This document shows positions 1 through 64,000 of a DNA stretch of 64,000 nucleotides, piece after piece. A program made the translations under genes and the position numbers. How positions within the stretch are numbered: position 1 is the stretch's first letter; the number at the start of each line of letters is the position of its first letter. A model generated the notes under the pieces. The model was not told the DNA's origin, did not search any database, and was given only the letters and a program-made list of their open reading frames with translations. Source of the stretch: Bdellovibrionales bacterium Ga0074139 (GTDB taxonomy: Bacteria > Bdellovibrionota > Bdellovibrionia > Bdellovibrionales > Bdellovibrionaceae); assembly GCA_001464795.1 (NCBI GenBank), contig LNEB01000013.1, positions 186,001 to 250,000 of the forward strand, in the 5' to 3' direction.

Positions 1-45
1 TATTTTCTAAATGAATATCAGAAATGAAATAGGCTCTTCGCTGCA

Positions 46-1467
46 TTACGGTTTACTGATATCGAAGCCCTGCTTTTTACGAATGAAAGCAGGAACATCA
101 AGATTCTGAGGAAAAGGAGAAGTGGCCACTTCACGAGCCAGCCTTCTAGCTTCTTCCAATGACTCCCGCTCCATATCCACATTCATAGTCAGCTGTTCAG
201 GCTGAGGCTGACGAGATTTCATTTCTTGATTTTCACGAAATGCTCGAGCTTTTGCTAAAAGTAAATCTCGTGCAGTCAAAGCTTCATCAGAATTTAGAAC
301 TGCAGGAGCCGGCGTAGCTTGAGCCACTGGAGCAGGTGCTGGTGCTGGTTGCGTTTCAATCGATGGAGCTGTTGGCAAAACAACGGGATGTTCTTGAGTG
401 AATTGTGCAATGGCTGATTGCACATTCATGATTGTGGGAACAGGTGCTTCCACTTTCATCATTTGAGCTTGCTGCTGAGAAATGATGCTGACTGGAGAAA
501 TCTGCGCCTCTTCTTTTCCAAAACCAGTAGCAATAACTGTCACACGAACTTCATCACCCATGTTTTCATCGATAACAGCACCGAAGATGATTTCTGCATC
601 TTCATGGGCCGCTTCTTTGATTAATGTGGAAGCTTCATCAACTTCAAACAAAGTGAGATCAGGGCCTGCGGTTACATTAATAATTATTCCAGTGGCACCG
701 TCTATTTTAATACTATCAAGAAGTGGCGAAGAAATGGCTGCACTAGCCGCAATCAACGCACGGTTTTCACCGCGAGCAGCGCCAGTTCCCATGATAGCCA
801 TACCTTTTTCTTTCATGATTGTGCGTACGTCAGCGAAATCCAAATTGATCAAACCACGGATGTTAATAAGATCAGAAATTCCTTTTACAGCTTGATGAAG
901 AACGCTATCAGCTTTTTTAAAAGTTTCTATTAAGGGCATTTTATCGCCAGCAATTGAAAGAAGCTTTTGATTGGGCACAACAATCAGTGTGTCCACATTG
1001 TCTTTCAATTCTTGCAGACCTTGAAGAGCGTGCTTTTCACGTTTTTTACCTTCAAACATAAAAGGCTTTGTCACTACACCAATAGTAAGAGCTCCTAATT
1101 CACGTGCAATTTTTGCAACGATGGGAGCGCCACCAGTTCCAGTACCGCCACCCATTCCAGCTGTTACAAAAACCATGTCAGCGCCTTGTAGTTGCTCGAC
1201 GATTTCATTGTAAGATTCGATGGCTGCACGTCTACCGATATCAGGATTGGCGCCAGCGCCTAAACCTTTAGTCAATTCTTTACCTAATTGAATTTTTTGT
1301 CCCGCTTTGTGCGAATTCAGTGCTTGAATGTCAGTATTTGCAACTACGAACTCTACACCTGTCATTCCACCATCAATCATCGTAGTGACGGCATTGTTTC
1401 CACCACCGCCAACACCAACAACTTTGATGTTCGCCCCGATATTTATATTTTCTTCGAGCTCAAACAT
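46..1467 (-). CDS. ftsZ: Cell division GTPase FtsZ
   Basis: Tubulin-like GTPase that polymerises into the Z ring at mid-cell. The 473-aa protein has the nucleotide-binding start with the run [10 protein letters not shown] at about residues 18-26, the tubulin signature GGGTGTG at residues 106-112, and a C-terminal conserved peptide ([10 protein letters not shown]) 8 residues from the end that in this family binds FtsA. A Pro/Ala-rich linker at about residues 340-400 separates the globular part from the tail. The ATG is preceded by GGGGGA at a good distance. It lies 39 bp downstream of ftsA on the same strand, the usual ftsQ-ftsA-ftsZ order. Confidence 0.98.
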
Positions 1468-1506
1468 ATTTCCCCCAGGTTTCTAATATTAAAAAAACTT
1501 TTAAAC

Positions 1507-2757
1507 TTAAAATAAATCCTTAAAAAAACTTTTCATTTTATCCGAGATACCAGCAAAGGATTGCGATAAATCAATTTCTGGATTTTGGATTAAACCATTC
1601 TGCTTCATCTCTTCAAATCCGTAACGAATCAATCCCGCAACAGTTGCGTGCTCGGCTGATTTTGAAATTTCCACTAATGGTCCCATGGGTTTTGCCATTC
1701 CTTTTCGAACTGGCAAATCCATAACGTATTCTCCCATTTCAACAAGGCCAGGAAGCTGCGAAGCTCCACCCGTTAAAATGATTCCTGAACCCAGTAAGGG
1801 TGAAAACCCACTGTTTTGTATGTTGTGTGCAATCAGCTGCAGAGTTTCTTCAGCACGAGCTTCTAAAATTGTGGCCAAATCCCTTCGCGGTAGTGTGCGA
1901 GATTTTCGTCCGCCCACACCTTCCACTTCAACCGTATCATGTTCTTCAACTAAACTTGGAAGCGAAGAGCCTGATCGTTTTTTTAATTCTTCAGCTGCCA
2001 TTTGTGGTGTCCTTAAACCAACCGCCACATCATGGGTAAAGTGCTGTCCGCCCACTGAAATCATTGAGCTGTGAGCCACACTGCCATTTACGAAATAAAG
2101 TAATTGAATGGCACCGCCACCCATATCAACTAAACAACAGCCAAGATTTTTTTCATCTTCAGAAAGTACAACCTGTGATGCTGCTAATGTTTCAAGTACA
2201 AGTCCTGCCACTTTGAGCTGGGCTTTTTCTACACACTTAATAATATTAGTCAGTGCTGACTGCCCGCCAGTCACAATATGAACATTGGCTTCTAAACGAA
2301 CTCCGGTCATGCCAATGGGATCAATGATTCCATCGTTTTCATCCACTTTATATTCACGCGGCAAAACATGCAGAACTTTTCTATCTGACGGAACAGAAAC
2401 AGCTTGAGCCGCTTCTATAACCCGCTGGATATCAGAATTTTGAACTTCTTTTTCCTTTATTGCGACCATACCTTTTGAATCAAAAGATTTGATATGACCA
2501 CCAGAAACTCCCACCCAAACGGAAGGAGCTGAATAACCTGCCATCAATTCTGCTTCTTCTTTTGCTTTTAGAATAGCTTCAGTGGTGGCTTCGATATTAA
2601 CAATAATTCCGTGTTTAAGCCCCATGTTGGGAGCAGTTCCGAGACCTATGATTTCCATATGACCATCGGCTCGCACAGCTGCTATGGCGAGAGAAACTTT
2701 CGTAGATCCAATGTCGAGACCTGCTACAAGAACAGGTTTTACTTTCAATGTACTCAT
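1507..2757 (-). CDS. ftsA: Cell division protein FtsA
   Basis: Actin-fold ATPase that tethers FtsZ filaments to the inner membrane. The 416-aa product begins MSTLKVKPVLVAGLDIGSTK, which holds the phosphate-1 motif (LDIGSTKV); the second ATPase block (LVDMGGGAIQ) and the adenosine motif (IILTGGASQLPG) follow. It ends in a short basic/aromatic helix (KMKSFFKDLF) typical of the membrane-targeting helix. The frame stays open upstream to 2898, but that would run into ftsQ and adds residues unlike the family, so the ATG at 2757 is chosen. Confidence 0.96.
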   Translation of the reverse strand: MSTLKVKPVLVAGLDIGSTKVSLAIAAVRADGHMEIIGLGTAPNMGLKHGIIVNIEATTEAILKAKEEAELMAGYSAPSVWVGVSGGHIKSFDSKGMVAIKEKEVQNSDIQRVIEAAQAVSVPSDRKVLHVLPREYKVDENDGIIDPIGMTGVRLEANVHIVTGGQSALTNIIKCVEKAQLKVAGLVLETLAASQVVLSEDEKNLGCCLVDMGGGAIQLLYFVNGSVAHSSMISVGGQHFTHDVAVGLRTPQMAAEELKKRSGSSLPSLVEEHDTVEVEGVGGRKSRTLPRRDLATILEARAEETLQLIAHNIQNSGFSPLLGSGIILTGGASQLPGLVEMGEYVMDLPVRKGMAKPMGPLVEISKSAEHATVAGLIRYGFEEMKQNGLIQNPEIDLSQSFAGISDKMKSFFKDLF

Positions 2758-2815
2758 CCCTAAGCCTTGATCAAAAGTTGAAGGTGGCCCCGTCTTGAGT
2801 CCACCCGACTTTAGC

Positions 2816-3556
2816 TTAGGGATCCTTACGCAACCTGACAAGAACTTTCTGAGACAGATTGGCGTCGATGACGCGAGCCTGAATTTTTTTAGAATCAAGA
2901 TATTGCATCACTTGTTTCACTTGCAAACTTTTACTGCGGATTTGTTTTTCACCAAGATGAACTTTTAAATTATCTCGGCTTAACACAAGTGTGAATCCAG
3001 ATGTTTCATCAAATTGAATTTCTGAAATAAGTTGTCTGGAAAATTCACCCCGCACTGGAATATCTTTTAATAATTGAACTAATTTTAACCGCAAAGACTC
3101 ATCAGCAATAAATTCACTTTGCCTAACAAGTGGAACATCTGCAGAATAATTCACTCTTTTAGCAGCTAACATTTTTCCATTCTCAATAACAGGTCTTAGT
3201 TCACCATTGGCATTCAGTATTGAAAAATAAATCAATTCGGGCTGAAGATAAACTTGCAATGTGGAGGGCCACTTTCTATGGATTCTGAAACTTTTAATCC
3301 ACAATTCTTGATCTAAAGTGGACTTAAGAAATTTTAAATCTAATTCATAAATAGTTTGACCCTTTAGACTTTCGAAACTTTTATGAATTTTTAAAACATC
3401 ATCCTGGGCTTTGAAATCTTGATACTCATCTTTTTCGATAAAAATCTGAACTTGAGAAACAATAAAAAATTGATTCTGATCGAGCAAATAAAAGCCACCA
3501 GCGGAAAAAAATAAAAGAATAAAAATTGAAACAGACCACTTCAAAATTACTTTCAT
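2816..3556 (-). CDS. ftsQ: Cell division protein FtsQ/DivIB
   Basis: Bitopic divisome protein. Visible parts of the 246-aa protein: a short cytoplasmic N-terminus, one membrane segment at about residues 7-24, then a POTRA-like domain (the stretch around LKGQTIYELDL) and the FtsQ beta domain. Its position directly upstream of ftsA supports the name; sequence similarity in this family is generally weak. It lies only 8 bp after the chromate-transporter-like gene, so in this genome the division genes may be co-transcribed with unrelated upstream genes rather than with mur genes and ddl. Confidence 0.88.
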   Translation of the reverse strand: MKVILKWSVSIFILLFFSAGGFYLLDQNQFFIVSQVQIFIEKDEYQDFKAQDDVLKIHKSFESLKGQTIYELDLKFLKSTLDQELWIKSFRIHRKWPSTLQVYLQPELIYFSILNANGELRPVIENGKMLAAKRVNYSADVPLVRQSEFIADESLRLKLVQLLKDIPVRGEFSRQLISEIQFDETSGFTLVLSRDNLKVHLGEKQIRSKSLQVKQVMQYLDSKKIQARVIDANLSQKVLVRLRKDP

Positions 3557-3564
3557 ATCTTATG

Positions 3565-4647
3565 CTAACTGGCCTGGAAAATAGAAGTCAAATAGCCCAG
3601 GCCTCCACTGCATAAAATAAGCAGCCATGCAGGAAATTTTTTAAAAAGGAAGGTCACTAGGAGTGCGATAAGAAAAATAACAATACCAAAAGTAGGAATT
3701 TCAGGAAGAAGCTTTAAAACAATAACAAATAAAGTTCCCACAACGGCCGAGATAGCACCAAAAGTAAAAAGCTGAATCCATGGCTTTTTAGACAAAGACT
3801 GCACAGCCCTTGGAAACCATGTCGTCATATGAATTAGACCTGGCAAAAAAATAGCAACCGTGGCAACGACACCACCCAAAAGACCAGAAATTTTATAGCC
3901 AAGATAAGTGACGGTGACTAGAACGGGACCCGGAGTCATTTGCCCAAAGGCAACAGCTTGCAAAAATTCAGCATGAGAAATCCACTGATGATCATAAACA
4001 AATTTTTTCTCTAACCATGGCAAGGCTGCAAGTCCTGTTCCGAAAACAAAAGAGCCCGCTACTAATCCAATGAAAGTAAGTTCTAATAATGGCACTGATC
4101 TTAATTTCAAATGAGACTTGAATCTTGGCAAGAAAACTGCGACTGCACCAAAAAATACAATAAGAAGTGGCTCTGGGATTTTAAAAACCGTAAGAACAAT
4201 CGTGAGCACTACAAATATCCAAAACATTTTTTGCTTTTCATAGGGTTTCGCTAACTGGTAACAGGCCAATGCAATCAAAGCCAAGGCTCCACCTTGAAAT
4301 CCTACAAGTGTTGACTGCACAGCTTGATTGCTGGCCATCTCAGGAGCATAAATCGCAAGAACCACCATCATGATAGCAGCGGGTAACACCAAACCTATTC
4401 CCGAAGCAAGCGCCGTTAAGAAACCATTGTAGCGATAAGCAAGATAGACAGCCGTTTGAAAAGCCAATGGACCAGGCATCGCTTTAATCAGTGGAAAGGC
4501 CTGTTGAAATTCTTGAACAGAAATCCATTTTCTTTTTTCTACCAATTCTGATTGCATGATGGCCGCCAATGCGACTGGCCCACCAAAACCAGTTGAACCC
4601 AGTTTAAGAAAATAAATTAAACTTTCGATGAACTTTTTTGAATTCAT
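3565..4647 (-). CDS. chrA: Chromate transporter family (CHR) membrane protein
   Basis: 360-aa polytopic membrane protein of the two-domain CHR family, whose studied members export chromate by proton symport. Both halves carry the family signature: residues about 15-70 (GSTGFGGP, then KAMPGPLAFQ) and about 225-270 (HAEFLQAVAFGQMTPGPV, then TYLGYK). The substrate here cannot be told from sequence; many homologues occur in bacteria not exposed to chromate. Its start overlaps the preceding lipoprotein gene by 4 bp, and ftsQ follows after 8 bp, suggesting one leftward transcript. Confidence 0.9.
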   Translation of the reverse strand: MNSKKFIESLIYFLKLGSTGFGGPVALAAIMQSELVEKRKWISVQEFQQAFPLIKAMPGPLAFQTAVYLAYRYNGFLTALASGIGLVLPAAIMMVVLAIYAPEMASNQAVQSTLVGFQGGALALIALACYQLAKPYEKQKMFWIFVVLTIVLTVFKIPEPLLIVFFGAVAVFLPRFKSHLKLRSVPLLELTFIGLVAGSFVFGTGLAALPWLEKKFVYDHQWISHAEFLQAVAFGQMTPGPVLVTVTYLGYKISGLLGGVVATVAIFLPGLIHMTTWFPRAVQSLSKKPWIQLFTFGAISAVVGTLFVIVLKLLPEIPTFGIVIFLIALLVTFLFKKFPAWLLILCSGGLGYLTSIFQAS

Positions 4648-5246
4648 TGCTTATTAATAGATTTTTGCTGATCAGTGAAGATTTTTAAGCGATTATTAAA
4701 TTCACTTTGTTTTTCTTTACTATAATCTGAAAAGTTATTTCGATCATCCCGAATTTGAGCTTCAAACAATTCTCTTTTTTCTTTTTGCTCAGAAAAAAAA
4801 TCTTTTCTTTTTAAATCCAATTCATCAAAAAATTCTTTTGTTTTTTGTTTGTCGACCTTTTGCTGCTTAAAATTTTCTCTTTCCTTAGCAAGTTCACGAA
4901 CAAATTCTTCTCGCTGTTTTCGTTCATTTTTCACAAAATTTTCACGTTTCAATTTTTGATCTTTCTGAAATTTATCCCTTTTCTGCGATAAAAAGCGGTT
5001 GAACCGTTCTTTGATGACTGAAGGTTTTTTTAATGGATCTGTGAACAATCGATCCATATAAGCTTTTTCGTCATTTTCTAATTTGATATCTTCTGGAACG
5101 TCCGAGCGTAATTGATCAAATTCTTCACGGTCTTGTTTTAACAGATAGTCGGACTCGACCAAAGGCCTATCCACTGCAGAGTTTTCTGTAGTTGAGGATG
5201 CACAACCAACCAAAAGGACTAGATAAATAGATAAAATGAGTTTCAC
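4644..5246 (-). CDS. Highly charged coiled-coil lipoprotein, unknown function
   Basis: 200-aa predicted lipoprotein. The signal peptide ends in a lipobox (LLVGCASS, Cys at residue 15). After residue 55 it is almost wholly Lys/Arg/Glu/Asp/Phe/Gln with repeated units of the type K-R-E-x-F, consistent with one long helix or coiled coil in the periplasm. GTG start, chosen because GAGGGG stands 5-6 nt before it. No family recognised. It is first in the leftward group with the CHR protein and ftsQAZ. Confidence 0.75.
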   Translation of the reverse strand: MKLILSIYLVLLVGCASSTTENSAVDRPLVESDYLLKQDREEFDQLRSDVPEDIKLENDEKAYMDRLFTDPLKKPSVIKERFNRFLSQKRDKFQKDQKLKRENFVKNERKQREEFVRELAKERENFKQQKVDKQKTKEFFDELDLKRKDFFSEQKEKRELFEAQIRDDRNNFSDYSKEKQSEFNNRLKIFTDQQKSINKQ

Positions 5247-5296
5247 GATATCCCCTCTCGACTTGAGGATTAGCTATTAAATGTCGATACAATAAC

Positions 5297-5941
5297 ATGT
5301 TCTTTTTAAGCTCACAGCCTCGCAAAAGGCCAATCACTCCATCTAAGAAGTATGATTCACTTCATCAGGTTTTTCAAAGAAGATTTGTGTTTTTATTAAC
5401 ATCAGCTGCTTTATTATCCACACTTCTATTTTCTTTTTGTGCATTTTATTTTACTTTTGAAAATTTAAATCTTTTTAAGTCTCTTGCATTTGAAACCCAT
5501 CCACAATTTGTCAGGCATATCGAGCGAGAGGCCAACTGGGTGATGATGGCTCTTGCCATTTCATTTGTTGCCATTGGATTTTCTGTTTACAAAATTTCCA
5601 TGCGGATGACTTCTCACCTCATCAATCCATTAGTTGAAATGGAAAAACATATGAAAGAAGTGATTCAAGGCCACTGGCAAACAACGCCTTACAGGCTTTC
5701 AGATTCCCATGATTTCAGAAATTTGAGACTGACCTACGATTATTTGCTTAGCACTCTTAAATCCACAACTGAAAATGAAGTCGAGCTACTATCAAGAATG
5801 CGACTTGATTCTAAAGAAAAAGAAACCATCCACATTTGGGCTCAGCTTTTAAACGAAAAACGTCGCAGACTTGGATTAGAGGAAATTAGCGTGACTTCCT
5901 TAGTGACTGACGTAGAGCCAAGTCAGCGTCGCGCTTCTTGA
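5297..5941 (+). CDS. Two-TM membrane protein with HAMP-like segment
   Basis: 214-aa inner-membrane protein with membrane segments at about residues 30-53 and 80-98 separated by a short periplasmic loop, followed by a HAMP-like linker (MTSHLINPLVEMEKHMKEV) and a helical cytoplasmic tail. It resembles a sensor fragment with no output domain; the sensor-like role is inference. Its last 56 bp overlap, tail to tail, the 3' end of smpB on the opposite strand, an unusually long convergent overlap. The ribosome-binding site is weak, so the start is uncertain. Confidence 0.7.
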   Translation: MFFLSSQPRKRPITPSKKYDSLHQVFQRRFVFLLTSAALLSTLLFSFCAFYFTFENLNLFKSLAFETHPQFVRHIEREANWVMMALAISFVAIGFSVYKISMRMTSHLINPLVEMEKHMKEVIQGHWQTTPYRLSDSHDFRNLRLTYDYLLSTLKSTTENEVELLSRMRLDSKEKETIHIWAQLLNEKRRRLGLEEISVTSLVTDVEPSQRRAS

Positions 5942-6344
5942 TGGATTCACGCTTGTCATGAAGCTTTTTACCCTTGGCCACGCCAATTAATATCTTCACT
6001 CGACCATTTTTAAAATAAATTTTTAGTGGAACACAGGTCAGTCCCTTTTCACGAACTGCGCCGTACAGTCGATCAATTTCATTTCGATGTAGAAGTAATT
6101 TTCTTAATCTCTCGGGAGCATGATTCGAATAACTACCAAATTTATAGGGTGAGATATGGGCATTTTGAAGAAAAGCTTCATCTTTGACAAAGGAAACAAA
6201 GGAATCTTTGAGTCTTACATTTTTTGCACGCAAACTTTTAACTTCACTACCAGTTAAAGCCACACCCGCTTCAAGGGTTTCCAAAATTTCATAATGAAAT
6301 CTAGCTTCTCTGTTGTCATGAATGAGTAATTCGCCACCCGTCAT
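5886..6344 (-). CDS. smpB: tmRNA-binding protein SmpB
   Basis: 152-aa OB-fold protein that binds tmRNA (SsrA) and delivers it to stalled ribosomes in trans-translation. Family marks: HDNREARFHYEI near the N-terminus, LTGSEVKSLRAKNVRLKDSF, and the basic C-terminal tail beginning KGKKLHDKRESIKKRDAD. Length is normal. Its 3' end overlaps the convergent membrane-protein gene by 56 bp. The upstream neighbour rsmA ends 36 bp away, so it may be the last gene of the pal-to-smpB transcript. Confidence 0.97.
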   Translation of the reverse strand: MTGGELLIHDNREARFHYEILETLEAGVALTGSEVKSLRAKNVRLKDSFVSFVKDEAFLQNAHISPYKFGSYSNHAPERLRKLLLHRNEIDRLYGAVREKGLTCVPLKIYFKNGRVKILIGVAKGKKLHDKRESIKKRDADLALRQSLRKSR

Positions 6345-6380
6345 AGGCCCAAGCTACCGCATAGGCCGGTCGAGGGTCAA

Positions 6381-7205
6381 TCACTGCAAAGCTTTCCAGA
6401 TTTTTTGAAATTGTTCGGATGACAACTCTTCGGCACGAAGTTTTTCAGTAAATCCCCACGTGAGAATCAAATCCAAAGAGCTTTTCCAACCATCAGGTTT
6501 GATTTGATTCAGATAGCTTTCCCAATTCGAGCGTAGAGTTTTTCGGCGCTGATGAAAAGCCTGTTTAACAAATTTTAGGTAAGCTTTGGGCTTATAAGGC
6601 CTTAAATCCTGGGACCTAGGGGTGAAACACAAAACCCGTGAAGCCACCTTAGGAGCTGGCCAAAAATCTTTGGGACCTGCATCAGTGACTGTTTCTATGG
6701 TCCAAAAACTTTGCGCTATTACACTTAAAAAACCAAAATGATCAGAATCAGGAATACCACGAATTTTTTGTGCCACTTCTTTTTGAAACATCAGAACCAT
6801 ACCCATTAATAAATTCTCGTCCAAACAGCGATCAATCACGATGGAAGAAGAAATTTGATAAGGCAAATTACTGACTAATAATGTATCAGGACCTGAAAGC
6901 TTAGACCAATCCAAGCGCAAAGCATCTTCTTCGATGACCTGCATTCCTTGCTGTCTCCAGTGCTCGGCCCAATTTTTATCTAATTCAATAAGCGTTAAAT
7001 CAATATTTTGTTGTTTTAAAAAAAATGTCAGTGAACCCGGACCAGGACCAATTTCAATCATTTTATGAGTCTTAAAGGACCAAGCTTTTTGGATAATGCG
7101 ATCTATGATAGTATCACTAATTAAAAAATTCTGACCCAAGGATTTTTTAGGTCCATTTTTTTCAATATCCAAAATTTCCATTAATCGCTTGTAAGATTCG
7201 CTCAT
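6381..7205 (-). CDS. rsmA: 16S rRNA (A1518/A1519-N6) dimethyltransferase RsmA/KsgA
   Basis: 274-aa SAM-dependent methyltransferase that dimethylates two adenosines in the 3' terminal helix of 16S rRNA. Signature elements: KKSLGQNFL near the N-terminus, the SAM loop IEIGPGPGSLT, and the catalytic NLPYQISSSI motif. The start ATG overlaps the tsaD stop in the 4-bp form, indicating translational coupling. Family assignment is firm; downstream is smpB, so three translation-related genes sit in one strand block. Confidence 0.97.
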   Translation of the reverse strand: MSESYKRLMEILDIEKNGPKKSLGQNFLISDTIIDRIIQKAWSFKTHKMIEIGPGPGSLTFFLKQQNIDLTLIELDKNWAEHWRQQGMQVIEEDALRLDWSKLSGPDTLLVSNLPYQISSSIVIDRCLDENLLMGMVLMFQKEVAQKIRGIPDSDHFGFLSVIAQSFWTIETVTDAGPKDFWPAPKVASRVLCFTPRSQDLRPYKPKAYLKFVKQAFHQRRKTLRSNWESYLNQIKPDGWKSSLDLILTWGFTEKLRAEELSSEQFQKIWKALQ

Positions 7206-8245
7206 GGTGATTCAAAATCCTGCGGCCAACTTTTAGGGCTGGGACCTAAATCAGATTGGTGAGATTCCCCGTTGGCAAGCCTTAACAAACCCACTAAGCC
7301 AATCATGGCCGCGTTGTCTGTGCAGTATCTTAAAGGTGGAATGGCTAATTTCCATTTTTTACTTTTGGCTAATTGTTCAGCCCTGGTTCGCAGTCTGGAA
7401 TTGGCACTGACTCCACCGGTGATCACCACATTTTGAACTTGATAAAGAAAGGCTGCTTTTTCTAATTTAGAAAGTAAAACATCCACAACAGCTTCTTGAA
7501 AAGAAGCGCAAAGATTTGATTTATTTTTTTGGACTTCATCAACACCTAGCTCTTGAATCAATCGATGAGCGGCTGACTTCAGACCTGAAAAACTCATATT
7601 GAGCGTATCATCGTGGATCATACTTCTAGGTAAAATGAACTTTTTGGGATCACCGGATTGGGCGAATTGATCCACTTGGACGCCCCCTGGAAATCCAAGT
7701 CCCAGCATTTTACCAAATTTATCAAAAGCTTCACCGGCCGCATCATCTAAAGTTGTACCCAGAATTTTATAATTTCCTAACCCTTGAACATAATAAAGTG
7801 AAGTATGACCTCCGCTTATGGCCAGCGCCACATAGGGAGTTCCAAAGTTAAAACTGGGCTGATATTGATCATCACACAAAAAAGGAGCCAGCAAATGACC
7901 CTCAAGATGATTCACACCGATCATGGGTTTATTTTTTGCTAAAGCTAGAGATTTCACCGTCACCAAACCCACGATCAGCGCCCCAATCAAGCCGGGACGA
8001 TTGGTCACAGCCAAGCCATCAATGTCATCCCAACTCAATTGAGATTTTTTTAATGCTTCATCAATCAATGGAAGCAAAGCAAATGTATGATTTCTTGATG
8101 CGATTTCAGGAACTATTCCACCAAAAATAGCATGATCAAGATCTTTCGTCAGTGAAACTTGAATGATCACTTTTGCAGATCGATCTACGATAGCAACAGA
8201 TGTATCATCACAACTAGTTTCAACGGCTAAGACTTTTTGAATCAC
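7202..8245 (-). CDS. tsaD: tRNA N6-threonylcarbamoyladenosine transferase TsaD
   Basis: 347-aa ASKHA-fold catalytic subunit for t6A37 modification of ANN-decoding tRNAs. Visible: ETSCDDTSVAIV at the N-terminus, the metal-binding HLEGHLLAPF (two His), the GGHTSLYYV block, and the C-terminal ITGGVSANSRLR and YCTDNAAMIG motifs. GTG start overlapping the cpoB stop by 4 bp. It sits inside a Tol-Pal-associated cluster, which is probably operon convenience rather than function. Confidence 0.97.
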   Translation of the reverse strand: MIQKVLAVETSCDDTSVAIVDRSAKVIIQVSLTKDLDHAIFGGIVPEIASRNHTFALLPLIDEALKKSQLSWDDIDGLAVTNRPGLIGALIVGLVTVKSLALAKNKPMIGVNHLEGHLLAPFLCDDQYQPSFNFGTPYVALAISGGHTSLYYVQGLGNYKILGTTLDDAAGEAFDKFGKMLGLGFPGGVQVDQFAQSGDPKKFILPRSMIHDDTLNMSFSGLKSAAHRLIQELGVDEVQKNKSNLCASFQEAVVDVLLSKLEKAAFLYQVQNVVITGGVSANSRLRTRAEQLAKSKKWKLAIPPLRYCTDNAAMIGLVGLLRLANGESHQSDLGPSPKSWPQDFESP

Positions 8246-8910
8246 TTGAGCTTCTGCAGACGAGCTTTCGATTTTTTGGCTTCTTCTGATTTAGGAGACT
8301 TTGCAATGACCTCTTCGAAGAAAGCTTTTGCATCATCTTTTAAACCGAGCTCTTGAAATGACAAGCCCATTTTATACGTGGCAAGAGTCACACTTTTGCC
8401 TTTAGGAAATTTTTCTCGGTACTTTTGATATTCTAAAATAGCTTGGCGATATTCTTTTTTAGAAAATAAAATTTCTCCAAGTTCGAAAGTGTTTTTCACT
8501 TTCGGATTATTAAGAGCGGCAGGTTTTGCAGGCTCGGCTTGCAAAGCTGATTTAACAGCAGCTAATTCTGCTAGCAATTTTTCCTGATCAGATTCCATTT
8601 TTGCCAAAGTTTCTTGGAACAATGAAATTTTTTGTGACTGTGATTGGCTGAGTTCTGCATTTTGCTTGCGGTAGCTTTCAGATTCTTGCTTCAGTTGGCT
8701 GACTTGATTTTCTAAGACTTCCACTCGTCCATTAAGATAGCGCATTTGTTCAATGGCCTCTTCGAAGCGATTGGACACATCGGCATTGGTTTTCTGTAAT
8801 GTGGAAACCTGTTGCTGAAGAACTTTACCCTGTTCACCCGCGCGCACATCCGAGCGAGTTTGCAAACATCCTGTTAAAGCCAAAAATAGTACTAATAGAC
8901 CTAACTTCAT
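8242..8910 (-). CDS. cpoB: CpoB/YbgF-like cell division coordinator lipoprotein
   Basis: 222-aa protein with a lipobox (LALTGCLQ, Cys at residue 15), a coiled coil at about 25-115, and C-terminal tetratricopeptide repeats from about residue 140 (FELGEILFSKKEYRQAILEY). This layout is that of CpoB (YbgF), which links the Tol-Pal system to peptidoglycan synthesis at the septum. In Enterobacteria CpoB is periplasmic and soluble; here it is predicted to be a lipoprotein. Two genes downstream of pal, which supports the call. Confidence 0.85.
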   Translation of the reverse strand: MKLGLLVLFLALTGCLQTRSDVRAGEQGKVLQQQVSTLQKTNADVSNRFEEAIEQMRYLNGRVEVLENQVSQLKQESESYRKQNAELSQSQSQKISLFQETLAKMESDQEKLLAELAAVKSALQAEPAKPAALNNPKVKNTFELGEILFSKKEYRQAILEYQKYREKFPKGKSVTLATYKMGLSFQELGLKDDAKAFFEEVIAKSPKSEEAKKSKARLQKLK

Positions 8911-9218
8911 AAAACATCTCCTGTTCGTTGACGAACCAGTCTTGCTGCATTTTCTGCTTTTTCTGCTGCGACTCGAGCTTTTATAAACTCAGTGCGAGCT
9001 TCATCCCAACGTTTGTCTTTATAAAGTAAGCGAGCTTTGCGGTAAGCTTCTTCAGCTTGGTGCCAAAAACCAGGTGAATGTCTTGGCGCTTGAACATCAC
9101 GAGCTGCTTCGATAGCAGCCCGTGCAAAAGAGTATTCATCGAGGGGCATGGGTCCCGTTTGACATCCCATTAGAATTCCCAAAAAAAAGAGAACAAAAAG
9201 GGACTTGAAGAATCTCAC
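8907..9218 (-). CDS. Small DUF4398-like lipoprotein
   Basis: 103-aa protein with a lipobox (LGILMGCQT, Cys at residue 19) and a mature part made of two alanine-rich amphipathic helices (YSFARAAIEAARD; WHQAEEAYRKARLLYKDKRW), the pattern of DUF4398 proteins often found beside OmpA/Pal genes. GTG start with AGAAAGG upstream. Located between pal and cpoB with an overlap of 4 bp to cpoB, so probably part of the outer-membrane Tol-Pal assembly; the exact role is not known. Confidence 0.8.
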   Translation of the reverse strand: MRFFKSLFVLFFLGILMGCQTGPMPLDEYSFARAAIEAARDVQAPRHSPGFWHQAEEAYRKARLLYKDKRWDEARTEFIKARVAAEKAENAARLVRQRTGDVL

Positions 9219-9236
9219 GAGAAACCTTTCTTAAAA

Positions 9237-9743
9237 TTACTGAACGGGAACAAAATTAGCTCGACGATTACGCGCCCAAGCCGAATCACTTTCACCTTGT
9301 ACAAGTGGTTTTTCTTCACCGTAAGAAATCACATTGATACGGCTGCCAGGAATACCAAGAGTCGACAAATAAGATCGCACAGAGTTGGCACGTCTTTCAC
9401 CAAGAGCTAAATTGTATTCAATACTTCCACGGTCATCTGTATGACCTTCAATTTGAATTTTAACACCAGCATTTTTTTTCATCCATTCGGCGTTGGCTTT
9501 TAAAACTTCACGAGCTTCAGCTGAGAGCGAAGACTTGTCATATTCAAAAAATACAGTGGAAAGACCAGCGATGGAACCGCTGTCAGAACCTTCAGTGTTG
9601 AAATTCATTGGTGTTGATTCAACGTTGGCACCCATGTCACCACCCATCGCGTTGACTGAGTCGTCTGACGTTGTTTTGTCACGGCCCTTACAACCTACGA
9701 TTAAAAGTGAAGCAAGACCGACGATAAATAAACTGCGTAACAT
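9237..9743 (-). CDS. pal: Peptidoglycan-associated lipoprotein Pal (OmpA family)
   Basis: 168-aa outer-membrane lipoprotein: signal peptide and lipobox (LLIVGCKG, Cys at residue 18), a short Ser/Gly-rich linker, then an OmpA-like peptidoglycan-binding domain (STVFFEYDKSSLS; IQIEGHTDDRGSIEYNLALG with the NLALGERRA block that contacts meso-diaminopimelate). AAGGAG lies 5 nt before ATG. First gene of the leftward pal, DUF4398, cpoB, tsaD, rsmA group and divergent from the zincin gene. Confidence 0.95.
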   Translation of the reverse strand: MLRSLFIVGLASLLIVGCKGRDKTTSDDSVNAMGGDMGANVESTPMNFNTEGSDSGSIAGLSTVFFEYDKSSLSAEAREVLKANAEWMKKNAGVKIQIEGHTDDRGSIEYNLALGERRANSVRSYLSTLGIPGSRINVISYGEEKPLVQGESDSAWARNRRANFVPVQ

Positions 9744-9790
9744 GATGACTCCTTGTTGCTGATTATGAACTTTTTCAATTTACCCGTTTG

Positions 9791-12622
9791 ATGTTGCCAC
9801 GCTTTCGGTCCATCATGCAATACATGTCGAACATTTGGATTCTTTTTTTTTCCTACTTAACATGGGCAAGTCCTCTTCCTAACAGCGTAGAAATCAAGAC
9901 TATCAAGACTCCCCACTTCGAAATCTACTATTATGCCGAGCAGCAAGACCTGGCTTATCATTATGCTAAGCAGCTGGAAAAGGGCTACGGATTTCTGAAT
10001 TCAATTTTTTTATCAAAACCTCAAGAAAGAATCCCATTTGTCATTAATGATGGAACCGATCTGGCCAATGGTTTTGCGACACGCGTTCCCTATCCCTATA
10101 GTATGCTGTTTCCTGTTCTTCCTGACCTCAACGATTCACTGGCTGACATCGGTGAGTGGTCCCTTGAACTCTCCACTCACGAATTAGCTCACGTTATTTC
10201 CTTTGAGCCGGCGGGCGGGGTGATGAAACCCCTTCGCTCTGTTTTTGGAACCATTGTTGCTCCTAATCTTTTACTTCCCAGTTGGTGGAAAGAAGGACTA
10301 TCCGTTTGGGCCGAGACAGCTGTGGGTCAAGCCGGACGACTTCGCTCTGTTTACCAAGAAGCCAGTCTTCGTAGTTGGATAGATGAAAAAGATCTTCAAT
10401 TAGAAGACGTTTCCATGGCAAACGAATCACTAACAACTTGGCCCTGGGGATCAAGACCTTACTTATTCGGTTCACTCGCCATGGGACATTTGGTTGAAAC
10501 TTATGGAACAGAAAATACACAAAAAATTGTCGAGCAACACGGAAAAAAGGTTCCCTACTTTTTAGATCCAGTCACAAAAAATGTAATTCAAAAATCTTAC
10601 AAGGGTCTGTACATGGAAGCCCTTGAAAGCTGGAAAGAAAAAGCCAACCAGCAAGTTCAAACTCTGAAACAAAAAAAATTCGACGAAGTCCAACTTTATC
10701 CCACCCGTGATCTGTCCGTTCGCTCTCCAAGTTTAAGTTCCAACGAAAAATACATAGCCTGGGTTTCCAATGACAAAACACCTAACTCAAGGCTTCAAGT
10801 TTCTGATCTTAGCACAGCAGAATCTTTTATGGGTTTTGAAAGTCGCTTCGTCCGAGAAGCTCGCTTTTTTCCTAGTTCAGATAAAGTGCTTTTAAATGCG
10901 ATTATGCCAGCCAGCTCGACAGAAAATTATTCTGATCTTTTTATTTATGATATCAACACAAAAAAAACAAAAAGATTGACCCGCAAGCTCAGAGGCCGTG
11001 AGGCCCGAGTCAACCCAACGGAAACACAAATTGTTTTCGTTGGACTCGAAGGTGGACGGACTCATTTAAAGACTATTGAGATAGAATCTCAATCAGTACA
11101 AAAACATTTTGAAACCGGGTTTGATGAAAGAATTGCGTCACCCCTGTACCTGGATAACAATCGCATTCTTTTCTCGGTTCTTGAAAAAAATCAGGAAAAA
11201 CTTAAAATCTACGATCTGACCAGTCAAAAAACTCAAACTCTGCCTCAATTTGGAAAAAGAATGCGCAGACCCATCTATAAAAATAAAACTCTTTATTTTT
11301 TATCAGATCATAATGGAACTTTTAATCTCTACTCTTCCAACGACTTCTTAGCGAGTCCACCGAAAATTTTATCACACACAAAAACGCAAATTTTAGATTA
11401 CGATATCAGTCAAACGAACACCATTTATGCAACTGTATTAACCCGTGAAGGCTCAAAACTTTATCAGTGGCAGCCGGAAGAACGCCGTGAAATTCCAAAA
11501 ATTGGCCCTATGTATGATAAATACAAAAAACCAACAGATCTTACCACTATCAATTCCAATGATATTCAAGAAACAGAAAGAAGCTATAAACTTTGGCCTC
11601 ATTATTGGATTCCTTTTGTTTCAGGTTCTTCTGCAGAAAATGGTGCTCTGTTTTCAGTCTCAACTTCAGGTCAAGATCCAAGCCTTCAGCATACTTATAA
11701 TGCACAAATTCTTTACGACTCTGGAATTCAGGAACTTTCCTATAGCATGAATTATTTAAATATGACTCAGCGCTGGCCTATTCAACTTCTTTCAAACCGC
11801 TACATCAGAAGCTTTGCCGGATCCGATGAAACTTATTCCAACCAAACCCACGCCATTGCATTAGCACCAGATACTTCATCACTCAATCTTTACTGGTCAA
11901 GCCAGCTGGCCCTGCTGTACGCAAAATACGAAGATCGCCTTCGGTCCTATGAAAGATCCGGCGCTCAAGTTTCCATGGCTTATTCGAACGCAGAACAAAC
12001 GATATGGATGATCTCTCCTGAAAAAGGTTACACGGCCCAGGTCTCAGCGACGCATTTTTTATCTTCTTCCAATTTAGAAAGTTACAATCAATTTCGACTG
12101 CGAGGAGCCACCTACCTAAGCGGATGGAATTTGCCTGAACATCATGTGATTTCAATCGATGCTAAAGCTTTAATCACGGATAACAGAATTCCTAGCATTT
12201 TGGGTGACGCTTCAACTTTCTTTGTAAATGAACTGACTTCGAATTTTTTAATTCGAGGTTATTTTGAAGGTCAATTTATTGGAAGAAATCTACTGAATTC
12301 TAATATTGAATACCGCTTCCCAATTGCTTCCCATCAGGCCAGAAATGATACTTTTCCACTTTTTATTAAAAGAGTTCACGCAGCCGTGGCCTATGACACT
12401 TTGAACTTGGATGGTTTTGCTTTTCAAGAGCAACAGAACATGGATATCTCGGTTGACCGAAATAAAAGCTTTTCCAGCGTGGGTGCCGATCTTAAAGTAG
12501 ATACCACAGTGGGTTATATTCTTCCCATTCAATGGGTTGTGGGCCTTCACCAACCATTACAGAAGGAATTTCGTAAAGATCCCAACTTCTTATTTCAGAT
12601 TCGTACGAGTCTAGGTTTTTGA
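9791..12622 (+). CDS. Predicted outer-membrane zinc metallopeptidase with beta-propeller and C-terminal barrel
   Basis: 943-aa secreted protein. Order of parts: signal peptide (about 13-27), a gluzincin-like domain with HELAH at residues 130-134 and a downstream WWKEGLSVWAE (second Glu), as in the peptidase MA-like family; repeated TolB/PD40-type blades from about 300 to 560 (for example SNEKYIAWVSND, NPTETQIVFVG); and a C-terminal region of alternating strands ending in Phe (FQIRTSLGF), the usual BamA-recognised end of outer-membrane barrels. An ATG at 9791 follows an in-frame TTG; later ATGs at 9815 and 9824 would also give a signal peptide. Peptidase activity is an inference from motifs. 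Confidence 0.82.
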   Translation: MLPRFRSIMQYMSNIWILFFSYLTWASPLPNSVEIKTIKTPHFEIYYYAEQQDLAYHYAKQLEKGYGFLNSIFLSKPQERIPFVINDGTDLANGFATRVPYPYSMLFPVLPDLNDSLADIGEWSLELSTHELAHVISFEPAGGVMKPLRSVFGTIVAPNLLLPSWWKEGLSVWAETAVGQAGRLRSVYQEASLRSWIDEKDLQLEDVSMANESLTTWPWGSRPYLFGSLAMGHLVETYGTENTQKIVEQHGKKVPYFLDPVTKNVIQKSYKGLYMEALESWKEKANQQVQTLKQKKFDEVQLYPTRDLSVRSPSLSSNEKYIAWVSNDKTPNSRLQVSDLSTAESFMGFESRFVREARFFPSSDKVLLNAIMPASSTENYSDLFIYDINTKKTKRLTRKLRGREARVNPTETQIVFVGLEGGRTHLKTIEIESQSVQKHFETGFDERIASPLYLDNNRILFSVLEKNQEKLKIYDLTSQKTQTLPQFGKRMRRPIYKNKTLYFLSDHNGTFNLYSSNDFLASPPKILSHTKTQILDYDISQTNTIYATVLTREGSKLYQWQPEERREIPKIGPMYDKYKKPTDLTTINSNDIQETERSYKLWPHYWIPFVSGSSAENGALFSVSTSGQDPSLQHTYNAQILYDSGIQELSYSMNYLNMTQRWPIQLLSNRYIRSFAGSDETYSNQTHAIALAPDTSSLNLYWSSQLALLYAKYEDRLRSYERSGAQVSMAYSNAEQTIWMISPEKGYTAQVSATHFLSSSNLESYNQFRLRGATYLSGWNLPEHHVISIDAKALITDNRIPSILGDASTFFVNELTSNFLIRGYFEGQFIGRNLLNSNIEYRFPIASHQARNDTFPLFIKRVHAAVAYDTLNLDGFAFQEQQNMDISVDRNKSFSSVGADLKVDTTVGYILPIQWVVGLHQPLQKEFRKDPNFLFQIRTSLGF

Positions 12623-12658
12623 CTTGACTTCAACTGCTCAGCTTCCAAAACTGATAGT

Positions 12659-13171
12659 ATGGAAAAGATCTCTTGGATCCAAGATTTAGTACAATCTGAA
12701 AACCTCATCGAAAATGAAGGCATGGTGGAATCAGCCCACCAATTGACTCATGAAGAAATACTCCTTCACGAATCAGTGATGTATATCATCAAGTTAAAAA
12801 ATGAATTTCAAGATGTCATGACGGCCTTCAATGAATTAAAGGGCGAGGTCCCAGGACTTGTGCGTCTTTACGGAATAGCAAAAACCCATTCTGATTTCAT
12901 GCTTTTCAGAAATGGCTTTAAGCTTGTGGTGTCTCTAAAAGCAGCTGGCCTGATTACTTTAAAAATGAATTTTGTTCCCTCATCTTACGTGCCCGCCACT
13001 TTGGAATCTGCTGATTCCTTCAAAGAAAAAGTGATTGGTGAAGAGTACCACTTAGAAGCTCGTTACGGTGCCTTCGGCGAAGTTCATTGGATTTACAAAA
13101 ATATTCCCATCAACGTGGATTATGTTGTGAAATTTTTCTTCACTCTTTTTGTTCGCGAAAGTAATCGCTAA
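12659..13171 (+). CDS. Uncharacterised 170-aa cytoplasmic protein
   Basis: No family recognised. The product has no signal peptide or membrane segment; it starts acidic and helical (residues 1-60) and continues as a mixed alpha/beta domain. Codon use looks like that of the neighbours. It begins 36 bp after the zincin gene, on the same strand, so the two may be co-transcribed. The last 4 bp overlap the stop of the convergent DUF2802-like gene. Confidence 0.65.
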   Translation: MEKISWIQDLVQSENLIENEGMVESAHQLTHEEILLHESVMYIIKLKNEFQDVMTAFNELKGEVPGLVRLYGIAKTHSDFMLFRNGFKLVVSLKAAGLITLKMNFVPSSYVPATLESADSFKEKVIGEEYHLEARYGAFGEVHWIYKNIPINVDYVVKFFFTLFVRESNR

Positions 13172-13881
13172 GCCTCAATCTTTTTAAAAGACATGGGCCT
13201 AATGTTAAGTGTTTTACCATTTTGTTGAATCATTGATGTTTCAGGGAATGTGGCCGCTGGCCTGGTGGACTGAGGCGGAGCCTGCTGAGGTGTTGGCATT
13301 TGTGACTGCTGAGTTTTCAATGCTTTAATGAAATCAGCTCCCACACTAGAACTTTTTGGAACAGCTGCCTGAGTCGGATCGATCCATGCTGGCAAACTAT
13401 TTTGGCTAAAAACCAGCTGATCTTTATTCATAGCTGTGATCAGTTCCACTTCTCCACGAGTTAAATCAATTTGTCCTAGAATTTCTTCAAGATTTGCGCC
13501 CGAGTGAGCCATTTGCGCAGCCTTCACATATTTATTTAAATTCTGAGTATCTTGATTTTGTGGCTGAGCCCCTACCGATTGGATTTGCTTCCAAGTATTT
13601 TCAGCCACTTCTTCCATTCTTTGAATCTGTTGATCTGTCTCGATTAATAGATTTTGCATTTCTTTATATTTATCTTCTAGAAGCTTCGTTAAAGTTTTAA
13701 CCTGGCTATCCGTCTGATCAGAGAGATCCTCTAAAATAGCAATTTTACTTTGTAAAAGCTGTAAGCCCTTACTAAATCGATGGTCTTCTTTTTGACTTTG
13801 TTTTCTTTGGATGAGAACAAAAATGATTCCCGCAAATATAACAAAATTGAAGCTCATCTGTAAGATTATCCAAATACTCAT
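13168..13881 (-). CDS. Membrane-anchored coiled-coil protein with DUF2802-like domain
   Basis: 237 aa: one N-terminal membrane helix (about 5-23), a coiled coil (about 30-100), a DUF2802-like motif at about 118-150 (KAAQMAHSGANLEEILGQ followed by LTRGEVELI, which resembles a helix-turn-helix), and a Pro/Gln-rich low-complexity tail. In other proteobacteria DUF2802 proteins often neighbour flagellar or chemotaxis genes, but none is adjacent here. Function unknown. Confidence 0.72.
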   Translation of the reverse strand: MSIWIILQMSFNFVIFAGIIFVLIQRKQSQKEDHRFSKGLQLLQSKIAILEDLSDQTDSQVKTLTKLLEDKYKEMQNLLIETDQQIQRMEEVAENTWKQIQSVGAQPQNQDTQNLNKYVKAAQMAHSGANLEEILGQIDLTRGEVELITAMNKDQLVFSQNSLPAWIDPTQAAVPKSSSVGADFIKALKTQQSQMPTPQQAPPQSTRPAATFPETSMIQQNGKTLNIRPMSFKKIEA

Positions 13882-14036
13882 AATTTTAACCTCGTCTTAA
13901 TAGTGTAAAAATCATTACATAAGTCCACAAGGCTAGGACCTGGAAACTCTTGCCTAAAGGCTAGCTGGATTTTTTCAATTATTTTTATACTTTAGATAAA
14001 ACATGATAAGATTTAAGTTGCATGAAGGAGACCGGC

Positions 14037-15140
14037 ATGAAGTTCATACTGATAGGCTTATTTGTTCCTATTCTTATATTGTTTTTTAATAACTGTGGCC
14101 CCGTAAAATTTGCAACTTCAAAAACAGAACCTGCAACACAAAGTCCCACAGGACCCACAACTCCACCCGCTCCTCAGGCCACCCGAGATGTGAACATGAA
14201 TTTTGTAGCACAAACTCCGAATAGCAAATTAGATCTGCTGCTCATTATTGATGATTCCAATTCCATGTTAGCAGATAATCAAAAATTGGCAGCCAGGCTT
14301 TCTGACTTTACTTCTCAATTGCAAACTTCCAATATCGACTGGCAAATGTGTGTGACCGTGACCCGTGCATTACCTATCAATAATAATCCCAGCTGGGGCC
14401 TATCCATGGTGTGGAGTGGTTACACTCCTGCCACTGGTGTTCCCAATTGGGTTCTTAAACCTAATCCGCAAGTGGCCTCTATCATTACAGCTACAATAAA
14501 TAACATTGGCGCTGGATGGGCAGGCACTGATGACGAGCGTGGAACAAAGGCTGCTTACTGGCATATTTATAACGGTGATGTCAGATTTCCCAATCATTCG
14601 AAATGTCACCGTGCTGATGCAGCTTTAGCCATGATTCTTATTTCAGATGAGGATGTCAGAAGCGTAGGCGGAGATGCAGCGGCTCAGTACTATACAGGTG
14701 AATACAAAGCTCTTGAAAATGAAGATGAGCCCGTCACACTTTTGAATTATGTAAAAGAAATTTTTGGCAATCAGAAAAGATTTACTTTTAATGCCATTAT
14801 CGTTAAGCCTGGTGATTCTGCATGTTTGCAATCTCAAGATGCAGGCGGAGCAAAAAGTCACTACGGCGTGAAGTATAAACAAATGTCAGATATGACGGCT
14901 GGTGGCCTTGGTAGTATTTGTGATACCAACTATTCAACTAGTCTTAACTTATTTGCCAGCACCATTGAATCTTCTATTTCTAATCAGGCTTTAGAGTGTG
15001 TCCCCGTGGGACCCGTGACCGTGACAGTGACTCCTGAAGTTCCCAATTTGTCATCAACTGTGAATGGTGCAAGTATTACTTTTAACCCACGCATTCCTGT
15101 TGGACGAAGCGTAAACTTAAAATACAAATGTGTGATGTAG
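14037..15140 (+). CDS. Lipoprotein with von Willebrand factor A-like domain
   Basis: 367-aa predicted lipoprotein. The lipobox is LFFNNCGPV, then a Pro/Thr-rich linker, then a vWA-like domain whose metal-ion-dependent adhesion site begins LLLIIDDSNSM (D-x-S-x-S). Further conserved acidic loops (LISDEDVRS) fit the fold. An adhesion or surface-binding role is inferred. The start is set at the second ATG because AAGGAGA ends 5 nt before it; the frame is open from 14022. Confidence 0.82.
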   Translation: MKFILIGLFVPILILFFNNCGPVKFATSKTEPATQSPTGPTTPPAPQATRDVNMNFVAQTPNSKLDLLLIIDDSNSMLADNQKLAARLSDFTSQLQTSNIDWQMCVTVTRALPINNNPSWGLSMVWSGYTPATGVPNWVLKPNPQVASIITATINNIGAGWAGTDDERGTKAAYWHIYNGDVRFPNHSKCHRADAALAMILISDEDVRSVGGDAAAQYYTGEYKALENEDEPVTLLNYVKEIFGNQKRFTFNAIIVKPGDSACLQSQDAGGAKSHYGVKYKQMSDMTAGGLGSICDTNYSTSLNLFASTIESSISNQALECVPVGPVTVTVTPEVPNLSSTVNGASITFNPRIPVGRSVNLKYKCVM

Positions 15141-15148
15141 GAAGTTTT

Positions 15149-16183
15149 TTAACTGAACTTCCTTATAAAACTTCGATCAATCCAATTTTTCAAATACCAA
15201 AAAAGTCTTCCCTCAAAGGACAAAGAGCCATAACTCAAAATGGCTCTTTTATTTCCTGACACTAATAAACTCAAAAAAATCTGCTGTGGCTTATAACTTC
15301 TTTGCTTTGTACTCAGTAAGTTATGAATCAAAACAGGCCCCTGCCTAACTGCAAAAACACCTGCTTTAGGCAATTTGTAGCCTTTTATCTGACAACAGTC
15401 TCCGGTCGCATAAATATTTTCACAACCTTCAACTAATAATGTGTCTTCTACTTTTACAAATCCATCCTGAGTCGTAGGTAAATCAGAATTTTTAAATAAA
15501 TCAGGAGCACGAGCAGAAGTGGCGACCAAGTATACTTCATTTTCTTTTATCAAGGGAATTTCTGAAATCACAGATTCTGAGCGAACTTGAATCCTCAATT
15601 TTTTAAGACGCTGGTTTGCCAATCTTTGAGTCTTTGAATTCATGCTTTTTAAAAGCCCATTAGGACTGGTTAAAATTTGTACCTGACACTGCATTTTTTG
15701 CTGGCAAGCAATGGCCACCTCAAAGGCAGCCGCACCACCACCGATAATAGAAATTTTTGTGACTTCTGTGTTTAAAATTTTTTCCCATTTGTCGATTAAT
15801 TTGGATATGGGCTTAAGCTCTATGATCTGTTGATGTTGAGTGTTAATTTTTTGTGGCTCAATACCAATATCAATCGACGCCACATCAAATGAAAGAATTT
15901 GATTATTAGCTAACCAAACCTGATTCAATTTCTGTGAAATTTTGATCACTTTTGATTCGATAAACTCAAAGCCGTAGCGATCACATATTTTTTTAAGATC
16001 AAAGTGAAGTTCAGATTTTTCGTAAACTCCCGCCATAAAACCAGGAAGCATTCCAGAATAAGAAGCCAAGGCCACATCTGAAATTAAGGTCACTTGAAAT
16101 TCGTCAGACTTTATTTGTCCAAATGCTTTTAAAACTTGTATATGAGAATGTCCGCCACCAATTAACACAAGTTTCTTTTTCAA
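15149..16183 (-). CDS. FAD-dependent pyridine nucleotide oxidoreductase, SelD-associated type
   Basis: 344-aa NADH-dehydrogenase-like flavoprotein. The FAD dinucleotide-binding loop is LVLIGGGHSHIQVL, a form typical of the oxidoreductase domain that is found fused to or next to selenide-water dikinase in some bacteria; a second Rossmann loop is ISIIGGGAAAFEVA, and the C-terminal FAD contact is YATGDCC. No selD is visible here. A TTG at 16183 is chosen as start, since translation from the upstream ATG adds a non-homologous stretch overlapping the divergent gene. Real substrate unknown. Confidence 0.72.
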   Translation of the reverse strand: MKKKLVLIGGGHSHIQVLKAFGQIKSDEFQVTLISDVALASYSGMLPGFMAGVYEKSELHFDLKKICDRYGFEFIESKVIKISQKLNQVWLANNQILSFDVASIDIGIEPQKINTQHQQIIELKPISKLIDKWEKILNTEVTKISIIGGGAAAFEVAIACQQKMQCQVQILTSPNGLLKSMNSKTQRLANQRLKKLRIQVRSESVISEIPLIKENEVYLVATSARAPDLFKNSDLPTTQDGFVKVEDTLLVEGCENIYATGDCCQIKGYKLPKAGVFAVRQGPVLIHNLLSTKQRSYKPQQIFLSLLVSGNKRAILSYGSLSFEGRLFWYLKNWIDRSFIRKFS

Positions 16184-16230
16184 ACAAAAACCTATCTGGA
16201 CAAAGTCCAATGAAGCTGTATTGTAGTGGA

Positions 16231-18372
16231 ATGAAATCAAGTAAAACCACAAAAATTACCATTCTGTTAGTCATCATGGCCCTTTTTGTTGCCGCTCGAT
16301 ATTATGGAATCGGGGAATACTTAACTTTAGATAGTTTTAAGAGTCATCAGCAGCTCTTGCAAACTTACTTGATAGAAAATCCTGTGCAAATGATCGGTGC
16401 TTTTTTTGTGGTTTATGTTTTATCCACAGCATTATCCCTACCCGGAGCCACAATTTTAACGTTGGCCGGTGGAGCCCTTTTTGGTTTAGGCTGGGGCTTT
16501 CTAATTGTTTCTTTTGCAAGCACATTAGGAGCCACTTTGGCATTCCTGGGCTCGCGGTTTTTATTTAAAGATCTCATTCAAAACAAATTCAGTGAAAAAT
16601 TAGCTTCCATCAACGAAGGCATAAAAAAAGAAGGATCTTTTTATTTATTAACCCTAAGGCTTGTGCCGATTTTTCCCTTCTTTCTGATTAATCTAGTCAT
16701 GGGTCTGACATCCATCAAAGTTTCCACATTCTTTTTTATCAGCCAAATCGGAATGATTCCTGGAACTCTTGTTTACGTGAATGCAGGAACAGAAATAGCA
16801 AAGATTGATTCCTTAAAAGGTATTCTTTCCCCCACATTGCTGGCTTCTTTTTTTATGATGGGCTTATTACCACTTTTATCTCAATCATTAATCCGCTATT
16901 TAAAAAATAGAAAATTCTTAAGTCGCTATCAAAAGCCAAAAAAATTCGATTACAATATGATTGTCATCGGTGCTGGCTCGGCGGGTTTGGTATCGGCCTA
17001 CATTGCAGCTGCTGTTAAAGCAAAAGTGGCCTTGATTGAAAAACACAAAATGGGCGGAGACTGTCTTAATACGGGTTGTGTGCCTAGCAAAGCTTTGATT
17101 AAATCAGCGAAAATTCATAGCTACATCAAGCGTGCTGATGAATTTGGATTGGACCCTGTCGAAGCTCAAGTTAATTTTCCCAAAATTATGGAACGAATTC
17201 AAAAAGTCATCCAAGATATCGAACCCCATGATTCAGTTGAAAGATACCAAAGCCTTGGAGTTGACTGCATCAAAGGCACAGCCATGATTCAAAGTCCCTA
17301 TGAAGTGGAAGTGAACGGTAAAGTACTAACCACAAAAAATATCGTGATTGCCACAGGTGCTGGTCCCTTGATTCCTAAAATTCCAGGACTGAATGAAGTT
17401 TCTTTTTTAACAAGTGATAATATTTGGCAGCTCAAAGAATTACCTAAAAAATTAGTCGTCCTTGGTGGAGGTCCTATCGGGTGTGAATTGGCTCAGTCAT
17501 TTGCAAGACTGGGTTCTGAAGTTTATTTAGTTGAAATGAACGACAGACTTTTATCGAAAGAAGATCCAGATGTGTCTGTTGACGTTCAAAAGCGTTTTGT
17601 CGCTGAAGGAGTTCACGTATTAACGGGGCACAGGGCTTTAAAAATCAAAAGTTCTGACAAATCCCTAGTCACTGAAAGCCAAGGTTTAGAAAAAGACATT
17701 CCATTTGATCAGATTATTGTGGCCTTGGGACGAAAAGCAAACATCACAGGCTTCGGCTTAGAAAAACTGGGAATTGAAATTTCTAAACAGGGAACAGTTG
17801 TGGCGGATGAATTTTTAAGAACCACCAATTATCCTAATATTTACACCTGTGGTGATGTGACAGGTCCCTACCAGTTTACCCACACAGCCAGTCATCAAGC
17901 CTGGTATGTCGCTGTGAACGCATTGTTTAGTCCCTTTAAAAAATTTGCTGTGGATTACAGAGTTATTCCTTGGTGTACCTTTACGGATCCAGAAGTGGCT
18001 CGAGTGGGACTCAATGAACTTGAAGCCAAAGAAAAAAATATAAGCTATGAAGTGACCAAATATGGAATCGATGATTTAGACCGAGCCATAGCAGATAGTG
18101 AAGCTCACGGCTTTGTTAAAGTTTTAACCAAGCCAGGATCTGATAAAATTTTAGGTGTAACTATTGTTGGGCATCATGCAGGAGACATCATTTCTGAGTA
18201 CGTCACTGCGATGAAGTACAATTTAGGCCTCAATAAAATATTGGGGACCATTCATATTTACCCCACATTATCTGAAGCTAACAAATTTGCTGCAGGAAAC
18301 TGGAAAAAAGCCCATGCCCCAAAAAAGGTCCTCGAGTTTTTAAAAAGCTTTCATCAGTGGCGACGTAACTAA
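16231..18372 (+). CDS. Fusion of TVP38/DedA-type membrane domain and pyridine nucleotide-disulfide reductase
   Basis: 713-aa two-part protein. Residues 1-225 form a SNARE-associated/TVP38 (DedA-like) membrane domain with several helices, including the LSLPGATILTLAGGALFG motif. Residues 240-700 are a class I disulfide reductase: FAD loop VIGAGSAGLVSA, redox-active Cys278 and Cys283 (GDCLNTGCVPSK), NAD loop VLGGGPIGCELA, and the dimer-interface HIYPTLSEA. Similar fusions are known and often labelled mercuric reductase, but no MerA-type N-terminal metal domain or C-terminal Cys pair is seen. Start ATG has GTGGA upstream; ATG at 16210 is an alternative. Confidence 0.88.
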   Translation: MKSSKTTKITILLVIMALFVAARYYGIGEYLTLDSFKSHQQLLQTYLIENPVQMIGAFFVVYVLSTALSLPGATILTLAGGALFGLGWGFLIVSFASTLGATLAFLGSRFLFKDLIQNKFSEKLASINEGIKKEGSFYLLTLRLVPIFPFFLINLVMGLTSIKVSTFFFISQIGMIPGTLVYVNAGTEIAKIDSLKGILSPTLLASFFMMGLLPLLSQSLIRYLKNRKFLSRYQKPKKFDYNMIVIGAGSAGLVSAYIAAAVKAKVALIEKHKMGGDCLNTGCVPSKALIKSAKIHSYIKRADEFGLDPVEAQVNFPKIMERIQKVIQDIEPHDSVERYQSLGVDCIKGTAMIQSPYEVEVNGKVLTTKNIVIATGAGPLIPKIPGLNEVSFLTSDNIWQLKELPKKLVVLGGGPIGCELAQSFARLGSEVYLVEMNDRLLSKEDPDVSVDVQKRFVAEGVHVLTGHRALKIKSSDKSLVTESQGLEKDIPFDQIIVALGRKANITGFGLEKLGIEISKQGTVVADEFLRTTNYPNIYTCGDVTGPYQFTHTASHQAWYVAVNALFSPFKKFAVDYRVIPWCTFTDPEVARVGLNELEAKEKNISYEVTKYGIDDLDRAIADSEAHGFVKVLTKPGSDKILGVTIVGHHAGDIISEYVTAMKYNLGLNKILGTIHIYPTLSEANKFAAGNWKKAHAPKKVLEFLKSFHQWRRN

Positions 18373-19568
18373 TTCAATTCTTTGAAAAAAGTTTTCATTC
18401 TTTGACAGGCGATTTGGATTTTAGCTTCATCCACTGCAAAGCTCAGTCTTAAAAAACCATTCATACCCGATTCAAAACCGGGCACTGTTCCCACAAAGTA
18501 TTTTTCCAATAAAATTTGTGATATTTGCCTGTCGTCTTCCATAGCCTGGTCTTTAAACTTTTTGCCTAAATAATAACTGACATCCACCCAAAGGTAAAAT
18601 GCCCCCGTTGGCGGAGTCACAACCAAATTCGGAATTTCCTGTAAAGAAGTAAGAGCTGTATTTTTTCGCGCTATCAGAAGTTTGATGGTCATTTCAATAT
18701 CAGATTCACATTTTTCAATGGCGGCTTCCAAAGCGTGCTGAGCAATACTACTGGGAGCACCCGTTGACTGACTTTGATAATCACCAATGGCTTGAATAAC
18801 ATCTTTAGGTCCTGTCGCCCAACCAATGCGCCAACCAGTCATGGAATAAGCCTTTGAACCACCATTAAATGAAATCACTCGGTCTTTTAAATCAGGGGCT
18901 AAGTGCAAAAGATGGGGCGCTACTTTTTCCCCTGTGAAAAGGAGGCGATTATAAATATCATCTGATAAAACAAAAATTTGTGGATGCCTTCTAAGAACCT
19001 CTACGAAGGCCATCAGTTCTTCTTTTGTGTAATGCAAACCCGTCGGATTACAAGGCGAGCAAAATAAAAATGCTTTAGTTTTAGCCGTAATAGATTTTTC
19101 AAAATCAGCAGCTTGAAGTTTAAATTGATCCTGAGCTGTGGTTTTTAAAACCACGGGAACAGCATCAGCCAATTCGATCATAGTAGGATAACTGACCCAA
19201 TAAGGAGTTTGAATGATCACTTCATCACCAGGACTACATAGAACCTGAAGGGCCGAAAAAATTATAAATTTTGTTCCAGGTCCCACAACAATGTCTTGGG
19301 GTTCATACTGAATGGCCAAATCTTCTTGGACTTTTTTTGCAATCACTTTTCGTAAGCTTAAAGTTCCGTTGGCAGGAGTGTATTTTGTGATGTTTTTATC
19401 AATGGCCTCGTGGCCAGCAAGACTGGCTGCGGGATAGGTGGGCCAATCGGGTTCTCCAACTGTCAGGGAAATAACATCATGGCCCTGGGCCAAGAGTTCT
19501 TTGGCCCTAGCAGCCAATTTCAATGTGGGTGATGCTTTTAAATGACTGGCACGTTTTGAAAGTCTCAT
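18369..19568 (-). CDS. Class I/II aminotransferase (aspartate aminotransferase-like)
   Basis: 399-aa pyridoxal-phosphate enzyme, fold type I. Visible: LTVGEPDWPT near the N-terminus, the CSPCNPTG substrate/PLP contact, the SDDIYNRLLF aspartate-tyrosine motif, the PLP Schiff-base lysine in NGGSKAYSMTGWRIGW, and the carboxylate-binding Arg in GFLRLSFA. Closest type is the Ib aspartate/prephenate aminotransferase group; the substrate is not decidable from sequence alone. Convergent with the fusion gene, overlapping it by 4 bp; coaD stops 0 bp upstream of its start. Confidence 0.92.
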   Translation of the reverse strand: MRLSKRASHLKASPTLKLAARAKELLAQGHDVISLTVGEPDWPTYPAASLAGHEAIDKNITKYTPANGTLSLRKVIAKKVQEDLAIQYEPQDIVVGPGTKFIIFSALQVLCSPGDEVIIQTPYWVSYPTMIELADAVPVVLKTTAQDQFKLQAADFEKSITAKTKAFLFCSPCNPTGLHYTKEELMAFVEVLRRHPQIFVLSDDIYNRLLFTGEKVAPHLLHLAPDLKDRVISFNGGSKAYSMTGWRIGWATGPKDVIQAIGDYQSQSTGAPSSIAQHALEAAIEKCESDIEMTIKLLIARKNTALTSLQEIPNLVVTPPTGAFYLWVDVSYYLGKKFKDQAMEDDRQISQILLEKYFVGTVPGFESGMNGFLRLSFAVDEAKIQIACQRMKTFFKELN

Positions 19569-20063
19569 TTATTTTGTCTCTTTCATTTTATTAAGAAGGG
19601 CCATAGCCACAGGTTCAGAAACAAAAGCCTTTAATTCATCAGCTGATTTTGCATGTCTGGCCACTTCTTTGACCCCTCTGGATGATATGAACGAAAGACT
19701 GGGGTTTGCATACAGAAGTAAAGTTTCAGCGCTATCAAGCAGTGTGGAATTATACTGAGCCATGGATTTTTCGTACTCAAAATCTTCAACTTGTCTGAGA
19801 CCTCGAACAAGTACTTGAATGTTATGAGATTTCATAAAATCAGTGGTCAGTCCTTGATGAAAATGAACTTGTAAATTCATCGTCTTCGGCAAACTTTTTT
19901 TGATTAAAGTGACTCGTTCTTCGGGTGTAAATAAGGACTGCTTTTGCGAGGAAACAGATATTAAAACTGTGAGCTCAGAGACAAGGCTTGCTGCTCTTTG
20001 AATCAGATCCATATGTCCAAGGGTGATAGGATCAAAACTTCCAGGATAAATGGCTTTTTTCAT
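19569..20063 (-). CDS. coaD: Phosphopantetheine adenylyltransferase CoaD
   Basis: 164-aa nucleotidyltransferase that converts 4'-phosphopantetheine and ATP to dephospho-CoA. Motifs: AIYPGSFDPITLGHMDLI (the TxGH motif is TLGH) and the C-terminal SFISSRGVKEVARH, where most homologues have ISST or ISSS. Length normal. It sits between the aminotransferase and rsmD; rsmD-coaD adjacency is common in bacteria, supporting both names. Confidence 0.96.
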   Translation of the reverse strand: MKKAIYPGSFDPITLGHMDLIQRAASLVSELTVLISVSSQKQSLFTPEERVTLIKKSLPKTMNLQVHFHQGLTTDFMKSHNIQVLVRGLRQVEDFEYEKSMAQYNSTLLDSAETLLLYANPSLSFISSRGVKEVARHAKSADELKAFVSEPVAMALLNKMKETK

Positions 20064-20066
20064 AGA

Positions 20067-20624
20067 TTAAATTTGCGGCTTTTTTTGAAAGAAAGATAGA
20101 ATTTTATCTCCGAATTCACGCTTGTCATAGCGCACGACGGAACCGTACTCATCATCCATTCGTTCTTTGAGCTCACTTTCAATTGTTAAGATTGTGGATT
20201 CTCCAAAAGCCTGGCTGTTAGAAGCCGCAAGCATGACGTCATGAGCCATTTTTTTTGTAAATGGAGGATCAGCAAATATTAAATCAAAGGGCTCACCTTC
20301 ATAAGTCTTCAAATAGGAAATGACATCTTTTTGAATGGCTTTATAGGCTGATGACTCTACTTTTAATTTTTCTAAATTTTGCCTTGTGATTAAAATGGAT
20401 TGTTTATGATCATCGACGAAAATAACGTGATCAGCCCCACGAGACAGAGCTTCAAGACCTAAATTTCCTGTTCCACAAAACAGATCTAATACCTGATCGA
20501 AATGAGCTTCGTGCATAATTTTATTAAACAGAGTTTCTTTCACTCGGTCCGTGGTGGGACGAATATGCCCTGCTTTAAATGAAACTAAATGATGTCCTTT
20601 AAATTTTCCTGAAATGATTCTCAT
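20067..20624 (-). CDS. rsmD: 16S rRNA (guanine966-N2)-methyltransferase RsmD
   Basis: 185-aa SAM-dependent methyltransferase acting on G966 of 16S rRNA. Motifs: MRIISGKFKGHHL at the start, RPTTDRVKETLFN, the SAM loop LDLFCGTGNLGLEALSRG, and catalytic FADPPF. Start overlaps the response regulator stop by 4 bp, so it is likely co-transcribed with the two-component pair upstream. Confidence 0.96.
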   Translation of the reverse strand: MRIISGKFKGHHLVSFKAGHIRPTTDRVKETLFNKIMHEAHFDQVLDLFCGTGNLGLEALSRGADHVIFVDDHKQSILITRQNLEKLKVESSAYKAIQKDVISYLKTYEGEPFDLIFADPPFTKKMAHDVMLAASNSQAFGESTILTIESELKERMDDEYGSVVRYDKREFGDKILSFFQKKPQI

Positions 20625-20986
20625 GCTTTATGACTTTCTACCCACTGCTTGATTCCCATCACATTTTCAAATGGCTTCGGTAAAAAGCCATCTATTTTTT
20701 CAATCCATACTTTTTTATCTGATAAATCTCCGGTGAAGGCTGACATCATCTGCACACGTGTGGATCCCCATTCAGATTTAGATTCTAAAACTTCCCATCC
20801 ATTAAGACCCGGCATTAAAATATCAATAAATACAAAATCAAAATGATGTTTCTGCCAAATTTCAAGGCCCTGCAGTCCATCTTCTGCCACAACAACATGA
20901 TAATCAGAACCAGAAAAAAGCTTTTGAAAAGCACGACGAATCAAGGGTTCATCATCAATGATCAGAAGACGAATTTTAGGATCCAA
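20621..20986 (-). CDS. Single-domain response regulator
   Basis: 121-aa receiver (CheY-like) domain without output domain. Acidic pocket IIDDEP at residues 9-13, phospho-acceptor Asp55 in FVFIDILMPG, Ser in the MMSAF switch position, and the invariant Lys in FLPKPF. The TTG at 20986 is chosen as start since GGAGA lies 6 nt before it; the frame extends upstream into the kinase gene from a GTG at 21049. It overlaps the histidine kinase stop by 11 bp and is its likely cognate partner. Confidence 0.88.
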   Translation of the reverse strand: MDPKIRLLIIDDEPLIRRAFQKLFSGSDYHVVVAEDGLQGLEIWQKHHFDFVFIDILMPGLNGWEVLESKSEWGSTRVQMMSAFTGDLSDKKVWIEKIDGFLPKPFENVMGIKQWVESHKA

Positions 20987-22883
20987 ATGGAATCTCCATT
21001 CTAAATGTCGAGCCTTGCCCCACTCGAGAACTAAAAGTGAGTTTGCCACCGAATCTTTCTACAAATTGCTTAGAAAGGCTTAATCCTAGACCAGTGCCTT
21101 CACCTGTGGCTTTAGTTGTAAAAAAAGGTTTAAAAAGTGAGGCCTGAAGCGCCTCTGGAATTCCAGATCCCTGATCAATCACTTCTAAAACAACTGAATC
21201 TGAAGTTAGAAATGACTTGAGCTGTAAAGACTTTCCCTTTTCCATGGACTGACAAGCATTTTGAATCAGGTTGTAAACCACTTGGCTGATCAATTGAGGT
21301 TGCACATGAATTTTTTTGCTTTGAGTGTGTAAATCCAAATGTAATTTATAAGAGCGCCAATTCATTTTTAAAAGCGGTAAAGTTTTGTCAATTATTTCTT
21401 CCAAAGTAATGGCAGTCACTTCATTTTCTTGGCTAACAAAATCTTGTAAGTTTTCAATGACTTTTTGTGCGCGAACGGCCGCTTTTTGAATTTCGATTAG
21501 GTCGGCTTTTGTTGTGGCTAATAAAGTTTCATCAGCTAAAAGAATTTCCACAAGAGCTAAGATGCCTGCCAGTGGGTTGTAAATCTCATGGGCCATTTGC
21601 TCTGCGATTTGACCTATGGAGCTCAATTTCTCGTTTTGAATAAACTGAACGCGCTTATCCTGAACATCAGTGATATCCACATAACGATGTAAAAAAAACT
21701 CAGAGGACTCATCAATTTTATGACTCATAACTTGAAATGTTCTATGAGAAGCTTGAATTTCATAGGATTCTAATTCTGTGCTTACCAGTGGGCATTGAGG
21801 ACAAACATCATTTCTACCAGCTAAAACTGAGTAACATTTTTTAATAGGGTTTTCATTTTTACTAAAATTTTTATTGTGTCTTAAAATTTCAAAGTTTTTA
21901 GTGATAATGGCAATGGGATCAAGAGCTCCATCAAAAACTTTTTCCCATCTTAAAGCTGAAAGCCGATTGTGATTTTCTAGGCGATTTTTTTCCAAAGTTA
22001 ATCCCAAGGCCTGTACATGCTTTTTTATATTAGAGAAATCACCTTCACCCAATGCTAAAGCAGACCCGCGCTCGATGACGAGGGCCCAGTTTTCAGTGGC
22101 AAGATTTTCGAAGTAAGCAGGAAGTGGAAAAACCACAAGCTTTCCTACGGGGCGACCCACCACAGAGGAAAGCTTCCGACTGCAATTTTCTCCAAGGGTT
22201 TCAATTTCTCTGGATGTCCACCAGCTTTCATTGAATTGAATTTTTTGAAAGTTATGGCCTTTAAAGTGTTGCAGGGTCAGGTGATCAGAGTCCTGATGCA
22301 ATAAATAGATTTCCTGGGCTAACCTTAGTTTTCTAAATTCTTGCAAAAAAGAATTTAGCAATTCTTCCTTTGAATTTTGAAAACTCAAATCAATCAAAAA
22401 TTGTACAAATCTTCTATCACTGCGAATCAAATCTCTTTGTTCGCGGTTGGAAGCTTCAATCCATTGAGTTCTTTGCTCGACAAGTTTTTCAAGATTCCCA
22501 GCTAAAAGTTCAAGTTCCCGGTTTCGGTCCATTTGAGTTTTCTGAGTTTGTCTTTTTTTAGATCGAGTAAGAGCTTGAATTTGCAACTTTTCTATCCAAC
22601 CATCAATCTCACTTTTTTGATTTGCTAAAAGCAAAATATCCGGCTGCCAATCATTTAATACTTTTTGGTAATCAGCTAAATTATCAGAATTGAGTAGAAT
22701 TAATAGCGGAGGACGTAATTTAGGTATTACAGGATCCACTGGCGGATTGTGGTCCAGTTCGATGAACCAAACGGACCCCAATTCCTGTGACAAATCAGAA
22801 AATTGAGCGTGTTGCTTGAATTTAAATTTAAAAGAGTTATCCGCTTCCGACTTTTCGTAAGCTCGAGAGGTCCAATACTGCAC
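20976..22883 (-). CDS. Soluble hybrid-type sensor histidine kinase with Cys-rich PAS domain
   Basis: 635 aa, no membrane segment. N-terminal region with receiver-like topology but without clear phospho-Asp, a coiled coil (about 110-160), a GAF-like region (about 160-310), a PAS domain with a Cys cluster (KKCYSVLAGRNDVCPQCPLV), then HisKA with phospho-His432 (MAHEIYNPLAG) and a HATPase domain (NLIQNACQSM; GEGTGLGLSLSKQF). GTG start with weak ribosome site. It overlaps the next gene upstream (229-aa protein) by 47 bp. Signals: the Cys cluster suggests a redox or metal sensor; this is inference. Confidence 0.88.
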   Translation of the reverse strand: MQYWTSRAYEKSEADNSFKFKFKQHAQFSDLSQELGSVWFIELDHNPPVDPVIPKLRPPLLILLNSDNLADYQKVLNDWQPDILLLANQKSEIDGWIEKLQIQALTRSKKRQTQKTQMDRNRELELLAGNLEKLVEQRTQWIEASNREQRDLIRSDRRFVQFLIDLSFQNSKEELLNSFLQEFRKLRLAQEIYLLHQDSDHLTLQHFKGHNFQKIQFNESWWTSREIETLGENCSRKLSSVVGRPVGKLVVFPLPAYFENLATENWALVIERGSALALGEGDFSNIKKHVQALGLTLEKNRLENHNRLSALRWEKVFDGALDPIAIITKNFEILRHNKNFSKNENPIKKCYSVLAGRNDVCPQCPLVSTELESYEIQASHRTFQVMSHKIDESSEFFLHRYVDITDVQDKRVQFIQNEKLSSIGQIAEQMAHEIYNPLAGILALVEILLADETLLATTKADLIEIQKAAVRAQKVIENLQDFVSQENEVTAITLEEIIDKTLPLLKMNWRSYKLHLDLHTQSKKIHVQPQLISQVVYNLIQNACQSMEKGKSLQLKSFLTSDSVVLEVIDQGSGIPEALQASLFKPFFTTKATGEGTGLGLSLSKQFVERFGGKLTFSSRVGQGSTFRMEIPFGS

Positions 22884-23505
22884 GAGGGGGCTCGGATTTG
22901 AAATTTTTCACCTCTTCAACGGCTAAACTGAGTTGATGCTTCCACTTGTTGAAAACCTCACATCCATCATACTCAACTGCTTGCAAGAGAAGTACAAAAT
23001 TTTTCGACTCGACGGCCTTCACACACTGCAGGACATAATGATGCAACGCCTTTTCTAATGAGTCCCACCCCGACATATTCACATTCAGTCGTTTAAGAGG
23101 TCTTTTCAGGCTCATAAGACTTTCTACAAAGCTTTCTTGCTGATGGTTCAACTGCAAAATATCATCAATAAAAGAAGCACTTTGCCTATCAGGGTTTTTT
23201 AATAAATGGTTATCGATAAATGTTTCCAGCTCAGGCAAGGCTAGAATCCAAGACTCCATGACATCAATGACTAACTCTTGCTCGCTTTGTACTAACACTT
23301 TGATTTTTAAGGCCATTGAAATAGGTTGAGGCGCTAGATCCAACTCTTCTTTTTCTGACAACTTTTTTCCATTTATAACAAATTGGCAAACCAGTTTTCC
23401 CTGGGATGCAAATTCTGTTTCAATCCAAGTGAAAAGATCTGACATTCGACTGGAATCATCAAAAAATCCATCCAAGTCTTGGGCCGTGAAATTAAAGGCT
23501 TCCAT
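22837..23505 (-). CDS. Uncharacterised protein upstream of the histidine kinase
   Basis: 222 aa from the ATG at 23505 (the frame opens 7 codons earlier). No signal peptide or membrane segment. Mostly helical with an N-terminal region of beta character (KLVCQFVINGKKLS). No family recognised. It overlaps the GT9 gene upstream by 14 bp and the kinase gene downstream by 47 bp, so it is translationally tied to both; a role in controlling the kinase is a guess from position only. Confidence 0.7.
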   Translation of the reverse strand: MEAFNFTAQDLDGFFDDSSRMSDLFTWIETEFASQGKLVCQFVINGKKLSEKEELDLAPQPISMALKIKVLVQSEQELVIDVMESWILALPELETFIDNHLLKNPDRQSASFIDDILQLNHQQESFVESLMSLKRPLKRLNVNMSGWDSLEKALHHYVLQCVKAVESKNFVLLLQAVEYDGCEVFNKWKHQLSLAVEEVKNFKSEPPRAVLDLSSLRKVGSG

Positions 23506-24940
23506 GAAGCTCTGCTTTCTTAACATCTTCTTCTAGTAAATACTTTTTTAGAAGAGTCTGATAGAGTTGGTGGATCAGAATATGATCCTGTGTCATCTGC
23601 TCGAAAGTCCCTGGTTGAATTCTCGTTTTTTCAGCTTGATACCAGCGAAACAATGGATAAATCGATGGGATTTCTATACTGATTGTGGCTAAAATTTCAT
23701 CCACTCGATCCAACAATGCTGTTAAAAACTCTTTTTTAATAGAGTTACGTTTATTGAGGTTCTGAGTACTGACTTGGCTGGCTTCAAACATTCTTAAAGC
23801 CCCATGGTAGAATTCAAGATCACTGGCAACTGGAAATTTTTCACCCATATAAAGAGCTTTTAAAAGTAACCAAGCAAATGAATCCGCCTCAGATGATTGA
23901 ACTCTGGGAAAATGATCCCCACACTTATAAACGCCTGCTTGCGATTCAATTGGATTTTTTAAGGCCCATTGTTTTGCAACCTGTTGAACAAGGGAAAAGC
24001 TCCAAGAATTTTCAGAGGCACCACGAAAAACAACACTGGATTCCGTCACGGGGCCAGTCTCGAAAGGATTGACATCTCCCACACTGAAGCAAAGTCCTCG
24101 TTGATTGACAAAAGAAAGCATATGCATAGGTGCACTGTCGCCACCTAGTAAACCCTCTGAATATTGAAGAAGACCAAAAACATCACGAAGTCTTGTTTGA
24201 CCCACACGATTGATGGCTCTATGGGAAACGGCTTCCATCACCTGTGAGGCTTTCTCTTTTTCACTTTCGGAACCAATTAAAACAAAGTAAGTATTGGGAC
24301 AAACCTCTAAAATTGCATTCAAAATATTTTTCCAAAAACTGACTGAAAGTTGTTTATGATTTTCACTTGCAGCTAAATGGACAACAAAATAGGGATCTGA
24401 AATAGTCTTTTCAGCTTTTATACTTGGTTTTCTAAAACAAGCCTGTGAAAGTTCAACACCGGCAAGCCCTGCCATTAAATCCACGATATGAATTTGATTG
24501 GATCCACCAGGTCCCACCTGGGCCCAGAAATAACGACTGACATCATCAACTAAATACAAGTATCCGTCCGAGTGCCTTGAATATCCAGAGACCAAGGTTT
24601 TGGGTGTTTGTAAAAATGAAGTCAGGTAGCTGGAAACTTCACTAAAACTTAAATTAACAATCATGTCGTACTTTTCAAGTTCGAGGTGCCCAATGAGTTG
24701 ATCAATCACATCCAATGAAGCAGCAATATTATCCTCTTTGACTAAGGGACTTATAATCTCTTGAGTGGGGAAAAGTTTAATTTTATCTAAACTTTCAAGG
24801 CCCTCACAGGCAGCCGCGAAGCGAGGCCTCACAAGCATATGAATCTCAGCATTTGAGTATTTATGCTTTAATGCCCTGACTGTGGGCCATGACATGTAGA
24901 TGTCGCCTAATCTAGCGAGCTGTATAACGAGAATCTTCAT
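23492..24940 (-). CDS. GT9-family glycosyltransferase with C-terminal helical extension
   Basis: 482-aa heptosyltransferase-like GT-B enzyme: N-terminus MKILVIQLARLGDIYMSWP (family start: ILVI, RLGD), and the C-terminal donor-binding region around SEGLLGGDSAPMHML. After about residue 345 comes a 130-residue helical extension not usual in the family. ADP-heptose:LPS transferases are the studied members; here the next neighbours are flagellar genes, so flagellin or another surface protein may be the acceptor (inference). AAGGAGC lies 9 nt before ATG. Confidence 0.88.
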   Translation of the reverse strand: MKILVIQLARLGDIYMSWPTVRALKHKYSNAEIHMLVRPRFAAACEGLESLDKIKLFPTQEIISPLVKEDNIAASLDVIDQLIGHLELEKYDMIVNLSFSEVSSYLTSFLQTPKTLVSGYSRHSDGYLYLVDDVSRYFWAQVGPGGSNQIHIVDLMAGLAGVELSQACFRKPSIKAEKTISDPYFVVHLAASENHKQLSVSFWKNILNAILEVCPNTYFVLIGSESEKEKASQVMEAVSHRAINRVGQTRLRDVFGLLQYSEGLLGGDSAPMHMLSFVNQRGLCFSVGDVNPFETGPVTESSVVFRGASENSWSFSLVQQVAKQWALKNPIESQAGVYKCGDHFPRVQSSEADSFAWLLLKALYMGEKFPVASDLEFYHGALRMFEASQVSTQNLNKRNSIKKEFLTALLDRVDEILATISIEIPSIYPLFRWYQAEKTRIQPGTFEQMTQDHILIHQLYQTLLKKYLLEEDVKKAELHGSL

Positions 24941-25091
24941 CTCGAATTTGCTCCTTTAATATTTCTTGTAGCATTTTAATTTTCTGAGTTTCTTTACTGC
25001 TCAGTTTTTGCTCTTTGATTTCAGACATTACAAAATCTAATTTTTTAATCATAATCTCAAAATAAGTGAGCACTTGCTTCTGTGTCTCCAT
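24912..25091 (-). CDS. Small 59-aa coiled-coil protein between two glycosyltransferase genes
   Basis: Frame of 59 codons starting METQKQVLTYFEIMIKK and ending in DEDSRYTAR, with a heptad-like middle (KKLDFVMSEIKEQKLSSKET). A perfect AAGGAGG lies 4 nt before the ATG. It overlaps the end of the upstream GT9 by 35 bp and the start of the downstream GT9 by 29 bp, the tight overlaps of a translated operon. The overlap, the ribosome site and the protein-like composition support a real gene. No family recognised; could be a small chaperone or regulator of the glycosylation block. Confidence 0.72.
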   Translation of the reverse strand: METQKQVLTYFEIMIKKLDFVMSEIKEQKLSSKETQKIKMLQEILKEQIRDEDSRYTAR

Positions 25092-26181
25092 TCGGCCTCC
25101 TTGTAAGACTAGACTCGGTTGGTATCAGTCCATGGTTAATCTTCATTTCCATTCTTAGTACACGCTCTGGATAAGCCACACTCATCTCAAATCGACCTGC
25201 TAAGGCTTGAACGACAACCTGTAAAACAGTTGATACTTTTAATGAAACTCCACAAATATGGGACTCCTGCTGGCAGGCTTGAGTGTGACGACATGGTGAA
25301 CAACTTAAATTTGTACTCAGCACCCAAGTTCCATGTAACCAGGGCATTGTTTTGGTGTAATCACTACTTCCTAAACTTAATACAGCCATAGGAGTTTGAA
25401 CTTCAGCAGCTAAATGGGATAGGCTTGTATCACAAGTCACAAAAAAAGCAGCGGATCTAAGTTTTTCACGTGCTTCCAAAAGCCTACACTCTTGAATCCA
25501 CTTTTGATCAATCACTTGTGATAATTTTTGAGCTTCTGCGGATGAAGCTAAAAAATAGAAGTTTAAGTCGGGACGTGCCCTTTGCAACCGAGCGTGAAGT
25601 TGGACCCAATTTTCTAAAGACCAATTCTTTTTTTGATCACTAGTAAATGCCTGTAAGTAAACATCTTTTGAAGAACTTCGATCGTTGGCTGCCAAAACAG
25701 TGGGAACCTTAAGTTCTAAGGATTTTGCTAAAGCCGTTAAATAGTGGACTTCAGATCTGCTATTTTCAGAAAAGGTTTTGTTAAACATGGCCTGCCAGGA
25801 ATTATTCAATGGCAAAACAGAGTTTCCTGAAAAGGTTAAGCCTTTTTTGATTTCGCAGGAAAAGGAATCCATAATATAGGCTGAAATTCGGTTGTGGGTT
25901 AAATTAATGACCTGTGAAAAATGATTCAGTTCCAGCTGACTTAAGAAGTTTCGAAGCACCATAAAAGGATCAAGCAAAGAAGCCGACTGATCGTTGATAA
26001 GAACCTGTAATTTTTGCCGTGGGAAAAAATGAAATTGAAAATCAGGATAAAGCTCTGACAGCTGTCCAAACTCGTCATTGACTAGAACATGCACTTCATT
26101 ATTTTTGGCCACATCACGAATAAGAGGAACTTGCATGATAAAGTCACCGGCTCTTAATAGTGAAATAAATAAAGTTTTCAC
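25057..26181 (-). CDS. GT9-family (heptosyltransferase-like) glycosyltransferase
   Basis: 374-aa GT-B protein with the GT9 start MKTLFISLLRAGDFIMQVPL and C-terminal FFVTCDTSLSHLAAEV (donor-binding loop). A Cys cluster occurs near residue 300 (LSCSPCRHTQACQQ), seen in several GT9 members. GTG start overlapping the Maf-like gene by 4 bp. Together with the second GT9 gene it suggests two sequential sugar transfers; the acceptor is inferred to be flagellin from gene context. Confidence 0.88.
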   Translation of the reverse strand: MKTLFISLLRAGDFIMQVPLIRDVAKNNEVHVLVNDEFGQLSELYPDFQFHFFPRQKLQVLINDQSASLLDPFMVLRNFLSQLELNHFSQVINLTHNRISAYIMDSFSCEIKKGLTFSGNSVLPLNNSWQAMFNKTFSENSRSEVHYLTALAKSLELKVPTVLAANDRSSSKDVYLQAFTSDQKKNWSLENWVQLHARLQRARPDLNFYFLASSAEAQKLSQVIDQKWIQECRLLEAREKLRSAAFFVTCDTSLSHLAAEVQTPMAVLSLGSSDYTKTMPWLHGTWVLSTNLSCSPCRHTQACQQESHICGVSLKVSTVLQVVVQALAGRFEMSVAYPERVLRMEMKINHGLIPTESSLTRRPNGDTEASAHLF

Positions 26182-26750
26182 TTAATAAGCTCCTGAATAA
26201 TTAAAATCTCAGAGTTTCTATATGGCAGATTATCCAAACCAGTTGATTCCATTAACTGTTTTGCATTAATAAGCCATCGATCATCTATTGGTTTATCAAG
26301 CTGAACCACTTGCTTTAAGGCTTCAGTGGTTCTTAAGTTGAGATTCCAAAATATTTCTTGAAAGAATGAAGCCTGTGCACCAGCTGACTTCTTGAGAAAA
26401 TATTTAGCTGTTTCGGGTCGAAGATAAATTTGATAATCATCACATTGCATGAGCTCTTCAATGGATTGAACAACAACGAAATTAATTTTTGGATAAAGTT
26501 TTCGCTTCGATCCCACCAATGAATCACGACATTCGATAACTGTTATTGGTACTGATGGATACTTTTCAAAGATTTGGTGAATAGCAAATCCACTTCCAAT
26601 ACCAATAATAACAATATGATTTTGACCCGGCTTGAGTTGAAACTCGACCTTATCAAGGGCTGTTTCCAGACTGAGTCCATTTTCAAAGGCTACCAATTGA
26701 CCTTGATCATTCTCTCGCCAGTCAATATTGGATAAGCTTGATTTTCTCAT
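26178..26750 (-). CDS. Small Rossmann-like protein resembling Maf/DUF115 glycosylation factors
   Basis: 190 aa; the centre (HIVIIGIGSGFAIHQIFEKY then ITVIECRD) is a Rossmann-type nucleotide loop like that of motility-associated factor (Maf, DUF115) proteins, which in Campylobacter, Aeromonas and others modify flagellin with pseudaminic or legionaminic acid. This protein is much shorter than typical Maf (600 aa or more), so it holds at best the first domain. Overlaps both neighbours by 4 bp. Family call moderate; function inferred from context. Confidence 0.6.
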   Translation of the reverse strand: MRKSSLSNIDWRENDQGQLVAFENGLSLETALDKVEFQLKPGQNHIVIIGIGSGFAIHQIFEKYPSVPITVIECRDSLVGSKRKLYPKINFVVVQSIEELMQCDDYQIYLRPETAKYFLKKSAGAQASFFQEIFWNLNLRTTEALKQVVQLDKPIDDRWLINAKQLMESTGLDNLPYRNSEILIIQELIK

Positions 26751-27712
26751 GCTGAAAGACTCTTTTGATGCAATTGAACTTCCAAATGCTGATTCAATTT
26801 AAAAAAGTCATCTTTTTCAGGATTCCAAAGAATAAGCCTTTGAGATTCGAGATACGCCAAATCGATTTGTCCTGATTCATAAAATTTTTGAATCAGCTGG
26901 CAAGAGATTGAATCATCAAAGTCAAAATCACATAGATATTGGGATAGAACTTCTATTAGATACTCACAATGAGATTTTTGAGTCATTTTTTGCACTGCAA
27001 GCTGCAAAGCTGTTTTGTTACCAAGCTCTAAATCAATGGCCTTTTTTAAATTGGCAATTCCTAATTCTTCATCACCAAAATCAAAGTGAACCATGGAAAG
27101 TCCCACCCAAGCTTTGTCATTTCGACTATTGATTTGGACTGCTGATCGAAACCGATCTTTGGCTTTGTTCAGATCCCCTCGTTGCATCTCTAAAATACCG
27201 TAGTTAACTAACAAAGTGTCAGAGCTTGCATTAATTGCGTAAGCTTTATTGTAAAATTCTTCGGCTGATTCAAAATCAGCTTTTCTTACGAATAAATTTC
27301 CCATGTTCTTAAAGACATCAAAAAGCTCAGGCTTTGCATCGTCGACAATGGATAATGCCTCAAAATAACTTTGTAAGCTTTTATCATCTTGATTGAGTTG
27401 ATACTCAATCTGAGCACGGAAATAGACAGCCTCAAAGGTGGTTTCGATTTGATTCCACTGCTGACAAACTCGAACAGCTTCATTCCATTTTTCTAATTGA
27501 ACTAAATTTTGAGTCAGTTCTTTTAGAATCATAGGATGGGTCTGCATGCTGCTGGCTTGCCGCAAAAGATTGCAAGCCAAATGAAATTCTTTATGTGACT
27601 TAAGCACCTGAGAATTTTTTATTAATGTATAGACTTGGGCAGAAAGTGGATTCTTTTCAGTTTTAGCAATCTGAACTTTTTCAACTCTATCAATTCTTTC
27701 AATTTCAATCAT
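26747..27712 (-). CDS. Tetratricopeptide-repeat protein, flagellar cluster
   Basis: 321 aa with about six TPR units between residues 40 and 270 (examples: FKNMGNLFVRKADFESAEEF, VNYGILEMQRGDLNKAKDRF, AWVGLSMVHFDFGDEELGIA). No signal peptide. Such TPR proteins often scaffold glycosyltransferase complexes or act with Maf. It heads the leftward group of Maf-like, GT9, small protein, GT9. Ribosome site AAGGAAA 6 nt before ATG. A hairpin (27870-27904) lies upstream, between this gene and the FliT-like gene. Confidence 0.82.
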   Translation of the reverse strand: MIEIERIDRVEKVQIAKTEKNPLSAQVYTLIKNSQVLKSHKEFHLACNLLRQASSMQTHPMILKELTQNLVQLEKWNEAVRVCQQWNQIETTFEAVYFRAQIEYQLNQDDKSLQSYFEALSIVDDAKPELFDVFKNMGNLFVRKADFESAEEFYNKAYAINASSDTLLVNYGILEMQRGDLNKAKDRFRSAVQINSRNDKAWVGLSMVHFDFGDEELGIANLKKAIDLELGNKTALQLAVQKMTQKSHCEYLIEVLSQYLCDFDFDDSISCQLIQKFYESGQIDLAYLESQRLILWNPEKDDFFKLNQHLEVQLHQKSLSA

Positions 27713-27869
27713 GGCTGTTTCCTTCTTGTAGCTTTATTAAAAGCAACAGAAGTGCCACGGACTTTTGGCAGGAGTGATGGAACTGTAAAGCGACTTATTT
27801 GAGCTCACAGGTCTTGTTCCTGCCAGCTCTTTGACTCTAGACTTTTTATACGTCAGAGAATTGATTGAG

Positions 27870-27904
27870 AAGGTCCAGAAGCGGCAAAATTTCTCCTGGA
27901 CCTT
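27870..27904. repeat. 9-bp inverted repeat between flagellar genes
   Basis: AAGGTCCAG (27870-27878) pairs with CTGGACCTT (27896-27904) around a 17-nt loop, immediately downstream of the FliT-like stop. There is no T-run after it on the minus strand, so it may be an mRNA 3' stabilising structure, an attenuator or a weak terminator. Its stem shares the GTCCAG/CTGGAC word of the array near 32 kb. Confidence 0.6.
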
Positions 27905-27908
27905 GTAA

Positions 27909-28322
27909 CTAAGCTTTTTCGTCTAAATTTTTAATAAACTCGGGCATCTTATAATGTGAAACAACTTTCTTTCCACGTTTTAAATTTTGCATCTCGACTA
28001 TGATACTTGATTTAACCTGCTCGATGCAGGAAAGGATGGAAAGATCCTGTTCCATAATTCTTTGCACGTACTCATCTTTAATTTGCAAAGCTTTCCGAAG
28101 CTCTTTTTTATCAACGTCAGTCAGGCTTGTACTTTCATAGGATTTGTCGATTTCAGAGTCCACATACTTAATCATTTCTAGGATCTTTTCCCGAGTATCG
28201 TAAAAGGCATCGAGATTTCCATAATTACCGTTAATAAAGTGAGTCAGCTCGGTTTCCCCACAAGCGTAAAACTTTTCTAAGTAATGGTTTTTCTCGTAAA
28301 AGAGTGTGATCAATCGGTTCAT
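27909..28322 (-). CDS. FliT/FlgN-like flagellar chaperone
   Basis: 137-aa all-helical protein directly after fliS (4-bp overlap). Size, helical content and position match FliT-type export chaperones for the FliD cap protein; sequence identity with FliT is too low for certainty. It may represent a lineage-specific variant. Followed by the hairpin at 27870-27904. Confidence 0.65.
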   Translation of the reverse strand: MNRLITLFYEKNHYLEKFYACGETELTHFINGNYGNLDAFYDTREKILEMIKYVDSEIDKSYESTSLTDVDKKELRKALQIKDEYVQRIMEQDLSILSCIEQVKSSIIVEMQNLKRGKKVVSHYKMPEFIKNLDEKA

Positions 28323-28714
28323 GGTTTTCCCCCTTCTTGTTCTTTTTTCAATTTTTCAACAGCTTGAATCCACCCTTGATACAGAGTTTCTAGCATTTTT
28401 AAATTAGATTTGAGTGGCTCTGGATTTCCAGAAATATTGGCCTTTGTATATTGCTCAAGAATAAATATATACAAACTTTCCAAATTTTTAGAAATTTCAC
28501 CGCCGACTTTATGATCTAGAGTATTGTTAAGCTCCATAATGATGTCGTAAGCTCGACCAATATTCATTCCTCGATCAGCAATCTTTTTTTGCTCACAAGC
28601 TTGTATAGCTAGTTTTGTGAACTTGATGGCTCCCTCATAAAGCATCAATAAGATTTTTTCACGACTTGCACTTTGTACGGCTGTCGTTTTGTACTTTTGA
28701 TATGGATTAGCCAT
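28319..28714 (-). CDS. fliS: Flagellin chaperone FliS
   Basis: 131-aa four-helix protein that binds the C-terminus of unexported flagellin. Signature: YQKYKTTAVQSASREKILLML and ANISGNPEPLKSNLKMLETL. AGGAG 7 nt before ATG. Position after fliD and before the FliT-like gene is the classic fliD-fliS-fliT order. Confidence 0.95.
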   Translation of the reverse strand: MANPYQKYKTTAVQSASREKILLMLYEGAIKFTKLAIQACEQKKIADRGMNIGRAYDIIMELNNTLDHKVGGEISKNLESLYIFILEQYTKANISGNPEPLKSNLKMLETLYQGWIQAVEKLKKEQEGGKP

Positions 28715-28737
28715 AGTTCAACTCCTGTCTACTGTTT

Positions 28738-30114
28738 CTAGCCACCTGTACCACCTGCGCCCCCCATTGCTTTAAATGCATTTCCTTGATTTTGAATTTG
28801 ACTGACTTTTGTTTCTAAATCGGCAAACTTTTTACGAAGCATGTCTTCTTTTTTTTCAATCATTCGTTCTTTGGATTCAATTTGCCGGTTGATCCGCGTA
28901 ACTCGGTCTTGTAAAGATTTTTTTCTGTTTGAAATGGCTCCGAATTGTCCATTTAAAATATTTCCCACTTCACGCCGTACACCAGGAACGAATCCAGTAT
29001 TAAATCCATCACCACGAATAAAGGCCACCATACTTTTAGGATCACTATTCAAAGCTTTGTTAAATTTTTCCTCAGAAAAATTCAAAGTTCCATTTCTATT
29101 GAATTCGATGCCTATTTGATTAAGTCGCTTTATTTCACCCGTAATACCCTGTGGTGGATTCTGAATGATCCTGCGAAGTGTGTTTTCGATCGAGCGAAGC
29201 ATTCCATCTCCACCCAGGGGACCCAGTCTTTCTCGGCCGTCTGAGCTTTTTTGTAGCTTCGCCTGCCCTTGAATGAATCCAAGTGCTCCGTTGTAAGCTT
29301 CAACGAATGATTTAATTTTTCCTGATATTTTTTCAAAATCTTCTTTAACAAAAACTTTAATTGTGCGTCCTGGAGCTGCTGATTTTATATCTAAGGTTAC
29401 TCCGGGAATAATTTTATCCAGCTTATTTTCTGGGACTTCAATTTCAAAGCCGTCCACTTTGACTTTGGCATTTTGAGCTTTTCGTTCCTGCTCAAAAGAA
29501 AAATCAACATCACCATCAAGCAAATACACGTTAGGGAAGGAAATATTTTTATCATTTCCTGTGGAAAGTCCTGTGACTAATAATTTAAATGGATTTTCAG
29601 GATCTTTTCTATCTTCAATGACACTTCCACGTAGTCCCGTACCAGAACGGGTGATCGTGTTTGCCACTCCTTCAAGAGTCGAATTTTTTCCATTAATATA
29701 AATTTCTTTTACGCCATCGGGAGTATTGAATTTGATATATCCCACTCCGACCTGAGTTTTATCTTTATCTGGAAATCCCACAGTCATGGCTCCAGGAGTT
29801 TCAGCCATTTGAAGAACTTCAATGGAATACTCGCCCGTAGGTGCAGCTTCTGGATCCACAGTTCCGGATAAAATATTTTCATCACCAGTCACTAGCTTTA
29901 AATCATTAAATCCTCGGGTGGTGACAAGCTCGCTTAAATTTTTTGGAATTTCTTGAATCTTTGTTTCTAGATCATTTACAAGTTTAAGTGTGTCTTCTTC
30001 CTTTAGCTTTTTGGTCTCCATTTGTTTAATAGGAATTTTTTCCGCTTCAACCAATTGGTCGACCAGATTAGGGGGAATAGCACCAGAAAAGCCTGAAAGA
30101 CGTACACCTGACAT
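28738..30114 (-). CDS. fliD: Flagellar hook-associated protein 2 (filament cap) FliD
   Basis: 458 aa from the ATG at 30114 (frame opens upstream from a TTG). N-terminal FliD_N segment (SGFSGAIPPNLVDQLVEAEKI), a central variable region and a C-terminal FliD_C coiled coil (residues about 390-445) with a Gly-rich end. It caps the growing filament and promotes flagellin folding. Two short palindromes (30182-30230 region) lie between it and flaG. Confidence 0.93.
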   Translation of the reverse strand: MSGVRLSGFSGAIPPNLVDQLVEAEKIPIKQMETKKLKEEDTLKLVNDLETKIQEIPKNLSELVTTRGFNDLKLVTGDENILSGTVDPEAAPTGEYSIEVLQMAETPGAMTVGFPDKDKTQVGVGYIKFNTPDGVKEIYINGKNSTLEGVANTITRSGTGLRGSVIEDRKDPENPFKLLVTGLSTGNDKNISFPNVYLLDGDVDFSFEQERKAQNAKVKVDGFEIEVPENKLDKIIPGVTLDIKSAAPGRTIKVFVKEDFEKISGKIKSFVEAYNGALGFIQGQAKLQKSSDGRERLGPLGGDGMLRSIENTLRRIIQNPPQGITGEIKRLNQIGIEFNRNGTLNFSEEKFNKALNSDPKSMVAFIRGDGFNTGFVPGVRREVGNILNGQFGAISNRKKSLQDRVTRINRQIESKERMIEKKEDMLRKKFADLETKVSQIQNQGNAFKAMGGAGGTGG

Positions 30115-30282
30115 ATTCTTATCATGGCTTAGGTTGATCAATTTCCGTGAGTCAATCAAATGACTTGGACTTGAGTAGAACTGTTGAAAGGGAAAACTTT
30201 TCCCAGCTAAATCCTGATTTTTCAGGACTTCATACCAGCTGATCGACTTTCAAGTGACAGATTTATGACTGGTCATCTAAAA

Positions 30283-30672
30283 CTAGGCTGATTTTTTGAG
30301 TAACTGCCCTGTGCGAGCATCTTTATCGAAGGGTAAACTCCACAATTCATTCTCTGGAATTCTTCTGACTACGTTATTTAAATTATCGATTACGAATAAA
30401 AAATGCTTATTATTTTCGGTTCGTTTCTCAATTTTCCAATTGTGTTCTTTGACTGAAGGAAGATTTTTCATAAGTTCAATGGCTTGCTCGAATTGTTCCT
30501 CTGACATGGGCTCTTTTTCTTTTTGCTGCCCAGAGAAACTTTGCTGTCCATTGGCGTCTCGGTCGTGGCTTTCATCGGACTTGATCGATTTCTCGGCTTT
30601 ACTAACTGATGTTCCATCACCATTTCTGATGGGGGAAGTGATCATCTGGCCGAAAAGTCCTTTTATGTTCAT
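30283..30672 (-). CDS. flaG: FlaG-like flagellar protein
   Basis: 129 aa with the FlaG domain at the C-terminal half (KHFLFVIDNLNNVVRRIPEN; DKDARTGQLLKKSA). FlaG proteins affect filament length. N-terminal 60 residues are polar and low complexity. Start ATG at 30672 has AGGGAT upstream; the frame extends upstream but with non-homologous sequence. Just upstream is a fair sigma-28-like promoter word (TTAAGATT, 11 nt, ACCGATAT) whose -10 nearly touches the start codon, so the exact start or promoter remains open. Confidence 0.85.
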   Translation of the reverse strand: MNIKGLFGQMITSPIRNGDGTSVSKAEKSIKSDESHDRDANGQQSFSGQQKEKEPMSEEQFEQAIELMKNLPSVKEHNWKIEKRTENNKHFLFVIDNLNNVVRRIPENELWSLPFDKDARTGQLLKKSA

Positions 30673-30721
30673 ATCCCTATATCGGTACTTTTGACGAAAT
30701 CTTAAACAGGACCTAAGTCCC

Positions 30722-30781
30722 ACCAACCGAAGATACCCCGGAGAACAGTTTCGTTGGGCACTGTTCTCCGGGTAGGTTGGT
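30722..30781. repeat. Large hairpin downstream of flagellin 1
   Basis: Inner stem of 13 perfect pairs (CCCGGAGAACAGT at 30737-30749 with ACTGTTCTCCGGG at 30760-30772) and an outer 7-bp stem (ACCAACC at 30722-30728 with GGTTGGT at 30775-30781). On the minus strand it lies after the flagellin 1 stop and before flaG. No T-run on either side, so termination without factor is not supported; it may protect the abundant flagellin mRNA 3' end. Confidence 0.7.
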
Positions 30782-30783
30782 AC

Positions 30784-30811
30784 CGAAAGAGTTCGGAAGA
30801 ACACTCTTTCG
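30784..30811. repeat. Second 9-bp hairpin downstream of flagellin 1
   Basis: CGAAAGAGT (30784-30792) pairs with ACTCTTTCG (30803-30811), loop of 10 nt. It directly adjoins the larger hairpin at 30722-30781, giving two stacked structures within 40 bp of the flagellin stop codon. Confidence 0.7.
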
Positions 30812-30823
30812 AGACTATACTAA

Positions 30824-31657
30824 TTAACCTATTAATTTTAATGCTAATGCAGGAACCTGATTGGCTTGTGCCAATGTTGCAGTGGAAGCCTGAAGAAGAA
30901 TATTATTCTTCGTCATCTCTGATGATGCCATCGCAACGTCTGTATCACGGATACGACCATTCGCTGCTGAAATATTTTCGTTCATAGTTCCTAAGTTGTC
31001 GATCGTTGATTGAAGTCGATTCTGAAGAGCACCTAAAGTTGCACGGTGACCATTCACATCTGATTGAGCTTTATCAAGAACAGTAAGTGCATCTTGAGCT
31101 CCACTTTTTGAAGTAAAGTCAAAATCATCGATTCCTAATTCATCTGATTGCACGTTCAATTCACCTGAATTAAAAGAAATTCGATCAGCGAAATCATCAT
31201 TGAAAATACCGACTTGGAAATCAAAACGCTCTCCTTGTCCATCGATCAAAGACTGATTACCAAACTTTGTTGATACTGCAATTCTTTGAGTCTCAGATTT
31301 CAATTGCTGAACTTCTTTATCAATCATCACTCGTTCTTTTTCTGAAACCGTATCAGAAGCGGCTTGAATACCAAGCTCTCTGAGACGTGTTAATATATTT
31401 GAAATTTCGCCAAGACCACCCTCTGCTGTTTGCACTAGTGAAATACCATCATTCGCGTTACGACTGGCTTGTCCATAGCTTCTGATTTGAGATTTTAAAT
31501 TTTCACTGATTGCTAGGCCTGCGGCATCATCAGCAGATCGTGTAATACGACTACCTGATGCTAATTGCTGCATAGACTTTTGGATTTCTCTTTGGCTGCC
31601 CACCAAGTTTTTTTGCGCAGAAAGAGCTGCCATATTTGTTGATATTCTCATTCCCAT
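30824..31657 (-). CDS. Flagellin 1
   Basis: 277 aa. Conserved N-terminal D0/D1 (MRISTNMAALSAQKNL, LASGSRITRSADDAAGLAIS) and C-terminal D1/D0 (AANGRIRDTDVAMASSEMTK, LAQANQVPALALKLIG). The central D2/D3 region is short, so the filament surface is minimal. Ribosome site GGAGGAT 4 nt before ATG; a second ATG two codons on is an alternative. A sigma-28-like promoter at 31869-31895 implies an untranslated leader of about 200 nt. Confidence 0.96.
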   Translation of the reverse strand: MGMRISTNMAALSAQKNLVGSQREIQKSMQQLASGSRITRSADDAAGLAISENLKSQIRSYGQASRNANDGISLVQTAEGGLGEISNILTRLRELGIQAASDTVSEKERVMIDKEVQQLKSETQRIAVSTKFGNQSLIDGQGERFDFQVGIFNDDFADRISFNSGELNVQSDELGIDDFDFTSKSGAQDALTVLDKAQSDVNGHRATLGALQNRLQSTIDNLGTMNENISAANGRIRDTDVAMASSEMTKNNILLQASTATLAQANQVPALALKLIG

Positions 31658-31703
31658 TCGATCCTCCGATGCAAATCACTTTGGATTTGCGGTTAAGTGA
31701 ATC

Positions 31704-31729
31704 GAGACCTCAAACCTACTCAAGGTCTC
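31704..31729. repeat. Hairpin in flagellin 1 leader
   Basis: GAGACCT (31704-31710) pairs with AGGTCTC (31723-31729) around a 12-nt loop, between the predicted promoter and the ribosome-binding site of flagellin 1. Could affect stability or translation of the leader. Confidence 0.55.
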
Positions 31730-31868
31730 AACCCTATTTGTTAAACACGTTGGCGACTGATTCGATCGTAGACTTTTGTCTAGTAGCGATTTGAAAATGG
31801 CCGTCAAACCTATCTTCAACTCTCGACTCGTTTCCGACTTTCGAAGTTTGTCGTTTTACTTGCATAAC

Positions 31869-31895
31869 CTTTCGGCTAGGTCCGGGCAGACTTGA
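31869..31895 (-). promoter_or_regulatory. Sigma-28-type promoter of flagellin 1
   Basis: Read on the minus strand: TCAAGTCT, 11 nt, GCCGAAAG. Against the sigma-28 consensus TAAAGTTT-N11-GCCGATAA six of eight bases match in each half with the exact spacer. It stands about 212 bp upstream of the start codon. Confidence 0.65.
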
Positions 31896-31900
31896 GTCTC

Positions 31901-32049
31901 GTCTAGTAAAACTAGACCTTAGTCATAAACAACTGGACGTTTATCTAGGTAAAAACCCAGACCTTCGTCGTGAAATCTAGACTGATGTCCAGGTCTTCAC
32001 TGGACGTTGGATTGGAAAATTTTTTCTTGGGCCTTGGTCTGTACAGACC
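31901..32049. repeat. Array of four short hairpins related to GTCYAG/CTRGAC
   Basis: Within 150 bp lie GTCTAG-5nt-CTAGAC (31901-31917), TCTAGGT-4nt-ACCCAGA with one mismatch (31944-31961), GTCCAG-7nt-CTGGAC (31987-32005) and the perfect 14-bp palindrome GGTCTGTACAGACC (32036-32049). They fill the gap between the flagellin 1 promoter and the RAYT stop. Similar half-sites recur near flagellin 2. May be diverged REP-like elements or transcription signals. Confidence 0.6.
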
Positions 32050-32071
32050 TATGACTACTATGACTGGAAGC

Positions 32072-32665
32072 TCAGCTAGAATTGCGACTTCGTCGTGGTT
32101 GATAAGTAATGATGTTCAGAAGCTCTAGGGTATTTCGCTGAATATACGCAATCACTCGCTCATAATCATGGCCCCAGCTAATAATTCGTGAGTAAAGCAA
32201 AAAGCTCCAGAACCTGCGCTGATTCTTCTTACACCCTTCCACTTTTTGTGGGGCACCGCCCACTATCTGTTGTTTCTGATTACGCTGCAAATTCGAAGAG
32301 CTTGGCAATGGAAGGTCTTTAAGTATTCTTTGAGCCACATGTCCAGCGACCACTCTGAAAAAATTCTGCAGACCCTCACGGGTTTGAGCCTTAACTAATA
32401 AGTGGATGTGATTGCCTTGGATAGCGTATTCAATAACTTTGATATGAAACCTGTGTGCATTTTTTTTTACTAAACTTAGAATCATTTTTTTATGTCTGAA
32501 TAGTGATCTAGAACCGATGGCATGAAAGGATTTCATAGTGATGTGATGGCTTTGCTTAATGTTCAAAGGCCTTCTGGCTCGCCTTTTTTTGACAGAAAGA
32601 CTTCCGCCATGATCTCGATTCGGTTTTTGATATTTAAGAAATGCTAGCTGCTTCGCTTTTGCCAT
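32072..32665 (-). mobile_element. RAYT-type (REP-associated tyrosine) Y1 transposase
   Basis: 197-aa Y1/HUH-fold protein with the metal-binding HxH motif at His86 and His88 (GNHIHLLV) and the likely nucleophile Tyr174 (VIAYIQRN). It lacks IS200/IS605 ends or a partner tnpB and so fits the domesticated RAYT group, which in other bacteria mobilises REP hairpins. ATG 32665 chosen over an in-frame GTG two codons upstream. A 9-bp inverted repeat overlaps and follows its 5' end (32668-32717). It sits between two flagellin genes. Confidence 0.85.
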
Positions 32666-32667
32666 GT

Positions 32668-32717
32668 GCACCGCCCCTCGCTTAGAGATGCGTGCAAATT
32701 ATTCTGTCGGGCGGTGC
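32668..32717. repeat. 9-bp inverted repeat at 5' end of RAYT gene
   Basis: GCACCGCCC (32668-32676) and GGGCGGTGC (32709-32717) form a GC-rich stem with a 32-nt loop, just upstream of the RAYT start. A third copy of GCACCGCCC lies inside the RAYT coding region (32253-32261). GC-rich palindromes flanking RAYT genes are the usual REP layout. Confidence 0.6.
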
Positions 32718-32792
32718 CTCAGCCTGAGGAGTGGCTGCGTCTGGAGCTTAAACATTGAGGAGGGCAGCAAACAGCAGAAAGAGCCGTGAAGG

Positions 32793-32834
32793 AAAAAAGA
32801 AAAAAGCACACGTCCTAATCATTAAGACGTGTGC
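32793..32834 (-). terminator. Rho-independent terminator of the 152-aa secreted protein gene
   Basis: On the minus strand: GCACACGTC (9 bp stem with GACGTGTGC; plus coordinates 32806-32814 and 32826-32834), loop of 11 nt, then a run of Ts interrupted once (TTTTTTCTTTTTT). It stands 44 bp after the stop of the gene at 32878-33336. Confidence 0.85.
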
Positions 32835-32877
32835 ACTACAACTTCGATGTCGTTGGGTCATCTGGTTGTAAATAAAA

Positions 32878-33336
32878 TTATATACGGTTGAGTTGAGATT
32901 CGTGAAAGAACCTCTCTACAGTTAACAGAATCTGCTGATCCATTCTTTTCACAGCCGATACTTCTCGAACATCTTTTAGAAATGAAAGCCTCAGTTTTTT
33001 ATAAACTTCAAACGAGTCTTGCTCAGCTAAGCCAAGATCTTCTTTCAAACGATTGATAAAATGCAAATCTCTGGCAATCTTAGTTGCTAACCTGATTTGC
33101 AGCCGTTGCTCAGAAGCTGATTCACCTTTGAAATCAGAGGAAATCTTTTGTGCACTTTTTAACTTTTGATCGGCTTGATCCAGGTGAAGCAAAAGCTTTT
33201 CAATACTTTTGATATTGAAAGCAGACCTTAACTCACTTTGAGAAGAGGAAAACTCGGAAGTCATGAGCTGCACTTGGCTTGCTAGGCTTGCAGAAGATAT
33301 TAAAGTTATTAAGGCTAATATTAAACGACGATTCAT
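32878..33336 (-). CDS. Secreted helical protein, unknown function
   Basis: 152 aa from the ATG at 33336, preceded by GGGGGAAGC. Signal peptide (MNRRLILALITLISSASLAS) with likely cleavage after ALAS-type site near residue 20, then a helical mature part rich in Lys, Gln and Ser. No family recognised. It has its own terminator (32793-32834) and lies between RAYT and flagellin 2, so it is probably a single-gene unit. Confidence 0.72.
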   Translation of the reverse strand: MNRRLILALITLISSASLASQVQLMTSEFSSSQSELRSAFNIKSIEKLLLHLDQADQKLKSAQKISSDFKGESASEQRLQIRLATKIARDLHFINRLKEDLGLAEQDSFEVYKKLRLSFLKDVREVSAVKRMDQQILLTVERFFHESQLNRI

Positions 33337-33666
33337 TGCTTCCCCCAAAATAAAGAACTGCATAAAACTCGCCATATCCTTTTCTCATAATGAATGGGCT
33401 CAAAAGCGTCACCATCTTGATGAAGTTTTAACTGTCGAATAAACCCTGTTAGCTTTTTAAAAGATCGACATTTTATCGAGTCATCTCATTTTGAGACAAA
33501 AAAACCCCGAGGTGGATCACCCCGGGGCCTGGCTTAAGATCGTAGTGTGGGCAACGATCTAAAAGAACTCATTAAAAAAAATCATAAATTATAATATTAA
33601 AAAAACTGTGACAAAGACACCTGAGGCTTTAAGCCCATTAAAACCCCAGGTATTTGTTAAGTGTAA
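33337..33666. other. 330-bp intergenic region between secreted protein and flagellin 2
   Basis: Holds the flagellin 2 terminator (33498-33527) and, nearer the secreted-protein gene, AT-rich sequence expected to contain its promoter. A 7-bp imperfect repeat (GATCGTAGTGTGGGCAACGATC, about 33539-33561) could form another small hairpin. No coding frame is convincing. Confidence 0.55.
33498..33527 (-). terminator. Rho-independent terminator of flagellin 2
   Basis: On the minus strand: CCCCGGGGTG-ATC-CACCTCGGGG (10 pairs, one G-U) followed by TTTTTTT. It lies about 140 bp after the flagellin 2 stop. Strong GC stem plus seven Ts is a canonical terminator. Confidence 0.9.
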
Positions 33667-34494
33667 TTATCCGATCAGTTTTAAAGCTACACCGGGAAAC
33701 TGATTCGCTTGAGCGAGAACAGATACCGCAGCATTTTGTAAAACTTGAGCAGATGCTAGCTCTGACGATTCATGAGCAACGTCCGCGTCGGATATTCTTG
33801 ATTTTGCAGCTGATAAATTCTCGATTTGAATATCGAGATTATTAGTTGTGCTCTCTAAACGGTTCTGGATGGCACCGAAGTTGGCTCGCATGGAACCTAC
33901 TTTTGCGACAGCTTCGTCGACGACTGAAAGTAAGCTTCTTGCATCGCTTTTCGTTTCCATACCCAATCCGTCGATATCTAATGCACTAGCAGTGGCATCA
34001 GTACTGAGTTCAAAGGATATTACGTTGTCTTCGTTACCAAAAGGTCCTACTTGGTATTCTTGTTCCCCGCCGGATCCATCGAGTAATTTTTTATCGCCGA
34101 ACATTGTGGTTTTTGCGATACGGTCTGCTTCTTGAATTAAATTTTTTGCTTCAAGATCCAAGAATCCCCGTTCACGCTCTCCGATATTATCAGAGGCCGC
34201 TTGAATACCCAGTTCTCTTAATCTTGTTAAGATGTTTGAAATTTCGTTCAATCCACCTTCAGACACCTGAATGGCGCTGACTGCGTTGAACGAATTTTGT
34301 CTGGCCATACCTAAACCTCTGACTTGAGATTTGATATTTTCAGAGATTGCGAGCCCTGCCGCATCGTCGCCTGCGCGAACAATTCGGTTACCACTCGCTA
34401 AAGCTTGAGCCGCATGTTCTGCTCTCTTGCCCTGTTGGCCCATCACCCGCTGCGCGGAAAAGGCCGCCATATTTGTATTGATTCTTAAGCCCAT
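33667..34494 (-). CDS. Flagellin 2
   Basis: 275 aa from the ATG at 34494 (AGGAGGAG 5-7 nt upstream); the frame extends upstream into the leader and is ignored. Conserved ends as in flagellin 1 (RINTNMAAFSAQRVM; AGDDAAGLAISENI; LAQANQFPGVALKLIG). Short central domain. The sigma-28-like promoter at 34669-34695 implies a leader of about 165 nt. Confidence 0.96.
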   Translation of the reverse strand: MGLRINTNMAAFSAQRVMGQQGKRAEHAAQALASGNRIVRAGDDAAGLAISENIKSQVRGLGMARQNSFNAVSAIQVSEGGLNEISNILTRLRELGIQAASDNIGERERGFLDLEAKNLIQEADRIAKTTMFGDKKLLDGSGGEQEYQVGPFGNEDNVISFELSTDATASALDIDGLGMETKSDARSLLSVVDEAVAKVGSMRANFGAIQNRLESTTNNLDIQIENLSAAKSRISDADVAHESSELASAQVLQNAAVSVLAQANQFPGVALKLIG

Positions 34495-34668
34495 AAAGTC
34501 TCCTCCTATACGAAGACATCCACTCTGTTGCCCACATCGCGGATTAGTTAATAACGTTAACTTTGTCTCGTTGGAGGATCTCAACCGGCGGGATCCCTGA
34601 GGTTGTTGACGCAACTTCTGGGTCCACCGGAAGAGACTTATTTGTCTCCAACGTGTTTCACGTATTAC

Positions 34669-34695
34669 TTCTCGGCTTTGGTCCAGAAAGCTTTA
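34669..34695 (-). promoter_or_regulatory. Sigma-28-type promoter of flagellin 2
   Basis: Read on the minus strand: TAAAGCTT, 11 nt, GCCGAGAA; 14 of 16 bases agree with TAAAGTTT-N11-GCCGATAA. About 175 bp upstream of the start codon. This is the best match in the window and the anchor for the other two flagellin promoters. Confidence 0.82.
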
Positions 34696-34704
34696 GGCCT
34701 AAAG
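34691..34704. repeat. 14-bp palindrome over flagellin 2 promoter -35
   Basis: CTTTAGGCCTAAAG is a perfect palindrome whose left half coincides with the -35 of the sigma-28-like promoter. It could be an operator or simply a shared hexamer with a rightward promoter. Confidence 0.5.
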
Positions 34705-34858
34705 TCTAGGTAATATATAACGCAATGCATCTTGTGCCTGATAACACAGGACTTTAGGTCAAAAAAAATATTTAAAAAAACTAGACCTTGGTCCCATGGG
34801 GCCAGTTTCTTTGACCTCTACTACCCCCACCTAGAGGCTCATGAGAATCTAAAAACTC

Positions 34859-35779
34859 ATGGAATTAAGAACACAATTTTTAGATCTTATCGAACAATCG
34901 GGGCAAATTGTCTTAGACAAAAAAGAGAGCATTAAATTAGCCTCTGCCTGCCTACTTGCAAAAGGACATATACTTATTGAGGACGTTCCAGGAGTTGGAA
35001 AAACAACTCTTGTGCAAACTTTAGGTGCACTATTAGGCCTTGAAACTCACCGCATCCAATTCACAGTGGATCTTCTTCCGTCTGATTTAATTGGTGTAGA
35101 GATATTTAATTCACAGAAAAACGAATTTGAATTCAAAAAAGGGCCACTGTTTGCATCACTTATTATGGCCGATGAGTTGAACCGTGCGAGTCCCCGAACA
35201 CAAAGCTCTTTATTACAAGCCATGGAAGAGTCTTCAATCACAGTGGATGGACAAGTCTTATCATTGCCAGATCCTTTTCTAGTCATTGCCACTCAGAACC
35301 CTCACCAACAGTCCTCTACCTTTCCCTTACCTGAAAGTCAGCTGGATCGTTTTCTTATGAGCCTTGAACTTCATTATCCATCAAGGACCACAGAAAAAAA
35401 TCTGATCCTTAATGAAGATCCCCGACAAAAAATTTCTAAATTAAAACCTTTGTTTAAAGGCCAAGAACTTTTAATGGCTCAACAAGAAGTTTCACAAGTT
35501 AAAATGTCAGAGGTTGTGGCAGATTATATCACAGGCCTTCTTGCCCAATCACGAACTGAAAACAAAGAGGCACTTCACTTATCAACACGAGCTGGACTTG
35601 CACTATCCAAAGCCTCCCGTGCATGGGCCTATTTAGAGGGTCGAAAACACGTGGAGCCTGATGATGTTCAGCAAGTGATGGTGGCCGTGACATCACATCG
35701 TCTTGGAGGAAAATTTGGAGTCAGCCAAGGAAAAATTTGGGCCCAGGAACTTCTACAAAAAACTCCAGTTCCTGTTTAA
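34859..35779 (+). CDS. MoxR-family AAA+ ATPase
   Basis: 306 aa, AAA-3 family. Walker A GVGKTTL in IEDVPGVGKTT, Walker B IMADELNRASP, sensor 1 ATQNP, and the C-terminal lid. MoxR proteins act as chaperones for their partner vWA or DUF58 proteins. First gene of a three-gene operon with a DUF58 protein and a TgpA-type transglutaminase. The Bdellovibrio-like hosts carry several such operons, function often unknown. Confidence 0.94.
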   Translation: MELRTQFLDLIEQSGQIVLDKKESIKLASACLLAKGHILIEDVPGVGKTTLVQTLGALLGLETHRIQFTVDLLPSDLIGVEIFNSQKNEFEFKKGPLFASLIMADELNRASPRTQSSLLQAMEESSITVDGQVLSLPDPFLVIATQNPHQQSSTFPLPESQLDRFLMSLELHYPSRTTEKNLILNEDPRQKISKLKPLFKGQELLMAQQEVSQVKMSEVVADYITGLLAQSRTENKEALHLSTRAGLALSKASRAWAYLEGRKHVEPDDVQQVMVAVTSHRLGGKFGVSQGKIWAQELLQKTPVPV

Positions 35780-36653
35780 CTCAAGCTTAAGATCACAAAA
35801 AACATATATCATTCCTACACGCTTGGGACTGAGCTATAGCGCTTTATGTTTTATTCTACTTCTGATGGCCATGGCCTACGGAAATAATCTGGTTTTTATT
35901 ATCTGTTTTTCGCTGACCTGCATGGGGATGTTATTAGCGAAAAGTATCAACACCACAATTGAACAAGTTAAGATAGTTTCAAGTGATATTAAAATTGCTT
36001 TTGCTGAGCCCCACCAAATTTTACATATTCTGATCACCAACACTGCCAATGAGCCTTTGGAAGATCTTTATGTTTCAATCAAAGAAAAGAAATCTTTGAA
36101 AGTGAAAACAAGACTAAACCCTTTGGAATCGATAGTAGTGGAATATCCTTGGGATATCGTAAACCGTGGATACATTCAAATTCCTACAGTTGTCGTCAGT
36201 TCTGAATATCCCAGTCGACTTTTCAGAGCTTGGAAAATTTTAAAATCAGACACCAAAGCCTTGGTCTATCCTGCCAGACGCGGGTCTTCAGTTTTTCCCA
36301 ATTACCAAGCTCAATCCCAGAACTCAGTAGGTGTGATTCGTGAAATCAGAGATTACCGACCTGGAGATTCACCTAAAAGAATTCACTGGCGATCGCTAGC
36401 AAAAAATAAACAGCTTAGAACACTCGTTCATGAAACTGATTCCGATAAAAAATGTCAGCTAGAATGGAAAGATTTATCTCACCTTGATTTAGAGGCAAAA
36501 CTTTCACAAATGAGTCTTTGGATTGATCAGGCTGAAAATAAAGAGTTGGATTGGACTTTGATTCTTCCCGATCAAATCATTGAAAGAATGCATAGGCCAG
36601 AGGCCTATCAACAGGCCATGACTATCTTAGCATTATGGAGAGCTCAAATTTGA
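35715..36653 (+). CDS. DUF58 protein of MoxR operon
   Basis: 312 aa if started at the TTG at 35715, which has GGAGG 5 nt upstream; the frame opens one TTG earlier (35703). This start overlaps moxR by 65 bp. Two N-terminal membrane helices (about 30-75), then the DUF58 signature (IREIRDYRPGDSPKRIHWRS). DUF58 proteins are the usual MoxR partner. No full vWA domain follows, which is the short type. Confidence 0.87.
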   Translation: MESAKEKFGPRNFYKKLQFLFNSSLRSQKTYIIPTRLGLSYSALCFILLLMAMAYGNNLVFIICFSLTCMGMLLAKSINTTIEQVKIVSSDIKIAFAEPHQILHILITNTANEPLEDLYVSIKEKKSLKVKTRLNPLESIVVEYPWDIVNRGYIQIPTVVVSSEYPSRLFRAWKILKSDTKALVYPARRGSSVFPNYQAQSQNSVGVIREIRDYRPGDSPKRIHWRSLAKNKQLRTLVHETDSDKKCQLEWKDLSHLDLEAKLSQMSLWIDQAENKELDWTLILPDQIIERMHRPEAYQQAMTILALWRAQI

Positions 36654-38569
36654 AAATCTTTTTTCAAAAAAATTCTTTTTGTATTAGCTTACTAACAGCC
36701 ATCTTAATTGTGAGCATTGAAGTCGAACTCTGGGCTCTGTCTTTAAGTTTTTTATTGCTTCTCATTCGCTTCTCAGTGGAACGAAAATGGATTAAACCCT
36801 TACCTCAATGGCTGATTAATGTATTAGCCGTCAGCACACTTGGGCTTGTGCTATTACAATTTCGTACTTTTACAGGACAAGAGCCCTCAAGTACATTTCT
36901 GGTCGTTCTCACATCACTGCGAATTTTGGATTTAAAATCCGAAAGAGATGAAAAACTACTTATATTCTTAGGCTTCGTTCTGATTTCTTTGAAATTTCTT
37001 TATTCCCTGGATCTTTATTGGTTGCCAATTGGAATTATGATTTATTTATCGCTCTGGAAGGCCTTGCTTCCAGAGCATCTGCAAAATCCGTGGAAGATGA
37101 CTTTCAAATCTTTGCTGCAATCTTTGCCTGTTGTGATTTTTTTATTTTTTGTTTTTCCCCGCGTACAAGTACCATGGGCTAGAAAATGGACTCCTCCCAT
37201 TGCGACCTCCGGATTTTCTGAGAGTATTTCTCCGGGTGATATTGCAAGCCTTGCTTTAAGTAAAGAAACTGTGATGCGAGTTGAATTTTATGATTTCAAC
37301 CCACCCATGAATAGCATGTACTGGAGAGCTGCAGTTCTGGAAGTCAGTGATGGTTTCGGCTGGAAAAAAGGCCCACAAAAAGAAGAACGATTGGTACCCA
37401 CACCATTTGGTGGATACTCAACTGATTACAGAATAACCCTTGAGCCCAATTTTTCAAAAGTACTACCTGTCTTTGAGCACACGCGAATGATTGTGACTCC
37501 TACTTTGAATGCCACAAAAAATAGCCGGGGTATTTTTACTACCACAAATACAATTTCAAGCCGCATATTATACTTAGGAAAATCCAGTGATAGTTGGTCA
37601 GGAACTGATATTGATAATGGTAGAGATTTACCTCCTTTACCACCACAAACTACCAAATGGATTACCGATAATAATAAACCGAATTTAAATTTTTCAGATA
37701 AAACAAAAATACTAAAAGATTTTTTCACACAAAATAATTTTAGTTACACCTTAAATCCCGGAACACATAAAGATATAGATGATTTTTTATTCAACAATAG
37801 AAATGGATTCTGTGAACATTTTGCTGGAGCCTACGCCATTCTGGCAAGGGGCTTAGGAATTTCATCCCGGGTTGTGACGGGTTATCAAGGTGGAGACATC
37901 AATGATACTGGAAATTTTGTTCGCGTCAGTCAGGCCGATGCCCATGCTTGGGTAGAAATTTTTGATCCAAGAGGCTACTGGCGAAGAATTGATCCAACAT
38001 TTTGGATTGCTCCTCTTCGTGTAGAACTTGGTGCTCTTGCCTTTTTTCAACTGGAACCATCTGATTTTGGGCTTAGCCCAGGCCAAGCTTTGAATAAAAT
38101 TAAAAATCAAAGCCTTCCCTCTTCCATTCTTTTGAATTTACAAAATCAAATCGAATCAGTGAATTATTTATGGATTCGCTTTTTACTCGAGTTCGACCTT
38201 TCAGAACAACAAAGATTGATTAGTTTTTTTGCACCGCAAATGGGCTGGTGGATTACCATTTTGATTTTTTCAATATTACTACTTCGGGCTGCAAGAAGAT
38301 GGCTTTATCGAAGAAAAGAAAAACTTGATCTAGCCGCCTATTATTTTTTCGCCATTGAAAAAAAATTAATGAAACTGGGTTTCAAAAAACAGTTGAATGA
38401 AACTCCTCGACAATTCTTTGCACGAGTGGCAAGTGAAAATAATAAATTAAAATCAGTGGCTGAACGAACCAGTGAAATGTTTCGAGTCGCTCGATATAAT
38501 GATAGTCACTTTTTAGTTGAAGACTGGAAACGACTTTTGCACGGTTGGAAAGATCAACTTAAGCAATAA
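36635..38569 (+). CDS. Membrane transglutaminase-like protein, TgpA type
   Basis: 644 aa. Six N-terminal membrane helices (about 10-185, DUF3488), a periplasmic transglutaminase-like domain with the Cys-His-Asp triad in RNGFCEHFAGAYA, ADAHAWVEIFD and further on DPT, one more membrane helix (about 535-555) and a short cytoplasmic DUF4129-like end. TgpA of Pseudomonas is periplasmic and essential. Overlaps the DUF58 gene by 19 bp and, tail to tail, flagellin 3 by 11 bp. Confidence 0.9.
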   Translation: MESSNLKIFFQKNSFCISLLTAILIVSIEVELWALSLSFLLLLIRFSVERKWIKPLPQWLINVLAVSTLGLVLLQFRTFTGQEPSSTFLVVLTSLRILDLKSERDEKLLIFLGFVLISLKFLYSLDLYWLPIGIMIYLSLWKALLPEHLQNPWKMTFKSLLQSLPVVIFLFFVFPRVQVPWARKWTPPIATSGFSESISPGDIASLALSKETVMRVEFYDFNPPMNSMYWRAAVLEVSDGFGWKKGPQKEERLVPTPFGGYSTDYRITLEPNFSKVLPVFEHTRMIVTPTLNATKNSRGIFTTTNTISSRILYLGKSSDSWSGTDIDNGRDLPPLPPQTTKWITDNNKPNLNFSDKTKILKDFFTQNNFSYTLNPGTHKDIDDFLFNNRNGFCEHFAGAYAILARGLGISSRVVTGYQGGDINDTGNFVRVSQADAHAWVEIFDPRGYWRRIDPTFWIAPLRVELGALAFFQLEPSDFGLSPGQALNKIKNQSLPSSILLNLQNQIESVNYLWIRFLLEFDLSEQQRLISFFAPQMGWWITILIFSILLLRAARRWLYRRKEKLDLAAYYFFAIEKKLMKLGFKKQLNETPRQFFARVASENNKLKSVAERTSEMFRVARYNDSHFLVEDWKRLLHGWKDQLKQ

Positions 38570-39380
38570 GCCTTAGTAAGCTGGCCTCTCGGTCTGATTC
38601 AGCATTTAATGCAGCCACTTGATACTGGGCTAAAATTTGTCCTCTTCTAGCTTTCAAAACAGATTCATCTAATTTTGCATCAGTAATTTGTCCGTAGGCT
38701 TTCTCTGTTCCTGCAATTTGATCTTGTAGAAAGTTTTGAGTGGAATCTAACCTCGAAGCAAGGCCACCCAGTTGTGCTCTTTTTTGCATCACAGAAAAAC
38801 TGGCCTCATCAATGGTTTCCAAAGAGTCTCTGGCATCAGAGGAGTCAGAAAGATCGATGTCATTAACATCCAAAGCATTGGCAGTTGTATTAAATGACTC
38901 ATTGATACTGATTCTGTTATCTGACGAGTTGAGTGCTCCCACTTGAAAGTCGTACCTTTGCTGGGTTCCATCTAAGATAGGCTGATTTCCAAACTTGGTG
39001 ACTTTCGCGATCCGGTCGAATTCTTGTTTCAGTTGCTCGGACTCCACTTGAATTAATTTTCTCTCTCTGTCCGAGTACTGAGAACTTGCCGACTGCACGG
39101 CTAACTCTCGCAATCTTACTAAAATAGAACTTTGCTCATTAAGTCCTGATTCTGCGATTTCTGTATAAGACTGAGCTGATTCTGCATTTGCATAGGCCGC
39201 TTTGTAGGATTTTGCCAAAGAATCCAGTTGCTGAGAAATAGCTAATCCAGCGGAATCATCACCTGCTTTATTGATTCTTCGACCTGTCGCAAGTTGAGTC
39301 AGTGATTTTTCGATATTGCGGTTATTGACTGCAACGGCTCTGGAAATGGTTGATCGTACATCAGTGCTTGAAATTCTCAT
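38559..39380 (-). CDS. Divergent flagellin-like protein (flagellin 3)
   Basis: 273 aa. Flagellin ends are recognisable (QLATGRRINKAGDDSAGLAIS; KFGNQPILDG; C-terminal helix) but diverged: the N-terminus starts MRISSTDVRSTISRAVAVNN rather than the MRI-TN-AA pattern, and the C-terminus ends LLRLIA instead of LALKLIG. It might be a minor flagellin, an FlgL-like junction protein or a secreted variant. It has its own sigma-28-like promoter (39414-39440) only about 35 bp upstream. Ends overlap tgpA-like by 11 bp. Confidence 0.85.
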   Translation of the reverse strand: MRISSTDVRSTISRAVAVNNRNIEKSLTQLATGRRINKAGDDSAGLAISQQLDSLAKSYKAAYANAESAQSYTEIAESGLNEQSSILVRLRELAVQSASSQYSDRERKLIQVESEQLKQEFDRIAKVTKFGNQPILDGTQQRYDFQVGALNSSDNRISINESFNTTANALDVNDIDLSDSSDARDSLETIDEASFSVMQKRAQLGGLASRLDSTQNFLQDQIAGTEKAYGQITDAKLDESVLKARRGQILAQYQVAALNAESDREASLLRLIA

Positions 39381-39413
39381 GGCTGAGCTACCCCCGACGT
39401 TTGTCCTAATGAC

Positions 39414-39440
39414 TTATCGACGCACTGCGCAATAACTCAA
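39414..39440 (-). promoter_or_regulatory. Sigma-28-like promoter of flagellin 3
   Basis: Minus strand: TTGAGTTA, 11 nt, GTCGATAA. Match to TAAAGTTT-N11-GCCGATAA is 5/8 and 7/8. It sits about 34 bp upstream of the start codon, close enough to give a short leader, unlike flagellins 1 and 2. Confidence 0.5.
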
Positions 39441-39474
39441 GGGGTATTTCTTATCCTATTGAAACCATTCAGGA

Positions 39475-40602
39475 TTATTTAACTGTTGTTCTACTTTGAG
39501 TCACAACTATCTTTTTCTGAGCTTTTAAAATTCCTAGAGTTGTGAGCTGTTTCACATTGGGAATTGATGGAAAGGCACGAGCCTTTCTGATCATTTCTGC
39601 CTCTTCTTCAGGAACTCTGTAGTAAGTAAAATGGTTTTTTGTTTTGTCAGATAAATTGAGGCGTGTGAAAAGGTGATTTCTATAATCATCAAAACCGATG
39701 AAGAAATCAAAACGACCCTCACCTAGTATGACTCCTCCTGTATCACGCACTATAAAATATCCATCATGAATTTCACCATTGGGTAACTGCTGACCATCTA
39801 GCAAAGGCAGATACACTACATCACCACGCTTATGGAATTTTTTATCAGCAGCGATGGATCGATAAGGATCCAAACAAGTCTTCCCTGCTCCCATTCCAAA
39901 AGGACAATCTTTTAGGTCAAGATTAATTTTAAATCGGGGCTCTAGAATGACTTTATCTGATTTAGGTAATTTCACTTTTGCCTTTCCACTGTAGGCAAAT
40001 AATAAAATATCTTTAGCTGTTAAAAAATAACATGAACCTTGAAGAGCGCAGTTTAAGATTTCATTCCGACATAGATGGGCTAAAATCTTGCCTTGAGGAT
40101 CACGCATGTGAACCATTTTATCTGCAGAGCACTTACGAACCTCATCAAGGACCGGCAAATAATAAACGGAGGCTCGCCCTTCAAGCGATACACGAATATC
40201 TTTTTTATCTTCGTTTTTTACTTCTGGTTTCTCTTTTTCATTTTCCACTTTCGGTTGATCGACTGGCTTCGTTTCTTTATCAGTCTTAGGTAAAACTGGA
40301 GTCTTAACCTCTTTGGGAACTAGTGATGCATTTTTATCTTCATCTGGAATTTTATCAAAAGTTTTGAATTCAAGCTCTGGAGTTTCTTCCATCTTTTTAT
40401 TAAGAGCTTTCACAAGCTCAATGCGCGTTTCTTCCTGTTCTGCATCTTCTTCAGGGGATTCCCAATTAATAATATCCTGCTGATGGACAGGATCTAAAAT
40501 TTCGATTGGCTTTGAAGTGACAAAGAAATCCTGTTTTTGGGTGTCGTTGCCACAGCCAGAAATGATAAGTGTCATAATTAAAAAGACTGAAATGACTTTC
40601 AT
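39475..40602 (-). CDS. Lipoprotein with 3D (MltA-like) domain
   Basis: 375 aa from the ATG at 40602 (AGGGGA upstream). Lipobox LIISGCGND, a Lys/Glu/Pro-rich linker (about 40-130), a central domain, then a 3D domain near residue 300 with RDTGGVILGEGRFDFFIG, the MltA-type catalytic Asp environment. It may be a lytic transglycosylase acting on peptidoglycan from the outer membrane; activity is not certain since the rest of MltA is not obvious. Confidence 0.8.
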   Translation of the reverse strand: MKVISVFLIMTLIISGCGNDTQKQDFFVTSKPIEILDPVHQQDIINWESPEEDAEQEETRIELVKALNKKMEETPELEFKTFDKIPDEDKNASLVPKEVKTPVLPKTDKETKPVDQPKVENEKEKPEVKNEDKKDIRVSLEGRASVYYLPVLDEVRKCSADKMVHMRDPQGKILAHLCRNEILNCALQGSCYFLTAKDILLFAYSGKAKVKLPKSDKVILEPRFKINLDLKDCPFGMGAGKTCLDPYRSIAADKKFHKRGDVVYLPLLDGQQLPNGEIHDGYFIVRDTGGVILGEGRFDFFIGFDDYRNHLFTRLNLSDKTKNHFTYYRVPEEEAEMIRKARAFPSIPNVKQLTTLGILKAQKKIVVTQSRTTVK

Positions 40603-40725
40603 GGTTTTCCCCTGTAGGAGGAACAATATCATAGGTGAAATTTAAAAACTGCGCTTAATCATGATCATGAAATAACTTATCACTAGCGACAAATTTGAGC
40701 TGTCGAAGTTTTAAACATGAGTCTT

Positions 40726-41373
40726 TCATTTTTTCAAACGAACAACAGATGCAATATCAGCCATTTGAGTCACTTTGTCTGACAGATATTTTACATCATC
40801 TAAATCGTGGGTAACTAACAATGTGGGGATTTTTTGTGACCTGACTATTTCTTTAAGCATAAGCCGTGCCTCAGATCTTAGATCTGCATCAAGGGCCGAA
40901 AAAGGCTCATCCAACAGTAAAAACCGAGGCTTTCCTATGATGGCTCTGGCTAAGGCTGTCCTTTGCTTTTCGCCTCCTGATAATTGCTCAGAAATCGTAT
41001 TTGAAAACTCTGTCATTTTAAGTTGCTGAGAGATCAGACTCCAACGAGTTTGAAACTCATCTGCACTTATTCCTCGCACTTTTGCAGCAAATTGTACATT
41101 TTCAAAAGCCGTCATATGAGGAAACAAATCCCATGTCTGGAATACAACACCCAGATTTTTCTTATCAATAGGCAAAGCTGCTAAATTTATGTCACCCATT
41201 TTCCAAATAAGTCCTGGGGTTTGTTCAAAACCCATTAGAGCCTTTAAAATAGTGGATTTTCCTGATCCTGATGCACCCATAAGTACATGAATGCCTTCAT
41301 CTAAAATTTCCCAGCGATCAACTGTCAGCTGAAATCCACTTTTATTAATTTTTAAATTTTCTACGGTCGACAT
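40726..41373 (-). CDS. thiQ: ABC transporter ATP-binding protein, thiamine type
   Basis: 215 aa. Walker A GASGSGKST, signature LSGGEKQRTALARAI, Walker B FLLLDEPFSALDADLRSE, His switch THDLDDV. Third gene of the leftward B-P-Q arrangement, overlapping the permease by 29 bp. Name rests on the binding-protein and permease genes. Confidence 0.88.
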   Translation of the reverse strand: MSTVENLKINKSGFQLTVDRWEILDEGIHVLMGASGSGKSTILKALMGFEQTPGLIWKMGDINLAALPIDKKNLGVVFQTWDLFPHMTAFENVQFAAKVRGISADEFQTRWSLISQQLKMTEFSNTISEQLSGGEKQRTALARAIIGKPRFLLLDEPFSALDADLRSEARLMLKEIVRSQKIPTLLVTHDLDDVKYLSDKVTQMADIASVVRLKK

Positions 41374-42811
41374 AATCCATCCCTAAAACAATTGAAAAAC
41401 AAAAACCACAGGCAATAATTAATAAAAAACTTAAAAGACTGGCAAGCCCCATACGGTAACTTGTAAGTAAACTTTCCACAATCAAACCCAATGTAAAATC
41501 TTTTGTAGAAAGTACTCTTGAAATAGCAAAATCTCCACAGGCCCATGTTGCCATCAATCCACTCATAAACCGAGAATGGCTTTTCATCTGTGGCCAAGTA
41601 ATGGACTTCAAAATTTCAAAAGGCTTAGCACCCATGGTCTGAGCAATTCGAATTTGATTTTTCAACGATTTAAGCTTTTCTCCCCATCCAAGTCGATAAA
41701 GGGATGGAAATCCTAAAAGCAAAAAAGCCAAGGGAATTTTTATATAGCTCCACAAATGATCGCCAGGAAATAATATTAGCAATGCAAAGCAAGTCAGTGC
41801 CGTACTTGGAGCAATATATCCTGACATAAATATATCGATGGGTCGATAAACAAGACCCATAAGACAAAACAAATACAAAAATCCCATGAAAAGGCTATAG
41901 GTCAAAAAAGCCAAAAACAAAGAGGCTAAAAAGGCTTCGATCAGCTCATTGCCATACAAGCTTAGATTTCCAATTTGCTGTAAGCCAGAAATCACTCCTG
42001 AGCTGTAGGAGATGAGAAAACCCACCATAAGTAAGATAATTAAAAAGACTCCTGTATAGGATCCAAGCCACTGTAATGATGTGTTCTGTTTAGCAAACTG
42101 AGTGCGTCCCTTGAGCGCTAAAAAAGAAAGAATAAAAATGATAGCGGTTTGTACGAAGCTCAAACTGACCGCTGAAGACCAGTCTGTAGAAAATCGAACC
42201 TTTTCATAAATTAAAACTTCAAGCGTTGTGCCTTTGCCTCCACCAACAATCAGGGGAATGGAAAAGGAAGTGAAAAAAACAGCTATCAAATACGTAAAAA
42301 TTAAAACTAAATCTTTCCTCAGAAGTGGCAGACCAATGGACCACCAGTAACGAAATTTAGAAACTCCCAAAATTTGCGCTGATTGTAGGGTCTGTGTGAG
42401 CACATTTTTAGATTGGTTTTCAATAAGTAAAGCTGTCATACCAAAATAGCTGAAAGCATGAACAATGACAATTCCACTGAGTCCCATGGGAAAGGGCTGT
42501 AGGCCATTCATGATGGCAACTAAAACAACTAATGGTGGCAAAAATTGTGGCAGCAAACAAAGGCCTATCAAAATGGCATGAATGATGGGATTTTTTGTTT
42601 GAGTTTTAATAAGTCCAAGACTTGCAACAAATCCTAAAAATAAACAAATCACAGCCGACAATGCAGACTGAGTAAATGAGTTCTTAACAGCCCACCAGAG
42701 TTCTTTAATATCAAGGGACTGATCAAAACTAAAGAAAGACAATAGAATAAGAAACGGTGAAATAAATAAAAAAAGAGTCGCCACCGAGAGCACAACCCTT
42801 GTGTTAAACAT
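41345..42811 (-). CDS. thiP: ABC transporter permease, thiamine/iron type (two fused domains)
   Basis: 488 aa, about 12 membrane helices arranged as two permease halves, each with an EAA-like loop (first half AQILGVSKFRYWWSIGLP; second half AQTMGAKPFEILKSITWP). The FbpB/ThiP family carries such duplicated permeases. Overlaps the binding-protein stop by one base. Confidence 0.86.
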   Translation of the reverse strand: MFNTRVVLSVATLFLFISPFLILLSFFSFDQSLDIKELWWAVKNSFTQSALSAVICLFLGFVASLGLIKTQTKNPIIHAILIGLCLLPQFLPPLVVLVAIMNGLQPFPMGLSGIVIVHAFSYFGMTALLIENQSKNVLTQTLQSAQILGVSKFRYWWSIGLPLLRKDLVLIFTYLIAVFFTSFSIPLIVGGGKGTTLEVLIYEKVRFSTDWSSAVSLSFVQTAIIFILSFLALKGRTQFAKQNTSLQWLGSYTGVFLIILLMVGFLISYSSGVISGLQQIGNLSLYGNELIEAFLASLFLAFLTYSLFMGFLYLFCLMGLVYRPIDIFMSGYIAPSTALTCFALLILFPGDHLWSYIKIPLAFLLLGFPSLYRLGWGEKLKSLKNQIRIAQTMGAKPFEILKSITWPQMKSHSRFMSGLMATWACGDFAISRVLSTKDFTLGLIVESLLTSYRMGLASLLSFLLIIACGFCFSIVLGMDYVDRRKFKN

Positions 42812-43851
42812 TAAAGCGAAATCTCTCGGCGAATCTGAGACCAGCGAGTCAGCACGCCGTCCACTTCCGTCAAACTGGGAAACTCAATATCAAGAAGCCT
42901 GAAGGGAATCTTGATGGTTTCAAATGGCGTTCCAATTTTGACATTTTTAAGGACCGGTAACATATAATTTTTTTCCATAATTATCTTTTGGCCTTCTGGG
43001 CTCATCATTAAGTTTACGAATTCTTCCGCTTTTTCACAGTTTTTGCAAAACGAAGGAATTCCAACAAATTCCACTTGTACAGGCTGAGGCTCAATCATTT
43101 CTAAACTTACGAAGTCATCATTTTTTTCCTCAATAGAATGATAGAGAGGTGAGGCTGCATATGATAAGACCATATCAACTTGATCTGATTTGAATAGTCC
43201 GTAGGCTGTGGACCAACTGGGTGAAAAACTATGGGCTTGTTTCATCATTTGTTTAAGATACTCATAGCCTTCCGTTTCCCCTTTTACTTTTAGTACCCAC
43301 ATAACGAATTGCAAACCCACAGAACTTGTTCTTGGGTCTTGCAAGGCGATCTTAGATGCGAATTGTGATTTCAGTAAGTCATCCAGGGAAAGTGTGGTCG
43401 AAAATCCTTTTGATTTCTTTGTGACAAAACTCAGAACTCCCCAATCATAGGGAACAAAATATTCATTTTTTGATGCTAGTAAAATTTGTGAATCAAAATC
43501 AATTTTAGAAAAATCAAGTGCCCGCCAGCTCAATTCCACTGTGGCTTTTTGCAAATCAAATTGATCAAAACCAATGACCAAATCAGCCCCTAATTTTTGC
43601 CCCTCAACTTTTAATCTTTGCAGCAGTATCCCGGAATCACTTCCTTCAATGAATTCGACCACACATTCACAGGTTTGCTCGAATAGGTTTTTCAATTGAG
43701 GACCCGGTCCCCATTTAGAGGTGAAAGAAGAGTAAGCAAATATGCGCACAGTGGGTTTTTGCTCACTGGCTAAAAAATTTTGATTTTTATTGATATGAGC
43801 GACAAAAAGGAACAAAAAAACAGCTGTTATGAAAATAAAAAAATGCTTCAT
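42811..43851 (-). CDS. thiB: Thiamine-type ABC transporter periplasmic binding protein
   Basis: 346 aa with an N-terminal signal segment; the mature part has VRIFAYSSFTSKWGPGPQLK and GADLVIGFDQFDL, characteristic of ThiB-like thiamine/TPP binding proteins. The signal region lacks a lipobox. Thiamine is the likeliest substrate but iron or another TPP-type compound cannot be ruled out. No TPP riboswitch was recognised upstream. Confidence 0.82.
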   Translation of the reverse strand: MKHFFIFITAVFLFLFVAHINKNQNFLASEQKPTVRIFAYSSFTSKWGPGPQLKNLFEQTCECVVEFIEGSDSGILLQRLKVEGQKLGADLVIGFDQFDLQKATVELSWRALDFSKIDFDSQILLASKNEYFVPYDWGVLSFVTKKSKGFSTTLSLDDLLKSQFASKIALQDPRTSSVGLQFVMWVLKVKGETEGYEYLKQMMKQAHSFSPSWSTAYGLFKSDQVDMVLSYAASPLYHSIEEKNDDFVSLEMIEPQPVQVEFVGIPSFCKNCEKAEEFVNLMMSPEGQKIIMEKNYMLPVLKNVKIGTPFETIKIPFRLLDIEFPSLTEVDGVLTRWSQIRREISL

Positions 43852-43855
43852 ATCA

Positions 43856-44338
43856 TTACCACCATATTCCTCTGACTCGTTTGAAGAAATAGTAGTCCAA
43901 ACCCAGACATCTTCCAGCCCCTACCCATGCAAAGGCAAAATGGGTGGCCAGTAGTATTTTTAAAAAATCCTGTGATCCACTTGGGCTAAGATACAAAAGA
44001 AGAATTGTAGAGAGAACTGCTAACAGTCCGATGGGACGCACCACATAGCCCAAAATATAGGAAATCGCGATGGCAAGCTCAATGGCTAGCAAAGTAAAAG
44101 CAAAACCCTGCCAGTGAACAACCATATAGGTATTCAAAATCCATTTGACCCACTCGGGAGCTTGCGAAGCTACTAGATTTTGAGAAATCATTTCGGCAAC
44201 ACGCGGGCGAATTAAAAAATCACCACTGAATTTTAAAATGAATTCTTGAAGATAATAATAGCCCACGAAAATTCTTAAAAAAGAAATGGGCACTAAATGT
44301 CCGGAGTATTTTATGCTTTCAAAGAATGCGACTAGCAT
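43856..44338 (-). CDS. DoxX-like membrane protein
   Basis: 160 aa with four membrane helices, resembling DoxX/TQO-type proteins (LRIFVGYYYLQEFILKFSG; AFAWVGAGRCLGLDYYF). Located 4 bp before thiB on the same strand, so probably co-transcribed. A role in thiamine uptake is not supported by known DoxX functions. Confidence 0.75.
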   Translation of the reverse strand: MLVAFFESIKYSGHLVPISFLRIFVGYYYLQEFILKFSGDFLIRPRVAEMISQNLVASQAPEWVKWILNTYMVVHWQGFAFTLLAIELAIAISYILGYVVRPIGLLAVLSTILLLYLSPSGSQDFLKILLATHFAFAWVGAGRCLGLDYYFFKRVRGIWW

Positions 44339-44341
44339 TCC

Positions 44342-45052
44342 CTATTTAACTTTGCGTTTCGGGCACAGGTCAAAAAGAAAACAGTTTTCACAGTCGGGGT
44401 TTCTAGCTTTACATAACTTTCGACCATGAAAAATCAAATAATGAGAAATCATGATCCAATCTTCTTTAGGAATGATTTTCATAAGGTCTTTTTCGATTTT
44501 CACAGGATCATCGAACTTAGACCATCCTAGACGTTGGGACAGGCGTCCCACATGGGTATCAACAACAACTCCGATTCCGATTCCAAAGGAATTTCCTAAA
44601 ACAACGTTAGCTGTTTTTCGACCCACCCCGGGCAGCTCGATCAGGCTGTTCATATCTTGAGGAATTTCCCCGCCGTGACGATCCATCACCGCTTGGGCCA
44701 TACCGATTAAATTTTTTGCTTTGTTTTTATAAAATCCAGTTGTTCTAACAATGGATTCCACATCACTTAATTCAGCTTTCGCCAAACTTTCGGCATTAGG
44801 ATATTTTGCAAATAAATAGGGTGTGACTTGATTGACTCGCTCGTCAGTACACTGAGCGGACAAAATGGTAGCAGCTGTTAACTGAAAAGGATTTTCAGCG
44901 ACCAAAGCACAATGAGCATCAGGATATTTTTTTTTGAGTTTCTTAAGAACTGAGGTCACCAATGGCTTCGACTGGGCAGCCGTCCATTGCTTCTTTACAG
45001 GCGGCTTCTTCTTCGGGACCTTGCGGCTGTTTTGAGACAAAGGCATGACCAT
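44342..45052 (-). CDS. nth: Endonuclease III (DNA glycosylase/AP lyase)
   Basis: Up to 236 aa. HhH-GPD enzyme: the helix-hairpin-helix LPGVGRKTANVVLG, catalytic Lys in the same motif region, and the C-terminal iron-sulfur cluster CKARNPDCENCFLFDLCP. The first 31 residues overlap the ferredoxin gene by 110 bp and are lysine-rich; an internal GTG at 44959 (MTSVLKKLKKKYPDAH) would fit the family length better, so the start is uncertain. Confidence 0.93.
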   Translation of the reverse strand: MVMPLSQNSRKVPKKKPPVKKQWTAAQSKPLVTSVLKKLKKKYPDAHCALVAENPFQLTAATILSAQCTDERVNQVTPYLFAKYPNAESLAKAELSDVESIVRTTGFYKNKAKNLIGMAQAVMDRHGGEIPQDMNSLIELPGVGRKTANVVLGNSFGIGIGVVVDTHVGRLSQRLGWSKFDDPVKIEKDLMKIIPKEDWIMISHYLIFHGRKLCKARNPDCENCFLFDLCPKRKVK

Positions 45053-45176
45053 CCTCTTCGTGCATAGAAAAGTTTCCAGGGGCCGTTAATACACAGGCGT
45101 CACAGGCAATACATGTCTGATCGACGTAAATTCGACCCTCTACATTTTCTTTCCATTTCATACTGATATCTGCCAT
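44943..45176 (-). CDS. Single-cluster [4Fe-4S] ferredoxin
   Basis: 77 aa. Cluster ligands Cys22, Cys25, Cys28 (TCIACDACVLTAP) and Cys67 (GCPVEAI) are those of a mono-cluster ferredoxin; the fourth Cys of a second cluster is absent, and Cys60 is extra. ATG 45176 has GAGGAG upstream. It overlaps nth, with which it may be co-transcribed; a common electron carrier, no specific partner known. Confidence 0.9.
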   Translation of the reverse strand: MADISMKWKENVEGRIYVDQTCIACDACVLTAPGNFSMHEEDGHAFVSKQPQGPEEEAACKEAMDGCPVEAIGDLSS

Positions 45177-45313
45177 GGGACTCCTCAAAATTTAGCGAGC
45201 CTTACTATAGGCTATTTCCTTTAAAAACTCCAGGCCCTTTGTCGTATTTTATCGGATCTAGCCCACCCGAACAGGTTTCCATATGAGAAACTAATATTTT
45301 AAGGAGGTTCTCA

Positions 45314-46402
45314 ATGGAAGGTCCACGCCCGCCACACGAGTCAGAATGGCCACATTTATTAAGCTTTTTAACTAGCTCACTGAGGCCAGAACACACGTGG
45401 TCCATTGAAACCGAGTACCCAACGGCTCTTAACACTCAAAATCGCCACAATGTTAGAGTCATGACTCACAACAATGAGATCGTGTCTCACTCTGTTTTAA
45501 AGCCCATGATTATTAAATCCCCTCATATCATCTACAAAGCGGCAGGAATCGGCTCTGTAGTAACACGTGAAGATCATAGAAATCAGGGATTCTCTCATAA
45601 AATTTTATCTGATTGTTTGACCCTTGCTGAACAGCAGAAGTGTGATTTTGCTATTTTGTGGACTCACCTTCATGACTACTACCGCAAGCTTGGTTTTGAA
45701 TTGGCAGGCACTGAAATCAGTTCCACTTTGCACAAAGAATTTGAGCCTCCCGTTACGGGTCTACGCTTTTCCGATGAAAAAAATATATCCCCTGATGCAT
45801 TAAACAGAGTATTTGCTCAGCATACGGTGACCACTTTAAGAACCCCAGATGAAGTGAAACAATATCTTAAAATACCTCAATCGCGAGCCTTCACAGCCTG
45901 GAGACAGGATGGAACTTTGGCCGCCTACGCCATTGAAGGCAAAGGGGCTGATTTACAAAACTATATTCACGAATGGGGCGGACAGGTTCCCGAGCTTTTA
46001 TCTTTACTCAGTTATATTCGCAAATCGAAGGGTGAAGCTATCACCATCATCACCCCCCAACATTCACGTAATTTAAATTCACAATTAAAAGCCTTAACAC
46101 CGCAATTTGAAGGCTATTTGGGAATGATTAAGTTGGTGGATGAGCTTGGATTTTTCGCTAAAATCAAGCGAGGTTTTCGCTCAGAGGGCATTCAAGACTT
46201 TGTTTTAGAAAAACATGGAACCGGCTACTTATTTGGAATTGGCCGTGATCAATTGGTCGTTCCACAATCATCTGACATAGTAAGGCTTTTATTTGGCCCT
46301 GTTGATTATACTTTGTTTGATTTCCAAGATCCAAAAACTCCAGAAACACTTAACAAGCTTCTTCCACTGCCGCTGTGGATTTGGGGCTGGGATTCGGTAT
46401 GA
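45314..46402 (+). CDS. GNAT-family N-acetyltransferase
   Basis: 362 aa. N-terminal GNAT fold: RVMTHNNEIVSHSVL, the acetyl-CoA loop VVTREDHRNQGFSHKIL, and LGFEL (ending the core strand-loop). The C-terminal 180 residues are a second alpha/beta region similar to Eis-like proteins. AAGGAGG lies 6 nt before ATG. First of a four-gene rightward block with ddl. Confidence 0.85.
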   Translation: MEGPRPPHESEWPHLLSFLTSSLRPEHTWSIETEYPTALNTQNRHNVRVMTHNNEIVSHSVLKPMIIKSPHIIYKAAGIGSVVTREDHRNQGFSHKILSDCLTLAEQQKCDFAILWTHLHDYYRKLGFELAGTEISSTLHKEFEPPVTGLRFSDEKNISPDALNRVFAQHTVTTLRTPDEVKQYLKIPQSRAFTAWRQDGTLAAYAIEGKGADLQNYIHEWGGQVPELLSLLSYIRKSKGEAITIITPQHSRNLNSQLKALTPQFEGYLGMIKLVDELGFFAKIKRGFRSEGIQDFVLEKHGTGYLFGIGRDQLVVPQSSDIVRLLFGPVDYTLFDFQDPKTPETLNKLLPLPLWIWGWDSV

Positions 46403-47214
46403 AGTATAAAAAACAAATCACCCTGGTTAATTATTTTGTCTTATTCGCTTTAACTCTTACCAGTTGTATCGAAGAACCAAAAAAAAAACCTGAAGCCATA
46501 AGCTCATCAGATCAATTCGAAAAAGTCATCGATGATGCTATCGGTGTAAGCAGTATCAATCCCAATGGGATTCAGGCTGGTGATGAAAATGATATGGTGC
46601 AAACTTTAACGATTTCAAACAGCCTGACCCGTGAAATTTTTCGCAGAAAATTTAAAGTCTTAAGTGTTGAGTGTAGGGAAGCCCAAGATCCAGATGCTGA
46701 ACCTAACGACTGTAGTAAAAATCCCAAGCAGCGAAGATTCGTATTCGAAGTGAACATCATTGAGCGTGATGGGGATAACAATGTCGCAAAACCTGCTGTA
46801 TCAAGAGAACTGGTTCTGTTGATCAATAACCAAGGCTTTTACGAATTTTTCGGCGATCCTGTGACAGAACAAACCCAGTTCTCTTGGGATACAATTTTAG
46901 ATATTCGTGGATTTTGTAAAAGCTTTCGCACAGAAACCTATGACGTTCAGGTCAGTTGCACCAACTTAAAAGTGGAAGCTGAAGTTTGGGGCATGACTTC
47001 TGTTCCTGTAAGAAAAATTTCTGTGAATCGAAATGTCAATCTTGTGAACCTAGAAACCGGTGAAACCATCGATAGTAAGCTTCGCTTTACACTGCGAGTG
47101 GCCAATGGCTTAAAAGAAATTTCTAAGGTTGTTAGTTTTTGTTCAGAGGGCTTACAAAAATTTGAAAATCAAGTTTACTATCTGACGAGATGTAATAATC
47201 TCGAAGGACTATGA
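46399..47214 (+). CDS. Lipoprotein, unknown function
   Basis: 271 aa from the ATG at 46399, which overlaps the GNAT stop (ATGA). Lipobox TLTSCIEE with Cys at residue 22 of the signal, Lys/Pro stretch, then mixed beta-rich mature part. No family recognised. Start at 46399 preferred because the upstream frame lies in GNAT sequence. Confidence 0.75.
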   Translation: MKYKKQITLVNYFVLFALTLTSCIEEPKKKPEAISSSDQFEKVIDDAIGVSSINPNGIQAGDENDMVQTLTISNSLTREIFRRKFKVLSVECREAQDPDAEPNDCSKNPKQRRFVFEVNIIERDGDNNVAKPAVSRELVLLINNQGFYEFFGDPVTEQTQFSWDTILDIRGFCKSFRTETYDVQVSCTNLKVEAEVWGMTSVPVRKISVNRNVNLVNLETGETIDSKLRFTLRVANGLKEISKVVSFCSEGLQKFENQVYYLTRCNNLEGL

Positions 47215-47726
47215 AAACTGCTAAAAAAATTGCGATTTTAGTTATTCAAAAAGCTGAGCCTCTTTCTGAAAAGGCTCAGCAGGAACTGCAAGTTTTAAAA
47301 AACTCACTTACAGAAATTGGCAGTCAATTCACTGAATTCACAACTCAAACACTATCAAGTCTGCAACCCCAGAAATTTGGTGGCATTGTTCTTATTACTG
47401 ACTCCTATGAACTTCCATTTAATGAAGATTTAAAGTCTCTTGTTCAGGAATTCTATAATCAATTTAATCCCATCGGTGTGATCGGGCTGGCTGCTTTAAT
47501 TACCGCTGAAACACTGGGACACCTTCGCCCTACACTCACCGTTGCTGAAGATGCTCGAGTCATTAGCGAGCTTAAAAAGTACGGCAGTTACTATGAACCC
47601 TGTCCTGCAGAGGATTACATCACAGACCGAGACACCCGAGTTATTTCCACTCCAGGAAGCAGTGCTTTCGGAGATTTTAGTAATGGTATTTCAGGTCTTG
47701 CCAAAGAACTTGTGGAAATGGCTTAA
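47211..47726 (+). CDS. ES1/ElbB-like DJ-1 superfamily protein
   Basis: 171 aa. Class I glutamine-amidotransferase-like fold; the C-terminal part ([49 protein letters not shown]) resembles ElbB/ES1 family proteins with a shorter N-terminal half. The nucleophile elbow is not clear: Cys is not found after the GVIGLAA strand. Overlaps lipoprotein by 4 bp; ddl starts 7 bp after it. Confidence 0.65.
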
Positions 47727-47733
47727 TAAAATC

Positions 47734-48837
47734 ATGAAAAAAAAAGTAGCACTTATTTTTGGTGGCAAATCTTCTGAGCATGAGATTTCCTTAAGATCGA
47801 TCAAAAATGTTTATGAAGCTTTAGATAAAAATAAATTTGAAGCCTATTTGATAGGAATTTCTAAACAGGGCAGTTGGTATCACGTTCCAAGTGCTGAAAT
47901 TTTAGCTTCTATGACTAGTTTAGATGATTCAAAAATCCCTAAGCAGATACAATCCTGTGCATTAATTTGTCAAAATGGAAAAAGCTCAGTTTTACTTCTA
48001 GAAAAAAATATTTCTTTTCATATCGATGTGGCCTTTCCCGTTCTTCATGGAACTTTCGGCGAAGATGGAACCATCCAAGGTTACTTTAAAATGATGAATC
48101 TACCTTTCGTAGGTTGTGGGGTTTTAGCCTCAGCTGTGGGTATGGATAAAGACATCCAGAAGCGATTGTTGAGTCAGGCTGGAATCAGCAATGCTAAAAG
48201 TTTACTTATCACCAGACAGGAAACTTATGGCTATGACAAGATTGCAAAGGCTTTAGGGACTCCGTTTTTTATTAAGCCTGCTAACAGCGGATCTTCAGTG
48301 GGGGTTTATAAAATTAAATCAGCGGCTGATTTTGATGCGAAATGCCCTTTGGCCCTTTCTTTTGATGATAAAGTGTTAGCTGAAGAATTCATTGAAGGCC
48401 GGGAAATTGAATGTGCGGTGAAAGGTTTGAATGCCAATCCTGTGGCAGCCGTTCCAGGGGAAATTATTCCCGCTCACGATTTTTATTCTTATGATGCCAA
48501 ATACATTGATGATAATGGGGCCAAAATCCAAATCCCAGCCAAACTTGAATCTGCGGTCATGGAAAAAATTAGAAAGCTAGCTGTTCAAGCTTATCAAGTT
48601 TTAGGTTGTGACGGATTGACACGTGTGGATTTTTTCTTAAAGAAAAATGGAGACATTTACTTAAATGAGATCAACACAATCCCAGGCTTCACCAACATTT
48701 CCATGTATCCAAAAATGTGGGAAGCTGCTGGAATCAGTTACAGTGATCTCATTAGTGATTTGATTGATCTTGCTTTTCAAAAGGCGGAACAGGACAAGCG
48801 AATCCAATTCAGCATCGATAATCTTAATTCAAAATAA
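47734..48837 (+). CDS. ddl: D-alanine--D-alanine ligase
   Basis: 367-aa ATP-grasp ligase that makes the D-Ala-D-Ala dipeptide for peptidoglycan. Motifs: [59 protein letters not shown], and [13 protein letters not shown] at 47734 fits the family start; a longer upstream frame exists only inside the preceding gene. In many bacteria ddl is next to ftsQ; here it is 44 kb away. Confidence 0.97.
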
Positions 48838-49774
48838 AGTTCGTACATTCCCCATTCACGATCAGGCAGGATTTTTCCTCAAGCCCCGGGTGACCGTCTT
48901 TGCCTTTGGGTCTTATTGTAATATTTTGGCAAGGCACATGTGTATATCTTTTACGACACCACTGCTTATCTGTGCCGATGCCTGGCTTTCCGTAATTTCT
49001 TTCAATAGCCACAAAACTATTTTTGAAGTCTTCAGCCTCTAACCAAAAAGATCCTGTGTTTCCACCGTTACCTCCTTCTAAATTATCTGAAAAGTCATTT
49101 GGGAACGATTTCGACGCTTTTTCCCCACCACCTCCACTCTGACCGATCAAATGAACTTTTAAATTCCCTGTGAGCTTTGGAGTTTTTAAATAAATCAATC
49201 CGCCGTTCAGACCATTTTGATTCACCGCTGCCTGCGTTTGTGAGGCAAAGGTTGAAATTTGTCCCCCATCACTATGAACAGATGAGGCTTCGATCAAAAC
49301 AGACTCGCCGTTGGTAATTATTTGTGATCCAAAGGTCAGAAAAAGACGTCCAGGTATTTTTAAAAATTTGTTATAAAATTTATTATTTTTGACCTCGATG
49401 GGTTTCAGGTCACTTAGATTCACAGCACCTTGAATCACGATATCCTCTGGAATTTCCACAGAAAGATTTTTTTTAACACCTTGATCCAACCATTCGTAAT
49501 CATAAACCCCAGGCTCAGTGACAATGTCCTGGCAATTGGCCACAGTGACTTGTTCAAGCTTCACTTTGCTAGATGATTTGGTGAAAGCCTGCTGGCAGTT
49601 CATTCCTAGAAACTTGACTGCATAGGATTGTGGTTGAGCTAAGGCCTCAATTTCATAAGATAATGCAGGAACAGACTGTTCATTGGTTGGATTTTCCTGT
49701 TTGTCTTTTTCTTGGACCTCTACGCAACCGATAAATAAAAGCGAAATAAATAATCCGTAAATTTGTAATTTCAT
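48824..49774 (-). CDS. Glycine-rich lipoprotein, unknown function
   Basis: 316 aa. Lipobox LLFIGCVEV, then beta-rich mature part with a Gly-rich stretch ([21 protein letters not shown]) near residues 213-240 and four Cys near the C-terminus. No family recognised; the Gly segments resemble beta-helix or adhesin fragments. AGGAGGC lies 6 nt before ATG. Tail-to-tail overlap of 14 bp with ddl. Confidence 0.72.
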
Positions 49775-49902
49775 GTTTTGCCTCCTGCTTGAGGCTTGTG
49801 CAATGGATCACTTATTTTCTATTCAGCACAGGTCAAGACCTAAGTCCGAGGAACGGATCTTGCTTCCGTACAAATATGAATTCAGACGGATGGGAAAATG
49901 AA

Positions 49903-50106
49903 ATGTCAGAGAAAATAAATTATTTTGAAAAAGCCGAAAACTTGAAGCAGCGTGAGTTCATTCAATTAGATGGGCAGTGTACGCTTTGCTGTAGTCCACT
50001 TGAAATCAAGCATGATGTGAAAGCGGCAGAAAATATTATTGAAGAAAAGGCCATCTGCACGGAGTGTGATGTCAGGGCCCGTGTCAAAACTTACACGCTT
50101 AATTAA
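49903..50106 (+). CDS. Small zinc-ribbon-like protein
   Basis: 67 aa from the ATG at 49903 (GGGA about 10 nt upstream); alternatives at 49876 and further upstream. Two CxxC pairs (CTLCCSPL and ICTECDV) spaced 25 residues apart with basic surroundings suggest a structural zinc site. No family recognised. It overlaps no other strong frame and its codon use is ordinary, but it is short. Confidence 0.55.
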   Translation: MSEKINYFEKAENLKQREFIQLDGQCTLCCSPLEIKHDVKAAENIIEEKAICTECDVRARVKTYTLN

Positions 50107-50128
50107 TTTTGTAGGTTTATTGACGGTT

Positions 50129-51379
50129 TCAATGGATTTTTTTGACATCATTGTAAAATGAGCCTGACCAACTTTCGTCGGGGTTTCCCCAAAAAGACTG
50201 CTTCGAAGGCGTACCCATTCGGGTAAAATTTGACCATTCATTAATATGCACATGACCCACCTCAAGGGGTTCGGCAAGCTTCATGGCCTTTTCCTTATCA
50301 GGTGCTAGTACCACAGCGGAATGCCCTAAATAACCCGTGTTCGACCACTTAATCATTTCATGGGTGTATTTTACAGCGGTCACAATAAATAAAGGGCACA
50401 CCAGTTGGTGCTGTTGCATTTCTGAACAATTTGATAAGTCCCTGGTCCAGGTGGGTTGAACAGTCAGATGGGATTCTGACCTTCCACCAAAAAGAATGTG
50501 ACCTGAATCAGCCCCCACTTGATCTACAGATTTATTGAATTGAACAAGCTCTGCATCAGACCAAAGGTCACAACTTTTATTTTTTAAAACTGACTTCAAA
50601 AATTCGTAGAAATCTTTTTCAACTTTTTGACTTATAAAAAGTCTGTGACAGTTGATATCCAACTGACCACTGCCAATTAAAAAAGGATTTAGTATTAAAT
50701 CTTTATTTTTTTCAAAATCAAAATCAGGGTGAATCAGACAGGAATTTTTTGCACCTAAGAAAAACTGAGCCTTTTTCTTTCGTTGAGTGGTCAGTCCCAT
50801 TAAAGTCTCTGCATTTGGCAAAGATCCATAAAACTGAAAGGCTGAAAGGCCGGGATGGGCGGCAAGCAACTTGGATATTTCGATCTCGTTACCTATCAAA
50901 AGCTGCACTAGATTTTCAGGCACCTGGGCTTGTTCAAGAAGGGACTTGATCAACTGACCCGAAACAGTAGCTGTTTGTGGCAGACTAATAATTATTGCAT
51001 TTCCAGCCGCCAATGATTTAACAATTGCTAAAAAGGCCCGTAAAAATACTAAGCCTTTAGAAAAACTAGCGCCCATGACCCCTGATGGCCTTAGAGTCTC
51101 AGGCCTTGCAAATAACCGGACTTCTAGGTGTAAATTTTCAATAAACTTTTGAATGGCATCGACGATTTCAACTTGTGAAAATTCTAATGGAAGCTTTTGC
51201 TCTGTGCTTAATTTTAATGAAATTTTGCTTTGATTCATTGAAATTTGTTCGGCTAGGGATCTTAAAAAATCAGCCCTGTCGTCCCAAGATTTCTTTTTAT
51301 AGAGGTCCTGTGCTGCTTTAGCTTTTTGTAAAGCTTGAACAAAATCAGTCGTAGTTGCAGGTTGGAGTTCTAAATTCAT
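50129..51379 (-). CDS. Aldehyde dehydrogenase homologue lacking catalytic residues
   Basis: 416 aa, about 15% shorter than standard members. The ALDH fold is recognisable (VMGASFSKGLVFLRAFL; AGNAIIISLP; FQFYGSLPNAETL; LGAKNSCLIHPDFDFEKN). The position of the catalytic Glu (ELGGK in the family) is Phe207 (FLGAK), and the catalytic Cys position (GQxC) is Asp241 (GSGQLDINC). Both changes predict no dehydrogenase activity. Start at 51379 fits the fold; it could be a regulatory or structural homologue. Confidence 0.8.
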   Translation of the reverse strand: MNLELQPATTTDFVQALQKAKAAQDLYKKKSWDDRADFLRSLAEQISMNQSKISLKLSTEQKLPLEFSQVEIVDAIQKFIENLHLEVRLFARPETLRPSGVMGASFSKGLVFLRAFLAIVKSLAAGNAIIISLPQTATVSGQLIKSLLEQAQVPENLVQLLIGNEIEISKLLAAHPGLSAFQFYGSLPNAETLMGLTTQRKKKAQFFLGAKNSCLIHPDFDFEKNKDLILNPFLIGSGQLDINCHRLFISQKVEKDFYEFLKSVLKNKSCDLWSDAELVQFNKSVDQVGADSGHILFGGRSESHLTVQPTWTRDLSNCSEMQQHQLVCPLFIVTAVKYTHEMIKWSNTGYLGHSAVVLAPDKEKAMKLAEPLEVGHVHINEWSNFTRMGTPSKQSFWGNPDESWSGSFYNDVKKIH

Positions 51380-51403
51380 AACTTCATAAATCACGAAAAG
51401 GTG

Positions 51404-51441
51404 AAAAAGGAAAGGGCCCACTTTTTAAGGTGAGCCCTTTC
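51404..51441 (-). terminator. Strong rho-independent terminator upstream of the ALDH homologue
   Basis: On the minus strand: GAAAGGGCTCAC-8nt-GTGGGCCCTTTC (12 pairs, one G-U), followed by CTTTTT. It lies just upstream of the ALDH-like start and ends whatever leftward transcript comes from 51.44-51.68 kb, either the HIT/FHA operon or a small unit of its own. Confidence 0.85.
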
Positions 51442-51660
51442 GGTGACAAATTAAACAAAGTATTTGGTTTAATTTGATGAGTAGGTGGCGAATGTAATGC
51501 CTTCTACGTCCACAATGAAGCGAACTAAGAAGCCATCACCTCCGCCACGGTACTGTCACATATAACCATAGCACCACCTCCTTTCGAGCCATACGAATGG
51601 CTGATTAAAGAATAACTCAGAGTGGTTTTGTAACCAAGTCCTAACTCTGTGTGCTTGTGC
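51442..51660 (-). other. Candidate short leftward transcript (small mRNA or sRNA)
   Basis: Between the HIT stop and the terminator at 51404-51441. Seen: AAGGAGG followed after 7 nt by an ATG at 51569 that opens only a 14-codon frame (MVICDSTVAEVMAS, stop at 51525). A second frame holds AUG directly followed by UGA (51561-51556) and then 28 codons (51555-51472: QYRGGGDGFLVRF then IVDVEGITFATYSSN) ending at TAA. A 6-bp inverted repeat GTGGCG/CGCCAC (51484-51489 / 51543-51548) encloses most of it. Coding status uncertain; see findings. Confidence 0.4.
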
Positions 51661-51677
51661 AATCGCAACTATAAATA

Positions 51678-52082
51678 TTATTTATAAGTCTCGAATTTGA
51701 GATGTTTTATGATTTCTTTTTGGATTTTTTCCATCTCGTCTTGGGATCTTTTTTGAGCTTTGGCAAAATTCAGATCAGGAATGCTCCATGCTGGAACAAG
51801 GTGCAGATGGTAATGGGGCACTTCAAAACCCGCCACGATTTGGCCCACTCGGGGGCAACCTGTTGCATGCTTAATCGCTTGGCCAATTTTTTGAGAATTA
51901 AGATGCACACGCTTATAAATTTCCTCAGGCACATCCAACCAAGAATTAATTTCCTGTTTGGTAATGACCAAAGTATGCCCCAAATGAATGGGCTCGATGG
52001 TTAAGATAGAAATCGTCAAATCATCTTCATGGATTTTATAACTGGGAAGCTCACCATTAATAATTTTTGTAAACACAGACAT
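51678..52082 (-). CDS. HIT family nucleotide-binding protein
   Basis: 134 aa. The histidine triad HxHxH is in VPHYHLHLVPAW (H-Y-H-L-H). HIT proteins hydrolyse or transfer nucleotide-linked substrates (HINT/FHIT/GalT branches); the branch here looks like the small bacterial HINT type. Ribosome site AAGGAG 5-7 nt before ATG. It lies 25 bp after the FHA-protein gene, so likely in the same operon. Confidence 0.9.
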   Translation of the reverse strand: MSVFTKIINGELPSYKIHEDDLTISILTIEPIHLGHTLVITKQEINSWLDVPEEIYKRVHLNSQKIGQAIKHATGCPRVGQIVAGFEVPHYHLHLVPAWSIPDLNFAKAQKRSQDEMEKIQKEIIKHLKFETYK

Positions 52083-52107
52083 CTAGAACTCCTTAGGCAT
52101 CAATCAG

Positions 52108-54600
52108 TTACTGATTTTGCACATAAGGCTCGAAGAATTCACGCTCTTTTCTTTTGAAAGCTTCGAATTTGACTTGGGTACCCAAAGCCTCAGCCATTCG
52201 TTTAATGGCTTCGGATTCGGTTTGTTTCAACTTCACAATACCAGCTTCAGCAAACTCAGCATCAAGTTCAGTGGCCTTGGCCTTGATGGATTCTACCAAA
52301 GCCTTTGAAATGGCTGTGACTTCGATGGTTTTTTCCTCAGGGACTCTCCAGGTTTGGAACATATAATCAGTTATATATTTAAACCACTTATCGTAAAGAA
52401 CCTCATCAGTATAAATCTCTGAAAAATTAGTCGTGTACAAAGTCGCCTCAACATAAGAATCACGGTATGTGAAATCTTTCTCTGGTTGAAACTTAGGCCG
52501 AACTTTGGCTTCTTGTGCAATCATGTTTTCTTCTGTGCCCTTGATATTTCGATTAATAATGGGTTGCACAACAAAGAAGAAGGCCAGCACCAATGACATA
52601 GCAGATGTGAAACCATAAAGAAGCCATTGAACTTTTACGCGGCTTTGATTTTCTAATGATCCCTGTGAGTTTGTATTTAACGAAAATTCAGCCACATGGG
52701 AATCAAACACTTGGGTCACAGCATGGGAAATCAACTCGGATGAATGATTTTGATCGCCACGCTTTTCAATTTTGATAATGGCTTTGGTCAATTCATTGGT
52801 GACGACAGCTCGTTGATTGTTCATGAGAGCTAAAAACTGGTGCTTTGAGTCTTCCAATTTCTTTCTTTCATGATCAATGGCTTCCTTCGTTTTTTGCTCG
52901 TAATCGCTTTTTAAGCGTTCAAAATTCATTTCAATTTGCCGTTTTTCAGCAAGAACTTTCAGTTTGTACTCTTCTAGTTTAATTTTTTCCAATTCTTCAT
53001 ATTCACTGGATTTTTTCTTGGACTCAAACCGAACTCTTTGCATTTCCTCATCAAGTGCTTTTCTATGAGCTAAGAAGTCTTCTTCAAATTTCACCTTAGC
53101 ATTCGTGATGGCTTTTGTAATTTCTTGATGTTTAACTTCAAGACCTTGAATCACTTCATTTAAGTCATTTTGCTTATTATTTAATGTTTCAAATTCTTTT
53201 CGTTTTACAGCGATGTCTTCAATTAGGCGAGTTTCTGAAGACTGTAAGCCAGTCACAGTTTGATTCAGGCTTTCATATTTTGTCTTTATATCTTTGTGCT
53301 TTTCACTGTAATCTTCTATTTCCTTTTGAATTTTTTGTAAACTTTGTCTTTGTGACTCTACTTCACTTTCTAGGTTGGACTTTTGCTTTTCTAATAAAGT
53401 GGCAAGTTCTGATTTATTTTTTTCATAGTCTTGGTTTAATGCTTGCTGTAAATCTTCATGGGCAGCTTTAAGTTCAGAATCCAGATTTTTTGCGCGCAAC
53501 TGAATGTCTTCGATTTGCTTAGCTTCATTTTCTTCGTGTTCTTTTTTCTTCTTATTGTAATCCGCTTCGATTTGAATCAACTTTTCATTGAGCTCTGCAA
53601 TGGATTGATTTTTTTCTAAGTCAAATTGTGTTAAAAAATCCTGCCTTGTTTTTGCAAGTTCTTGCTCGAGAGCTGATTTATGTTGAGCTTCAAATAATTG
53701 ACAGTTTTTCTTGATTTCTTCTAGCTCTATGGTTTTTTCATCGAGGGACTGAAAGAGTCCTGATAGCTGAAGCTTCGCATCAGCTTCTGCTTTTTCAATA
53801 GTTTTACGGCGAAGTTCTTCAATCATTTGTTGGCCCATTTGTGTATGCTTGGCAATGATCTGATCACCGTGAACTTGAGCATCTTTTATTTTACTTTGAT
53901 AATAAGTTTCAGCCTCGTGCCTTTTGTTTTCAGCATCACGGCGTATGTTTTCAGTGGCTTGCCTTGCCGATTCTTCGGCTTCAAATATCATCTGAGAAGT
54001 TTTTCGCTTAGTATCTGAAATGATTTGCTGACCTTCCACTTGGGCTTTGGAAAGAATTTCCTCTTGCATCAAGAGGGTTTGATTTTCTGTATTTCGAGCT
54101 TTTTCACTTGCCACTTTTCCCAACTGCTCGGCTTGGGACTGTGCCATCGCTACAATTTCTTGGGCCTTGTGTTGGCTTGCTTTAATTAGACTTTGTAGTT
54201 GGTTTTTTTCATCGATTGGCAATAAACTTTCGGCAATGTAGTCCGTTTTAAAATGCTTTTCTAAGCATGCAAATTGTAAAACCACATCTGATTTTCCAAG
54301 TTTAATGTCATCACTGGGTTTGACATGAATCAGTCGTTTGGACTCAATTTTTTCACCATTAATAAATGTACCGTTTGAAGAGCCCTGATCAGAAACGTAA
54401 ACCTCACCTCGCTTGACAGAAACAAGCAGGTGAAGTCGACTGATTCCAACATCAGGAATTGAAAGCACACAGTCAGGCGCACGCCCGACACTGAAAGCTG
54501 TTCCATCTACCACTTTTTGCATCGACCCTTCGGAAGTCTTAATTGTGGCGATGGCACAGAACAAATCACCTGTGCCTTCAAATAACTTCAGTACACCCAT
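52108..54600 (-). CDS. FHA-domain long coiled-coil membrane protein
   Basis: 830 aa from the ATG at 54600 (a TTG one codon earlier is the alternative). N-terminal FHA phosphopeptide-binding domain (about 20-100): SVGRAPDC, SRLHLLVSV, SSNGTFINGEKI. Then about 500 residues of Glu/Lys/Gln-rich coiled coil (140-640), one membrane helix at about 658-683, and a C-terminal 148-residue part on the other side of the membrane. Overlaps the ExbB-like gene's stop by one base. Inferred third subunit of an envelope complex. Confidence 0.88.
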   Translation of the reverse strand: MGVLKLFEGTGDLFCAIATIKTSEGSMQKVVDGTAFSVGRAPDCVLSIPDVGISRLHLLVSVKRGEVYVSDQGSSNGTFINGEKIESKRLIHVKPSDDIKLGKSDVVLQFACLEKHFKTDYIAESLLPIDEKNQLQSLIKASQHKAQEIVAMAQSQAEQLGKVASEKARNTENQTLLMQEEILSKAQVEGQQIISDTKRKTSQMIFEAEESARQATENIRRDAENKRHEAETYYQSKIKDAQVHGDQIIAKHTQMGQQMIEELRRKTIEKAEADAKLQLSGLFQSLDEKTIELEEIKKNCQLFEAQHKSALEQELAKTRQDFLTQFDLEKNQSIAELNEKLIQIEADYNKKKKEHEENEAKQIEDIQLRAKNLDSELKAAHEDLQQALNQDYEKNKSELATLLEKQKSNLESEVESQRQSLQKIQKEIEDYSEKHKDIKTKYESLNQTVTGLQSSETRLIEDIAVKRKEFETLNNKQNDLNEVIQGLEVKHQEITKAITNAKVKFEEDFLAHRKALDEEMQRVRFESKKKSSEYEELEKIKLEEYKLKVLAEKRQIEMNFERLKSDYEQKTKEAIDHERKKLEDSKHQFLALMNNQRAVVTNELTKAIIKIEKRGDQNHSSELISHAVTQVFDSHVAEFSLNTNSQGSLENQSRVKVQWLLYGFTSAMSLVLAFFFVVQPIINRNIKGTEENMIAQEAKVRPKFQPEKDFTYRDSYVEATLYTTNFSEIYTDEVLYDKWFKYITDYMFQTWRVPEEKTIEVTAISKALVESIKAKATELDAEFAEAGIVKLKQTESEAIKRMAEALGTQVKFEAFKRKEREFFEPYVQNQ

Positions 54601-55535
54601 CAAGAAACCTTTTTAGACTTTACAACGTTATCAAGTTCACGACCACGGGCATTTCGTTCCACTTCTAGGCGAATGGCTTCCTCAGCCAATGCTTCACTTG
54701 GATCTTTATGCTCATCAAACTCAGAGATTTGTGCAGGATAGTTGTTACTATCAGAGCGGTACCATAATAGATCCATAGAACTTTCAAAGCGATCCACCAT
54801 AGAAACGTAGGATCTTTCAGGTGAATGAACCGTATTAAAGATATGCATCAAAAGCGAGAAGGTAATTCCAAAAATAGAAGAGTGCATGGCAAAGGCAATT
54901 TCTGCTAAGAAGCCATCCATAATTTGCTTTGTTGTCGCCATGTCAGCCATATCCATAGTTCCTAAAGCAGGAAGACCTTTTGCGATACCAATGAAGGTTC
55001 CTAAGATACCGGCCACAACAAATAGACCAGGCATAACACCTACGATGTCGTTTGTTGTCGACAATGGAAAGAATCCAAAGATTCGATTAAAACAAGGATT
55101 GTGATGAAGTGTGGCTTTTGTTATGTGCAAAAGCTTTGGAGTATCATTGGTCCACTTCAGAAACTTCAATTGTTTTAGGATGTCTTTCACAAGCCAAGCA
55201 CAGCCTTGCTTCACTAAAAACAAACGATCCGACCAGTGCATCACACGGTCATAACGACGACGTTGAAATTTTTCACGAATTTCAAAGGCTTCGTAGTAAG
55301 TCTTTTCTAAAAGTCTTTTTGTTAAGACATAAAAAGAAACATCTTTAACCTCACCCGGAGTTTGTGACTCCATGAAGTGATTGACTCTTTTTTCAAATTC
55401 ACGAGCAAACCACTCGTGCCTTTTAACGGTATAATTTATAAAATACCGAAAAAAGCAGCCAATTAAAAAGAAGGCTCCCATGATCCATGGTAGGATCGCT
55501 ACAAAAGTATCGCCTGCACCTGCTAAAAAATTCAT
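54600..55535 (-). CDS. ExbB/TolQ/MotA-like proton channel subunit
   Basis: 311 aa with three membrane segments: about 9-33, 164-187 (DIVGVMPGLFVVAGILGTFIGI, the family signature), and 210-235. The cytoplasmic loop of about 130 residues between first and second helices and the charged tail fit the ExbB/TolQ/MotA fold. Works in known systems with a single-helix partner carrying a proton-binding Asp, here the next gene upstream. Ribosome site AAGGAG 7 nt before ATG. Confidence 0.9.
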   Translation of the reverse strand: MNFLAGAGDTFVAILPWIMGAFFLIGCFFRYFINYTVKRHEWFAREFEKRVNHFMESQTPGEVKDVSFYVLTKRLLEKTYYEAFEIREKFQRRRYDRVMHWSDRLFLVKQGCAWLVKDILKQLKFLKWTNDTPKLLHITKATLHHNPCFNRIFGFFPLSTTNDIVGVMPGLFVVAGILGTFIGIAKGLPALGTMDMADMATTKQIMDGFLAEIAFAMHSSIFGITFSLLMHIFNTVHSPERSYVSMVDRFESSMDLLWYRSDSNNYPAQISEFDEHKDPSEALAEEAIRLEVERNARGRELDNVVKSKKVS

Positions 55536-55546
55536 TTTATAACTCC

Positions 55547-57289
55547 TTATTTCTTATCATCAAAACTAAATTTAATTATAACTCTTTGGGCTTTTTTACA
55601 GTCATGGGCATCACAGTAGTTTTTACTGGATGGGTTTCTGACATTCGGAAGCTTCTCTGCTAAGAAGCTTCGGCCCGTTACTTTGATCAGTGGTAGCAAA
55701 TCTTTTTGATGCTGGAAGTTGAGTCTCTCGGCATCAAAAATATGTTGGAATATGGATCTGGCTCGTTTGTAACTTAAATCCAAGTTGTAATCTACGGCAC
55801 GTCTGACTGATGGATCTAATGATTTTGGATCAATGTATTTACCTTCGAATGTGGGTGATGCAAAACCGATGATTTCAACTGAAGTAATTTTATCACGCAG
55901 TTTTCCATCAGCAAAAAGAGCTTTAGAATACTCAGGCATCGCTTTCTCTAAAACTTCTTTCATTTTTGGTTTCAACTTAGATGAGTCATTATCAAAATAA
56001 ACATCACCAAAGTTGATTACGACTTCACCTGTGCGGTCGTCGATATCTGCTTTCACACCGGCTTTAGCAAAACCATCTTTAATTCTTTTAGAAATGAGTC
56101 GTCTTGCATCAGCTTCTGCTTTCGCTCTTGCAAGGTCACCTTGAAGTTGACCAATTTGTCCCTTGGCTTGTCCCAATTGTCCTTTAGCTTGACCTAACTC
56201 ACCTTCAAGTTGTCCTAGTTTTCCTTTGGTCTGACCCAATTCTCCAGCTAACTGTCCTAGCTTTCCTTTTGTTTGTCCAAGCTCGCCTGCGAGTTGTCCC
56301 AATTGTCCTTTGGTCTGACCAAGTTCGCCTGCTAATTGACTGGCCTGTTGTTTTGTTTGTCCAAGCTCACCAGCTAACTGGTTGGCCTGCTGTTTTGTTT
56401 TAGAAAGTTCACCCAATGTTTGACCCAATTGACCTTTAGTTGCTTGAAGTTTTCCAGAAGTGGCTTGCAACTGCTCGGCTGTCATTTGTAATTCACCTTC
56501 AGTTTGAGCTAACTGACTTTTGACTTGTCCCAATTGTCCTTGAGCTGCCACCAACTCTTGCTGAAATTCTTCAGCTTGATTTTTAAGTTGTCCTAAACGC
56601 TGATCGCTTTCAGCTTTGATTTTTGCCATTTGTGCTTGGTAGGCTTTTTGAGTCATTTTGTTTTGCTGTAAAGCCTTCTTCAAATCTGCTTGTCTTTTAT
56701 TCAATGCTTTTTGAGCATCAGCAATTTTAGCTTCGTTTTCTGCTATCATGCGCTTTTTCTGATCTACGTCTTTTTCAAGAGTTGTGATTTCTTTAGTTTG
56801 TTCATCAATTTTAGAATCTTGATCTTCGATGACATTTTCACGGCGTGTAATTTTAGTTTTTGCTAAAGTGTTGGCGTTAATCATATTTCGTACGAGCTGC
56901 TGGTACTGATTCAAAGCTTTTTCTTTTGAAGCTAAATCATTAGCCTGATTTGATAATTTTTTTCTCTCATCGTTTGCTTCTTCTTGCAGCAAAGATAATT
57001 TATCCATTAACTCATTGTACTGCTGAGCCTCAGCTTCACTGGCATCTTGATTTAAATAATCTTTTTTTACACTTTCATACATAGCTAGCTGTTTTTCTAA
57101 TTCTTGAACTTTACTTGCAAGCCTCTCATTTTGTGATTGAGCATGAACTCCACTAGCACCGGTTTGTAAACTGGCAGTTACGTACAGTAATAAAAATACG
57201 ACACTCATCCCTAAGAATAAGTCAGAATAGGATGTCCAAAAGTTTCCGTCGTCAGCACCGCTCTTATGTTTGTCATAATTGAAAGACAT
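55547..57289 (-). CDS. MotB/ZorB-like stator protein with coiled coil and OmpA domain
   Basis: 580 aa. One N-terminal membrane helix (about 24-41) preceded by Asp23 (YSDLFLGMSV), the place of the proton-binding Asp in MotB/ZorB; then about 350 residues of coiled coil, including five 14-residue Gly/Gln/Leu repeats at residues 305-374; and a C-terminal OmpA-like peptidoglycan-binding domain (INFGDVYFDNDSSKL; IEIIGFASP-like segment at about 470-480). First gene of a leftward group with the ExbB-like, FHA and HIT genes. Confidence 0.9.
   Translation of the reverse strand: MSFNYDKHKSGADDGNFWTSYSDLFLGMSVVFLLLYVTASLQTGASGVHAQSQNERLASKVQELEKQLAMYESVKKDYLNQDASEAEAQQYNELMDKLSLLQEEANDERKKLSNQANDLASKEKALNQYQQLVRNMINANTLAKTKITRRENVIEDQDSKIDEQTKEITTLEKDVDQKKRMIAENEAKIADAQKALNKRQADLKKALQQNKMTQKAYQAQMAKIKAESDQRLGQLKNQAEEFQQELVAAQGQLGQVKSQLAQTEGELQMTAEQLQATSGKLQATKGQLGQTLGELSKTKQQANQLAGELGQTKQQASQLAGELGQTKGQLGQLAGELGQTKGKLGQLAGELGQTKGKLGQLEGELGQAKGQLGQAKGQIGQLQGDLARAKAEADARRLISKRIKDGFAKAGVKADIDDRTGEVVINFGDVYFDNDSSKLKPKMKEVLEKAMPEYSKALFADGKLRDKITSVEIIGFASPTFEGKYIDPKSLDPSVRRAVDYNLDLSYKRARSIFQHIFDAERLNFQHQKDLLPLIKVTGRSFLAEKLPNVRNPSSKNYCDAHDCKKAQRVIIKFSFDDKK
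56168..56377. repeat. Five tandem 42-bp (14-residue) coding repeats
   Basis: Residues 305-374 of the MotB/OmpA-like protein read as five units of LAGELGQTKxxxxQ (variants: QQAS, GQLG, GKLG, GKLG; last unit LEGELGQAKGQLGQ). The 14-residue period is two heptads, so it extends the coiled coil. Tandem repeats of this sort can change number by slippage or recombination. Confidence 0.85.
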
Positions 57290-57428
57290 GAAAACCCCTT
57301 TTCTACCTACTGCTTATCGTGAAAAGTTGAACTTTTTTACACTCGACCATGGACTAAAAGGTTTAGGATCTGGACTAGGCTTAAGTAGGACCTGATGATA
57401 GCTTCATGAATCATCAAGGAGATGCCAC

Positions 57429-57809
57429 ATGAAGTTTACACTTATTTTGTTACTGATCGGACAATTAGGTTATGCCACTGAAGCCCAGGACGTAAAAAAC
57501 AAAGCCAAAGAAACGGCTGACGTTGCGATGGAATACACAAAGGAACAAAAAGAAGCTTTTGTAAAAGAAATGGAAAAAAATCTATCTGATTTAAAGCAAA
57601 AGATTTCTAAATTAAAAAATCAAGCCAGTGATAAGAAAGACTCAACGGTTGATGCTTTGGAAAAAAAGCAGAAAAGCCTTGAAAGTGATTTAGCCCAAAT
57701 TAAAAAGTCCAGTGGCAGTGCTTGGGGAAAACTAAGTACTGGCATGTCCAAGGCTTGGACAGAAGTTAAGACTTCCCTGGCAGATGCCAAGGAAGAATTA
57801 ACGAAATAA
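57429..57809 (+). CDS. Small secreted coiled-coil protein
   Basis: 126 aa with a signal peptide (MKFTLILLLIGQLGYATEA; cleavage near residue 16-18) and a Lys/Glu/Asp/Ala-rich amphipathic helical mature part (KEMEKNLSDLKQKISKLKNQ). AAGGAGA 5-7 nt before ATG. Resembles apolipoprotein-like or periplasmic stress proteins in composition, but no family is recognised. Divergent from the envelope-motor operon, 139 bp apart. Confidence 0.75.
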   Translation: MKFTLILLLIGQLGYATEAQDVKNKAKETADVAMEYTKEQKEAFVKEMEKNLSDLKQKISKLKNQASDKKDSTVDALEKKQKSLESDLAQIKKSSGSAWGKLSTGMSKAWTEVKTSLADAKEELTK

Positions 57810-58934
57810 TTATTTTGTTAAGCCTGATTTACCGACCCATTTTCCACGTGGTCGGTAGATTCGGTTATTGGCGTATTGTTCTTGAGCGTGTGCACACCAT
57901 CCTGCAATTCTTGAAACTGCAAATATAGGTGTATAAACATCAGTAGGAATTCCCATGCAGTAATAAACCGTCGCAGAGTAGAAATCCACATTCGGCATCA
58001 ATCCTTTTTCACTGAACATCGTATCATCGATCAATGCTGACATTTGGTACCAAATGGGTTCACCAATTTCTGCCGTCATTTTTTCGGACATCTTTCTTAA
58101 AATAGCAGCCCGCGGATCCCCGTTTTTATAAACACGGTGACCAATTCCCATGACTTTTTCTTTTGCTTGTAAGGCATCTTTAACAAAGGCCTGAGCCTTT
58201 TCAATGGTGCCGATCTTTTTAAGCATAATCATGACTTGTTCGTTGGCTCCTCCGTGCAATGGGCCTTTAAGCGCACCAATGGCAGAAACAATGGCAGAAT
58301 GTAAATCTGAAAGTGAAGACGCTGTGACTCGTGTTGCAAAAGCAGAACAATTGAGTTCATGATCGGCATGAAGAATTAAACAAGTATCAAATACTTTTAC
58401 GTGATCAGCTTTAGGCTCTGTACCCTTAAGCATGTACATAAAATTCCAAGCCATTGATTTATCTTTTTTAGGAGCCAATAGTTCACGTTTATTTCGAATA
58501 GCTTCAAAAGCGCAAACAATGGTGCCCATTTTAGCTGTTAACCGTAACGATTTTCTTTTAAAAGCTGCTGTATCCATATCATTGGCGTCTTTATCCCAAT
58601 GAGCTAATAATGATACAGCCGTTCTTAGCCATGCCATGGGATGAACATTCTGAGTCGGAAGATTTTTTAGAACATTGATGAAATCTGCTGGAAGTTCCAT
58701 TTCAGAAACAAGCTGAGCTTTAAATTGAGTCAATTCTTCAGCAGTGGGTAATTTATCATTCCAAAGAAGATAAATCACTTCTTCGAAAGTTGATTTCTCA
58801 GCTAAATTTTCAATGGTATATCCACGGTAGTTAAGCGTATTTCCTTGGATGGAAGAAACTGCCGTCGAGCAAGCGACAATTCCTTCAAGACCTTTATCAA
58901 GTGCCCCTTCAAATATTTGAACTTCAGATGCCAT
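57810..58934 (-). CDS. gltA: Citrate synthase
   Basis: 374 aa, short (type I, Gram-positive-like) citrate synthase condensing acetyl-CoA and oxaloacetate. Motifs: GLEGIVACSTAVSSIQG, the catalytic His region HGGANEQ and GHRVYKNGDPRA, Asp region SALIDDTMF, RPRGKWVG at the end. The length is that of the non-allosteric dimeric form rather than the hexameric type II of enterobacteria. AGAAAGGGC before ATG. Confidence 0.96.
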   Translation of the reverse strand: MASEVQIFEGALDKGLEGIVACSTAVSSIQGNTLNYRGYTIENLAEKSTFEEVIYLLWNDKLPTAEELTQFKAQLVSEMELPADFINVLKNLPTQNVHPMAWLRTAVSLLAHWDKDANDMDTAAFKRKSLRLTAKMGTIVCAFEAIRNKRELLAPKKDKSMAWNFMYMLKGTEPKADHVKVFDTCLILHADHELNCSAFATRVTASSLSDLHSAIVSAIGALKGPLHGGANEQVMIMLKKIGTIEKAQAFVKDALQAKEKVMGIGHRVYKNGDPRAAILRKMSEKMTAEIGEPIWYQMSALIDDTMFSEKGLMPNVDFYSATVYYCMGIPTDVYTPIFAVSRIAGWCAHAQEQYANNRIYRPRGKWVGKSGLTK

Positions 58935-58992
58935 GGTAAGCCCTTTCTAGTATTGAGTATGAAACTCTCTATTTTTAACATTGATCAAGATA

Positions 58993-59850
58993 CTAGGCTA
59001 GCTTAATGATCTTTTCTTGGACTTCGATGATGATCAGACTTTGATCACGTTCAATTTCTGCATCATTTAAAAAGTTTTTTTGTTGATAAAGAATTTCATT
59101 ACGAACCTCATGAATGGATTTGTTAGCTGAAGATCGCCATGCGTCGATCATTCGCTCGGGACCCCATGGTTCACCGCGCAGGTTTTGTGATGCAACAAGG
59201 CTGGGGGAACTTAAAAGCAGCCTATCCTGGGGCTCCAGCGACAAACTACTAGTGGTAAATTGAGACTTAAAACCAAGACTTAACTCTGGGACAATGGGAT
59301 TCAAAAAGTCTAGACTGGTACGGTTGGCTGTCTGCCGGTAAGCCGATATTAATCCTGAGGAACTGTAATCAAGTTTTAAAGTTTTCCTATCTACAGTGGC
59401 ATAAAAAAAACTGGCTTTGTCTTTTTCTTTGAAGCTAGGCAAAAGTTCATCAGCCATCGTTTGCAAAAACTCATGGGGCTTCATTCCCTTTTTGGCTTCT
59501 ATTTGGGTCGAGTATTTAATTAAAAGTCCCATCAAAGCAGAGGAAACCGTGTAGCCAGAACAGCTGGATAGAAAAATACCAAATTTCCACTTGTCATCAT
59601 GTTCGAAAATATCAAAGTAATCACCACCGAACTTAGATCCAGGAATAAACTTTGAGCTGAATTCAAAACCCTTAATTCGTGGCAATTCCGTAGGCACTAA
59701 TTTTTTTTGTAATTTAATGGCCCAATCCAAGTCTGAGGAAATTTCAGAGGCCAGCTGCAAAAGCTTATCATTAGCTTGCCTAAGAAGTTTTTCATAACCC
59801 ATGACCTGACTTTCAAGTTCAGAAATTCTTTTAAGTAATTCAGCTGACAT
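58993..59850 (-). CDS. SpoIIE-type PP2C phosphatase homologue, degenerate active site
   Basis: 285 aa: coiled coil (about 5-40), then an SpoIIE-like PP2C domain. The first metal motif GGDYFD (75-80) is intact, but the second (DxSGHG) reads SSCSGYT (Ser96 at the Asp place) and the C-terminal TDG reads SPS (Pro216 at the Asp place). Catalytic loss is therefore predicted. Such domains commonly set anti-sigma antagonist switches. Lies between the membrane protein gene and gltA. Confidence 0.85.
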   Translation of the reverse strand: MSAELLKRISELESQVMGYEKLLRQANDKLLQLASEISSDLDWAIKLQKKLVPTELPRIKGFEFSSKFIPGSKFGGDYFDIFEHDDKWKFGIFLSSCSGYTVSSALMGLLIKYSTQIEAKKGMKPHEFLQTMADELLPSFKEKDKASFFYATVDRKTLKLDYSSSGLISAYRQTANRTSLDFLNPIVPELSLGFKSQFTTSSLSLEPQDRLLLSSPSLVASQNLRGEPWGPERMIDAWRSSANKSIHEVRNEILYQQKNFLNDAEIERDQSLIIIEVQEKIIKLA

Positions 59851-59859
59851 ACACCTAGA

Positions 59860-61020
59860 CTAGGTGTGAGCTTTCAATTGTTCAATCATGCTTTTCAAAG
59901 TCTCGACCTCAATGAGCATTTTCTTAAAAAATGGTTTGGGAATCAATTTTATTTCGTCCGCTGTTAATTCAGACTTGGACCTTTGTAAGCTATCCAGTTT
60001 TTTTTGAGCTTTCTGTAAACGCAAATCGGTTTGTGAAAAAATCCAACCACTGTTATGAAATTGCTTCGGATTGAAATAAAGGGGTTCGATATCAGAAGGC
60101 TCTACACTTTTTAGCTGAAATCGAAAGTGCCCCCAAAGCATCAACACAATCGTATAAAAAACTTCTAACAATGCCCAGCAACTGAAGAACAGAATTTTTT
60201 TATCTTCGATGCCACCCATAATACGAATATTAAGCCAACCTGCACCCCGAACCATTAACAGGAAGGATAAAAATGAGAGCCCAACTAACATTAAAATAGC
60301 GAGAGCTTCTAAAAAAAGACTTTTCCCAAGCTGAGATTGAGATTTGGCCCAGTAGGTCCATAGAATCATCCATCCCAATAATTCTCCGAATAGAAGACCA
60401 ATGGCGTTGGTAACAGGTAATGCCCCGGAGAAGAACAACAAAGCTGATAAAATAAGGAGCGCAAATTCTAACTTCAAAATCACTGTGATTACCGCCGAAG
60501 CCACTATGAGCCCCAGAAGCACAGGCCATCTTGCATCAGATAATAAATAAACAATTGATAGCTCTTCAGAAGAGTATATCCACTTGGACAAAGTATAAAA
60601 TGAAAATTGAAAAACAACTAAAAAGCTAGCAGCTAAAAACAGAATCTGCAGCACTGATTTTAATTTTTTTGAAAAGAAAAATAGCAACGCTCCACCTAGA
60701 ATTAGTAGGACGATAACAGATTCTTGCATAAGACTTAAAAGTAGCATCAAGCCAATCAGTTTGACTGATAATCGATTCATACAAATAAGAAGCAATGATT
60801 CCCTAAAAGTAATAATTCCCAACTCTAAATTAATTTGCGCTTGGAAAAAAAGATTTCGCGGTGACAATGTCATCCACTGAGTTTTTATTGTTTTAACTAT
60901 CAATGGAATTGGCTTCTGAGGAACAGAATCCAAATCACGCCATAATAGTTCTCTGAGTTTTGTTTGCAGCATCCAGTAAAGTAATAATACCAACAAGTAG
61001 CTTAAAAGGGCTGCTATCAT
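59860..61020 (-). CDS. Uncharacterised polytopic membrane protein
   Basis: 386 aa with about ten hydrophobic segments between residues 1 and 290 and a soluble, lysine-rich C-terminal part of about 90 residues with a coiled coil (LRLQKAQKKLDSLQRSK). No transporter motif recognised. Overlaps rsmJ by 4 bp, and the SpoIIE-like gene follows after 9 bp, so it may supply a membrane input to that protein; this is inference from order only. Confidence 0.65.
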   Translation of the reverse strand: MIAALLSYLLVLLLYWMLQTKLRELLWRDLDSVPQKPIPLIVKTIKTQWMTLSPRNLFFQAQINLELGIITFRESLLLICMNRLSVKLIGLMLLLSLMQESVIVLLILGGALLFFFSKKLKSVLQILFLAASFLVVFQFSFYTLSKWIYSSEELSIVYLLSDARWPVLLGLIVASAVITVILKLEFALLILSALLFFSGALPVTNAIGLLFGELLGWMILWTYWAKSQSQLGKSLFLEALAILMLVGLSFLSFLLMVRGAGWLNIRIMGGIEDKKILFFSCWALLEVFYTIVLMLWGHFRFQLKSVEPSDIEPLYFNPKQFHNSGWIFSQTDLRLQKAQKKLDSLQRSKSELTADEIKLIPKPFFKKMLIEVETLKSMIEQLKAHT

Positions 61021-61760
61021 GAACTCTCCTGTGATTTATAAACATCAAAGCGCATCAATTTAGTTTCAATTGTGTAAGAAACCTGAGGCAACAAAGCAGG
61101 AGCCTTCAAAGGTCTTTTAACAACAACTCTTTCAAATTTTTTTGAAATGGCAAGAGCGAGGGTTTCACTTGCATCATCGTCAGAGCCCACAAGTTTACGA
61201 AAAAAAACCATTTCCTGCCTGGGTAGTGCTGATTTTTTTTTATGAGGAAACATGGGATCAAAATAGGCAGCTGTTTTTTCAGGAGTGTTCAAGCTTTTTA
61301 AAAATTCCTGGGCACTGGAGTGAACAAAATCAATTTTTTTAACAAATTCTCGAGTGGAATTTTTTTGAGCCTGCCGGACTAACAAAGCCATAAGTGGATG
61401 ACGCTCGATGGACGTAACAGTAAAGCCATTTTGTGCTAGAAACAAAGAATCAATGGCAAGTCCCATACTTAGATCAATGACGTTTCGAATGCCTTTTGAA
61501 TAACCCAGCGCTTTTAATAAGGGATCAGAAGACTTGCTGGTTTTACGGTGATAGTCGACACGGTTCAAATCAAAATCAAAGCATAAGTGATGACCATCGT
61601 GGGATTTTAATTGAATTTGATTTTCATTTTTTACTAAAGTGAGTTCTGCAGCATCATCAGATGAAATTCCAAAATTGGATCTTAAATCTTGAATTTCATC
61701 CTGACTCCAATCACCTTGAAGTTTTACTGAGCCCACAAAAATACCAAGGGTGCCAACCAA
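61017..61760 (-). CDS. rsmJ: 16S rRNA (guanine1516-N2)-methyltransferase RsmJ
   Basis: Up to 247 aa. SAM-dependent enzyme with VIDLSMGLAIDSLFLAQNG (SAM loop), IERHPLMALLV and the catalytic block AYFDPMFPHKKKSALPRQEM, which is the RsmJ-specific signature. The start at 61760 is a TTG, a GTG at 61736 is an alternative. It overlaps the UbiA-like gene by up to 37 bp. The N-terminal 30 residues are less certain. Confidence 0.88.
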   Translation of the reverse strand: MVGTLGIFVGSVKLQGDWSQDEIQDLRSNFGISSDDAAELTLVKNENQIQLKSHDGHHLCFDFDLNRVDYHRKTSKSSDPLLKALGYSKGIRNVIDLSMGLAIDSLFLAQNGFTVTSIERHPLMALLVRQAQKNSTREFVKKIDFVHSSAQEFLKSLNTPEKTAAYFDPMFPHKKKSALPRQEMVFFRKLVGSDDDASETLALAISKKFERVVVKRPLKAPALLPQVSYTIETKLMRFDVYKSQESS

Positions 61761-62797
61761 GCTTTAAAAAGAAGCTCGGTGGCCCAAAGAAGTAAAAAAA
61801 TAAGATACAGTTGGTGGCCTTGCATACAGACCTTTTCGATGTCAGATCCCACAGGGCTTTTAATAAGAAGTAATTTTTTTCGCCACTGAAAACTAAAATA
61901 AGTAATGATTAAGACGGTTCCCAACCAAACAGAAATCTGTGAGGTGAATAGACTCCAGATGGAAAATGCCATAATGGATGATCCCCAAACCCACCAAAGC
62001 GTTTGAGCGGATTGATCAAAACTTTGACTGGTGATCAGATTTCTTTCTTTTGCTCGGGTTTGTTCGAAGTAGTTTTGGAAGTGATCAATTTGCAAACTAA
62101 AAAAAATAAAAAAGCTCCATACAAAGCCAAACACCAAAGACTCAACAAGTGGTAAAATTCCAAATGCCAATAAAGGTCCTGCTGTTAGGCTTAGGCAAAG
62201 ATCACGAAAAAAACGATTTTTCTTTTGTGAACCATAGAAGTAGCCAAAATAAAATAGAACTCCTGTTCCAATTAATGAAAAGATTCTGAAAGGTTCAAGG
62301 ATTAATGGAATAAGTCCAAAACCAAAAGCAACCCCTGCTAGTTTTTGGATTCTTGCCTGAACTTCTGATACTCCAACAGAGCCAGTTTTTAAAAGACTTA
62401 AACTTTTTGAATCCCGAAGTCTGTCATAGCCTGAGATAAAATCTTGAGTATCAATTTTGAGTTGAACGGCAAAAAAACTAACAACTAGGCCAGCGGCGAT
62501 AAATATGATTTCAAGAGATGAAAGATTGGGTTTGTTCCAATTGGTAATTAAAAAGTAAAATAAAGGGAACAAAACAAGTAGCAAATGGCGAGCTTTAACA
62601 GTTTTACGAAACATGCTAGCCCAAGTTAATTGAGGTAAAGAACTTCGATCGACAATTTTAAAGGTCACTTCTTCTTTTAGCTCACCGACCAACAAAGACT
62701 GAACGGGAATGGCTCTTTCAGTTTTTGAAAATTGACCCGAGATCAATTGATCAAAACGAAGTTCACCTCGGGTGGCTGTTTCAAATCGATGTTTCAC
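61724..62797 (-). CDS. UbiA-family prenyltransferase-like membrane protein
   Basis: 357 aa with about eight membrane segments. A soluble N-terminal part (about 1-60), then the UbiA-like membrane region; the first Asp-rich site is LKIDTQDFISGYDRLRDS, which differs from the usual NDxxDxxxD by losing the Asn. A polyprenyl synthase gene lies upstream (GTGA overlap), consistent with quinone or cell-wall lipid synthesis. Family call moderate. Confidence 0.65.
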   Translation of the reverse strand: MKHRFETATRGELRFDQLISGQFSKTERAIPVQSLLVGELKEEVTFKIVDRSSLPQLTWASMFRKTVKARHLLLVLFPLFYFLITNWNKPNLSSLEIIFIAAGLVVSFFAVQLKIDTQDFISGYDRLRDSKSLSLLKTGSVGVSEVQARIQKLAGVAFGFGLIPLILEPFRIFSLIGTGVLFYFGYFYGSQKKNRFFRDLCLSLTAGPLLAFGILPLVESLVFGFVWSFFIFFSLQIDHFQNYFEQTRAKERNLITSQSFDQSAQTLWWVWGSSIMAFSIWSLFTSQISVWLGTVLIITYFSFQWRKKLLLIKSPVGSDIEKVCMQGHQLYLIFLLLWATELLFKAWLAPLVFLWAQ

Positions 62798-63738
62798 TTT
62801 TGGGCTCGGAAGTACAGTAGGTCAGGTAATGGTTGAAGCTGATGAGCTAAGGCCGAATAGGATTTATCAATGGTGGATGTTAGCACTGACAACAAATGAT
62901 GATACAATTCAATTTGAGACTGATTCAATTCATCAAAAGCCTTTAGGCCCTGGTCAAAACGATCGACTCCCCCTACATTTTTTTTAAATTCATCAAGAGT
63001 CTGTGATTTCACGAGTTGATTTTTTTGTGCTTGGTTCAGATCCTGAGCTAAAAAAGCAGCAAAGGAATTCAAATACCCAGCTCTTAGATCTCCGAGAACG
63101 GCTTTTTTTTCAAAATTACGGATATCGTAATCAAGAAGATCGTCACTTCGTTGAAAAAGAGAGCCCAAAATAAAACCTAGTTTTTCTAAAATTTCATGAA
63201 GTTTAGCATCTGATTTTTCAGCTGCGTAAAAAGGGGCTCGTAGACACCATTTGAACAAAGAAGCTGTTTTCAAATTATGAATTCTGTCTAATTTTTCCAG
63301 ATTCACATCAAAATCTCGGATCACGGAATCTTGAAGCCATTCGCCTTCTAATAATTCTGAGATCACTTCCGCTGTGTACTGTACAAGTCGAATATTACCG
63401 TGAGCAGAAAGATTCACCATGACCCTTGCCAGTAAATAATCCCCTGCCAGCACGGCATATTCAGGTGAGTACTGTGTCCAAGCTGCTGGTTTCCCACGGC
63501 GCAGGATTGAGCGGTCCACTAAATCATCATGAAGCAAAGAAGCGTTATGAATAAATTCAACGGTTTGTGCCAGCAAATGCATGGGCTTTTCGGTCAGTTG
63601 AATTTGTGATCCCACCTTTTGCACAAGTTGTGCGCGGAAACCCTTACCACCCGAAAACAGATCATCATAAAGCGAATTAAGCCTTGGTAAATACTTAGGA
63701 AAATCTTGAGGGTTATGGATTTTAAACACTCGTGACAT
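62794..63738 (-). CDS. Polyprenyl diphosphate synthase
   Basis: 314 aa, all-trans type. First Asp-rich motif LLHDDLVDRSILRRGKPA and second motif FQRSDDLLDYD chelate the Mg-diphosphate of the allylic substrate and IPP. Chain length cannot be read with confidence. Upstream partner of the UbiA-like gene, suggesting octaprenyl- or similar side-chain supply for quinones. Confidence 0.93.
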   Translation of the reverse strand: MSRVFKIHNPQDFPKYLPRLNSLYDDLFSGGKGFRAQLVQKVGSQIQLTEKPMHLLAQTVEFIHNASLLHDDLVDRSILRRGKPAAWTQYSPEYAVLAGDYLLARVMVNLSAHGNIRLVQYTAEVISELLEGEWLQDSVIRDFDVNLEKLDRIHNLKTASLFKWCLRAPFYAAEKSDAKLHEILEKLGFILGSLFQRSDDLLDYDIRNFEKKAVLGDLRAGYLNSFAAFLAQDLNQAQKNQLVKSQTLDEFKKNVGGVDRFDQGLKAFDELNQSQIELYHHLLSVLTSTIDKSYSALAHQLQPLPDLLYFRAQK

Positions 63739-63772
63739 CTACAGGAAAAATAGGCATAGTGTCAATTCAGCG

Positions 63773-64000
63773 ATGGAGTCTCAATTGCGTAACGATGTGT
63801 CGAAAGAATGGTGGTCCGAAGGGGTTCGCTTTGAATGTCAGGGTTCAGGTCAGTGCTGCCTGTCTCGGGGTGAATATGGCTTTGTTTTTTTAACCCGTGA
63901 AGATCGAAAACGAATGGCTGATCATTTTCAATTGGGGATCAGGGAGTTCACTAAAACTTACTGTGATAAAACAAAGGGCTACTTTCATTTGAAAGAAGAA
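63773..64000 (+). CDS. YkgJ-type CxxCC zinc/iron-chelating protein, partial
   Basis: At least 76 codons, cut by the window end. It begins MESQLRNDVSKEW and carries FECQGSGQCCLSRGEYGFVFL, the Cys motif of the YkgJ/UPF0153 family. Divergent from the polyprenyl synthase gene by about 35 bp. Confidence 0.8.
   Translation, partial: MESQLRNDVSKEWWSEGVRFECQGSGQCCLSRGEYGFVFLTREDRKRMADHFQLGIREFTKTYCDKTKGYFHLKEE

What the first reader, a model, noticed from the sequence alone, without database searches (positions are those of the whole stretch)
52108..57289. Three-gene envelope motor candidate: MotB/OmpA-like, ExbB/MotA-like and FHA/coiled-coil proteins in one operon
Seen: an ExbB/MotA-like channel subunit (TM2 signature GLFVVAGILGTFIGI), a partner with Asp23 just before its single membrane helix and a C-terminal OmpA domain, and a third protein with an N-terminal FHA domain, about 500 residues of coiled coil, one membrane helix and a 148-residue C-terminal domain. 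Known: ExbB/TolQ/MotA with ExbD/TolR/MotB, and ZorA-ZorB of the Zorya system, use the proton-motive force. Inference: this is a proton-driven machine in which the FHA protein senses a phosphorylated partner and bridges cytoplasm and periplasm. I know of no named system with exactly this set.
Basis: partly seen in the sequence, partly recalled or inferred. Interest (0 to 1): 0.78.

Follow-up and report, generated by a model that had tools for sequence, protein, structure and literature searches.

The report
Three-gene envelope motor in predatory bacteria
A fixed three-gene unit in Bdellovibrio-type bacteria encodes an apparently undescribed ion-driven cell-envelope motor, related to the motor half of the Zorya anti-phage system, plus a long rod protein that runs from the cytoplasm through the inner membrane to the periplasm; what it is for is unknown.

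Summary
Three abutting minus-strand genes encode a ZorB-like channel partner (Asp23, long periplasmic coiled coil, peptidoglycan-binding-type domain), a three-helix ZorA-like channel subunit without ZorA's long tail, and an FHA–coiled-coil–membrane helix–helical-bundle protein. By profile and structure the nearest solved proteins are ZorA and ZorB. It is not a Zorya system: gene order is reversed, there is no ZorA tail, and no effector or other conserved neighbour. Channel subunits with the third gene form one clade, and they alone carry a C-terminal cytoplasmic motif, FDEHRDPxEALAE, a candidate docking site. Whole-unit empty sites also argue for one unit. The phospho-sensing inference is weaker: phosphothreonine-binding residues are conserved in most members but lost in a Bacteriovorax-type clade. 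Complex formation, ion flow and biological role are untested. I rate it a new variant of a known kind (5:2 ion-driven motors).

The parts
55547..57289 (-). ZorB/MotB-like B subunit, 580 aa, first gene
   Evidence: ORF; PADLOC ZorB 1.7e-32; Foldseek 8vvn_A ZorB E 2e-6; 27-member alignment A3
57167..57223 (-). single TM helix (about residues 23-41) beginning with invariant Asp23, motif WTSYSDLF
   Evidence: hydropathy, alignment
56075..57166 (-). about 364-residue periplasmic helical/coiled-coil stalk; heptad-like period 3.52; AF2 helices 85-208, 214-339, 344-410 with a confident turn at 208-214 (possible hairpin)
55550..56059 (-). C-terminal ZorB/OmpA-type peptidoglycan-binding-like domain; GFASP at the position of GHTD, LSxxRA Arg kept, invariant Cys559 and Cys564
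54600..55535 (-). ZorA/TolQ-like A subunit, 311 aa, three TM helices, no long tail
54681..54719 (-). cytoplasmic C-terminal motif FDEHKDPSEALAE (residues 273-285), candidate dock for the FHA protein
   Evidence: present in members with the third gene, absent from members without
52108..54603 (-). FHA-coiled-coil-TM-helical-bundle protein, 831 aa, third gene
54277..54507 (-). FHA domain with GR, SRxH and NGTFIN motifs
   Evidence: Pfam 6e-15; motif check
52654..54231 (-). cytoplasmic coiled coil, about 525 aa, 1.9% P+G, hydrophobic period 3.67 (hendecad-like; weak in the window copy itself, clear in most homologues tested)
52576..52632 (-). membrane helix, about residues 658-676
52117..52503 (-). 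C-terminal (predicted periplasmic) helical bundle, conserved across the family, no solved homologue found

Best explanation
The three genes encode one ion-driven inner-membrane motor of the ZorAB class, found so far in Bdellovibrionota. Shown from sequence and models: the A subunit is a ZorA-like channel subunit without the fused tail; the B subunit has the channel Asp, a long helical stalk and a ZorB-type wall-binding domain; the third protein has an FHA domain and a long coiled coil, one membrane helix and a helical bundle. Inferred: A and B form a 5:2 channel around the B helices; the B domain grips peptidoglycan; ion flow past Asp23 turns A against the wall-anchored B. The FHA protein docks on the A tail (FDEHRDPxEALAE) and takes, as a separate subunit, the place of the fused ZorA tail, carrying movement or a regulatory signal between cytoplasm and periplasm. 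In most members the FHA domain would let a Thr-phosphorylated partner switch or anchor the rod.
For: Profile hits only to ZorA in the PDB; ZorB is the sole significant structural match and the only sequence match. Asp23, the GTF motif and small/polar TM3 residues are invariant. Same B-A-FHA order in 36 of 40 order-level loci, the other 4 being one FHA-less genus; in 76 of 77 assessable genome-collection loci, the exception having its FHA gene elsewhere in the same genome. No other widely conserved neighbour among about 140 loci. The FDEHRDP tail is present with the FHA gene and absent without it. The trio is absent without trace at the empty site of two genomes of one genus. Distances of the A subunit, B domain and C-terminal bundle correlate at 0.82-0.86. 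Precedent: GltG, an FHA bitopic protein, is reported to interact with the AglR motor subunit (PMC3169522).
Against: No complex prediction or experiment. The tail-FHA association maps to a single branch of the A tree (support 97), so it is one evolutionary event, not many. Orphan FHA-TM-bundle paralogues without a motor nearby exist, so the protein can exist without this pair. FHA-less B-A pairs also persist. The FHA phosphothreonine motifs are lost in a Bacteriovorax-type clade. Correlated distances may only reflect shared descent.
Confidence: 0.55

Rival explanations
1. It is a divergent anti-phage (Zorya-like) defence system in which the FHA protein replaces tail and effector: the motor senses wall perturbation by phage and triggers a response through the FHA protein.
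For: Closest relatives are ZorA/ZorB; patchy presence, clean empty sites and a gene tree that places members of other families inside the window's family fit a mobile accessory unit.
Against: No effector-like or other conserved neighbour; scores far below Zorya cut-offs; no ZorA tail; present in 43 of 66 genera of the order; no known effector domain in the third protein.
Confidence: 0.12
2. It is a force-generating module for surface gliding or prey attachment/invasion, working like Agl-Glt: the motor drives the periplasmic bundle of the FHA protein against outer-membrane or cell-wall partners.
For: GltG is also an FHA-cytoplasm, TM, periplasm protein reported to bind a TolQ-like motor subunit (PMC3169522); found in records named Bdellovibrio, Pseudobdellovibrio and Bacteriovorax; absent from many genomes of genus g17, so accessory to lifestyle.
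Against: The motor is of another class (ZorAB, not AglRQS/TolQR); no TonB or TPR domain, no conserved neighbours; the genome holds seven other PF01618 motor proteins that could serve gliding; no predation phenotype for these genes found in the papers searched.
Confidence: 0.2
3. The B-A pair is the whole motor and the FHA protein is a co-transcribed scaffold or signalling protein that never touches it.
For: FHA-less pairs exist; orphan FHA-bundle paralogues lie away from motors; in one lineage the gene has moved away.
Against: Tail motif present only with the FHA gene; linkage kept in nearly all lineages; gene overlap; kept in the genome even when moved.
Confidence: 0.13

Closest known systems
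Zorya ZorAB motor (types I and II; PDB 8vvn, 8vvi, 8qyd and related)
   Same: A-subunit TM2-TM3 core, B-subunit Asp at the start of its helix, ZorB-type wall-binding domain with Ser at the Asp position of GHTD, long rod in the cytoplasm
   Different: Gene order B-A (canonical pairs are A-B), A subunit lacks the fused tail, rod is a separate FHA protein with its own TM and periplasmic bundle, B has a stalk of about 360 aa, no effector genes
Agl-Glt gliding machine (AglRQS with GltG)
   Same: PMF motor plus a bitopic FHA protein reported to bind the motor subunit
   Different: AglR/Q/S are TolQR-type; GltG ends in a TonB domain; many other Glt parts that have no counterpart at this locus
TolQR/ExbBD
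   Same: Three-helix A subunit with GT motif in TM2 and a one-helix B subunit with Asp
   Different: No TolA/TonB; B ends in a ZorB/OmpA-type domain on a long stalk; A is below the Pfam MotA_ExbB cut-off
MotAB/PomAB flagellar stators
   Same: B subunit with Asp and C-terminal wall-binding domain
   Different: Three rather than four TM helices in A, no flagellar neighbours, reversed gene order
Bdellovibrio Bd0474-type FHA-TM proteins
   Same: FHA in the cytoplasm, extracytoplasmic C-terminal domain (PMC12034629)
   Different: TPR periplasmic part, no link to a motor pair reported

Membership tests
Zorya defence system | ZorA- and ZorB-homologous motor core | tested here: met
   (homology clear, but scores below the curated NCBIfam Zorya cut-offs)
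Zorya defence system | long cytoplasmic tail fused to ZorA | tested here: not met
   A subunit 311 aa, mostly about 50-90 residues after TM3 in the family
Zorya defence system | effector genes (ZorC/D, ZorE or other) next to the pair | tested here: not met
   no widely conserved neighbour besides the FHA gene; third protein has no effector domain hit
Zorya defence system | anti-phage activity | not testable with these tools
   needs plating assays
5:2 ion-driven motor superfamily (MotAB/ExbBD/TolQR/ZorAB) | A subunit with GT motif in TM2 and conserved small/polar residues in TM3 | tested here: met
   invariant G179 T180 F181, S220, G223, S227
5:2 ion-driven motor superfamily (MotAB/ExbBD/TolQR/ZorAB) | B subunit with one TM helix and essential Asp | tested here: met
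   Asp23 invariant in 27 sequences; essentiality not tested
5:2 ion-driven motor superfamily (MotAB/ExbBD/TolQR/ZorAB) | 5:2 stoichiometry and ion flow | not testable with these tools
   no multimer prediction available
Flagellar stator MotAB | four-TM A subunit with torque-generating interface | tested here: not met
   three hydrophobic helices in most members
Tol-Pal / Ton | Pfam MotA_ExbB above cut-off with TolA/TonB partner | tested here: not met
   13.9 against 22.9 bits; no TonB/TolA hit
Agl-Glt gliding machine | TolQR-type motor with GltG ending in a TonB domain and further glt genes | tested here: not met
   GltG model matched only over residues 37-216, 31 against 650 bits; no conserved further genes

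The most novel reading that the evidence does not exclude
An undescribed ion-driven envelope machine in which a ZorAB-class motor drives, or is gated by, a separable membrane-crossing FHA rod docked on the motor's cytoplasmic tail, so that protein phosphorylation inside the cell controls mechanical work on the wall or in the periplasm.
Probability: 0.4. Interest if true: 0.78.

Novelty: new variant of a known kind. Interest (0 to 1): 0.56.

Why it matters
It would show that the ZorAB motor class is not confined to phage defence, and that its signature cytoplasmic rod can be a separate, exchangeable subunit. That gives a natural test of what the rod does: families with a fused rod (Zorya), with a separate FHA rod, and with none (the FHA-less B-A pairs) can be compared. 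It also adds a candidate force machine to the envelope of predatory bacteria, with a specific docking motif and channel residue to mutate.

Tried and rejected
Defence island or effector neighbours: none conserved. Identity as Tol, Ton, Mot or Agl by Pfam/NCBIfam: all below cut-off. Fold of the C-terminal bundle: no sequence match in the PDB; Foldseek best E 1.6 and VIA-align Z at most 5.1, which for a helical bundle means only a common arrangement, so neither a known nor a new fold is claimed. Locus tags of the B. bacteriovorus HD100 copy: genome G004 has exactly the HD100 length (own knowledge), but two tag searches found no paper on these genes. Predation Tn-seq and AlphaFold-multimer papers: term searches of the main texts gave no mention of a gene like these; supplements could not be read. 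The idea that the tail-FHA covariation is many independent events was rejected by the tree: one clade. Pfam OmpA was expected for the B subunit but does not hit. Relatives outside Bdellovibrionota: the genome-contig hits with other labels look like mis-binned or mis-named MAG contigs; only the best 80 of 160 were kept and no other phylum was searched directly, so restriction to the phylum is not shown.
Full report
Observation. The window holds three minus-strand genes in the order B (55547-57289), A (54600-55535), FHA (52108-54603), with 11 bp between B and A and a 4-bp overlap between A and FHA. Pfam finds the FHA domain (6e-15) but neither the channel family above cut-off nor an OmpA domain. 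The PADLOC defence library and NCBIfam find ZorA and ZorB models; the NCBIfam ones are below their curated cut-offs. Seven motor-type PF01618 proteins are encoded elsewhere in the genome, all over the cut-off, so this is an additional, divergent motor that ordinary annotation would miss.

What the subunits are. A profile of 27 A subunits hits six chains in the PDB, all of ZorAB structures. The A subunit has three hydrophobic helices in most members, invariant GTF in TM2 and invariant S/G residues in TM3. The B subunit has Asp23 at the start of its single helix, invariant in 27 sequences. Its predicted structure is a set of long helices followed by a compact domain; the only significant structural match is ZorB of Shewanella (8vvn_A, E 2e-6), and the only sequence match is ZorB of 8vvi. 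In that alignment the peptidoglycan-motif position of Asp (GHTD) is Ser in both, while the later Arg is kept. The ~364 residues between helix and domain would be about 54 nm as one straight helix (arithmetic at 0.15 nm per residue), longer than a typical periplasm. The model breaks them into helices 85-208, 214-339 and 344-410 with a confident turn near 208-214, so a folded-back stalk is possible, though a single-chain model of a coiled coil is weak evidence.

The third protein. Members have an N-terminal FHA or FHA-derived segment (one, L145, seems to lack it), a coiled coil of about 450-1050 residues in the operon copies measured, one membrane helix, and mostly 150-200 residues after it. The coiled-coil periodicity is 3.65-3.67 in most copies tested, the hendecad value, against 3.52 in the B stalk; in the window's own copy the peak lies within the range of the shuffles. 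The C-terminal part folds with pLDDT about 98 into a helical bundle without a convincing PDB relative. The FHA motifs GR, SRxH and NGT are present in the window; GR and SRxH are seen in most homologues. In one clade of Bacteriovorax-type genomes the segment is still recognisable but these residues are gone (L122, L129, L131, L135, L142, L150). Phospho-recognition is therefore not a universal part of the mechanism.

Linkage. In the order, 85 of 141 genomes have the A subunit, with a single place in nearly all. In 40 fetched loci the order B-A-FHA is seen in 36; the four exceptions are one genus whose A subunit is only 38-39% identical. In a named genome collection the best 80 loci gave 77 that could be judged; 76 have the third gene directly downstream. 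The last, L126, has it on another contig of the same genome. Across 369 genomes of the phylum, the A profile matches in 179 and the C-terminal bundle in 134; the A hits without a bundle are, in the loci read, the short-tailed or far more distant A subunits. Clustering of flanking genes in about 140 loci shows the three genes in 136, 133 and 107 loci and nothing else in more than 10. In two genomes of genus g4 (the genus of the Bdellovibrio bacteriovorus records) the flanking genes are present with no trace of the trio between them.

The tail motif. A subunits with the FHA gene carry a cytoplasmic C-terminal segment like F(D/E)xxRDPxEALAE; those without the gene lack it. A strict pattern missed 17 variants, which were then read by eye and all show a recognisable form. 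The tree shows why this must be read with care: the 93 FHA-linked A subunits form one clade with support 97 and the label needs a single change. So the motif and the gene arose on one branch and have not been seen apart since, even where the gene moved away. That is good evidence of a shared role but not of many independent events. The tree also places trios from families f4 and f9 inside a clade of the window's family f1, which suggests horizontal transfer of the unit.

Mechanism. Shown: the parts, their order, their conserved residues and their likely topology. From established knowledge: homologous pairs form 5:2 ion-driven motors; in Zorya the wall-binding domain, the ion path and the fused tail are all needed for function (PMC11890865), and an FHA bitopic protein is reported to bind the AglR motor subunit (PMC3169522). 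Inferred: this trio is such a motor with its rod as a separate FHA subunit docked on the A tail. What it moves or signals, the ion used and the biological role are open.

Limits. No multimer model, no expression or phenotype data and no supplementary tables could be read. Relatives outside the phylum were not searched directly. No paper on these genes was found in the open-licence library, which is not proof that none exists.

Noticed in passing
A-subunit C-terminus, window about 54603-54617: The extreme C-terminus of the A subunit ends in a small-residue pair, typically KAS or KAA, in 130 of 135 family members against 72 of 804 other ORFs, including FHA-less clades. It may be a degron or docking signal.
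   Followed up: partly
L199-L206: Orphan FHA-coiled-coil-TM-bundle paralogues without a motor pair nearby; in genus g53 they sit beside heptosyltransferase-like, patatin-like and polyphosphate-kinase-like genes (gene names from sequence reading only).
   Followed up: partly
L212, L213 and L152-L178: A widespread, more divergent FHA-less pair in family f12, also in B-A order, with B subunits up to about 1000 aa where the full gene was seen.
   Followed up: partly
58993-59850: A SpoIIE/PP2C-type phosphatase lies two genes upstream of the trio, beyond citrate synthase, in the window and in L057; the genome also has two clear Hanks-type kinases, one about 26 kb outside the window.
   Followed up: no
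B subunit residues 559 and 564, window about 55598-55615: Two invariant cysteines near the C-terminus of the B subunit, possibly a periplasmic disulphide.
   Followed up: no
L210 (G226): A B-subunit gene with only a 114-aa remnant of the C-terminal bundle next to it and no A subunit found: the unit may be decaying here.
   Followed up: no
genus g17 (G044-G057): Most genomes of this Pseudobdellovibrio-like genus lack the whole unit while a few have it; whether this follows epibiotic against invasive predation was not tested.
   Followed up: no
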